Part shown: positions 1-33,368 of the stretch, in pieces | Numbering within the stretch: position 1 is the stretch's first letter | Layout of the letters: each line of letters begins with the position of its first letter | From: an uncultured Gemmiger sp. | GTDB taxonomy: Bacteria; Bacillota; Clostridia; Oscillospirales; Ruminococcaceae | Direction: 5' to 3' | Length of the DNA stretch: 33,368 nucleotides | Assembly: GCA_947629015.1 (NCBI GenBank) | Contig: CANRCB010000022.1 | Coordinates: 1-33,368 of the forward strand | Made by a program: the position numbers and the translations under genes | The notes under the pieces: generated by a model | The model's database searches: none | What the model was told of the DNA's origin: nothing | Seen by the model: only the letters and a program-made list of their open reading frames with translations

Positions 1-950
1 AGCCACACAAGATAGCCGGCGGAGGCCATGGCCACATCCAGCGCGGTGCCGCCCAGCCAGCGCGGCCACGCGCCCCGCCCCGCGCCGCGGCGCGGCGCAC
101 GCCAGACCGCCAGCGCCACGGCCGCCACGGCCGCGAACAGCACACCGGATTCCTTCATAAAAGCGGTGAACAGCAGCGCCGCCCAATACCAGCGCGCCGA
201 GGGCGCCGCCAGATACAGCGCCGCGCAGGCAAGCATGCCCACCGCCAGCATATAATCCGGCAGCGCGCTGATATAGCCGTAGGAGACGGCGCTGTAATCG
301 GCCGAGAAGGCGTGGTAGTTCTGCAAAAGCGGCGTCAGGGCCAGCGCCATGAAAAACACGCTGCCGGCCCGCCGGCCCGCGCCGCGCCGCTCGACCTGCT
401 CGGCCGCGGCGGCAAAGACGGCAAAATAGAAGTACCCGTAGCTCAGGTACAGATCGCCCTCGGAAAAATCGCGGGAGAAGAACTGGTACAGATAGCTCAG
501 CACCGCAGGGCCGCAGGGGTCCTCGGTCGCCCGGGCCGGGGATTCCGCCACGGTGTACAGAAGATTGCTCAGCTGGGTGACCTTGGCGTTGATGCCGGTG
601 ATGTAAAATTCGTCCCAGTAGGTAAAGGCCGGCTGTTGCAGCGCAAACACCGCCGTGAGCACCGCGCCCGCCGCCAGCGCCAGCACGACCGGCCGCGTGA
701 GGAAGGCGCGCGCCCCCGCGCACCACGCCTGCGGGCCTTCGCGCCGGATATCCGCCAGCGTGGACAGCAAACACCCCGCCAGCAGCACGGCCGCCGCTCC
801 GAACAGCACGTTGAGCATGGCGGCGGCGCACAGCGCCAGCAGCGCGGTGAGCAGCAGGCACAGGTGCGCGGCGGCCGGGGGCAGCCCGGTTTTTTTATGC
901 AGATGCAAGGCGCCGAGCCAAAGCAGCAGCGCCGGGCCCCAGGTAAGCAT
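1..950 (-). CDS. GT-C-like multi-pass membrane protein, 3' end outside the window
   Basis: Reading the minus strand from the ATG at 950 gives 316 open codons up to the window edge, so the C-terminus is missing. The start is preceded by a GGAAAGGGGG ribosome site. The protein is very hydrophobic with many leucine/alanine membrane segments. After the first few segments, residues 110-122 read TYWDEFYITGINA; a paired D-E at 113-114 in the first long outer loop, and KESG near 266-269, resemble the GT-C glycosyltransferase architecture (GT39/ArnT-like, lipid-linked sugar donors). That is inference from pattern, not a domain match. It lies 75 bp after the glutamate-cysteine ligase gene and downstream of a polysaccharide export operon, so a role in decorating surface glycan is plausible. 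Any other polytopic membrane protein remains possible. Confidence 0.7.
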   Translation of the reverse strand, partial: MLTWGPALLLWLGALHLHKKTGLPPAAAHLCLLLTALLALCAAAMLNVLFGAAAVLLAGCLLSTLADIRREGPQAWCAGARAFLTRPVVLALAAGAVLTAVFALQQPAFTYWDEFYITGINAKVTQLSNLLYTVAESPARATEDPCGPAVLSYLYQFFSRDFSEGDLYLSYGYFYFAVFAAAAEQVERRGAGRRAGSVFFMALALTPLLQNYHAFSADYSAVSYGYISALPDYMLAVGMLACAALYLAAPSARWYWAALLFTAFMKESGVLFAAVAAVALAVWRAPRRGAGRGAWPRWLGGTALDVAMASAGYLVW

Positions 951-1025
951 ACGGCGGCCCCCTTTCCGCACGGCGGCGCGCGGCGCCCCGTGCCGATTTT
1001 GCAAATACCGGCCCTTTTGGGCCGT

Positions 1026-2294
1026 TCAGGGCTGCGCGGCCAGCGCCAGCCCCTTTTGCACGAACCCGCCGGAGAACGCGGCGCGCACGCGCCACGCATA
1101 GCGGGAATACGGATCGATGAATTTTTGGCGTTCAAAGCCCAGGATCTCCTGCACCCAGCCGGGGTAGCCCTTGTAGAAATCCTGCATCATGGCCAGCACG
1201 CGCTCCCCCGCTTCGGCCACCGAGTAGACGCTGCCGTCCGGCACGACGATCTTGACGGTCTTGAGGTCATAGTGGGCGGCGTTTTTGAAGTTCTGCGCCG
1301 CCTGCACCTGGTCCCTGCGGGAGAAGGGCTGGCGCGGCGTGGCCGCCAGAAAGACCAGCAGCAGCTGCGCAAAGAGCAGGTCCCGCTCGTCAAGGCCGGC
1401 GGGGGCAAAGGGGTTGAGGTCGGCCATGCGCAGCTCGATGTGGTCAACGCCCTCGTTTTGCAGCGCGTCGATGTCGTTGTGGCCGCGCGGCTTGAGGCGG
1501 ATGGGGTAGTACAGCTCGCTTGGCGCGGCGAGCAGCCCCTCGTCCACATAGCGGCGGATGCCCGCCGCATAGGCGGCGACATCGGTATAGGCAAGCATCG
1601 GGGTGAAATAGTTCCAATACCCCAGCTCGCTGCAGCGCGTGGAGGCCATGCCGTTGAATTCATCCTTGCCCAGCACGCCCTTTTCGATGTAGCTGGAATC
1701 CAGCAGCGGGCTGGCGGCGGTGACGGCGGTGAGCACCCAGCCGTAGGCGGCCATACGCTCGGCCAAGGTGACGTAGAGGTCGTTTTTGAAGTTGGGGAAA
1801 TCCTCCGCCGCGCCGCCCGCGGCGGCAAAGGCCGCGCGCAGCAGCGCGGGCGAGAAGGAGTAGTTGATGTGCACGCCGCACAGGGCCATCTTGTACCGGC
1901 CGTACCGGTCGGCCAGGTATTGGCGGTAGGCGGTCTTGCCGGCCTGCGGGCCGGTAAAGCGGGCGATGGGGATATCGTCCTCGCCGCGGATATAGGGCGG
2001 GTTGCTGAAGGGCCACAAGAGCTCCGGCGCCTCCAGGGCGGCCAGGGTGCGGCGTATCCTGGCCGTGTAGCCGGCCAACTCCCCCAGCGCCGCGGCGGCC
2101 GTGGGGCGCGGCGCGGTGTTGATCTCGGTCTGGTTCTCGCAGAAATCCCGCACGATGTGCTTTTCGGCGCCAAAGGGGTGCGGCGTATGGGCAAAATACC
2201 CTTCCGGGGTGACGCGCAGGTTCTCTTTTTCAAGGCCGAACAGGCCCCGGAACAGATGCAGGCGCACGGCGGAGGCCCTTGTATCCAGCAGCAT
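1026..2294 (-). CDS. gshA: glutamate-cysteine ligase, stand-alone
   Basis: This 422-residue protein should make gamma-glutamylcysteine from glutamate, cysteine and ATP in the cytoplasm, the first step of glutathione synthesis. Family features are visible: GLEKENLRV near residues 20-28, ENQTEINTAP near 53-62, CGVHINYSFSP near 139-149, and HIELRMADLNPF in the C-terminal half. It looks like the catalytic module of the bacterial GshA/GshF family. It ends without the ATP-grasp domain that gives bifunctional GshF its glutathione synthetase activity, and no gshB is in the window. The ATG at 2294 has GGGGAGGG just upstream and a good promoter at 2341-2369, so it is probably transcribed separately from the glycosyltransferases upstream. 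Cells may accumulate gamma-Glu-Cys or complete glutathione with an enzyme encoded elsewhere. Confidence 0.9.
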   Translation of the reverse strand: MLLDTRASAVRLHLFRGLFGLEKENLRVTPEGYFAHTPHPFGAEKHIVRDFCENQTEINTAPRPTAAAALGELAGYTARIRRTLAALEAPELLWPFSNPPYIRGEDDIPIARFTGPQAGKTAYRQYLADRYGRYKMALCGVHINYSFSPALLRAAFAAAGGAAEDFPNFKNDLYVTLAERMAAYGWVLTAVTAASPLLDSSYIEKGVLGKDEFNGMASTRCSELGYWNYFTPMLAYTDVAAYAAGIRRYVDEGLLAAPSELYYPIRLKPRGHNDIDALQNEGVDHIELRMADLNPFAPAGLDERDLLFAQLLLVFLAATPRQPFSRRDQVQAAQNFKNAAHYDLKTVKIVVPDGSVYSVAEAGERVLAMMQDFYKGYPGWVQEILGFERQKFIDPYSRYAWRVRAAFSGGFVQKGLALAAQP

Positions 2295-2340
2295 ATGCCC
2301 TCCCCTTTCCCGCCCGCTGCGCGCGGCGATGCCCGCACAC

Positions 2341-2369
2341 AGGATAGCATATCCGCCGGCGTTTTACAA
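2341..2369 (-). promoter_or_regulatory. sigma-A-type promoter for gshA
   Basis: On the minus strand, TTGTAA (2364-2369) and TATCCT (2341-2346) are separated by 17 bp and lie about 47 bp before the gshA start. Seen by eye; no transcription start is known. Confidence 0.6.
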
Positions 2370-2583
2370 GCACCCGCGCGGCGTTGGGCGGCGCGGCCGG
2401 GGATGCGTTTGCGGGGGTGTTTACCCGCCCCTCATCCGGCCTAAGAGCCGGGCCTTCGGCCCGCTTGGCTCCGGTGCGAAGCCCGGAGCTTGGCCGTCGA
2501 AATGCGCCTGCGGGCGCGATCCCCCCAGGGGGAAGGCTTTCAGGGCGGGATGCCCCGGAAGGTTTCCCTCTTTGGGACGCGCC
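2370..2583. repeat. GC-rich palindromic intergenic region without a gene
   Basis: No credible gene is seen here. The stretch contains nested inverted repeats. CGGGCC (2449-2454) pairs with GGCCCG (2458-2463) across a TTC loop. Next to it, GCTCCGG pairs with CCGGAGC around 2469-2488. On the minus strand this follows the stop of the second glycosyltransferase and could fold as a transcript-end structure, but there is no clean T-tract. The composition resembles the other palindromic intergenic repeats in this window. Confidence 0.5.
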
Positions 2584-4416
2584 TCAGCCGCTGACGGCCT
2601 TGAGGCGGCGTAGGTCGCCGCTTTCGCGGAAATCCTCATAGTCAAGGCTCAGGTTGGGGTTGTAGTACGGGTCCCGCAAAAGGGCGTCGCGGCCGTGCTT
2701 TTCGTACAGGCGGGCGCGCTCGGCGTCGGCGCGGGCCTTTTTGGCGGGGTCGGTGTCGTCGTCCCCGCGGGACTTGCTCTCGTAGTGGGTGAGCTCGGCG
2801 TAGGGCGTCCAGACCACCTTCCAGCCCGCCTTGCCCACGCGCAGGCAGAAGTCGACATCGTTGTAGGCGACGGTGAACGCCTCGTCCAGGCCGCCTACGG
2901 CGTCATACACCGAGGCGCGCACCAGCAGGCAGGCCGCCGTCACGGCGGAAAAGTCCTGCACGGTGGCAAGGCGGAACATATACCCGCTGCCGCGCCGGTG
3001 GTATTTGTGGCTGTGCCCGGCATAGCCGCCCAGCCCCGTGATGATGCCGGCGTGCTGCACCGTGCCGTCCGGGTACCACAGCATGGCCCCGCATACTCCG
3101 GCGCCGCTGGCCGCCATCGTTGAGAGCATCTGGCACAGCCAGTCACCGTTTTGCACCTCGACGTCGTTGTTGAGCAGCAGCAGGTATTTGCCGGTGGCGT
3201 ACCTGCGGCCGAAATTGTTGACGCGGCTGAAGTTGAAGGCGCCCTTGTACGTGACCACGCGGCAGTTCTCGTACCGCTGCGGCAGCGTTTTGTAGTAGGC
3301 GAAGGTGGCCGGGTCGGCGGAGTTGTTTTCGATGACGATGACCTCGAGCTCGTCGTACCGCGTTTTGGCGTAGAGGCTGTGCAGGCATTTTTCAAGGTCA
3401 TCGGTATGGTCCTTGTTGGGGATGAGCACGCTGACGCGCTCGGGCGTGAATTCCGCCACGACGTGGCAGGTGCCGGGGTAAAGCCCCTCCTCGGCATGGG
3501 CCCTTTTGCCGGTGGCGGCAAGATGGTCATCGACGGCCCGCAGCATCGCCTTGACGACATAGGGCTTGGCCCCCGTGCCGCCGCTGGTGGAACCGCCGTG
3601 CACCCGCCAGTAATAGAGCACCTGCGGGATGTGGTACGGCGCGGCGGCGGGGTCGGTTTTGTGCATTTCATCGATGAGGCGCAAAAAAAGGTCGTGATCC
3701 TGCGCGCCGTCGCACACGGGGCGCTCGCCGCCCACCCGCGCAAACAGCGCCTTGCCAAACACCGCGAGATGGCAGATGTAGTTGCAGCTTTCAAGGTATT
3801 CCGGCGCATAGTCCGGCTTGAAATGCGCCACGTGCGCGGCGCGCGGGTTTTTGGTGAACAGCGCCTCGTCGCTGTACAAAAACGCGGCGCCGGTTCTCTG
3901 GATGGCTTTGCCCATGCAGTAGACGGCGTGCGGGGCGAGCACGTCGTCGTGGTCGGCAAGGGCGAGATACTCCCCCGCCGCCAGCGCCGCGGCGGCGTTG
4001 GTGTTTTGGGCGATGCCGCCGTTTTCGATCTTTTGGTACAGGATGCGTGCGTCTTTGGCGGCATATTTTTGCGCCAGCGCACCCACCGCGGCGTGGGCGG
4101 CGTCCGACGCGTCCACCAGGACGAGCTGCCAGCGCGGGCAGGTCTGGGCGAGGACGCTCTCCAAAAATGCTTTGAGATACGCGGGCGGGGTGTTGTACAG
4201 CGGCGTCAAAATGCTGATGAGGGGGAAAGCGGCCGTGTCCGCGGCGCGCTGGGCCGCCAGCGCCTGTTTGCCGGGCCAGTAGCGCCCACGCCTGCCCAAC
4301 AGCCGGCGCCGCAAAAAGCCCGCGGTGCGCGCGGCCATGGCGCCCACGCCCTGCTCTTTGGCAAGGGTGCGGGCGTAGGCGGACAATTCCTTGATGCGTT
4401 TGGCGCGCAGATCCAT
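2584..4416 (-). CDS. two-domain GT2 glycosyltransferase (downstream copy)
   Basis: A 610-residue cytoplasmic, probably membrane-associated, glycosyltransferase with two GT-A modules. The first begins at ISILTPLYNTP near residue 67 and has the acidic ADHDD nucleotide-sugar/metal motif near 154. The second begins at VSVLIPNKDHTDDL near 330 and has LLLLNNDVEV, then a late GGLDEAFTVAYNDVDFCLRV segment and LTHYESKSRG, typical of family 2 enzymes that build rhamnose-containing or O-antigen-like glycans. It starts 10 bp after the stop of a clear paralogue, with AAGGAG before its ATG, so it is the fifth gene of the rfbC-wzm-wzt-GT operon. Acceptor and linkage cannot be read from sequence. The shared scaffold with the upstream copy points to an old tandem duplication. 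Confidence 0.88.
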   Translation of the reverse strand: MDLRAKRIKELSAYARTLAKEQGVGAMAARTAGFLRRRLLGRRGRYWPGKQALAAQRAADTAAFPLISILTPLYNTPPAYLKAFLESVLAQTCPRWQLVLVDASDAAHAAVGALAQKYAAKDARILYQKIENGGIAQNTNAAAALAAGEYLALADHDDVLAPHAVYCMGKAIQRTGAAFLYSDEALFTKNPRAAHVAHFKPDYAPEYLESCNYICHLAVFGKALFARVGGERPVCDGAQDHDLFLRLIDEMHKTDPAAAPYHIPQVLYYWRVHGGSTSGGTGAKPYVVKAMLRAVDDHLAATGKRAHAEEGLYPGTCHVVAEFTPERVSVLIPNKDHTDDLEKCLHSLYAKTRYDELEVIVIENNSADPATFAYYKTLPQRYENCRVVTYKGAFNFSRVNNFGRRYATGKYLLLLNNDVEVQNGDWLCQMLSTMAASGAGVCGAMLWYPDGTVQHAGIITGLGGYAGHSHKYHRRGSGYMFRLATVQDFSAVTAACLLVRASVYDAVGGLDEAFTVAYNDVDFCLRVGKAGWKVVWTPYAELTHYESKSRGDDDTDPAKKARADAERARLYEKHGRDALLRDPYYNPNLSLDYEDFRESGDLRRLKAVSG

Positions 4417-4426
4417 GGACGGCTCC

Positions 4427-6292
4427 TTACTTCAGGCCGAAATTCTCGAACAGGTTGTTGAAGTGGGGGTTGTAGTAGGGGTCATAGCTGTCGATATAGC
4501 GCTTGTATTTTGCGTAAAAATTGGCTTTTTCCCGCGCGTAGCGGGCCGCGTTTTCCGGGGTGGTGTCCAGCCCGCGGCTCTTGCTCTCATAGTGGTACGC
4601 CTCGGCGCAGGGGGTGAACACGTTCAAAAGGCCCTGTTCCCACAGCTTGAGGCAGTAGTCCACGTCGTTGTAGGCGACGGCAAAATTTTCCTCGTCCAGG
4701 CCGCCGGCGGCCTCGTACAGGCGGCGCTTGGTCATCAGGCAGGCGCCGGTGACGGCCATATAGTTTTGCGCGGTGACAAGGCGGTACAGATCCCCCACCG
4801 CCCCCCGCGGGTAGCTTTTGTGGCTGTGGCCGGCGCTGCCGTTGATGCCCAGGAGCACCCCGGCGTGCTGGATGGTGTCGTCGGGGTAATAGAGTTTGGC
4901 GCCCACGGCGCCGACGTCCGGCCGCTGGCTGTAGGAGAGCAGCTCGCGCAAAAAGCCGTCGGACAAGATCTCGATGTCGTTGTTGAGCAGCAAAAGATGC
5001 TCGCCCTTGGCCTGCCGCGCACCGAAATTGTTGACGGCGGAGAAGTTGAACGCGCCCTCATATTTTACAACGCGGCAGCGCGGGTACCGCTGCGGCAGGG
5101 CGTCATAGAAGGCAAAGGTGGCAGGGTCGGTGGAGTTGTTTTCGAGGATGAGCACCTCAAAAGCATCGTAGCCGGCCTTCGCGTACAGGCTGCGCAGGCA
5201 GCGGGCGAGGTCATCGGTATGGTCCTTGTTGGGGATGAGCACGCTGACGAGCGGGGTGCCGGTCAGCTCATACCGCACATGGAAGGCCCCGGGTGCGCCT
5301 GCCACCGGCACGGCGCGGCCCGGCAGGCCCAAACGGCCCAGCTGGGCGTTGACGGCGCGCGCGCCGGCTTCGACGGCGTAGGGCTTGGCCTCCATGCCGG
5401 CGGCGGTGGAGCCGGCATGGCCGCGCCAGACATACAGCACCTTTTTGATGTGCTCGATGCGGCCTGCCTGTTCGGTCAGGCGCAGGAGCAGGTCATGGTC
5501 CTGCGCGCCGTCGTATTCGGGCGATTCGGCCGCGCCGGCCTTTTGCAGCAGGGCGCGGGTGAACACCACCAGATGGGTGATGTAATTGCACCCGCGCAGG
5601 TAGTCGGGCGCGAAATCCGGCTTGAAATGGTAACCGCCGAGGCGCTTGAGATCCTCGGAGAGGACGATCTCGTCGCTGTAGACAAGGTCCGCCCCGGTGG
5701 CGTTGAGCGCCTGCACGCATTCGTACAGGGCGTTCGGATAGAGCACGTCGTCGTGGTCGAGCAGGGCGATGCAGCCGCCCGCGGCGGCGGCGAAGCCGGC
5801 GGTGGTGTTGCGCGCGATGCCGCCGTTTTCCACCTTCCTGTACAAAATGCGCGCGTCCTTTTGGGCGGCGGTTTGCGCGGCCGCATACGGCGCGTCGGAC
5901 GCGTCCACAAGCACGAGCTGCCAGTTGCCGTAGGTCTGTTTCTGCACGCTGGCGAGCATCTGGCGGAAGAATTTGGCCGGGGTGTTGTACACCGGCACCA
6001 CGATGCTGACGCACGGCCCCTGCAAAGCGGCCGCGCGCTGGCGCTTGAGCTCCCGCCGCAGCGGGATGTCGGCACGGTGGCGCCAGCCGTCGTGGTGGAA
6101 GGCAAGGCCCACCTTAAACACGATGTCCCGCCAGAGCTGCTCGGCCCCCTGCTCCTTGAGGGTGGCCAGGCTGCGGCGGGCAAGGTCTTTGAGGTGGGCG
6201 GGGCGCAGAAGGCGGCGCGCCATGGCGCCGACGCTGTCCGGGCGGGCGACGTCGGCGGGCAGGGGCTGTGGATTCGGGTCAGGTCGTTTCAT
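4427..6292 (-). CDS. two-domain GT2 glycosyltransferase (upstream copy)
   Basis: A 621-residue paralogue of the next gene. The first GT-A module starts at VSIVVPVYNTP near residue 96, with the LDHDDVL metal motif near 180. The second starts at VSVLIPNKDHTDDL near 349, with LLLLNNDIEI and later GGLDEENFAVAYNDVDYCLKL. Both copies share IENGGIA/VENGGIA, KFKPDYAPEYL/HFKPDFAPDYL and the GAFNFS.VNNFG block. The start at 6292 lies 10 bp after the ABC ATPase stop with AAGGCG upstream. Two double-domain transferases beside an ABC exporter fit assembly of a repeating glycan on a lipid carrier before export; that pathway role is inferred from context. Which sugar each module transfers is unknown. Confidence 0.88.
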   Translation of the reverse strand: MKRPDPNPQPLPADVARPDSVGAMARRLLRPAHLKDLARRSLATLKEQGAEQLWRDIVFKVGLAFHHDGWRHRADIPLRRELKRQRAAALQGPCVSIVVPVYNTPAKFFRQMLASVQKQTYGNWQLVLVDASDAPYAAAQTAAQKDARILYRKVENGGIARNTTAGFAAAAGGCIALLDHDDVLYPNALYECVQALNATGADLVYSDEIVLSEDLKRLGGYHFKPDFAPDYLRGCNYITHLVVFTRALLQKAGAAESPEYDGAQDHDLLLRLTEQAGRIEHIKKVLYVWRGHAGSTAAGMEAKPYAVEAGARAVNAQLGRLGLPGRAVPVAGAPGAFHVRYELTGTPLVSVLIPNKDHTDDLARCLRSLYAKAGYDAFEVLILENNSTDPATFAFYDALPQRYPRCRVVKYEGAFNFSAVNNFGARQAKGEHLLLLNNDIEILSDGFLRELLSYSQRPDVGAVGAKLYYPDDTIQHAGVLLGINGSAGHSHKSYPRGAVGDLYRLVTAQNYMAVTGACLMTKRRLYEAAGGLDEENFAVAYNDVDYCLKLWEQGLLNVFTPCAEAYHYESKSRGLDTTPENAARYAREKANFYAKYKRYIDSYDPYYNPHFNNLFENFGLK

Positions 6293-6302
6293 AGCGGGCG
6301 CC

Positions 6303-7046
6303 TTATGTCTTTTGAAATTTGCGGTATTCGGCCGTGATGGGCCCGGCGTCGCCGTTGCGGCGCAATACGCCGTGGTCCAGCCATGCGGCCTTGTTGCACA
6401 TACGCTCGATCTGCTCGATGGAATGGCTGACCAAGATCACCGTGGTGCCGCCGCCCATCAGCTCGGCCATGCGCTTTTCGCACTTTTGCTGGAACAGGAA
6501 ATCCCCCACCGACAAAATCTCGTCGGCGATGAGGATATCGGGTTTTGTGATGGTGGCCACCGCGAAGGCCAGCCGCGCCACCATGCCGCTGGAATAGTTT
6601 TTGAGCGGGACGTCCAAAAAGTCCTGCAATTCGCTGAAATCGACGATCTCGTCAAATTTGCTCCGGATATATTTGGGCGTGTAGCCGAGCACGGCGCCGT
6701 TGAGGTAGATGTTCTCCCGCGCGGTGAGGTCCATATCGAACCCGGCGCCCAGCTCGATGAGGGGGGCGATGGTGCCGCGCACCGTCACCTTGCCCTGCGA
6801 AGGCTTGTACACGCCGGAGATGATCTTGAGCAGCGTCGATTTGCCGCTGCCGTTGAGGCCGATCAGGCCGTAAAAATCCCCGGGCATGATGTCAAAGCTG
6901 ACATCCTTCAGGGCATAAAACTCGTCAAAGCGGACGCCGCCGTGGGCCAGCGCGATAAAATATTCCTTGAGGCTCTCGTGCTTTTCCTTGGCGAGGTTGA
7001 AGCGCATGGATACGTTTTGGATGGAGATGATGGGCTGCTGTTCCAT
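6303..7046 (-). CDS. polysaccharide ABC transporter ATP-binding protein (Wzt/TagH type)
   Basis: This 247-residue ATPase powers glycan export with the adjacent permease. Visible motifs are Walker A GLNGSGKST (63-71), the signature YSSGMVARLAF (151-161), Walker B ILIADE (171-176) and the H-loop LVSHS near 205. The degenerate signature (SSGM in place of SGGQ) and the N-terminal MRFNLAKEKHESLKEYF segment are typical of the Wzt/TagH/RfbE class. It stops soon after the ATPase core, so the C-terminal carbohydrate-recognition domain of long Wzt proteins is absent; export should then not depend on a modified chain end. The gene sits 18 bp after the permease and 10 bp before a glycosyltransferase. The ribosome site is weak, which suggests translational coupling. 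Confidence 0.92.
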   Translation of the reverse strand: MEQQPIISIQNVSMRFNLAKEKHESLKEYFIALAHGGVRFDEFYALKDVSFDIMPGDFYGLIGLNGSGKSTLLKIISGVYKPSQGKVTVRGTIAPLIELGAGFDMDLTARENIYLNGAVLGYTPKYIRSKFDEIVDFSELQDFLDVPLKNYSSGMVARLAFAVATITKPDILIADEILSVGDFLFQQKCEKRMAELMGGGTTVILVSHSIEQIERMCNKAAWLDHGVLRRNGDAGPITAEYRKFQKT

Positions 7047-7064
7047 ACCCTGAAAAGCGCCCCC

Positions 7065-7865
7065 TTACATATACAGGACGAATTTGTCCTGCGTTTTTTT
7101 GAACACGAGCAGCCCCAGCCCCATGCTGAGCGCGGCGCAGACAAAGCACACCAGCACCATGTTGAGGGTGAGCCCCTCGCCCCACAGCACGCAGCTGCGG
7201 AAGGAGGTAATGTACCAGTAGATGGGGTTGAGGTTGATGATGCGCTGGAAAATCCCGTCCATCATGCGCGGGTCATAGAAGATGGCGCTGGCGTAGACGA
7301 GCAGCGTGCAGAACACCTCCCACATATGGGAGATATCGCGCACGAACACATACAGTGCCGCCAAAAACAGCCCGATGCCGAGGCTGAAAAAGAACAGCAT
7401 GGCCAGCGGGTACAGCCCCAGCAGCGCCGTGCCCCATGTGACCGGCGTCCAGGTGACCACCAGCACGATGGCCAGCGCCACAAAGCTGAACAGGCAGTTG
7501 ATGAACGCGAAGCACGCCTTTTCCAGCGGGAACACATATTTGGGGATGTAGACCTTGCGCAGCAGCGGGGCGTTGTGCATCACGCTTTCCATCGCCATGG
7601 TGGTGCTTTCGCGGAAGAAGTTGAACAACAGCTGCCCGATGAGCAGGAAAGCGGCAAAATTCTCGATGCCCTCGCCGCGCAGGCCGCGCATGATGGAGTC
7701 AAACACGACATACATCACAAGGCAGGTCAGCAGCGGGTTGAGCACGCTCCACGCGACGCCCAGGATACTGCGCCGGTATTTGAGGCGGAAATCCCGCAGG
7801 ATGAGGTTTTGCAGTAAAAAACGGTAACGCCAGCCATCGGCGAGGGCGGTTTTCAGGTATTGCAC
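7065..7865 (-). CDS. polysaccharide ABC transporter permease (Wzm/TagG type)
   Basis: A 266-residue ABC-2 type membrane protein with about six hydrophobic segments, which would form the channel for an undecaprenyl-linked glycan. The N-terminal LQNLILRDFRLKYRRSILGVAWSVLNPLLTCLVMYVVF stretch (split by charged residues) is characteristic of the RfbA/TagG/KpsM group, as is INLNPIYWYITSFRSCVLWGE near the C-terminus. The start is GTG at 7865, supported by AAGGGG eight bases upstream; a nearby ATG is out of frame. It lies 33 bp after rfbC and 18 bp before its cognate ATPase. Confidence 0.92.
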   Translation of the reverse strand: MQYLKTALADGWRYRFLLQNLILRDFRLKYRRSILGVAWSVLNPLLTCLVMYVVFDSIMRGLRGEGIENFAAFLLIGQLLFNFFRESTTMAMESVMHNAPLLRKVYIPKYVFPLEKACFAFINCLFSFVALAIVLVVTWTPVTWGTALLGLYPLAMLFFFSLGIGLFLAALYVFVRDISHMWEVFCTLLVYASAIFYDPRMMDGIFQRIINLNPIYWYITSFRSCVLWGEGLTLNMVLVCFVCAALSMGLGLLVFKKTQDKFVLYM

Positions 7866-7898
7866 GTCATGTCCCCTTTTTGCCCGGGAGGGGCTGTC

Positions 7899-8465
7899 TC
7901 AATACTTTGCGAAAAAGGCGAAATCCTGCTGTGCGAAGGGGGTATGCCTGCCGTCCTTGGCGCTGAGCCGGTACGCACAGCCGCAGTCCGGCCAGCGCAC
8001 GCCGACGGTGGGGTCATCGTAGGGGATGCCGCCCTCGGCCTCGGGGGCGTAGACGTCGGTGCATTTGTAGGTGAACTCCGCCACGTCGGACAGCACAAGG
8101 AACCCGTGGGCAAAGCCTTCCGGTATCCAGAGCATCTTTTTGTTCTCGGCCGAAAGCGTCACGCCCGTCCACTGCCCGAAATGCGCGCTGTGGGGGCGGC
8201 AGTCCACCGCCACGTCGTACACCTCGCCCAGCGTCACGCGCACCAGCTTGCCCTGCGTGTGCGCCTTCTGGAAATGCAGCCCGCGCAGCACCCCGCGGGA
8301 AGAGCGGCTCTGGTTGTCCTGCACGAAGGGGCCGGGGATGCCGGCGGCGGCGAAATCGGCCGCTTTGTACGTCTCCATAAAATAGCCGCGCGCATCGCCG
8401 AAGACCTGCGGTTCCACCACAAGGACGCCCGGCAGGGCGGTGGGGGTAAAGGTGAACTTGCCCAT
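7899..8465 (-). CDS. rfbC: dTDP-4-dehydrorhamnose 3,5-epimerase
   Basis: A 188-residue cupin-fold enzyme that epimerises dTDP-4-keto-6-deoxyglucose at C3 and C5 in dTDP-L-rhamnose synthesis. The catalytic histidine lies in RGVLRGLHFQ (His64) and the usual catalytic tyrosine in EFTYKCTDVY (Tyr133); DARGYFMETY and WIPEGFAHGF are also family landmarks, and the length is normal. The ATG at 8465 has AAGGAG nine bases upstream; an earlier in-frame TTG at 8486 would contain that ribosome site and is rejected. It is the first gene of the export/glycosyltransferase operon. The partners rfbA, rfbB and rfbD are not in the window and must lie elsewhere. The product implies rhamnose in the exported glycan, which is inference. 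Confidence 0.94.
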   Translation of the reverse strand: MGKFTFTPTALPGVLVVEPQVFGDARGYFMETYKAADFAAAGIPGPFVQDNQSRSSRGVLRGLHFQKAHTQGKLVRVTLGEVYDVAVDCRPHSAHFGQWTGVTLSAENKKMLWIPEGFAHGFLVLSDVAEFTYKCTDVYAPEAEGGIPYDDPTVGVRWPDCGCAYRLSAKDGRHTPFAQQDFAFFAKY

Positions 8466-8497
8466 GGCACAGTGCTCCTTATACAATGATGTAGTTT

Positions 8498-8526
8498 ATT
8501 GTACTCTGTTTTGGCGGCAAACGCAA
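8498..8526 (-). promoter_or_regulatory. promoter of the rfbC-wzm-wzt-GT operon
   Basis: On the minus strand, TTGCGT (8521-8526) and TACAAT (8498-8503) are 17 bp apart, 32 bp before the rfbC start. The -10 is good and the -35 is only moderate. Confidence 0.55.
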
Positions 8527-8575
8527 CCTGTTTTTTGGCCGGCGCGGTAACGCCGCGCGCAAGACCCCGTCTTTA

Positions 8576-8605
8576 TTTACAAAACCGCCGCGCGCGTGCT
8601 ATACT
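8576..8605 (+). promoter_or_regulatory. promoter for 5-formyltetrahydrofolate cyclo-ligase
   Basis: TTTACA (8576-8581) and TATACT (8600-8605) are 18 bp apart, 28 bp before the ATG. It is divergent from the rfbC promoter about 50 bp away. Confidence 0.65.
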
Positions 8606-8633
8606 GGGCAAAATACCAAAAGGAGGCGCCGGC

Positions 8634-9206
8634 ATGACCAAGGGCGAAGCGCGCGCGCTGGCCAGGGCCCGCCGGGCCGCCTTCACGCCTGATACCTGGC
8701 GCGCGTGGGGCGCGGCGATGGCGGCAGCGGCCACGGCCCTGCCGGTATGGGCCGCGGCAAAGGCGGTTTTTGCCTTTGCCGCCCTGCCGGATGAGCCGGA
8801 CACCACGCCCCTGCTGCGCGCGGCGCTGCAAGGCGGCAAACGGCTGTTTTTGCCGCGCGTGGCCGGGCAGCGGCTGGAGACGGTGCCGGTATCCGGCCCG
8901 GCGGCCCTGCGCGCCGGCGCCTACGGCATTTTGGAGCCGTGCGGCCCCGCCGCCCCCCTGCCGCAAAACACGCTGGCCCTTGTGCCCTGCCTGGCCGCCG
9001 GCCGGGACGGGGCGCGCCTTGGCCGCGGCGGCGGATATTATGACCGGTTCCTGGCCGGCTATACCGGCGCGCGCCTGCTGTTGTGCCCGCGCGCCCTTGT
9101 GTGGGACACCCTGCCCTGCGATATATGGGACATCCGCTTTTCCCCCGCCGAGATCCTGACCGAGAACGGCCTGCTGTTGGAAGAAAAGGAGGACTTTTTG
9201 CCATGA
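8634..9206 (+). CDS. 5-formyltetrahydrofolate cyclo-ligase
   Basis: A 190-residue enzyme that uses ATP to convert 5-formyl-THF to 5,10-methenyl-THF in one-carbon metabolism. The diagnostic LGRGGGYYDRFL nucleotide/folate loop is at residues 129-140, preceded by LVPCLAAGRDGAR; the basic N-terminus and the LPDEPDTTPLL segment also fit. The ATG at 8634 follows AGGAGG by seven bases; an upstream in-frame start at 8499 is unsupported. Its TGA overlaps the ATG of the lipoprotein gene by four bases (ATGA), so the two are translationally coupled. The overall length is normal for the family. Confidence 0.92.
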   Translation: MTKGEARALARARRAAFTPDTWRAWGAAMAAAATALPVWAAAKAVFAFAALPDEPDTTPLLRAALQGGKRLFLPRVAGQRLETVPVSGPAALRAGAYGILEPCGPAAPLPQNTLALVPCLAAGRDGARLGRGGGYYDRFLAGYTGARLLLCPRALVWDTLPCDIWDIRFSPAEILTENGLLLEEKEDFLP

Positions 9207-9883
9207 AAAAGCTGTTTTGCCTGCTGTTAGCCGCCGCGCTGCCGGCGGCGCTGGCCGCCTGCGGTGCCGCGCCCGCCGAAAGCACCCCCGCCGTAAGTGA
9301 ACCTGCCGTGAGCGAGCCCGCCGTAAGTGAACCTGCCGTGAGCGAGCCTGCCGAGAGTGAGCCGGCCGGGAGTGAGCCCGCCGGAGCGGAGGCGGACACC
9401 GAGCTGGCCGCGCTGGTGGAGCAGATCTATGAAAAGCAGCCGCTGGATATACCGCTGGAGCTGCTGCCCGTGGACGGCCTGGATGGCAGCACGGCCGCCT
9501 GGATGGTGGGCCTTGTGGAGGGGAGCGTGCTGGACGACGTGGAGGCGGGCGTGGTATCCGCCCCGCTCATCAACGCGCAGGCGTACACGCTGGCGCTGCT
9601 GCGCCTGAAGGACGGCGTGGATCTGGCGGCGGCCGGGCAGGCCCTGCTGGACGACGCCAACGGCCAGAAGTGGGTGTGCGTTTTCCCCGACGCCGCCGCC
9701 GTGGCCGGGCAGGACGGCATTTTGTGCTTTGCCATGGCGGATAGCGAGCTGGTGGAGGCCACGGCGCTGACCGCCGCCTTTGCCGACGCGATGGGCGGCG
9801 CCGAATTTACCGCCGAACGCGCCTTTGACGAGAGCGACCTTGGCGCGGATTGGATGGAGGAGGGTGCCATCCCCCTGCCGTAA
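9203..9883 (+). CDS. lipoprotein with SEPAV repeat linker
   Basis: A 226-residue predicted lipoprotein. The signal peptide MKKLFCLLLAAALPAALAAC ends in a lipobox LAAC with Cys20 as the lipidated residue. Residues about 28-60 are a low-complexity linker of SEPA-type pentapeptides that would hold the rest off the membrane. The remaining 160 residues form an alpha/beta-looking domain beginning ELAALVEQIYEKQPLDIPLELLPVDGLDG, with GLVEGSVLDDVEAGVVSAPLINAQAYTLALLRLKDG (interrupted by variable residues) following. This is reminiscent of the small Firmicutes lipoprotein family DUF4358, but I am not certain. It overlaps the upstream cyclo-ligase stop by four bases and is followed by a strong terminator. 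The function is unknown. Confidence 0.82.
   Translation: MKKLFCLLLAAALPAALAACGAAPAESTPAVSEPAVSEPAVSEPAVSEPAESEPAGSEPAGAEADTELAALVEQIYEKQPLDIPLELLPVDGLDGSTAAWMVGLVEGSVLDDVEAGVVSAPLINAQAYTLALLRLKDGVDLAAAGQALLDDANGQKWVCVFPDAAAVAGQDGILCFAMADSELVEATALTAAFADAMGGAEFTAERAFDESDLGADWMEEGAIPLP
9291..9380 (+). repeat. tandem repeat coding the SEPAV linker
   Basis: A 30-bp unit at 9291-9320 is repeated at 9321-9350 with one difference. It is itself made of two 15-bp halves, each coding five residues (VSEPA register). Two more degenerate 15-bp units follow to about 9380. Unit length is a multiple of three, so copy-number change would keep the frame. Confidence 0.85.
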
Positions 9884-9912
9884 CGGGCCGCCGCCGCGCA
9901 AAAAAGCGAGGG

Positions 9913-9951
9913 ACGCCCCGCAAACGGCCGTTGTGCCGCTTTGCGGGGCGT
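9913..9951. terminator. bidirectional rho-independent terminator
   Basis: A perfect 12-bp stem (9913-9924 with 9940-9951, ACGCCCCGCAAA and its complement) encloses a 15-base loop. It is followed on the plus strand by TTTT at 9953-9956 and, on the minus strand, after a short gap, by the complement of the A-run at about 9898-9905. It separates the lipoprotein gene from the convergent UvrA-like gene, whose stop codon abuts it. Confidence 0.85.
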
Positions 9952-9954
9952 GTT

Positions 9955-12450
9955 TTACAGGTACCGCCCGGTGACGCTGGCGGGGTTTTGGGCCAGCTCC
10001 TCCGGTGTGCCGGCGGCGACGACGGTGCCGCCCTCCGCCCCGCCGCCGGGGCCCATATCGACGACGTAGTCGGCGCTGCGGATGACGTCGAGGTCATGCT
10101 CGATGATGAGGACCGTGGCCCCCTGCGCGAGCAGGGCCTCGAACACACCCATCAGGCTGCGCACGTCCAGCGGGTGCAGGCCGATGGTGGGCTCGTCAAA
10201 CACGAACAGCGTATCGCCCTGGCCGCGGCCCATCTCCCCCGCCAGCTTGAGGCGCTGCGCCTCGCCGCCCGAAAGGCCGGGCGTCTGCTCGCCCAGCGTC
10301 AGGTAGCCAAGGCCGACATCGTGCAGCAGCTGCAAACGGCCGTGCACGGTTTTCAAATCATCGCAGGCGGCAAGGGCCTCGTCCACGCTCAGGGCCATGA
10401 GCGCGGGCAGGCTGCGCGCCGCGCCGCCCTTTTTGGGGCGCAGCACCTCGTAGGCGGCGGGGGCGTAGCGCGCGCCGCCGCAGCCGGGGCACGGGATATC
10501 GACATCGGGCAGGAACTGCACGTCCAGGCTGATGGTGCCGGTGCCGTCACACACGGGGCAGCGCAGCGCGCCGGTGTTGTAGGAGAAATCCCCCGCCTTG
10601 TACCCGCGCGCCCTGGCGTCCGCCGTGCGGGCGTAAACCTTGCGCAGCTCGTCGTGCACATCGGCGTAGGTGGCCACGGTGGAGCGCACGTTGATGCCGA
10701 TGGGCGTGGCGTCGATCAGCTTGACCTGCCGGATGCCCGGCGCCGTGAGCGAGAGCACGTGCGCGGGCAGCGGCTTGCCGGCGGCGGTGGCCGCCAGCGC
10801 CGGCACAAGGCTTTCGAGCACCATGGTCGTTTTGCCGGAACCGGACACCCCGCTGACCACCGACAGCCGCCCCTTGGGGAAGCGCACCTCCAACGGCCGG
10901 ACGGTGTGGATGGGGCCGGTGCGCATGGCGATGGCGCCCTGCGCGAACAGCGCGGCTTTGGGCGCGCGGGCGCGCAGCGGCGCCTTTGCACCGGGCGCCA
11001 GGTACGGCCCGATGCGGGAGGCCGGGTCCGCGGCGAGCCGTTCCACCGTGCCCTGCGCGATGACGGTGCCGCCGTCCGCCCCGGCGCCGGGGCCCAGCTC
11101 GATGAGCCAGTCGGCATGGGCGAGGACGCCGGTGTCGTGGTCGACGAGCAGGACGGAGTTGCCGTCCGCCACAAGGTCGTCCATGACGCCGGTCAGCCCC
11201 TCGAGGTTGGCGGGGTGCAGGCCGATGGAGGGCTCGTCCAGCACGTACAGCGCGCCGGTGGTGCGGTTGCGCACGGCGCGCGCCAGCTGGATGCGCTGGC
11301 GTTCCCCCGTGGAAAGGGTAGCGGCGGCGCGGTCGAGCGTCAAGTAGGAAAGCCCCAGATCCACAAGGCGCCGCGCGGTGCTTTGGAAGGCGCCGCAGAT
11401 GCTTTCGGCCATGGGGCGCATCGGCTCCGGCAGGCTTTCCGGCACGCCCGCCACCCATACGAGCAGCTCCGACAGCGTCATCCTGCAGGCGTCGGCCAGC
11501 GAGATGCCGCGCAGCCGCGGCGCGCGCGCCGCCTGAGAAAGGCGGGTGCCGCCGCAGTCGGGGCAGGGATCCTGCCGCAGGAATTTCTCCACCCGCTTCA
11601 TGCCCTTTTCGTCCTTGACCTTGGCAAGGGCGTTCTCGACGGTGTAGGTGGCGTTGTAGTAGGTGAAATCCAGCTCCCCCGCTTCCTCGGTGTGTTTGGA
11701 GCGGTAGAAGATATGCTTTTTGACCGCCGGGCCGTTATAGACGATGTCGCGTTCCTTTTCCGTCAATTCGCGGAAAGGCACATCGGTGCGCACGCCCATG
11801 GCGCGGCAGACGTCGGTCATCAGCGACCACATCAGGGAGTTCCACGGCGCCACGGCGCCCTCGTCGATGGAGAGCGATTCGTCCGGGACGAGGGTGGCGC
11901 GGTCGACGGTGCGCACCACGCCGGTGCCGCCGCAGGTGGGGCAGGCGCCCTGGCTGTTGAAGGCCAGCTCCTCGGCGCCGGGGGCGTGCACGCCGGCACC
12001 GCAGACGGGGCAGACGATGGGCCGTTCCGCCGCGACATCCAGCGTGGGGGCCAGGTAATGGCCGTTGGGGCAGCGGTGGCTGGCCAGGCGCGAGAACATC
12101 AGCCGCAGGCTGTTGAGCAGCTCGGTCATGGTGCCGAAGGTGCTGCGGATGCCCGGCACGCCGGGGCGCTGGTGCAGCGCGAGCGCCGGCGGGATATAGC
12201 GCACGGCGTCCACCTGCGCGGCGGCGGCCTGCGTCATGCGGCGCCGGGTGTAGGTGGAGAGGGATTCGAGATACCGGCGCGAACCCTCGGCGTAGAGCAC
12301 GCCCAGCGCCAGCGAGGATTTGCCGGAGCCGGACACCCCCGCGATGCCCACGATCCGCTGCAGCGGCACATCGACATCAATATTTTTCAGGTTGTGTACC
12401 CTGGCCCCGCGCACCTCGATGGCGCGCGGCGGTGTTTCGGTGCGGCGCAT
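9955..12450 (-). CDS. short UvrA-like ABC ATPase (UvrA2/class II type)
   Basis: An 831-residue DNA-repair-type protein with two ABC cassettes. Walker A GVSGSGKSS is at 38-46 and GVSGSGKTT starts near 534. Signatures are LSTGERQRIQLA in the first half and LSGGEAQRLKLA near 726, each followed by a Walker B (LYVLDEPSIGLH, LFVFDEPTIGLH). Zinc-knuckle cysteines are present: CPVCGAG...CPTCGG, CPDCGG, and CPVCDG...CPGCGG near 631-657. Canonical UvrA is about 940 residues. The shortfall, with the first Walker A followed quickly by the EGSRRYLESLSTYTRRR segment and then the first zinc module, suggests loss of the UvrB-binding region as in class II UvrA paralogues linked to drug tolerance. The ATG at 12450 has AAGGGG upstream; the 39-residue upstream extension is unsupported. 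The role is inferred. Confidence 0.88.
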   Translation of the reverse strand: MRRTETPPRAIEVRGARVHNLKNIDVDVPLQRIVGIAGVSGSGKSSLALGVLYAEGSRRYLESLSTYTRRRMTQAAAAQVDAVRYIPPALALHQRPGVPGIRSTFGTMTELLNSLRLMFSRLASHRCPNGHYLAPTLDVAAERPIVCPVCGAGVHAPGAEELAFNSQGACPTCGGTGVVRTVDRATLVPDESLSIDEGAVAPWNSLMWSLMTDVCRAMGVRTDVPFRELTEKERDIVYNGPAVKKHIFYRSKHTEEAGELDFTYYNATYTVENALAKVKDEKGMKRVEKFLRQDPCPDCGGTRLSQAARAPRLRGISLADACRMTLSELLVWVAGVPESLPEPMRPMAESICGAFQSTARRLVDLGLSYLTLDRAAATLSTGERQRIQLARAVRNRTTGALYVLDEPSIGLHPANLEGLTGVMDDLVADGNSVLLVDHDTGVLAHADWLIELGPGAGADGGTVIAQGTVERLAADPASRIGPYLAPGAKAPLRARAPKAALFAQGAIAMRTGPIHTVRPLEVRFPKGRLSVVSGVSGSGKTTMVLESLVPALAATAAGKPLPAHVLSLTAPGIRQVKLIDATPIGINVRSTVATYADVHDELRKVYARTADARARGYKAGDFSYNTGALRCPVCDGTGTISLDVQFLPDVDIPCPGCGGARYAPAAYEVLRPKKGGAARSLPALMALSVDEALAACDDLKTVHGRLQLLHDVGLGYLTLGEQTPGLSGGEAQRLKLAGEMGRGQGDTLFVFDEPTIGLHPLDVRSLMGVFEALLAQGATVLIIEHDLDVIRSADYVVDMGPGGGAEGGTVVAAGTPEELAQNPASVTGRYL

Positions 12451-12491
12451 GGCGCATCCCCTTCCCGGCCGCGCGGCGGCGGCCACAGAAA

Positions 12492-12520
12492 GCGGCGGCA
12501 GGGCCGGGCCCTGCCGCCGC
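12492..12520 (-). terminator. strong hairpin after the aldose-epimerase gene
   Basis: A 13-bp perfect stem (12492-12504 with 12508-12520) has a three-base loop, followed on the minus strand by TTTCT. It should end uronate-operon transcription before the UvrA-like gene. The T-tract is short, so readthrough is possible. Confidence 0.65.
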
Positions 12521-12541
12521 GGTTGGTTTTGTGCGGGCGTA

Positions 12542-13411
12542 TCAGCCGATGGTGATGCCCCAGGCAAAGGTCTTTTGCGCGCCGGGGGCCAGCACCTCGT
12601 GCCTGCCGGGCTCGTTCACGCTGTTGGCCCAGCCGTTCCACGGTTCCATGCAGACGAAATGCTCGGCATCCTGCTGCCACAGCACGCCGTTGCCGAACCC
12701 CGGCCCGAAATCCACCGTGACGGTGCGGTGGGTGCCGCTGTCGGCAAAGCGCATCGGGCTCTGCACGCCGGTCATCAGCCGGATGGAATCGGCGCTGCCG
12801 GGGTTTTTGGTCAGCGTGATCTGCGCCGGGGCGGCGGGCTGGGGGCCCTTGGCGTCCTCCGAGCAGGTGGCGGCCGTGATATCGAAGGTGAGGTTTTCCA
12901 GCGCCGACGCCGTGAAATACGGGTGGAAGCCGACGCTGTAGGGCATCGGTTTGGCGCCGGCATTCTCAACGGTGAGGGCCAGCCCGGCGCGCGCGCCGCA
13001 GAGCGTGTAGCGCATGGTGAGCTTGAAATCGAACGGGTAGACGAATTTGGTCAGCCCGTTGGGGCAAAGGGTAAGGGTGATGCCCGCACCGTCCGCCTGC
13101 GCCACCTGCCACGGCAGCAGGGCGGCAAAGCCGTGGTTCTCCATCGGGTAGGCGGCGCCGTCAAAAATGTGCACGCCGCCGTCCGGCTTGCCGCAGTTGG
13201 GGAACAAAATGGGGATGGCGCAGCGCGGGCGGTCGGTCGATTCAAAGTTTTGGTCGCGCAGCCAGATATACTCGACCCCGTTTTTGGTAAAGGACGTGAG
13301 CATACCGCCCCGTTCCGGCGTGACGGTCAGCGCGTAAGCGCCGTCGGTCAGGGTCAGGGTGGCGTAGTCGGCGCCATATTTTTGGTAGCGGCCCCGGGTC
13401 AGTTCAGGCAT
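12542..13411 (-). CDS. aldose 1-epimerase family protein
   Basis: A 289-residue galactose-mutarotase-like protein that should interconvert alpha and beta anomers of a sugar or sugar acid. Visible landmarks are ERGGMLTSF near 34, RCAIPILFPNCG near 63, MENHGFAALLPW near 91 (the first catalytic-region histidine), VGFHPYF near 159 (the second), and the late FVCMEPWNGWANS with the presumed catalytic glutamate. It belongs to the LacX/YeaD-like branch rather than classical GalM. It is the third gene of the uxaB-uxaA operon, 77 bp after uxaA, so a uronate or ketouronate is the likely substrate; that is inference. The ATG at 13411 follows AAGGGGG. Confidence 0.85.
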   Translation of the reverse strand: MPELTRGRYQKYGADYATLTLTDGAYALTVTPERGGMLTSFTKNGVEYIWLRDQNFESTDRPRCAIPILFPNCGKPDGGVHIFDGAAYPMENHGFAALLPWQVAQADGAGITLTLCPNGLTKFVYPFDFKLTMRYTLCGARAGLALTVENAGAKPMPYSVGFHPYFTASALENLTFDITAATCSEDAKGPQPAAPAQITLTKNPGSADSIRLMTGVQSPMRFADSGTHRTVTVDFGPGFGNGVLWQQDAEHFVCMEPWNGWANSVNEPGRHEVLAPGAQKTFAWGITIG

Positions 13412-13435
13412 AGGGAACCCCCTTTTTTGTGCGGT

Positions 13436-13473
13436 GCGCCGGTGCGCGCCGTGAAACCGGCGCGCACCGGCGC
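13436..13473. other. perfect 16-bp intercistronic hairpin
   Basis: GCGCCGGTGCGCGCCG at 13436-13451 pairs perfectly with 13458-13473 across a six-base loop, between the uxaA stop and the epimerase ribosome site. There is no T-tract in the direction of transcription, so it looks like an mRNA-stability or processing element, not a terminator. Confidence 0.7.
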
Positions 13474-13488
13474 GGCGGTTGTTTTGTG

Positions 13489-14973
13489 TTACAGCACCAC
13501 GCCGTCCTTGAAGATGGAGATCTCGCGGAAGCCTTTCTCCTCGGCGCGGGTCTTTTTGCCGGAGGCCACCTCCAGCACCAGCCTGTACAGGTCCGCCCCG
13601 GCCTCATCGAGGGTCTTTTCGCCGTCGGCGACGACGCCGGCGTTGAAATCGATCCAGGTCTTTTTCTTTTCGGCCAGCTGGGTGTTGGTGGCGATCTTGA
13701 GCGTGGGCGCCGGCGCGCCGAACGGCGTGCCGCGGCCGGTGCTGAACAGGATCAGGTGCGCGCCCGCGGCGGTGAGCGCCGTGGCCGAGACAAGGTCGTT
13801 GCCGGGGCCGTACAGCATATTGAGGCCCTTGGTGGTGACGGCCTCGCCGTAGCCGATGACATCCGCGATGGGGGCGCTGCCGCCCTTCTGCACGCAGCCG
13901 CAGGATTTATCCTCCAGCGTGGTGATGCCGCCCTGCTTGTTGCCGGGGCTGGGGTTGTCATACACGACCTCGTTGTGGGCGATGAAATACGCCTTGAAGC
14001 CGTTGATCATCGCCACGGCCTTATCAAAGACGGCTTTGTCGACACAGCGATCCATCAGGAAGCCCTCGGCGCCGAACATCTCGGGCACCTCGGTGAGCAC
14101 GGTGGAGCCGCCGCGGGCGACGAGGGTGTCGGAGAAGCGGCCGATGGTGGGGTTGGCGGTGATGCCGGACAGCCCGTCCGAGCCGCCGCACTTCATGCCG
14201 ACGACCAGCTCGCTGGCCGGCACCGGCTCGCGCTTAAACTGCGCGGCGAAGGCCGCCAGCTCCTTGAGGATCTCACGCCCGGCGGTGAGCTCGTCCTCCA
14301 CGTCCTGGCAGGTCAGGAATTTGACGCGCTCGGGGTCAAAATCGCCAAGCTCGGCCAAAAACTGCTCATGCGTGAGGTTCTCGCACCCGAGCGAGAGCAC
14401 CAGCACGGCGCCGGCGTTGGGGTGCCGGGTGAGCGCCGCCAGCAGCTTGCGGGTCTGGGCATGGTCGTGCCCGGTCTGGGAGCAGCCGAAGGGGTGGGTG
14501 AAGGTGTACAGCCCGTCGATGGAGCCGGTGACAAGATCCTGGTTGTCCCGCACGAGGGCCTTGGCGCAGTCATTGACGCAGCCGACGGTGGGGATGATCC
14601 AGATCTCGTTGCGGATGCCGACCTTGCCGTCCTTGCGGCGGTAGCCCATAAAGGTCTCGGGCTCGGCCGGCGGCAGCGGGTGGACGTTGGGGTTGTAGGT
14701 ATACTCGATCTCACCCGAAAGGTTGGTGTGGATGTTGTGGGTATGCAGCCACATACCGGGGGTGACGGCGGCGGTGGCGTGGCCGATGGCAAAGCCGTAT
14801 TTGATGACGTTTTCGCCCTCGGCGATGGGCGCGATGGCCATTTTGTGGCCCTGCGGGATGTCCTCGGCGGCGGTCACGGTGCCCTGCCCCACAGGCACGG
14901 CGGTGCCTTTGGCGATGGGGTGCAGCGCGACGACGACGTTGTCGGCGGGGTTGATGTGGATGGCAAGAGGCAT
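13489..14973 (-). CDS. uxaA: altronate dehydratase
   Basis: A 494-residue enzyme that dehydrates D-altronate to 2-keto-3-deoxygluconate, the third step of galacturonate breakdown. The N-terminal 90 or so residues form a SAF-like domain (IHINPADNVVVALHPIAKG, then IAPIAEGENVIKYGFAIG). The larger C-terminal domain starts at MGYRRKDGKVGIRNEIWIIPTVGC and carries conserved cysteines and histidines: VGCVNDCAKA, HPFGCSQTGHDH, MKCGGSDGLSG and KSCGCVQKGGSAPI. The full family length is present. It is transcribed after uxaB across a 149-bp gap filled by a purine-rich repeat. The ATG at 14973 has AAAGGGGG about ten bases upstream. Confidence 0.95.
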   Translation of the reverse strand: MPLAIHINPADNVVVALHPIAKGTAVPVGQGTVTAAEDIPQGHKMAIAPIAEGENVIKYGFAIGHATAAVTPGMWLHTHNIHTNLSGEIEYTYNPNVHPLPPAEPETFMGYRRKDGKVGIRNEIWIIPTVGCVNDCAKALVRDNQDLVTGSIDGLYTFTHPFGCSQTGHDHAQTRKLLAALTRHPNAGAVLVLSLGCENLTHEQFLAELGDFDPERVKFLTCQDVEDELTAGREILKELAAFAAQFKREPVPASELVVGMKCGGSDGLSGITANPTIGRFSDTLVARGGSTVLTEVPEMFGAEGFLMDRCVDKAVFDKAVAMINGFKAYFIAHNEVVYDNPSPGNKQGGITTLEDKSCGCVQKGGSAPIADVIGYGEAVTTKGLNMLYGPGNDLVSATALTAAGAHLILFSTGRGTPFGAPAPTLKIATNTQLAEKKKTWIDFNAGVVADGEKTLDEAGADLYRLVLEVASGKKTRAEEKGFREISIFKDGVVL

Positions 14974-14990
14974 AAAAGGGGCCCCCTTTG

Positions 14991-15120
14991 ATAAAAGTGT
15001 GGAGAGTGGAAAGTGGAGAGTGGAGAGTGGAGAGTGGAAAGTGGAGTGAAGATGTGCCGCTGCGCGGCATGGGGCAAAAATATTTTCCCTTTACTCTCCA
15101 CTTTCCAAATTCCACTTTGG
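14991..15120. repeat. purine-rich palindromic element, copy A
   Basis: Six copies of the heptamer GTGGARA (R = A or G) plus a partial seventh run from 14999 to 15047. A short hairpin follows (TGCCGC at 15055-15060 with GCGGCA at 15064-15069), then a pyrimidine-rich arm at 15091-15118 (ACTCTCCACTTTCC core) complementary to the heptamers. The whole can fold back as a long stem. It lies in the uxaB-uxaA intercistronic gap and ends just before the uxaA ribosome site. A related copy lies at 23311-23426. Confidence 0.85.
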
Positions 15121-15122
15121 TT

Positions 15123-16616
15123 TTACAGCACGCTTTGGTACGCCGCCTTGGCGCCCTGCTCGCGGATGAGCTTGAGGTTCTGCACGGTCGCGGCCTCAAA
15201 GCCGGGCACGGCGGTGAGGTCCTGCCCCCACATCTGTTCGTTGGTCATCACGGCGTGGACCAGGGCCTCGGGGCTGTCATCCTTGTGGTCAAAGTAGAAC
15301 TGCAGGGCCCAGGCATCGTCGCTGACGGTGTACTCGTTGCCTTTGGGGCGCTTGCAGACAAGGCCCTTTTCGGTCAGGGCCTGGATATCATTCGAATAGA
15401 AGGCGATGTAGGCCGCAAAGCTCATCGTCAGGCAGGGCGGCAGGGCGCCGTTCGCCTCGACGTACTCCAAAAAGCTGGGCATATTGCGCGCGCGCCACTT
15501 GGAGGTGGAGTTGAGCGAGATGCTCATCAGCTCATGGTTGACGAAGGGGTTGTTGAAGCGGTCCTGCACGGCGGCGGCGAACTGCTTGCAGTCCTCCTTG
15601 TCCAGCGGGAGGATGGGCACGATCTCGTCATACAGCATCTTGTTCATGAAGCCGAGGACGGTCTCGTCCTGCATACAGTCCCGCACGATGTCAAAGCCGG
15701 CGAGGTAGGCGCCCAGCACAAAGCCGGTGTGCGCGCCGTTCAAAATGCGCACCTTGCGCTTTTTGTAGGGGGTGACGTCCGGCACCACCGGGCAGTTGAG
15801 GCCCGCCGCCTTGAAGGGCAGCTTGTCGGCCAGCCAGTCGGGGCCTTCGATGTTCCAAACGCCGAACACCTCGCCCACGTCGATGAGCTCGTCATGGTAG
15901 CCGTTCTCGGCCTCCAGCCGCGCGACCTCGGCGGCGTCGCGGATGCGGCCGGGCACGATGCGGTCGACAAGGGTGGAGCAGAAGGTGCATTCGCCGTCGA
16001 CCCAGGCCTTGAAGCCCGCCTCCAGGCCCCACTGATCGATGTACTGGTCAACGCACTTGAGCAGCTCCTTGCCGTTGTTGTCGATGAGCTCGCACGAGAG
16101 CATGACCACCCCGGCCTTGCCGGCCTTCCAGCGGGCATACAGCACCTGGGTGAGCTTGGCGGGGAAGCTGGAGGGCGGGCAGTCCGTCGGCTGGCAGGCG
16201 GGGTCATACACGATGCCGGCCTCGGTGGTGTTGGAGACGATGTATTCCAGGTCATCCGAGACGGCCAGCGCCATCATGGCGTCATAGCCCTCTTTCTCGT
16301 AGGGGTTGATGGCGCGCGAAACGCTGGAGATCACGCGCTTGGCGTCGACCTTTTCGCCGTTCTGGCGCCCGCGCAGGTACAGCGTATACAGGCCCTCCTG
16401 CGCGTTGATGAGCTTGGTCAGGCCCTGCGCGATGGGCTGCACCAGCACGCATTTGCCGTTCCAGCCGGCTTTCTCGTTGGAAACGTCGAACCAGTAATCG
16501 ACAAAGGCGCGCAGGAAGTTGCCTTCGCCGAATTGCATCACCTTCTCGGGTGCGTCTTTGAGGACGTAACCCTTGTAGCCGGATGCCGCCAATGCTTCAT
16601 AATTCAAGGTCTGCAT
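15123..16616 (-). CDS. uxaB: tagaturonate reductase
   Basis: A 497-residue NAD-dependent oxidoreductase of the mannitol-dehydrogenase family that reduces tagaturonate to altronate. The N-terminal QFGEGNFLRAFVDYWFD is the family's dinucleotide-binding entry, followed by SNTTEAGIVYD. The catalytic-domain motif KRKVRILNGAHTGFV carries the conserved lysine, asparagine and histidine. The chosen ATG at 16616 has AAGGAGAG seven to eight bases upstream; the longer ORF to 16688 has no site. It is first in the minus-strand uronate operon and divergent from uxaC, so the two consecutive pathway steps share a 361-bp control region. Confidence 0.94.
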   Translation of the reverse strand: MQTLNYEALAASGYKGYVLKDAPEKVMQFGEGNFLRAFVDYWFDVSNEKAGWNGKCVLVQPIAQGLTKLINAQEGLYTLYLRGRQNGEKVDAKRVISSVSRAINPYEKEGYDAMMALAVSDDLEYIVSNTTEAGIVYDPACQPTDCPPSSFPAKLTQVLYARWKAGKAGVVMLSCELIDNNGKELLKCVDQYIDQWGLEAGFKAWVDGECTFCSTLVDRIVPGRIRDAAEVARLEAENGYHDELIDVGEVFGVWNIEGPDWLADKLPFKAAGLNCPVVPDVTPYKKRKVRILNGAHTGFVLGAYLAGFDIVRDCMQDETVLGFMNKMLYDEIVPILPLDKEDCKQFAAAVQDRFNNPFVNHELMSISLNSTSKWRARNMPSFLEYVEANGALPPCLTMSFAAYIAFYSNDIQALTEKGLVCKRPKGNEYTVSDDAWALQFYFDHKDDSPEALVHAVMTNEQMWGQDLTAVPGFEAATVQNLKLIREQGAKAAYQSVL

Positions 16617-16687
16617 TTGATATCTCTCCTTTTCTTGTCGTTCTTCAGGGGTACGCGCGCGGGCACGCCGGGGCGCGGCACGCCCCA

Positions 16688-16729
16688 TGTATACAGTATC
16701 ATTTTAGTTTTTTTGCGCCCCGCCGTCAA
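16688..16729 (-). promoter_or_regulatory. uxaB promoter with operator-like palindrome
   Basis: On the minus strand, TTGACG (16724-16729) and TAAAAT (16701-16706) are 17 bp apart. The perfect palindrome TGTATACA at 16688-16695 falls at the expected transcription start, where a repressor would block initiation. The core resembles GntR/FadR-family uronate operators (the GTATAC centre of ExuR/UxuR sites). The assignment is inference; no regulator gene is in the window. Confidence 0.65.
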
Positions 16730-16856
16730 GAGAAAGCGGCGCAGTTTTTTACGGTTTTTCCACATAAGCAGGCAGAAAAATCCGTTTCAACAGCTTGCAC
16801 AAAACCGCGGGGAAATTTTTGGCTATTATTTTGGCTTTTCCCGGCCCGCGCACGCC

Positions 16857-16885
16857 TTGCCCCGTGGCGCGCCGTTTTGTATAAT
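16857..16885 (+). promoter_or_regulatory. uxaC promoter
   Basis: TTGCCC (16857-16862) and a consensus TATAAT (16880-16885) are 17 bp apart, about 92 bp before the uxaC ATG. The 127 bp between this and the uxaB promoter is unusually AT-rich for the window and holds no gene. Confidence 0.75.
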
Positions 16886-16976
16886 AGAAACAGCCATATC
16901 CGGGTACGGCGGGCGGCGGCCCCGCCGTGGGCCCGCTTTTTGCCGCACAGCCAGTTTTCGCAAAGGAGCCTTGTGT

Positions 16977-18419
16977 ATGAAAGCGTTCATGGACAAAGAT
17001 TTTTTGCTGGACACCCCCACCGCCCAGCACCTGTACCACGATCACGCGGCCAAGATGCCCATCGTGGACTACCACTGCCACATCCCGCCGCAGGAGATCT
17101 ATGAGGACCGCCGGTTCGACAACATCGCCCAGGTCTGGCTTGGCGGGCACCAGGTGCTCCCCGACGGCAGCGATTATTATTTCGGCGACCACTATAAGTG
17201 GCGCGTCATGCGCTCCAACGGCGTGCCGGAGGAGTACATCACCGGGGACAAGCCCGACCGCGAGCGCTTCCAGAAATTTGCCGAGGCGCTGGAGATGGCC
17301 ATCGGCAACCCGATGTTCACCTGGTGCCATCTGGAGCTGAAAAAGTTTTTCGGCTATGACGGCGTTTTGAACGGCGACACCGCCGAGGAAGTGTGGAACC
17401 TGTGCAACGACAAGCTCCAGCATGACCCCAAAATGACGGTGCGCGGGCTGATCGAGCAGTCCAACGTGGCCTTTATCGGCACCACCGACGACCCCGTCGA
17501 TACGCTGGAATGGCACCAAAAGATCAAGGAAGATCCCACCATCTCCTTCACCGTGGCGCCGAGCTTCCGCCCCGATAAGGCGCTGAACATCCTGAAACCC
17601 GGCTTTAAAGAATACATCGAGAAGCTGGAAGGCGTCGTGGGCCGCAAGTTTGCCTGCGCCAACTGCGTCATTAAGGCTCTGGACGAGCGGCTGCAGTTCT
17701 TTGTTTCGATGGGCTGCAAGGCTTCCGACCACGGGCTGGACTACGTCCCCTACCGCGAAACGGACGCCGACAAGGCGACCGCCGCCTTTAAAAAGGCGAT
17801 GGCCGGCGAGGCGCTGACGGTGGAGGAAGGCGAGGAGTACACCACCTATGTGCTGCTGGCGCTGGGCCGCCTGTACAAGAAATACAACGTGGCGATGCAG
17901 CTGCACTACAGCTGCCTGCGCAACGTCAACAAAAAAATGTACGAAAAGCTCGGCCCCGACACCGGGTACGACATGATCGCCGTGACGGATTGCAGCACCA
18001 CCATCAGCAGCCTGCTCTCCAAGCTGACCGAAACGGGCGAGTGCCCCAAGACCATCCTGTACAGCCTCAACGCGTCGGATTTCGATATGCTGGGCACGGT
18101 GCTGGGGCCCTTCCAGGACGACGAGGTGCCCGGCAAGATCCAGCTGGGCAGCGCGTGGTGGTTCCTGGATACCGACGACGGCATGTACCAGCAGATGCGC
18201 ACACTGGCGCGGCTGGGGCTGTTGGGCAACTTTATCGGTATGCTGACCGACAGCCGCAGCTTTTTGAGCTACACCCGGCATGAGCTGTTCCGCCGCCTGA
18301 TGTGCAACCTGATCGGCGGTTGGGTGGAGAACGGGCAATACCCCAACGACGAGAAGGCCCTTACGAAGATCGTGGAGGGCATCAGCTACAACAACGCCGT
18401 GCGGTATTTTGGGCTGTAA
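16977..18419 (+). CDS. uxaC: uronate (galacturonate/glucuronate) isomerase
   Basis: A 480-residue amidohydrolase-fold isomerase converting D-galacturonate to tagaturonate (or glucuronate to fructuronate). The metal motif VDYHCHIPP gives His33 and His35. QLHYSCLRN, TDCSTTISSLLSKL and GSAWWFLDT in the second half are typical of UxaC. The length is normal. The reading frame is open far upstream, but the ATG at 16977 has AAAGGAG (16962-16968) and a consensus promoter before it, and everything upstream is antisense to uxaB. With uxaB and uxaA it completes conversion of galacturonate to KDG. No uxuA or uxuB is seen, so the locus is galacturonate-specific as far as it shows. Confidence 0.96.
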   Translation: MKAFMDKDFLLDTPTAQHLYHDHAAKMPIVDYHCHIPPQEIYEDRRFDNIAQVWLGGHQVLPDGSDYYFGDHYKWRVMRSNGVPEEYITGDKPDRERFQKFAEALEMAIGNPMFTWCHLELKKFFGYDGVLNGDTAEEVWNLCNDKLQHDPKMTVRGLIEQSNVAFIGTTDDPVDTLEWHQKIKEDPTISFTVAPSFRPDKALNILKPGFKEYIEKLEGVVGRKFACANCVIKALDERLQFFVSMGCKASDHGLDYVPYRETDADKATAAFKKAMAGEALTVEEGEEYTTYVLLALGRLYKKYNVAMQLHYSCLRNVNKKMYEKLGPDTGYDMIAVTDCSTTISSLLSKLTETGECPKTILYSLNASDFDMLGTVLGPFQDDEVPGKIQLGSAWWFLDTDDGMYQQMRTLARLGLLGNFIGMLTDSRSFLSYTRHELFRRLMCNLIGGWVENGQYPNDEKALTKIVEGISYNNAVRYFGL

Positions 18420-18454
18420 GCCCGCCCCGGCGCACAAACATTTCCCGGTAAACC

Positions 18455-18487
18455 GGCCCCGCCCGGCGCTATGCGCCGGGCGGGGCC
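18455..18487. other. 15-bp perfect GC hairpin after uxaC
   Basis: GGCCCCGCCCGGCGC (18455-18469) pairs with 18473-18487 across a TAT loop. It is in terminator position 36 bp after uxaC but lacks a T-tract. It may stabilise the 3' end or act as an imperfect terminator. Confidence 0.6.
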
Positions 18488-18552
18488 GCGGCATACAAAA
18501 GGCGCTTTGCCCGGCACACGGCACAAAATTTGGCGGGGCGGGCGCTTCAGGG

Positions 18553-18581
18553 TTGCAAAGCGCTAAAGCGTGTGCTAGAAT
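18553..18581 (+). promoter_or_regulatory. promoter of the cstA operon
   Basis: TTGCAA (18553-18558) and TAGAAT (18576-18581) are 17 bp apart, 33 bp before the first ATG of the three-gene cstA operon. Confidence 0.75.
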
Positions 18582-18614
18582 GTGGAATGCCATGCGGTAT
18601 GGGAGGGGTACGGG

Positions 18615-18962
18615 ATGCGGTTCATGGCGCTGGCGTCGGAGCAGACGGCGCCTTTTCAAGCGGAATACGCCGCCGCCCGGGCGCTGGGCAACCTGCGGCT
18701 GGGGGAGCAGCGGCTGTATTTCCGGGCCGGGCTCAAGGTGTGGTACCTCCCCTACCGGGACATCCGCCGCTATTTCCGCCGCGTGGTGGAGGTGCCCGCC
18801 AAGCTGTGCTGCGGGCGCGGCAATTTTGCCGCCGAGTATCTGGTGCTGTACGGCGACGCCGGCGAGCTGGCGCAGATCGCGCTGCCCGGCACCCGCGCCG
18901 CCAGGGCGGCGATGGAGGCGCTGGCGGCGCTTTGCCCCGACGCCGCCGCGGGCAAGCCGTGA
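18615..18962 (+). CDS. small protein of unknown function, first gene of cstA operon
   Basis: A 115-residue protein starting MRFMALASEQ. The ATG at 18615 follows GGGAGGGG by about six bases and a good promoter. The middle (LGEQRLYFRAGLKVWYLPYRDI) alternates charged and hydrophobic residues like a small beta-barrel. It is followed by a VEVPAKLCCGRGNFAAEYLVLYG stretch and an alanine-rich C-terminal helix. The layout is faintly like PH-like bacterial domains, but I do not recognise the family. There is no signal peptide or membrane segment. It ends 11 bp before the next gene, so it is co-transcribed with the cstA partner and cstA. Confidence 0.72.
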   Translation: MRFMALASEQTAPFQAEYAAARALGNLRLGEQRLYFRAGLKVWYLPYRDIRRYFRRVVEVPAKLCCGRGNFAAEYLVLYGDAGELAQIALPGTRAARAAMEALAALCPDAAAGKP

Positions 18963-18973
18963 AAAGGATGGGT

Positions 18974-19507
18974 ATGATGGACGAACCGGCGGCGCTGCTG
19001 GCCGCGCTTTTGAAAAGCTACGCGCGCTACTATGACATCATGGCCGAGGGCACGGAACCGCCCTTTGCGGCCGAGGCGGCGTTCCACAGCCATGACGAGC
19101 AGTATTTCCTCGTCAAGCGCGCGCGCCTGGCCGAGGCCGAGGCGCACGAATACGTGTTTTTTGCGCTGGCGGATACCCTGACGGCGGACGACGCCCGCCG
19201 CCTGGACGCCCTTGCGTGGGAGCGCGGCACAGCGCGCGCCGCGCCGCACGCCGGCCACCGCAGCACCGACGTGGCGCTGGTGGTGCTGGCGCGGCACATC
19301 GCGCCCGGGGCGCGGGAGTATATCCAAACCTGCAAGCACTACAAAAGCTACCGCTTTACCTTCCACGGGTGGAGCCACTACCAGTTGGTTGCTCTGGAGA
19401 CGACGACGGGGCAGACGGCCGCGAACCGGCGCGGCCGCGACCTTGCCGGTTTCCTGCGCAATAGATACGCAAAACTTTTACAGGAAGAAGAAAGGATGGA
19501 AAAATGA
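18974..19507 (+). CDS. conserved cstA-neighbour protein, function unknown
   Basis: A 177-residue cytoplasmic protein. From memory, proteins of this pattern (YYDI near the N-terminus, a central LVKRARLAEAEAHEYVFF, then CKHYKSYRFTFHGW and a RDLAGFL tail) sit beside cstA in other clostridia; I cannot verify this here. There is no signal peptide and no membrane span. Starts at 18968, 18974 and 18977 are all in frame; 18974 gives the best spacing to AAAAGG. Its TGA overlaps the ATG of cstA by four bases, so synthesis is coupled to the transporter, which suggests a regulatory or accessory role. That role is inference. Confidence 0.78.
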   Translation: MMDEPAALLAALLKSYARYYDIMAEGTEPPFAAEAAFHSHDEQYFLVKRARLAEAEAHEYVFFALADTLTADDARRLDALAWERGTARAAPHAGHRSTDVALVVLARHIAPGAREYIQTCKHYKSYRFTFHGWSHYQLVALETTTGQTAANRRGRDLAGFLRNRYAKLLQEEERMEK

Positions 19508-21201
19508 GTGCAGTATTGATCATTTTTGCCGCCATTGCCCTGCTGGTGATCGGTTACATCGGCTACGGCGGATGGCTGGCAAAGCAGTGGGGCATCGACC
19601 CCTCGCGCAAGACCCCCGCGGTGGAATTGGAGGACGGCGTTGACTACGTTGCCGCCAAGCCCGCCGTGCTGATGGGGCACCACTTCTCCTCCATCGCCGG
19701 CGCCGGGCCCATCAACGGGCCCATCCAGGCCTCGGTGTTTGGCTGGCTGCCGGTATTTTTGTGGTGCGTCATCGGCGGCATCTTCTTTGGCGGTTTGCAG
19801 GACTTTGGCTCCCTGTTTGCCTCCATCCGCCACGGCGGCAAGTCCGTGGGTGAGATCATCCAGGATTCGATGGGTTCCCGCGCCAAGAAGCTGTTCATCA
19901 TCTTCTGCCTGCTGGTGCTCATCCTGGTCATCGCGTCCTTTGTGAACGTCGTGGCCGGCACCTTCGCCTCGGAGTCCGTCGGTTTCACCACGGCCCCCAC
20001 CGGCAACGAGACGACGGCCATCATCTCGCTGGGCTTCATCGTGCTGGCCATCGTCTATGGCATTTTGACCAACCGTTTCGGCCTCAAGACGCTGCCCGCC
20101 ACCCTGCTGGGCATCGCGGGCATCGTGCTGCTGCTCGTGCTGGGGCTCAACGTCGGGTTCGCGCTCGGGCGCATCACCTGGATCGTGCTCATCGGCGCAT
20201 ACATCACCATCGCCTCGCTCGTGCCGGTGTGGATCCTGCTGCAGCCGCGTGATTACCTTTCCAGCTTTTTGCTGTACGCCATGATGGCGGTCGCGCTGGG
20301 GGGCATCGTGTTCTCGGCCTTTGCCGGCACCGCCACCTTTGATATGCCGGTCTTTACCGGGTGGAGCAGCAGCATCGGCACGCTGTTCCCGGCGCTGTTC
20401 ATCACCGTGGCGTGCGGCGCGTGCTCCGGCTTCCACAGCCTGATCGCCACCGGCACCAGCTCCAAGCAGCTGGCCAACGAGAAGGACGCCAAGGCCATCG
20501 GCTACGGCTCCATGCTGATCGAATCGGCGCTGGGCGTCATCGCCCTGATCGCCGTGGGCATGGTGTACAACACCTACACGAGCGGCGGCTTCGGCTCCCC
20601 CTCGGCGGCGTTCGCGGCCGGCATCGCCACCATGTTCGGCGAAAATTCCCCCGCGTACAACACCATCTACGCGCTGCTCACGCTGGCCGTCTCGGTCTTT
20701 GCGCTGACCAGCCTTGACACCGGCACCCGCCTGAGCCGCTTCATGTTCAGCGAGCTGTTCCTGAAAGAGGGCGAGGCCACCTACAAGGACGCCAAGGGCA
20801 TCCGCCGTTTCCTGGCTTACCCGCTGACCGGCACGCTGACCATGGTGGTCATCGGCTGCGTGCTGGGCGCCTTGAGCCTGAGCCAGATCTGGACTTTGTT
20901 CGGCGCCGCCAACCAGCTGCTGGCCGGCCTTGCGCTGATGGCCGTGGCCGCGTGGCTGGGCAACGCCGGCAAGAACAACAAGATGTTCTATGTGCCCATG
21001 GTGTTCATGCTGGCCGCCACCGTGACCAGCCTGTGCATGACCGTGTGGGACAAGATCGGCATGATCGGCGACGGCACCGCCCAATGGGGCGACTGGTTCC
21101 AGCTGCTGTTCGCGGCCGCGATGGTCGCGCTGGCGGTGGTGCTGGTGGTCGAGGGCGTGCAGACCTTCCTGCGCACCTCCAAAAAGGCCGTTAAGAGCTG
21201 A
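19504..21201 (+). CDS. cstA: CstA-family carbon starvation transporter
   Basis: A 565-residue polytopic membrane protein of the CstA/BtsT family, known for peptide or pyruvate uptake during carbon shortage. The family opening is clear: a first membrane helix, YGGWLAKQWGIDPSRKTPA, then GHHFSSIAGAGPINGPI, a signature of the family, and GGLQDFGSLFASIRHGGKS. At least a dozen hydrophobic segments follow, with CGACSGFHSLIATGTSSKQL about 60 percent along. The length matches the shorter Firmicutes CstA type. It is the last gene of a three-gene operon, overlapping its upstream neighbour by four bases, and is followed by a clear terminator. Confidence 0.95.
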   Translation: MSAVLIIFAAIALLVIGYIGYGGWLAKQWGIDPSRKTPAVELEDGVDYVAAKPAVLMGHHFSSIAGAGPINGPIQASVFGWLPVFLWCVIGGIFFGGLQDFGSLFASIRHGGKSVGEIIQDSMGSRAKKLFIIFCLLVLILVIASFVNVVAGTFASESVGFTTAPTGNETTAIISLGFIVLAIVYGILTNRFGLKTLPATLLGIAGIVLLLVLGLNVGFALGRITWIVLIGAYITIASLVPVWILLQPRDYLSSFLLYAMMAVALGGIVFSAFAGTATFDMPVFTGWSSSIGTLFPALFITVACGACSGFHSLIATGTSSKQLANEKDAKAIGYGSMLIESALGVIALIAVGMVYNTYTSGGFGSPSAAFAAGIATMFGENSPAYNTIYALLTLAVSVFALTSLDTGTRLSRFMFSELFLKEGEATYKDAKGIRRFLAYPLTGTLTMVVIGCVLGALSLSQIWTLFGAANQLLAGLALMAVAAWLGNAGKNNKMFYVPMVFMLAATVTSLCMTVWDKIGMIGDGTAQWGDWFQLLFAAAMVALAVVLVVEGVQTFLRTSKKAVKS

Positions 21202-21222
21202 ACCTTTTTGCCTGTTAACTGC

Positions 21223-21255
21223 GCGCCCGGCGGGGCATACCCGCCGGGCGCTTTT
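21223..21255 (+). terminator. rho-independent terminator of the cstA operon
   Basis: GCGCCCGGCGGG (21223-21234) pairs perfectly with 21240-21251 across a GCATA loop and is followed by TTTT. This is the best canonical terminator in the window. Confidence 0.9.
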
Positions 21256-21513
21256 CAGCGTGTCGAGAAACTCGACACGCTGCAAAAGAGGGGTTCGGCT
21301 TAGCTGGCTGCGCCAGTCCGCCTGCACCCCTCTCACAGGACACACCTCGTCGCAGAAAAGCGCTGTTGCAGCGGCAAGCGGGACGCGGCGGGGTCAAGAC
21401 CCCGCCCTACAAACAGATGCTACGTTTCGTGCGATTTGCGGGCCGATTGTAATCGGCCCCTACGGGGTGGATGATGCGTTTTCCGTACCCTTGTAGGGGG
21501 CGGCCTGCGCCGT
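21256..21513. repeat. cluster of palindromic dispersed repeats, no gene
   Basis: No coding region is seen. The block holds a perfect hairpin GCGTGTCGAG/CTCGACACGC with an AAA loop (about 21257-21279). It also holds a 25-bp palindromic unit (GCGGGGTCAAGACCCCGC core) at 21388-21412, identical to one at 33122-33146, and a 31-bp unit (GGGCCGATTGTAATCGGCCC core) at 21440-21470, identical to 33196-33226. It lies between the 3' ends of cstA and the FkbH-like gene, which converge. Confidence 0.8.
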
Positions 21514-23292
21514 TCAGCGCGTTACCTGGATATGCGCGCAGCGCGGGGCATACCCGGCCAGCTCCAGCCGCCAGGTGGTGTTGCCGGCGGCGTCCCCGGC
21601 CGTTTTGGCAAAACCCATCCGGGCGTAAAAATCCCGCACCATGGCGTTTTTGGCCGTGGGGTAATAATACCCGACCAGCGCCTTGGCCCCGCGCGCGGCG
21701 GCCTCGGCGGCCATGGCATCCATCATGGCGTCCTCCATGCCGCGCTTGAGCACGCGGCAGCTCATCAGCCACAGGCGCAGATGGACCTCGCTGCCCTGCC
21801 GCTGCCCTGCGGCGACGGCCACGATGCCGTTGTCGCCGAATTTGTCAGCCAGGCGGCCATAGAGGCACAGCCAGTTTTCGTCCCCGGCCATGGCGCGGAT
21901 CTCCTCCTCGGAGCAGCGCAGGGTGGTGAGGTTGAACTGGTTGGATTTGTTCGTCAGCTGGGCCACGCGGGCGACGGCCATCGGCTCAAAGGGGTGGATG
22001 ACGGCGGCCATGGCAAGGCTGTCGAGGTACTGCCCGTAATCGGCAAAGGCGGCCTGCGCGGCGGCGCGCTGCGCGTTCTGGCGGTAGATCTCGGTCTTGG
22101 CGCGGTCCTCCGCGGACAGGGCGGTGACCTCAAAGTAGCCGCCGTGGTCCAGCACCTTGATATAATCCTCGGCGCGATCGAGCGCCGGCGCATCGACGCC
22201 GGGCAGCTGCGCGGTGACGATGGCGCGCTCGGCGGGGTTGTCGTCGGCAAAGACGAAGCTGTCCACGCCGAGGTCAAGCTCTTTGGCGGTGGCGGCCAGG
22301 TTCCGGTCCTTGGGTTCCCAGTTGGCTTTGACGGTGACGAAATCCTCCGCCCGCAGCACGCCGTCGGGGTGGGCAAGGCCCGCCAGGGCGTTGGCCTCGT
22401 CGTTTTTGGAATCGACGGCCAGCACGACGCCGATGTCCTTGAGGGCCTTGCAGTAGCTCTGGAACTCGGCATAGACCTGGCCCTCCGGCAGCTCGGGACC
22501 GATGGCGATGCCCTCGACGCCGTCGTCCCCCACGACGCCGCCCCACAGCGTGTTGTCAAGGTCGAGCGCGAGCACCTTTTTGTTGCGCCCGTAGACGGCC
22601 TTGATGATGTGCGCGACGTTGGCGGCCAGCGCCGGGATGGCGTCCAGCGACATGGCGTACTTGTACATATGCCAGTAAAAGCCGCTGTTCCATTCCGAAA
22701 GGCCGAAATCGGCGGCGAGCCAGTCGATATCGTTGAGATAGAACGCCTGGCGCGCGGCGGCCGCCTGGTAAAATTTCTGGTTGAGCCGGGCGATAAAGCT
22801 GCTGCGGCCGTGGATGTCCCAGATATCGCGGTTGCCGAGCAGGCGGTAGTTGGGGCGCTCAAAGTTGTTTTGGATGATGGGGCAGTGGAATTTCTGCGCG
22901 AGGGCGTCCCACATGGCCGCAAAGCGCTTGTACTCGCTTTCGAGCAGCGCATCCACGGCGGCGGCATCGTCGGAAAGCGCCGGGAAGGCCGTGATGTTGC
23001 GCCAGTTCGTGTGGATATAGATGATATCCGGCCGGAAGGCATCCAGCTCCGGCGTGCCGAACAGAGCGTCCTGCCAGTACTGGGCGTATTCCGACTGGTA
23101 GAACTCCGCCTCGATGCCGTAGGTGAGCAGGAACAGCCCCAGCTGGTCCGCCACCTCGTTGGTGGTGGAACCGCCGAGGATGGCGACCCTTTTGTGCAGC
23201 GGGGCGGGGTTTTGGGCAAGCAGCTCCCGCTTGAGGCGGCGCTTTTTGCGCAGCAGCGTCCCGGTATCATAGGGGTAGTGGAAACAGTCCAT
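21514..23292 (-). CDS. FkbH-like HAD phosphatase/acyltransferase
   Basis: A 592-residue multidomain protein. Residues 1-230 are an SGNH-like region with AILGGSTTNEV near 37-47. The HAD catalytic motif is ALDLDNTLWGGVVGDDG (242-258), with SKNDEANA and FADDNPAERA later in the HAD fold. Residues from about 440 form a GNAT-like acyltransferase domain ending LVGYYYPTAKNAMVRDFYARMGF. This is the FkbH/HAD-IIIC family, whose characterised members load a glyceryl unit from 1,3-bisphosphoglycerate onto an acyl carrier protein. No carrier protein or synthase is nearby, so the partner is unknown. The ATG at 23292 has AAGGAG upstream; the longer ORF runs into a repeat element. It is the last gene of the thioesterase-PHP-TSCPD-FkbH string. 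Confidence 0.88.
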   Translation of the reverse strand: MDCFHYPYDTGTLLRKKRRLKRELLAQNPAPLHKRVAILGGSTTNEVADQLGLFLLTYGIEAEFYQSEYAQYWQDALFGTPELDAFRPDIIYIHTNWRNITAFPALSDDAAAVDALLESEYKRFAAMWDALAQKFHCPIIQNNFERPNYRLLGNRDIWDIHGRSSFIARLNQKFYQAAAARQAFYLNDIDWLAADFGLSEWNSGFYWHMYKYAMSLDAIPALAANVAHIIKAVYGRNKKVLALDLDNTLWGGVVGDDGVEGIAIGPELPEGQVYAEFQSYCKALKDIGVVLAVDSKNDEANALAGLAHPDGVLRAEDFVTVKANWEPKDRNLAATAKELDLGVDSFVFADDNPAERAIVTAQLPGVDAPALDRAEDYIKVLDHGGYFEVTALSAEDRAKTEIYRQNAQRAAAQAAFADYGQYLDSLAMAAVIHPFEPMAVARVAQLTNKSNQFNLTTLRCSEEEIRAMAGDENWLCLYGRLADKFGDNGIVAVAAGQRQGSEVHLRLWLMSCRVLKRGMEDAMMDAMAAEAAARGAKALVGYYYPTAKNAMVRDFYARMGFAKTAGDAAGNTTWRLELAGYAPRCAHIQVTR

Positions 23293-23310
23293 CAAAAGGC
23301 TCCTTACCTG

Positions 23311-23426
23311 AAAAGTGGAGAGTGGAGTTTGGAAAGTGGAAAGAGGCGGCGCCCCGTTTAAATCGGTGCCGCTTTGCGGCACACCGCGTCTCTTCCCTTT
23401 TCGTTTTTCACTTTTCTCTCTTCTCC
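23311..23426. repeat. purine-rich palindromic element, copy B
   Basis: The purine arm (23311-23346, with GTGGAGAGTGGA and GGAAAGTGGAAAG) leads to a central hairpin, GTGCCGC (23366-23372) pairing with GCGGCAC (23376-23382) across TTT. A pyrimidine-rich arm follows at 23390-23426 (CACTTTTCTCTCTTCTCC). The layout and tip match copy A at 14991-15120. It fills the gap between the TSCPD and FkbH-like genes and would be in their transcript. Confidence 0.8.
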
Positions 23427-23455
23427 GGCGGCCTGGGGGCAGGCCGCCGGGCGGC

Positions 23456-23713
23456 TCAGGCAAGCTGCGCCAGCGCGCCCTTGATGGCCTGGGCGATCTG
23501 GTCGGGGCAGGAGGTCTGCCGCATACCGCAGATCAGGCCGTCCAGCCGGGCGATGGCGTCCTCCGCCTTCATGCCCGGCAGCAGCGCCATGATGCCCTTG
23601 AGGTTGCCGTTGCACCCGCCCAGCACCTTGACCGAGGCGATGGTGTGGTCGGGGTTGAGTTCCACCGTGGTGTGCACCGAGCAGGTGCCCTTGTTGTCAC
23701 GTTCAAACGTCAT
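23456..23713 (-). CDS. TSCPD-domain protein (TIGR03905-like)
   Basis: An 85-residue protein. The core VLGGCNGNLKGIMALLPGM and LICGMRQTSCPDQIAQAIKGAL is the TSCPD motif (here TSCPD exactly, near 67-71), also found at the C-terminus of some B12-dependent ribonucleotide reductases, where it is cysteine-rich. As a free-standing small protein it matches the TIGR03905 group of anaerobes, whose function is unknown; cysteines at about 11, 34, 62 and 69 could bind metal. The ATG at 23713 follows AAAGGAG. It is 21 bp after the PHP gene in the same transcript. Confidence 0.88.
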   Translation of the reverse strand: MTFERDNKGTCSVHTTVELNPDHTIASVKVLGGCNGNLKGIMALLPGMKAEDAIARLDGLICGMRQTSCPDQIAQAIKGALAQLA

Positions 23714-23734
23714 TTTGATGCGCTCCTTTTCAAT

Positions 23735-24571
23735 TTACTGTTTGCGGGCGCGCGCCAGCGCGGCGATGCGCCCGATCTGTTCATCGGCCGTGGTGCAGGC
23801 GCCGACGGGGTGCGGCACCTTGCTGTTCATGCCATGGTAGTCACTTCCGCCGGTGACGATAAGGCCGTACTTTTGCGCCAGGGCGTACAGCTCGGCCTTG
23901 TCCGCCGGGGTGTTGCGCGGGTGCTCTATCTCAACGCCGTCCACGGCGCCGGCGGCGGACAGCTCCCGCGCCAGTTCCATGCTGCGGTAGACGCTGGGGT
24001 GCGCGAGCACCGCCACGCCGCGGCAGGCCCGCACAAGCTCCAGGACCGTCTCCACCGTCTCGTACTGCGGGTCATGCAGGACGCCGCCGGGCACGAACAG
24101 CCTGTGGTAGGTCTCGTTGTACAGCCCGTCGGCCAGGCTGTACTGCCAAAGCACCCGCATCAGGTGCGCCTTGTAGATGGTGTTGCTTTCGGCGGCCAGG
24201 GCTTCGGCCTCGGCGGTGGTGAACTGGGGATAGAGGGCCTCGAGCTCTTTGGCCATTTGCAGCGCCACGGCGCGGCGGCGGGCGGCCATCGTCCGGCAGT
24301 GGGCGGCCAGGGCCGCGCAGTCATCCGGCCAGTAGCACAAAATGTGCACGCGGCGGCGGCGCGCGTAGTCATACGCGGTGAGCTCGGTGGCTGGTATCAG
24401 CGCAACGCCGTCGATCTCCTTCTCCGCGCAGGCCCAGCGCACGCTCTCGAGCGAATCATGGTCCGAGACGGCCAGGGCGTCCAGCCCCGCAGCCTTTGCC
24501 AGGAACGGCAGCCGGGCCGCCGGGGTGGAGCCGTCGGACCAGGTGGTGTGGGTGTGCAGGTCACCGGGCAT
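23735..24571 (-). CDS. PHP-domain phosphoesterase
   Basis: A 278-residue metal-dependent phosphoesterase of the PHP family (YciV/TrpH-like, whose characterised members remove phosphate from nucleoside 3',5'-bisphosphates or short RNAs). Metal ligands are evident: DLHTHTTWSDG at residues 4-14, VSDHDSLE near 35, a glutamate in PATELTAYD near 60, LAHPSVYRS, and GGSDYHG near 240. The ATG at 24571 lies 11 bases inside the end of the thioesterase gene, with AAGGGGG upstream, so the two are coupled. The true substrate is not readable from sequence. Confidence 0.88.
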   Translation of the reverse strand: MPGDLHTHTTWSDGSTPAARLPFLAKAAGLDALAVSDHDSLESVRWACAEKEIDGVALIPATELTAYDYARRRRVHILCYWPDDCAALAAHCRTMAARRRAVALQMAKELEALYPQFTTAEAEALAAESNTIYKAHLMRVLWQYSLADGLYNETYHRLFVPGGVLHDPQYETVETVLELVRACRGVAVLAHPSVYRSMELARELSAAGAVDGVEIEHPRNTPADKAELYALAQKYGLIVTGGSDYHGMNSKVPHPVGACTTADEQIGRIAALARARKQ

Positions 24572-25328
24572 CGGCGGCGCCCCCTTCGGCCGGGGCGAGG
24601 GTGACGGCGGCCTCAAAGCAGGCATGGCCTTCGCGCTGGCCGTTAAAATACCACCGGCCCTCCCCCGTCTGTTTGCGGAACAGGGTGAAGCAGCCGCCCA
24701 GCGGCACCTCCTTGTGGTAAAAGACGAGCAGATCCCGCACCGTGCTGCCGCGCAGGCTTGCCAGCGGCAGCGCGTCGAACAGCATATCGATATAGCGCGT
24801 GTTGTTGAGATGGCCGTTGAGGTCACAGCAGGAATAAACGGCCGTGCGCTCCCCCACCCGCTCACAATCTTCGGGGGCGTATTTTTCCATCTTCATCGGC
24901 AGCTCCACGTCCACCTTGTCGGCCCAGGGGCCCTCAAAGCCCTCGGGGTGCCGGCGCAGGATGGTGCGCTTTTCGGTGTCGATGACGACCCAGCGGCTGT
25001 CGATGAGGGCGGCCTCGGCGCCCGCCGCGTCATACACATGGGTGATGCGCTTGTTGACGGCGTGGAACGCCTTCTCCGGCCGGGTGCGCAGGGTGAGCGT
25101 CTCGTCCACACGGGGCTGGCGGGCAAAGCGCACGGCGAGCTTGGCCAACACGTAGGCGGTGTGCGTTTGGGCGTACACCTCGTCGGTCAGGCCGGCGTTC
25201 CAGGCGTTCTGCATCGCCACCTGCTGGGCGTAGCGCAAAAGCGCCGCGGGCTTCAGGCGGCCAAAAGCGTCGCCGTCGTGGCGGTAGACCTTGAAACTTT
25301 CACGGTATTCGGTGTTTGCATCGGGCAT
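24561..25328 (-). CDS. acyl-ACP thioesterase
   Basis: A 255-residue double-hotdog thioesterase that releases fatty acids from acyl carrier protein. The second-half motif CCDLNGHLNNTRYIDMLFD (168-186) carries the D-x-N-x-H-x-N-N pattern of the FatA/FatB-like family. The first half has AALLRYAQQVAMQNA near 28-42 and VLAKLAVRFARQPR near 60, the usual first hotdog. The length is typical of bacterial members. The ATG at 25328 follows AAAGGAG by about ten bases, with a strong promoter upstream. It leads a four-gene minus-strand operon; its link to an FkbH-like protein (also acting on carrier-bound acyl groups) may be functional but is unproven. Confidence 0.92.
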   Translation of the reverse strand: MPDANTEYRESFKVYRHDGDAFGRLKPAALLRYAQQVAMQNAWNAGLTDEVYAQTHTAYVLAKLAVRFARQPRVDETLTLRTRPEKAFHAVNKRITHVYDAAGAEAALIDSRWVVIDTEKRTILRRHPEGFEGPWADKVDVELPMKMEKYAPEDCERVGERTAVYSCCDLNGHLNNTRYIDMLFDALPLASLRGSTVRDLLVFYHKEVPLGGCFTLFRKQTGEGRWYFNGQREGHACFEAAVTLAPAEGGAADAR

Positions 25329-25373
25329 GGCGTCGGTTCTCCTTTGTGCGCACAGGCGGTGCACACATAGGGT

Positions 25374-25402
25374 AGTATACCATATCCGCGCGCAAATGTC
25401 AC
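25374..25402 (-). promoter_or_regulatory. promoter of the thioesterase operon
   Basis: On the minus strand, GTGACA (25397-25402) and TATACT (25374-25379) are 17 bp apart, each one base off consensus. It is divergent from the rpmB promoter. Confidence 0.8.
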
Positions 25403-25463
25403 CCGTTTTGGGGGCACAAAGCGCGCCTGCGGCAAAAAAACGGCCAAAAATCCAAATTAAGGC

Positions 25464-25492
25464 TTGCATTTTGCCGCCCGGTCTGCTATGAT
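25464..25492 (+). promoter_or_regulatory. rpmB promoter
   Basis: TTGCAT (25464-25469) and TATGAT (25487-25492) are 17 bp apart, 33 bp before the rpmB ATG, in an AT-rich pocket. Confidence 0.8.
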
Positions 25493-25525
25493 ACTAGAGC
25501 GACTTAAAAGGAGGTGCTGTGCAAA

Positions 25526-25714
25526 ATGGCCAAATGTTCCTGCTGTGGCAAGGGTGTCACATTTGGGATCAAAGTCTCCCACTCTCATCGGCGGAGCAAC
25601 CGTGCCTGGGCGCCCAACGTGAAGCGCGTGAAGGCTGTGGTGGATGGTTCCCCCAAATACATCTATGCCTGCACCCGCTGCCTGCGTGCCGGTAAGGTGA
25701 CCCGCGCTGTCTGA
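25526..25714 (+). CDS. rpmB: 50S ribosomal protein L28
   Basis: A 62-residue ribosomal protein starting MAKCSCCGKGVTFGIKVSHSHRRSNR, with the SHSHRRSNRAW segment typical of L28. It is of the zinc-binding (C+) kind: CxxC at residues 4-7 and CTRC near 52-55. The ATG at 25526 follows a strong AAAAGGAGGTG site; an in-frame ATG 12 bases earlier overlaps no better site. Its own promoter and terminator make it mainly monocistronic, although two further plus-strand genes follow. Confidence 0.97.
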   Translation: MAKCSCCGKGVTFGIKVSHSHRRSNRAWAPNVKRVKAVVDGSPKYIYACTRCLRAGKVTRAV

Positions 25715-25729
25715 TCTGGTTGGAAACTG

Positions 25730-25755
25730 GCCGGCTACGTTTGTGGCCGGCTTTT
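25730..25755 (+). terminator. rpmB terminator
   Basis: GCCGGC (25730-25735) pairs with GCCGGC (25746-25751), with weaker inner pairs, followed by TTTTCTCTT. It probably attenuates rather than blocks transcription into the next genes, for which no clear separate promoter was seen. Confidence 0.75.
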
Positions 25756-25796
25756 CTCTTGGGCGCGGTGCTTTACCGCTTTAAAGGAGGCAATCA

Positions 25797-25970
25797 ATGC
25801 TGCCGCAGGATCCCGTTATCTTGCTGAGTTATGTCAACACCAAACTGCGCGACACTGACCCGGACCTTGCCGCCTTCTGCCGCAGGGAGGGCGCCGACGA
25901 GGCGGCCCTGCGCGCCGCGCTGGCGGAGCTTGGGTATACCTACAGCGCGCAGTACAACCGGTTTATCTAA
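25797..25970 (+). CDS. DUF4250-like small protein
   Basis: A 57-residue protein, MLPQDPVILLSYVNTKLRDT to GYTYSAQYNRFI, too short to be listed in most gene scans. It matches my memory of the DUF4250 pattern (DPxILLSxVNTKLRD at the start and GYxYxxxxNxFI at the end). The ATG at 25797 has a perfect AAAGGAGG site at 25783-25790. There is no signal peptide or membrane segment; it looks like a small helical protein. The function is unknown. It lies between rpmB and the ATP-grasp gene with 28 bp to the latter, so is probably co-transcribed with it. Confidence 0.88.
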   Translation: MLPQDPVILLSYVNTKLRDTDPDLAAFCRREGADEAALRAALAELGYTYSAQYNRFI

Positions 25971-25998
25971 GAAATCAATGAGGGAGTGACCCGGAAGT

Positions 25999-27192
25999 AT
26001 GAATTTTGTGTTTGTGAGCCCGCATTTCCCCAAAACGTACTGGAATTTCTGCGAGCGCCTGGTGCGCAACGGCGTCAATGTGCTGGGCATCGGCGACGCG
26101 GACTACAACAGCATCCCGGAGGAGCTGAAAGCCTGCCTGACGGAGTATTACCGCGTGGGCAGCCTGGCCGACTATGACGCGATGGTGCGCGCCATGGGGT
26201 ATTTTACCTTTAAATACGGCAAGATCGACTGGGTGGAATCCAACAACGAATATTGGCTGGAGATGGACGCCCAGCTGCGCACCGATTTCAACGTCACCAC
26301 CGGCGCGCAGAACGATTTCATCAGCCGCATCAAGTTCAAAAGCCGCATGAAGGAGAGTTACATCAAGGCCGGCGTGCCGGTGGCGCGCCACCATATGGTC
26401 TCGACGCTCGCGGCGGCGGAGGCATTCATCAAGGATGTCGGCTACCCGGTCATCGTCAAGCCGGACAACGGCTGCGGCGCCGAGGCCACCTACAAGCTGA
26501 AAAACGCCGCCGACCTCAAGGCGTTTTATGCTGACCTGCCGCAGGAAAGCTACATCATGGAGGAATTCATCGACGGCACCATCGTCAGCTTTGACGGCGT
26601 GGCCGACAGCCATTGCGTGCCGCTGTTTTACACGAGCAACTACTTCCCCACCCCCATCATGGACATCGTGAATTCAAACGGCGACCTTGCCTACTGGACG
26701 CAGAAGGAGGTGCCGGAGGCGCTGCGCAAGGCGGGTTTTGCCACCATCAAGGCGTTCGGCGCCAAGAGCCGGTTCTTCCACTGTGAGTTTTTCCAGCTGA
26801 ACAAGGGCAAAAAGGGCCTTGGCAAAAAAGGCGACTATGTGGCGCTGGAGGTCAATATGCGCCCGGCCGGCGGCTACACGCCGGACATGATCAACTTTGC
26901 CAACAGTGTGGACTGTTACCAGATCTGGGCCGACATGGTCTGCTTTGACGCGGTGCGCAACGTGAGCCTTGCGGGCGACAAGCATTTTTGCGTGTACGCC
27001 GGCCGGCGGGACGGCAAGGTGTACCGCCACAGCCATGAGGAGATTTTGGAAAAGTACGGCGCCGTGATGAAAATGTGTGACCGCATCCCCGACGCGCTGG
27101 TGATGGACATGGGCAACCAGATGTACATGGCCACCGTGGACACGGCCGAGGAGCGGGAAGCCTTCATCCGGTTCGTGCACGAGCTGGCTTAA
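25999..27192 (+). CDS. ATP-grasp ligase of unknown substrate
   Basis: A 397-residue cytoplasmic ATP-grasp protein. The N-terminal MNFVFVSPHFPKTYWNFCERLVRNGVN-type Rossmann start is followed by the ATP-binding KPDNGCGAEATYKL (154-167), the adenine-region MEEFIDGTIVSFDG (187-200) and the metal/phosphate motif LEVNMRPAGGYTPDMINF (283-300, Glu284 and Asn286). These are carbamoyl-phosphate-synthase-like ATP-grasp features, so it should join a carboxylate to an amine or similar nucleophile through an acyl phosphate. The actual substrates are unknown. The ATG at 25999 has only a modest GGGAG site. It ends just before a large inverted repeat that separates it from convergent genes. Confidence 0.88.
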   Translation: MNFVFVSPHFPKTYWNFCERLVRNGVNVLGIGDADYNSIPEELKACLTEYYRVGSLADYDAMVRAMGYFTFKYGKIDWVESNNEYWLEMDAQLRTDFNVTTGAQNDFISRIKFKSRMKESYIKAGVPVARHHMVSTLAAAEAFIKDVGYPVIVKPDNGCGAEATYKLKNAADLKAFYADLPQESYIMEEFIDGTIVSFDGVADSHCVPLFYTSNYFPTPIMDIVNSNGDLAYWTQKEVPEALRKAGFATIKAFGAKSRFFHCEFFQLNKGKKGLGKKGDYVALEVNMRPAGGYTPDMINFANSVDCYQIWADMVCFDAVRNVSLAGDKHFCVYAGRRDGKVYRHSHEEILEKYGAVMKMCDRIPDALVMDMGNQMYMATVDTAEEREAFIRFVHELA

Positions 27193-27267
27193 ACCCCCGG
27201 CAGGCGGCGTGCCTGACGCGCCGCAAACCCGAAGCCACCTCCCCTTGGGCGGCAAACGTCCGCTGCG

Positions 27268-27393
27268 GGCCGGGGGTATGGCGCATGAACTTTATAACAG
27301 AAAGACAGTTGTGTCCGTCCGGGCGCACGCCGTCAGGTGTGCGGCAGGCGGATACAACTGTCTTTCGTCAAGTTTAAAGCCATACCCCCGGCC
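27268..27393. repeat. 126-bp interrupted inverted repeat between convergent genes
   Basis: The outer arms are 15-bp perfect: GGCCGGGGGTATGGC (27268-27282) with 27379-27393. The inner arms pair over 18 bp with one G-T: 27300-27317 (GAAAGACAGTTGT...) with 27349-27366. A small apical stem pairs CGCAC (27324-27328) with GTGCG (27339-27343). The spacers between outer and inner arms partly pair as well (AACTT with AAGTT). The whole gap (27193-27454) has no gene. There is no T-tract after the hairpin in either direction and no obvious target-site duplication, so neither a simple terminator nor a clear transposable element is proven. Confidence 0.85.
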
Positions 27394-27454
27394 GGCGGCC
27401 ATCCACTGGCGCTTTAGAGGGGGTGGCCCGCCCTTTGCGGCGCGGCGGGCGCCG

Positions 27455-28360
27455 TCACCGTTGGCGCCGGCTGCGCCAGAGGACGGCGGCCAGCTGGCAG
27501 GCACACCACAGCAGCAGGGCGGTGAGCAGGATAAGGCTGAGATCCCGCCCAAGATTGTAACTCACCGTTTTGGTGCCCTTGATGAGCAGATGCCCCGCCA
27601 GGTAGCACGCCGGCAGCCGGAACAGCGCGCCCAGCACCGGCCCCGCCGGCTTTTTGCGCAGCAGTGCCCACGCGGCGCCCAGCACTGCGGCGAGGGCCGC
27701 GGCCGCCAACAGGTAATAGCCAAGCGTCAGGCGCGGCAGCGTGATGAGGCCGCCGCCCCCCGGTATCCCGGGGCCGTTGAGCAGGACGTCTTCGGTGCCG
27801 TCGCCCGGGCAGTAGTAGACCGAGCTGTCCGCCGTATGGCCGGCGGGCAGAAAGCCCAGGCTGTGCTCCGTGTTGGGCGCGGCAAAGCGGCGCTCCAGCG
27901 GCGTCGTCCAGCAGCTGATCACCAGCACGCTTGCCGCGCCGTCCGGCTCCGCCGCCATCACCCGGCAGACGCTGTGCTTGGCCAGCGCCCCCACGGCCAC
28001 GACCTGCGCGCCGGCTTCCGTTTGCCGTATTTCGATGCCGGCCTGCTCCGGTGAAAGGTATTGCGGCGCGCTCAGGTAGCCGAACGCGCTGCACAGCACG
28101 GCGGCCACGAGCAGCGCGGCCAGCAGCGCGGCCTTCAGCCGCGTTTGCAGCATCCGGCGGCGTAAGGCCGCCAGCGGCGCGCGCTCGGCCAGCGCGGCGG
28201 GCAGCGCAGGCCCCGCGTCCAGCCCGGCCAGGCGGCTGCGGCAGTTTTCGCAGGTTTTCAGATGCGCCTCCACAAACGCGCGGGTGTCGGGCCGGGTCAG
28301 GCCGTCTTTGTACAACGGCAGCAGATCCTCCACGATGCCGCATTCAAGGTTCGTTTCCAT
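27455..28360 (-). CDS. zinc-type anti-sigma factor, membrane
   Basis: A 301-residue protein. The N-terminus (METNLECGIVEDLLPLYKDG) and HLKTCENC with His33, Cys37 and Cys40 form an anti-sigma zinc-binding (zf-HC2/ZAS) motif in the cytoplasm. A membrane segment follows near 75-95 (AALLAALLVAAVLCSAFGYL), then an extracytoplasmic domain, and three more hydrophobic segments towards the C-terminus. It should hold the ECF sigma factor inactive until a cell-envelope signal is sensed. Its ATG at 28360 lies 17 bases inside the end of the sigma gene with GGAGG upstream, a typical coupled sigma/anti-sigma arrangement. The signal is unknown; the multi-pass C-terminus is larger than in minimal anti-sigma factors. 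Confidence 0.85.
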   Translation of the reverse strand: METNLECGIVEDLLPLYKDGLTRPDTRAFVEAHLKTCENCRSRLAGLDAGPALPAALAERAPLAALRRRMLQTRLKAALLAALLVAAVLCSAFGYLSAPQYLSPEQAGIEIRQTEAGAQVVAVGALAKHSVCRVMAAEPDGAASVLVISCWTTPLERRFAAPNTEHSLGFLPAGHTADSSVYYCPGDGTEDVLLNGPGIPGGGGLITLPRLTLGYYLLAAAALAAVLGAAWALLRKKPAGPVLGALFRLPACYLAGHLLIKGTKTVSYNLGRDLSLILLTALLLWCACQLAAVLWRSRRQR

Positions 28361-28856
28361 CTTGTTGTGCCTCCATTTCTTCACGCAGTTTTTGCCGGGC
28401 CCTGTGCCAGGTGACGCAGGCCCAGTTGGCCGTTTTGCCGAACACCGCCCCGATCTGGGCAAAGCTCAGCTCCCCATACGCCCGCAGCAGGAACACCTCC
28501 TTGCCGGGCTCCGGCAGGGCGTGGACAAGGCGGTGCAGGCGCAGCGCCTCGCTGTCGGCCTGCGCCACGGCGGCGGGGCCGGGCGCGGGGTCGGGCGGCA
28601 GGGCGTTTTCCGGCAGCGTTTCGAGCGGCTGCAGGCGGCGGGCCTTGCGCAGATGGTCAAGGTAGAGGTTTTTGGCGATGCGGAACAGCCAGCCCCGGGC
28701 CGAGCCCTGTTCGCGGTAGGCGGGCAGGCTTTGCATGGCGCGGAAAAAGGTCTCGCTGGTCAATTCCTCGGCCAGGTGCCCGTCGCCGGACAGGCGCTTG
28801 AGGTAGCTGTAGACATCGCTGAAATAGGCGCGGTACAGCTGCTCCAGTTCCGTCAT
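28344..28856 (-). CDS. ECF-family RNA polymerase sigma factor
   Basis: A 170-residue sigma-70-like factor of the extracytoplasmic function group. Region 2 runs from LYRAYFSDVYSYLKRL to WLFRIAKNLYLDHLRK (about residues 6-77), with the usual AEELTSETFFRAM. Region 4 is ALPEPGKEVFLLRAYGELSFAQIGAVFGKTANWACVTWHRARQKL-like with its helix-turn-helix; the linker between is alanine/proline rich. The ATG at 28856 has GGAAGGGGG upstream; the longer frame to 29099 runs through a terminator and is rejected. It overlaps its anti-sigma gene. A possible self-recognised promoter lies at 28911-28939. Confidence 0.9.
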   Translation of the reverse strand: MTELEQLYRAYFSDVYSYLKRLSGDGHLAEELTSETFFRAMQSLPAYREQGSARGWLFRIAKNLYLDHLRKARRLQPLETLPENALPPDPAPGPAAVAQADSEALRLHRLVHALPEPGKEVFLLRAYGELSFAQIGAVFGKTANWACVTWHRARQKLREEMEAQQDGNEP

Positions 28857-28910
28857 GGTTCGGCCCCCTTCCCTGCCGCTTTGCGGGGCGCGTGTGCCCC
28901 CTCTATCCTT

Positions 28911-28939
28911 ATAACGTGCCAGGCGCGCAAATCTTACAA
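28911..28939 (-). promoter_or_regulatory. possible ECF-type autoregulated promoter
   Basis: On the minus strand, TTGTAA (28934-28939) and CGTTAT (28911-28916) are 17 bp apart, 55 bp before the sigma start. A CGTT-type -10 is common for ECF factors. The assignment is tentative. Confidence 0.4.
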
Positions 28940-29060
28940 CGTTTTTCCCGTTTTTCTTGCCCGTATCGCAAAAGCCCCCGCCGCACACAGGGCGCGGCAA
29001 GGAAGTATGCCATGCCAGGCTCCAGGCAGCCTCCAAGCCGCGCTTTGTTCTGCGCAAAAC

Positions 29061-29090
29061 AAAAAAGGCTGCTGCATTTTTGCAACAGCC
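29061..29090 (-). terminator. terminator of the esterase gene
   Basis: On the minus strand, GGCTGTTGCA pairs with TGCAGCAGCC (29081-29090 with 29067-29076, one mismatch) across a four-base loop. It is followed by TTTTTTGTTTT, immediately downstream of the esterase stop. Confidence 0.88.
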
Positions 29091-29113
29091 CCCAGGCAAA
29101 CCGCCGGCCGCGC

Positions 29114-29875
29114 TCAGCCGTGGCCAAGGATGCGGTCAAGGTAATAGGTCCACTGTTTTTCCCACCAGGGCCAGTCATGGTTGACGTCATAGCCCCAATA
29201 CTCGACTTCCGGGTAGATGCCCTTGCCGTTGAGGATGCCCTGCAATTCCCGCGTGGAGGAGAGCAGGTCGTCCTCCCACGCGCCCTGGCCGACACAGATG
29301 ATGAACCGGTCGGCCGCGGCGTAGAGGGCCTTGTAGGGGTGGTCATCGGGGAAGTTGCGCATATAATCGACGGGGCTGTTGCGGTAGACGAGGTCATCCA
29401 TGTAATCGCCAAAGAACATATTGGCGCCGTAGCAGCCGGAAAGCGCGATGGTGCCGTTGAAGATATCCGGCCGGCGCAGATAGAAGTTGACGGCGTGCCC
29501 GGCGCCCATGCTGGCGCCGCCGGTGAGGATGCGGCCGGTATGATCCGGGCCCTGTTCGCGGTTGATCTGCAGGATGCGGGGCACGAGCTCCTCGCACACA
29601 TAGTTGTACCAGCGTTCCTGCATCTCGATGCGGGGGCGGCCGGGGCCGTCATTGTCCCAGCTTTCGCGGTCGATGCTGTCGACGCAGAAGATCTGCAGCC
29701 GCCCGGTATCGATCCACGGCGCGGCAAGGTTGCACATGCCGCGGTCCTCCCAGTCAAAAAAGCGGCCGCTCTGGCAGGGGAAGATGAGCATCGGCCGGCC
29801 GGCGTGGCCGTAGACCTTGAACTCCATCTCACGGTCAAGGTAGCGGCTGTATTCCTTGTAATAGCGCATCTGCAT
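29114..29875 (-). CDS. esterase of the PF00756 (esterase D-like) family
   Basis: A 253-residue alpha/beta hydrolase. The nucleophile elbow is TGGASMGAGHA (serine near residue 124); the acid is probably in the CVGQGAWEDDL region near 197 and the histidine in YDVNHDWPWWEKQW near the C-terminus. The opening YSRYLDREMEFKVYGHAGRPMLIFPCQSG-type segment is typical of the small bacterial esterase family. No signal peptide is seen, so it is probably cytoplasmic. The ATG at 29875 (another at 29869) follows GAGGAG by ten bases. It lies 53 bp after the YdcF-like gene, with an intervening hairpin, and has its own terminator. The substrate is unknown. Confidence 0.88.
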   Translation of the reverse strand: MQMRYYKEYSRYLDREMEFKVYGHAGRPMLIFPCQSGRFFDWEDRGMCNLAAPWIDTGRLQIFCVDSIDRESWDNDGPGRPRIEMQERWYNYVCEELVPRILQINREQGPDHTGRILTGGASMGAGHAVNFYLRRPDIFNGTIALSGCYGANMFFGDYMDDLVYRNSPVDYMRNFPDDHPYKALYAAADRFIICVGQGAWEDDLLSSTRELQGILNGKGIYPEVEYWGYDVNHDWPWWEKQWTYYLDRILGHG

Positions 29876-29908
29876 GGGGTTCCAACTCCTCACAAAAAAT
29901 ATCCTCCC

Positions 29909-29926
29909 GGCGGCCGGTCGGCCGCC
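29909..29926 (-). terminator. weak hairpin between ydcF-like and esterase genes
   Basis: GGCGGCCG and CGGCCGCC face each other across two bases (29909-29916, 29919-29926), followed on the minus strand by a T6 run about ten bases later. It may attenuate readthrough into the esterase gene. The evidence is modest. Confidence 0.35.
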
Positions 29927-29928
29927 CT

Positions 29929-30762
29929 TCAGCCTTTGTAAAAAAAGTGTTTTTGCAGGCTCATCAAGCCCACCATGCCCTGCAAAGGGCCGCCGTCCAC
30001 GCGGCGGAACACCCAGTAGTAGGCGACGGCCAGCGCCTCGCGCAGGTAGCAGGGCAAAACGCTCTGCGGCGGGGTGCGCGCGGGCAGGGCACGGGCCTCG
30101 GCAAAGCCCGCCATGCGCGCGTAGCGCCCGGCGCGGTAACAGTGGAAGGCGTTGGTGGCGTAGGCGATGGGGATATCGGTATCCATCCCATTCTCCTGCA
30201 TCAGCCGGCGCGCGAAGGCAAAGTTCTCCTCGGTGGAGGTGGAGCGGCACTCGGCCAAGACGCGTTCCGGCGCCAGCCCTTTGGCGATGAGATAGTCCCT
30301 CATGGCCTGGCCTTCCGGCACCCATTCATCGCGTCCCTGCCCGCCGGTGGTAACGATGACGGCGCCGGGGTTTTGCACGGCGTAGTCATACGCGGCGTCC
30401 AGCCGGCAGCGCAGCACAAGGCTGGGTTTATCCCCCCGCAGGCCCGCGCCCAGCACGATGAGCGCCTTTTCCGTGCCGGCAGCGGTGTTGGCATGGCCGC
30501 TGAAGGCGACGAACGCCAGCAGCGCGGCATAGACGGCCCCGCCAAGGCCCAGCACCCACAGCGTGATATGCCCCGCCGCCGTGCCGGTGAGCCAGCGGTT
30601 GACGGGGGCGCAGAACACGACATAGGCACACAGGGCGGCGCTGAGCACCCAAACGAGCAGGTTGCCGAGGTTGAAATTGCTCGTGAAGGCAAGATAGAGC
30701 GAATAGGCCGCCAAAAGCACCGCCAAAAGCGCGCCCGCGGCACGCAGCGCACCTTGCAACAC
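29929..30762 (-). CDS. YdcF-like DUF218 membrane protein
   Basis: A 277-residue protein. The first 90 or so residues have three or four membrane helices. The C-terminal half starts KALIVLGAGLRGDKPSLVLRCRLDAA and continues VIVTTGGQGRDEWVPEGQAMRDYL and ECRSTSTEENFAFARRLM, the Rossmann-like DUF218 pattern of YdcF/SanA/ElyC proteins involved in envelope or undecaprenyl-related functions. It starts at a GTG at 30762 with AAGGGGG about eight bases upstream and a near-consensus promoter. The exact role is unknown. Confidence 0.9.
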   Translation of the reverse strand: MLQGALRAAGALLAVLLAAYSLYLAFTSNFNLGNLLVWVLSAALCAYVVFCAPVNRWLTGTAAGHITLWVLGLGGAVYAALLAFVAFSGHANTAAGTEKALIVLGAGLRGDKPSLVLRCRLDAAYDYAVQNPGAVIVTTGGQGRDEWVPEGQAMRDYLIAKGLAPERVLAECRSTSTEENFAFARRLMQENGMDTDIPIAYATNAFHCYRAGRYARMAGFAEARALPARTPPQSVLPCYLREALAVAYYWVFRRVDGGPLQGMVGLMSLQKHFFYKG

Positions 30763-30797
30763 AATCCCCGCCCCCTTTGCCGCGCCGGATCGTTTTT

Positions 30798-30826
30798 ATT
30801 ATACGGCATCAAGAGGAAAATGGCAA
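30798..30826 (-). promoter_or_regulatory. promoter of the ydcF-like gene
   Basis: On the minus strand, TTGCCA (30821-30826) and a consensus TATAAT (30798-30803) are 17 bp apart, 36 bp before the GTG start. Confidence 0.85.
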
Positions 30827-30852
30827 CGGTTTTCCGCGCAGCGCCTTTGCAC

Positions 30853-30893
30853 AAAAACGGCCGGCACATCCCGCATCCATAGAGGGCGCCGGC
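30853..30893 (-). terminator. possible terminator of the DUF4214 gene
   Basis: GCCGGC at 30888-30893 can pair with GCCGGC at 30860-30865 across a 22-base loop, followed on the minus strand by TTTTT (30853-30857). The large loop makes it weak. Confidence 0.4.
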
Positions 30894-30912
30894 GGGGGGC
30901 GCGCCGCCTTTT

Positions 30913-32508
30913 TTACTGCGCGCGGATGCCGTACCGCCGGCAGAGGACGGCAAATTCGTCGCTGCCGGTAAAGCCGGGCATTACGGTCTCCCGGCTCCCG
31001 CCGCCGTTGAGCTGCGCCACCCAGCCGCCCTCCTCGCCGTCTTTCGGCACACGGTCAAAGAAGGCGCGGTACAGATACTGTACAAACGTCTCGTTGTCAA
31101 AGCCGCGGGCTTTGAACTCATCGCTGAAAATAAACCCTTCCGCCACCTGCCGGCCCGTCTCCTGCCGCGTGCGCAGATTCTCCATCCATGCCTGCGCGTT
31201 TTCGTCCGGGTCGCGGTCGAGGCACACACGGTACAGCCGCACCACAAAGTCCTCCACGCCGTCGGTGGCGCCGCACCCGGCGCAGGTGCCACGCCGCACC
31301 GTGCCGACGCCTTCCGGCTCGGCGGTGCCGGTGCCGGGGTCGATGCCGTACTGCGCGCAGATGGCCTTGAACTCATTGCTGCCGACAAAACCGTTGAACA
31401 CGTGCTCCCGGCTCTGGCCTTCTTCCTCAAGTACGCGCATCCACGCGGCATGGCCCTCGTCTTCCGGCTCGCGGCCCATGAAGGCGCGGTACAGATGGTC
31501 AATATAGCAGCTGTTGCAGTAGTTTTTCGCCTTGAACTCATCGCTGAAGATGAAGCCGCAGGCCGCCTCGCTGCCGGTGTTGCTGCCGGTGGCCAAAGCC
31601 GTGACCCAGCCCTCAAAGCCCGCCGCATCCGGCTGGCGGCCCAGGCAGACTTCATACAGGCGGGTGACGAAACGTTCCGCGCCTTCGCGGCCATACACTT
31701 TGTGGCCGCGCACCGTGACAGCGTCGCTGGGGGCGCTCTCGGCGCCGTTGGCGGTGGTGAGGATATCGGCGCTCAACAGCTGGACGGTAAAACAGTAGCG
31801 GCCGTCCGGCAGCCAGGAGAAGGAATCCGCCGCCTCCTGCGCGTAGGTCCCCACCACATTCAAGCCCGGGCGGGCCGTCCAATAGGCGTTTGCCAATACC
31901 ATGGCGCCGTTTTCCTGCCGGTAGAGGTTGACCTTGTACCCGTTCGCGCCCGGCGAGGTAAAGACGGCTTTGCTGCCCTCCCAATGCAGGGCCGCGGCCT
32001 GGCCCAGCGCCTGCGCGGGGCGGGCATACGCGAACTCCGCCGCGGCGGTATCGCTTTCGGCATAGACGCCGGCGGCACTCTGCGCGCGCACGGTGAAGGT
32101 GTAGACCCCGCTCTCGTTGATAAAGGCATAGGCCGGGTAGGACGGGATCAGCCCCAGCGAGGCATGGAAAGCCCCCTGCTGGAGCACGGCCCCGTCGCGG
32201 GAAAGCGTATAGGCATAGCGGTCGGCTTCCAGCACGGTGTCCCACGCCACCGCGCCGGGCAGCACGGCACCGTCCTGGTCCGTATGCCAGCGCACATTGG
32301 TCGGGGTGGCGAGCCGGTCGCCCGGCGCGGGTGGGGCCGCGTATTCCGGCGCAAAAGCCGGCGGGGCCCCCTGCCAAAGGATGCCGCCGTCCGCCTGCCG
32401 GCGGGCGGTCAGCGCCGCCTGCGGCGTTTGGGCCGCCGCGGGCGCCGCCGCGAAAACGGCCGCGCACAAAAGCAGCGCCCCAAGAACTCCATACGCTTTT
32501 TTCGTCAT
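30913..32508 (-). CDS. secreted DUF4214-repeat protein
   Basis: A 531-residue exported protein. The signal peptide MTKKAYGVLGALLLCAAVFA ends at an AAAQ-like site near 27. Residues about 65-270 look like two fibronectin-type-III-like beta domains (PTNVRWHTDQDG, FTVRAQSAAGVYAES). Four DUF4214-type units follow: FVTRLYEVCLGRQPD, IDHLYRAFMGREPED, FVVRLYRVCLDRDPD and VQYLYRAFFDRVPKD, each leading to a GFIFSDEF, GFVGSNEF or GFTGSDEF block. A cysteine-bearing linker (GTCAGCGATDG) separates the pairs. The ATG at 32508 has AAAGGA upstream. Its last 24 codons are almost identical in DNA to those of a second gene at the window edge. The protein may act in surface adhesion or glycan contact; the function is unknown. 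Confidence 0.9.
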   Translation of the reverse strand: MTKKAYGVLGALLLCAAVFAAAPAAAQTPQAALTARRQADGGILWQGAPPAFAPEYAAPPAPGDRLATPTNVRWHTDQDGAVLPGAVAWDTVLEADRYAYTLSRDGAVLQQGAFHASLGLIPSYPAYAFINESGVYTFTVRAQSAAGVYAESDTAAAEFAYARPAQALGQAAALHWEGSKAVFTSPGANGYKVNLYRQENGAMVLANAYWTARPGLNVVGTYAQEAADSFSWLPDGRYCFTVQLLSADILTTANGAESAPSDAVTVRGHKVYGREGAERFVTRLYEVCLGRQPDAAGFEGWVTALATGSNTGSEAACGFIFSDEFKAKNYCNSCYIDHLYRAFMGREPEDEGHAAWMRVLEEEGQSREHVFNGFVGSNEFKAICAQYGIDPGTGTAEPEGVGTVRRGTCAGCGATDGVEDFVVRLYRVCLDRDPDENAQAWMENLRTRQETGRQVAEGFIFSDEFKARGFDNETFVQYLYRAFFDRVPKDGEEGGWVAQLNGGGSRETVMPGFTGSDEFAVLCRRYGIRAQ

Positions 32509-32520
32509 CGTTATTCCTTT

Positions 32521-33296
32521 TGTTGTATCACGGTGTGGTACACATCCCGCGCAGGGGGCGGCAGACGCGGTCTGCTCCCCCGCTGTAACGGGCCGCCCCG
32601 TGCGCCCCGGTGGGGCTGCCGCCCTGCGTTTTTGGCAGCTGTGCGCCGGCCGGGTCGTAGGGCGGTACGTTTCTCGCGGTTTGCGGGCCGATTATAATCG
32701 GCCCCTTTCCGTCGTTGCAACGTTCACGGGGCGTCGAGGACGCCGCCCCCTACGATTTGGCCGGGAACCTCATCCGTCCTGCGGCGGGGTGAGGACAAGG
32801 CCCTACGGAGATACGGGAAAACGTATCATTTGTTCCGCGGGTGTCGGCAAAACCGTTTGCCTCGCCCTGGCCGCAGCGGCGCGCAGCGCGGCGTGAGCGT
32901 GGACGGCGCCGCAAGGTGGCGTCCGTCCGGCGGACGGGGGATGGTGTCCGCCCAAGCACCCTGGCGATATCTTGCCTCGGGGGATTCCAAAGGGGGAACC
33001 CCCTTTGGTCGTGCGCGCAGCCGCGTCGAAATCGGCTGCCCCTTTCTGGTTCTCTTTCGGGACGAAAGAGAACGGGAAAAGTAAGAATCCCGGCAGTGGG
33101 CGGCAGCCAACGGGCCCCGCAGCGGGGTCAAGACCCCGCCCTACAACCTGCGGGAACGCATCGCCCGTCCCGCAAACAGTATCCCGCATTACAACGGGCC
33201 GATTGTAATCGGCCCCTACGGGGTGGCCGTTACCTTTTCCAACCTTTTATGGCGCTGTGCGCCGGCCGGGGGCCGCTGTATGTTTGGGGCAAAGGT
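32521..33296. repeat. repeat-filled intergenic block, no gene
   Basis: About 775 bp without a credible gene. It holds a variant (GGGCCGATTATAATCGGCCC) at 32685-32705 of the palindromic unit at 21440, with similar flank (TACGTTTC upstream in both). It also holds exact copies of the 25-bp and 31-bp units at 33122-33146 and 33196-33226, a CCCCCTTTGG/CCAAAGGGGG hairpin near 32986-33006, and a TTCTCTTTCG/CGAAAGAGAA hairpin near 33051-33071. A CTGTGCGCCGGCCGGG sequence appears near 32639 and 33254. It separates two DUF4214 genes. Confidence 0.8.
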
Positions 33297-33368
33297 TTAC
33301 TGCGCAAGGATGCCGTACCGCCGGCAGAGGACGGCAAACTCGTCGCTGCCGGTAAAGCCGGGCACCAC
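33297..33368 (-). CDS. second DUF4214 protein, C-terminal fragment only
   Basis: The last 23 codons of a minus-strand gene whose start lies beyond the window. The residues VVPGFTGSDEFAVLCRRYGI and LAQ match the end of the DUF4214 protein at 30913 except at two or three positions. The DNA matches at about 66 or more of 72 positions by eye, including synonymous sites. It is a tandem paralogue of the gene at 30913-32508. Confidence 0.85.
   Translation of the reverse strand: MVPGFTGSDEFAVLCRRYGILAQ

Follow-up and report, generated by a model that had tools for sequence, protein, structure and literature searches.

A dispersed palindromic repeat at gene ends in a narrow lineage of Gemmiger

A long hairpin between two convergent genes of an uncultured Gemmiger sp. 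belongs to a family of palindromic repeats of about 146-154 bp that is dispersed in a narrow lineage of this genus. The copies fall into subfamilies, keep a common fold and stand at gene ends, and at the locus analysed here the element is better conserved than its surroundings. We consider it probable that the family is a mobile repeat whose copies at gene ends form a 3' hairpin in transcripts. The original prediction from this DNA, which proposed selection on RNA structure with a mobile repeat among its alternatives, is partly supported as a whole: the search for dispersed copies and that for covarying arms both gave positive results.

The window element and its family

The window, the whole stretch of 33,368 nucleotides analysed, carries the element in a gap of 262 bp (27193-27454) between an ATP-grasp gene on the plus strand (25999..27192, PF02655) and a zf-HC2 anti-sigma-like gene on the minus strand (27455..28462, PF13490), the ORFs and their Pfam families confirming the predicted convergent setting. 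Read on the plus strand, the sequence contains outer arms of 15 bp at 27268-27282 (GGCCGGGGGTATGGC) and 27379-27393 (GCCATACCCCCGGCC) that pair perfectly and are paired in the fold, inner arms of 18 bp with one G-T at 27300-27317 and 27349-27366, and an apical hairpin at 27324..27343 (CGCACGCC, a loop and GGTGTGCG), as had been described. The inner arms show compensatory changes between copies, and the majority of the pairs that are invariant across the three subfamilies lie in the apical region. Between outer and inner arms lie two asymmetric internal segments, GCATGAACTTTATAACA at 27283..27299 and the opposite GTCAAGTTTAAA at 27367..27378, both mostly conserved within subfamily A in the 13-copy alignment. 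The full element, a subfamily A copy, spans about 27258-27405 on the plus strand according to its matches to the covariance models R1 and R2 (139.7 and 130.7 bits), wider than the 126 bp first assigned to it; at 126-148 bp it occupies part of the gap rather than filling it.

The predicted RNA fold of the element has an energy of -105.8 kcal/mol compared to -52.4 +/- 3.8 for shuffled sequences, none of 200 being as good (plus-strand z = -13.9), and the minus strand folds with z = -10.2. The G+C content of this copy is 61%. The element has no T-tract, and a terminator scan of the gap gave no site outside it, in agreement with the proposal that it is not an ordinary terminator; inside the element, the scan gave one weak minus-strand site of six pairs at 27320-27303. 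Rfam returned no match at gathering score and six matches up to E 10, the best being MIR1144 (E 0.0003, 35.4 bits, gathering score 90). These microRNA matches are below threshold and were taken as artefacts of a long hairpin.

The hairpin had been described as standing alone. A search of the genome and its relatives with covariance models, R1 built on the 13-copy alignment A1 and R2 on the 21-copy alignment A2, instead gave 21 copies, each 146-154 nt long, which occupy 19 independent places: three in the window genome (G000), five in G029 and 13 in G030, that is, in 3 of the 35 genomes of the genus. BLASTN with the 126 bp found two more places in the window genome, and further ones in two of its relatives. 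The two element-bearing relatives are the uncultured Gemmiger MAGs Lapin-030__bin95 and Lapin-028__bin58, whose ATP-grasp genes, compared over all 693 bases, are with 92 and 87% the nearest to that of the window genome; the next full-length matches reach 82%, and G020 has a partial match of 87% over 357 bases. Among the other 32 genomes, R1 and R2 gave no convincing copy with 89-90 first-look candidates scored per genome, a sampling that might miss a copy. Four R2 matches in other genomes (E 0.08-0.46) were treated as chance and left out, as was a 27-base blastn match in G005 (E 1.4e-4), a genome with no model match.

Beyond the genus sample, a search of 296 further genomes of the family with stricter filters and 10 candidates per genome gave no match; few of these genomes belong to the genus itself. 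Phages and plasmids gave no match either, nor did IMG/VR with two patterns. A pattern scan of GTDB contigs, with a pattern that fits part of the copies and a set from which the window genome's own records were possibly excluded, gave seven matches on six stretches, all from the two MAGs named above. The accessible part of the open PMC literature yielded no description of the repeat family.

The copies form three subfamilies: A with 13 copies, B with seven, all in G030, and C with one (G029_C85). Subfamily A has the layout GGCCGCC..GG-GGGTATGGCGCATGAACTTTATAACAG, a variable inner stem, the apical hairpin, and CGTCAAGTTTAAAGCCATACCCCCGACC..AGGCGGCC. Ends of the GGCCGCC/GGCGGCC type occur in many copies, and several subfamily A copies, including that of the window, have worn outermost ends. 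Subfamilies B and C have their outer G-run, rod shape and apical region in common with A, and differ in the middle.

Covariation of the arms

Pairing is kept in 93.7% of the 903 cells of alignment A2, a figure favoured by the derivation of the structure from that same alignment. Both sides have changed in 24 of the 43 pairs and 129 cells (16.7 pairs and 43.1 cells in shuffles), and covariation reaches 0.412 compared to 0.165 for shuffled and at most 0.109 for slid alignments, the strong signal between copies that the original prediction had looked for in a structured RNA. On the copy tree there are 37 to 51 double changes from one pair to another, the range depending on the cost used, together with 23 to 26 single-sided pair-to-pair changes. 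The double changes include 12 to 22 of transversion type, which cannot pass through G-U. Judged from these alignments, the element retains its hairpin as its sequence diverges.

Counted at predominantly Watson-Crick pairs, the excess of G-U over A-C cells (28 vs 18) is not significant (p = 0.18), hence pairing in RNA and pairing in DNA are not told apart. The G-T in the inner arm, once read as a sign of selection on RNA, carries little weight alongside this near parity, and the orthologue has G-C at its place.

Similar double changes could come from DNA repair, in which template switching within a palindrome copies one arm onto the other with no selection. The number of double events, transversion-type ones among them, and the lack of a significant G-U preference fit such copying, but we regard it as an unlikely source of the covariation. 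Ten of the 43 pairs are invariant in all 21 copies; the asymmetric internal segments are conserved in subfamily A, whereas arm copying would tend to erase them; and the single-sided changes on the tree are also present. Moreover, the whole 148-nt window element differs from its orthologue at 19 sites, and the changes that fall in A2 pairs are all single-sided, two keeping and two breaking the pair, with no double change.

Dispersal, gene ends and terminators

Copies at unrelated loci are 91-95% identical, for example G030_C44b and G030_C31, or G029_C53 and G030_C44b. The neighbours are AraC/FBPase for G030_C44b, PNPOx/FtsX for G030_C31 and AraC/GH1 for G029_C53, the two AraC proteins sharing 32% identity over 183 residues. 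In addition, species interleave on the copy tree, and the two observations together indicate that the element has moved. At an alpha-amylase gene end, an orthologous place, the copies G000:C29:7019-7166 and G029:C143:2773-2919 belong to different subgroups and lie in opposite orientation, which points to separate insertions or replacement.

The suggestion of a mobile repeat of the MITE type is thus upheld in its dispersal, whereas the target duplication expected with it is absent: the longest word shared by the two flanks averages 3.2 nt vs 3.4 nt in mismatched controls, and 0 of 21 copies reach 6 nt. No clean empty site was obtained at the places examined, because synteny is broken there and the downstream genes often differ. 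The genes around the copies were called with a home-made codon model, and no transposase was found among the neighbour proteins, 40 of 44 having been scanned with Pfam and 39 having a family; L056:1063-1668 has none, which leaves the second neighbour of G029_C85 unsure. Y1 transposase matches occur in 19 of the 35 genomes, the three with the element and 16 of the 32 others, and no contig bearing the element carries one. A RAYT/Y1 partner was rejected because this distribution does not follow the element. The absent target duplication, empty site and transposase count against our reading.

Two further ideas on insertion were dropped. Attachment sites of the attC type in integrons were set aside by our own reasoning, the copies being dispersed singles. 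The flanks of the window copy outdo all 200 shuffles in pairing, which suggested insertion inside older terminator hairpins, an idea that fails over the 21 copies (mean -32.4 vs -32.0).

Other repeats were seen in the same genomes. A search for the end pattern, which an autonomous partner transposon would share, in the three genomes with up to three mismatches gave 65 matches vs 44 for a reversed control, in MAGs that are fragmented; the known copies and one chimeric copy were recognised among them. The search yielded one additional element, G030:C32:5502-5659 (L119 603-760), in which the family ends enclose a different multi-hairpin repeat. A second dispersed repeat consists of nested GC hairpins, TTTGCGC..GCGCAAA around two hairpins (loci L119, L138, L142, L145, L148, L132 and L133). 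It stands at nine places in G030, including G030:C32:5502-5659; a shorter part occurs at 14 places in G029 and two in G000, some of all these places being at contig ends, weak partial matches exist in six other genomes of the genus, and L138 and L142 have no Rfam match at gathering score. A perfect short hairpin, CAGCGTGTCGA..TCGACACGCTG, lies at 21252-21286 of the window and is found again in each of the three genomes, at loci such as L058, L132, L140, L142, L143 and L146, five of which adjoin the second repeat; its 11-mer occurs twice in the window vs 0.01 expected. The window also contains perfect 16-bp GC hairpins at 13436-13473 and 18454-18488, their arms separated by 6 and 3 nt, and, in a gap between called genes at 14999-15118, short tandem repeats of AGTGGA/GAGAGT type with an inverted partner at 15093-15118.

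All 21 copies stand close to a gene 3' end, the nearest lying -3 to 61 nt from the covariance-model edge. Twelve are in convergent, nine in tandem and none in divergent settings; in a baseline of 64 neighbouring pairs from six stretches, some of them element-bearing, the counts are 9, 44 and 11. If each of the two orthologous pairs of places is taken as a single one, convergent settings make up 10 of 19 (p = 8e-5, or 0.009 when tested on the baseline's upper 95% bound) and divergent ones 0 of 19 (p = 0.028). Within the nine tandem settings, the element is oriented with transcription in four and against it in five. Several subfamily B copies are found within what look like operons (parA-parB, GH88-SDR and mannitol dehydrogenase-altronate dehydratase).

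A comparison of G000 with G029 at the window locus shows differences at 7 of the 126 sites of the core, and no gaps. The fourfold sites of the ATP-grasp gene differ at 24 of 157 (p = 0.012 vs core), and the flank, which extends to 27480 and thereby 26 bases into the zf-HC2 gene, differs at 28 of 134 and has 31 gap columns in addition (p = 0.00025 vs core). This comparison suggests purifying selection on the core, at one locus and with seven differences.

A rival reading is a purely selfish MITE that has no function once inserted, with gene ends as no more than harmless landing sites and a hairpin maintained solely for its use, as DNA, by active source copies. Its near-identical copies are dispersed, their orientation to transcription is mixed, G-U and A-C cells stand near parity as DNA-level pairing would give, and 0 of 21 divergent settings is what purging of promoter insertions would leave. 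Such a reading nevertheless seems unlikely to us, since the core evolves more slowly than fourfold sites and flanks at the single orthologous place measured, the convergent excess exceeds what promoter avoidance explains, and neither a target duplication nor a partner transposase was found.

Relatives differ at the gene ends concerned. A strict scan, for which one locus per set was too short, looked within 250 nt of the stop codon for a hairpin with a T-run. Downstream of the ATP-grasp gene it found one at 19 of 27 usable loci that lack the element and at 0 of 2 that carry it; downstream of the spo0A-like gene the counts are 14 of 18 and 0 of 1. The window locus lacks an ordinary T-tract terminator, and most element-free relatives have one after the same gene; we count this in favour of a role at transcript ends. 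By reading, ordinary-looking T-tract hairpins stand alongside G030_C44b and G030_C31, which counts against that role, and the orthologues in G000 and G029 of the gene beside G030_C44a are followed by simple GC hairpins, 18 and 14 bp long, with no T-run.

A bolder possibility, which we think improbable, is that the hairpin transposes as an RNA module for 3' ends: bidirectional and U-less, it would replace the T-tract terminators of core genes (spo0A-like, ATP-grasp and others), its arms co-evolving under selection for pairing. If so, a mobile element would rewire transcript ends genome-wide. The least probable reading is a dedicated bidirectional terminator or small-RNA gene particular to the window locus, as the convergent setting, the strong fold and the gap with no other T-tract terminator might suggest, for the family occupies 18 further independent places, apparent operons among them, and lies in either orientation to transcription, at least six T in seven within 15 nt occur at 0 of 42 element ends (five at 4 of 42), and no Rfam family matches at gathering score.

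We propose that the repeat is a small non-coding element presumably spread by an enzyme acting in trans. A copy would land, or be retained, shortly downstream of stop codons, where a long 3' hairpin may form in transcripts arriving from both sides and may protect or end the 3' ends of neighbouring mRNAs. The copies in apparent operons count against this reading, as full termination there would be harmful; they point to partial termination or mRNA stabilisation. The family is limited to one lineage within a genus of gut Clostridia, and comprises three subfamilies that show numerous compensatory changes. Its roughly 20 natural insertions are suited to test whether repeats of this kind define the 3' ends of mRNAs, and also whether arm covariation stems from selection or from DNA template switching.

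Comparison with known repeats

The Gemmiger hairpin resembles an intrinsic terminator in its position downstream of stop codons, but differs in its length of 146-154 nt and in its lack of a T-tract. It resembles MITEs in its 21 short, non-coding, dispersed copies with inverted ends at 19 independent places, but has no target-site duplication. REP and BIME sequences are extragenic palindromes at gene 3' ends, a placement that the Gemmiger palindromes share with those accompanied by RAYT. REPs are described in the accessible part of PMC3733652 as elements of 20-40 bp tagged GTAG or CGTC, much shorter than the Gemmiger element, whose distribution moreover does not match that of the Y1 transposase.

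Small palindromic repeats are best known in enterobacteria, Neisseria and pneumococcus, as the available excerpts of PMC2229807 state. According to the same excerpts and those of PMC10969869, ERIC (RU-1) is an intergenic element of 127 bp that stands at 3' ends in enterobacteria and can alter upstream mRNA stability in Yersinia; it has TA ends and target duplications (PMC2229807). The Gemmiger family is similar in size, intergenic and likewise placed at gene 3' ends, but lacks consistent TA ends and duplication, and has a window copy of 61% G+C and GGCCGCC/GGCGGCC-type ends in many copies. In the portion of PMC2229807 at hand, YPAL (RU-2) of Yersinia is about 168 bp long, not A+T-rich, devoid of TA ends and mainly intergenic, with targets across or beside dyad symmetry, target duplications of 3-26 bp and a possible effect on upstream transcripts; its RNAz score is 1.00 with a stem-loop structure (excerpt of PMC2267715). 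The Gemmiger element is close to YPAL in its length, in not being A+T-rich and in its lack of consistent TA ends. They differ in host lineage, in target duplication, absent from the Gemmiger family, and in the evidence for mobility, which for YPAL comes from empty and filled sites (PMC2229807, in part) and for the Gemmiger family, with no empty site seen, from its dispersed copies; the likeness is one of description. Altogether, the family is best read as a new one of a known kind of repeat, likened to YPAL and ERIC by their descriptions.
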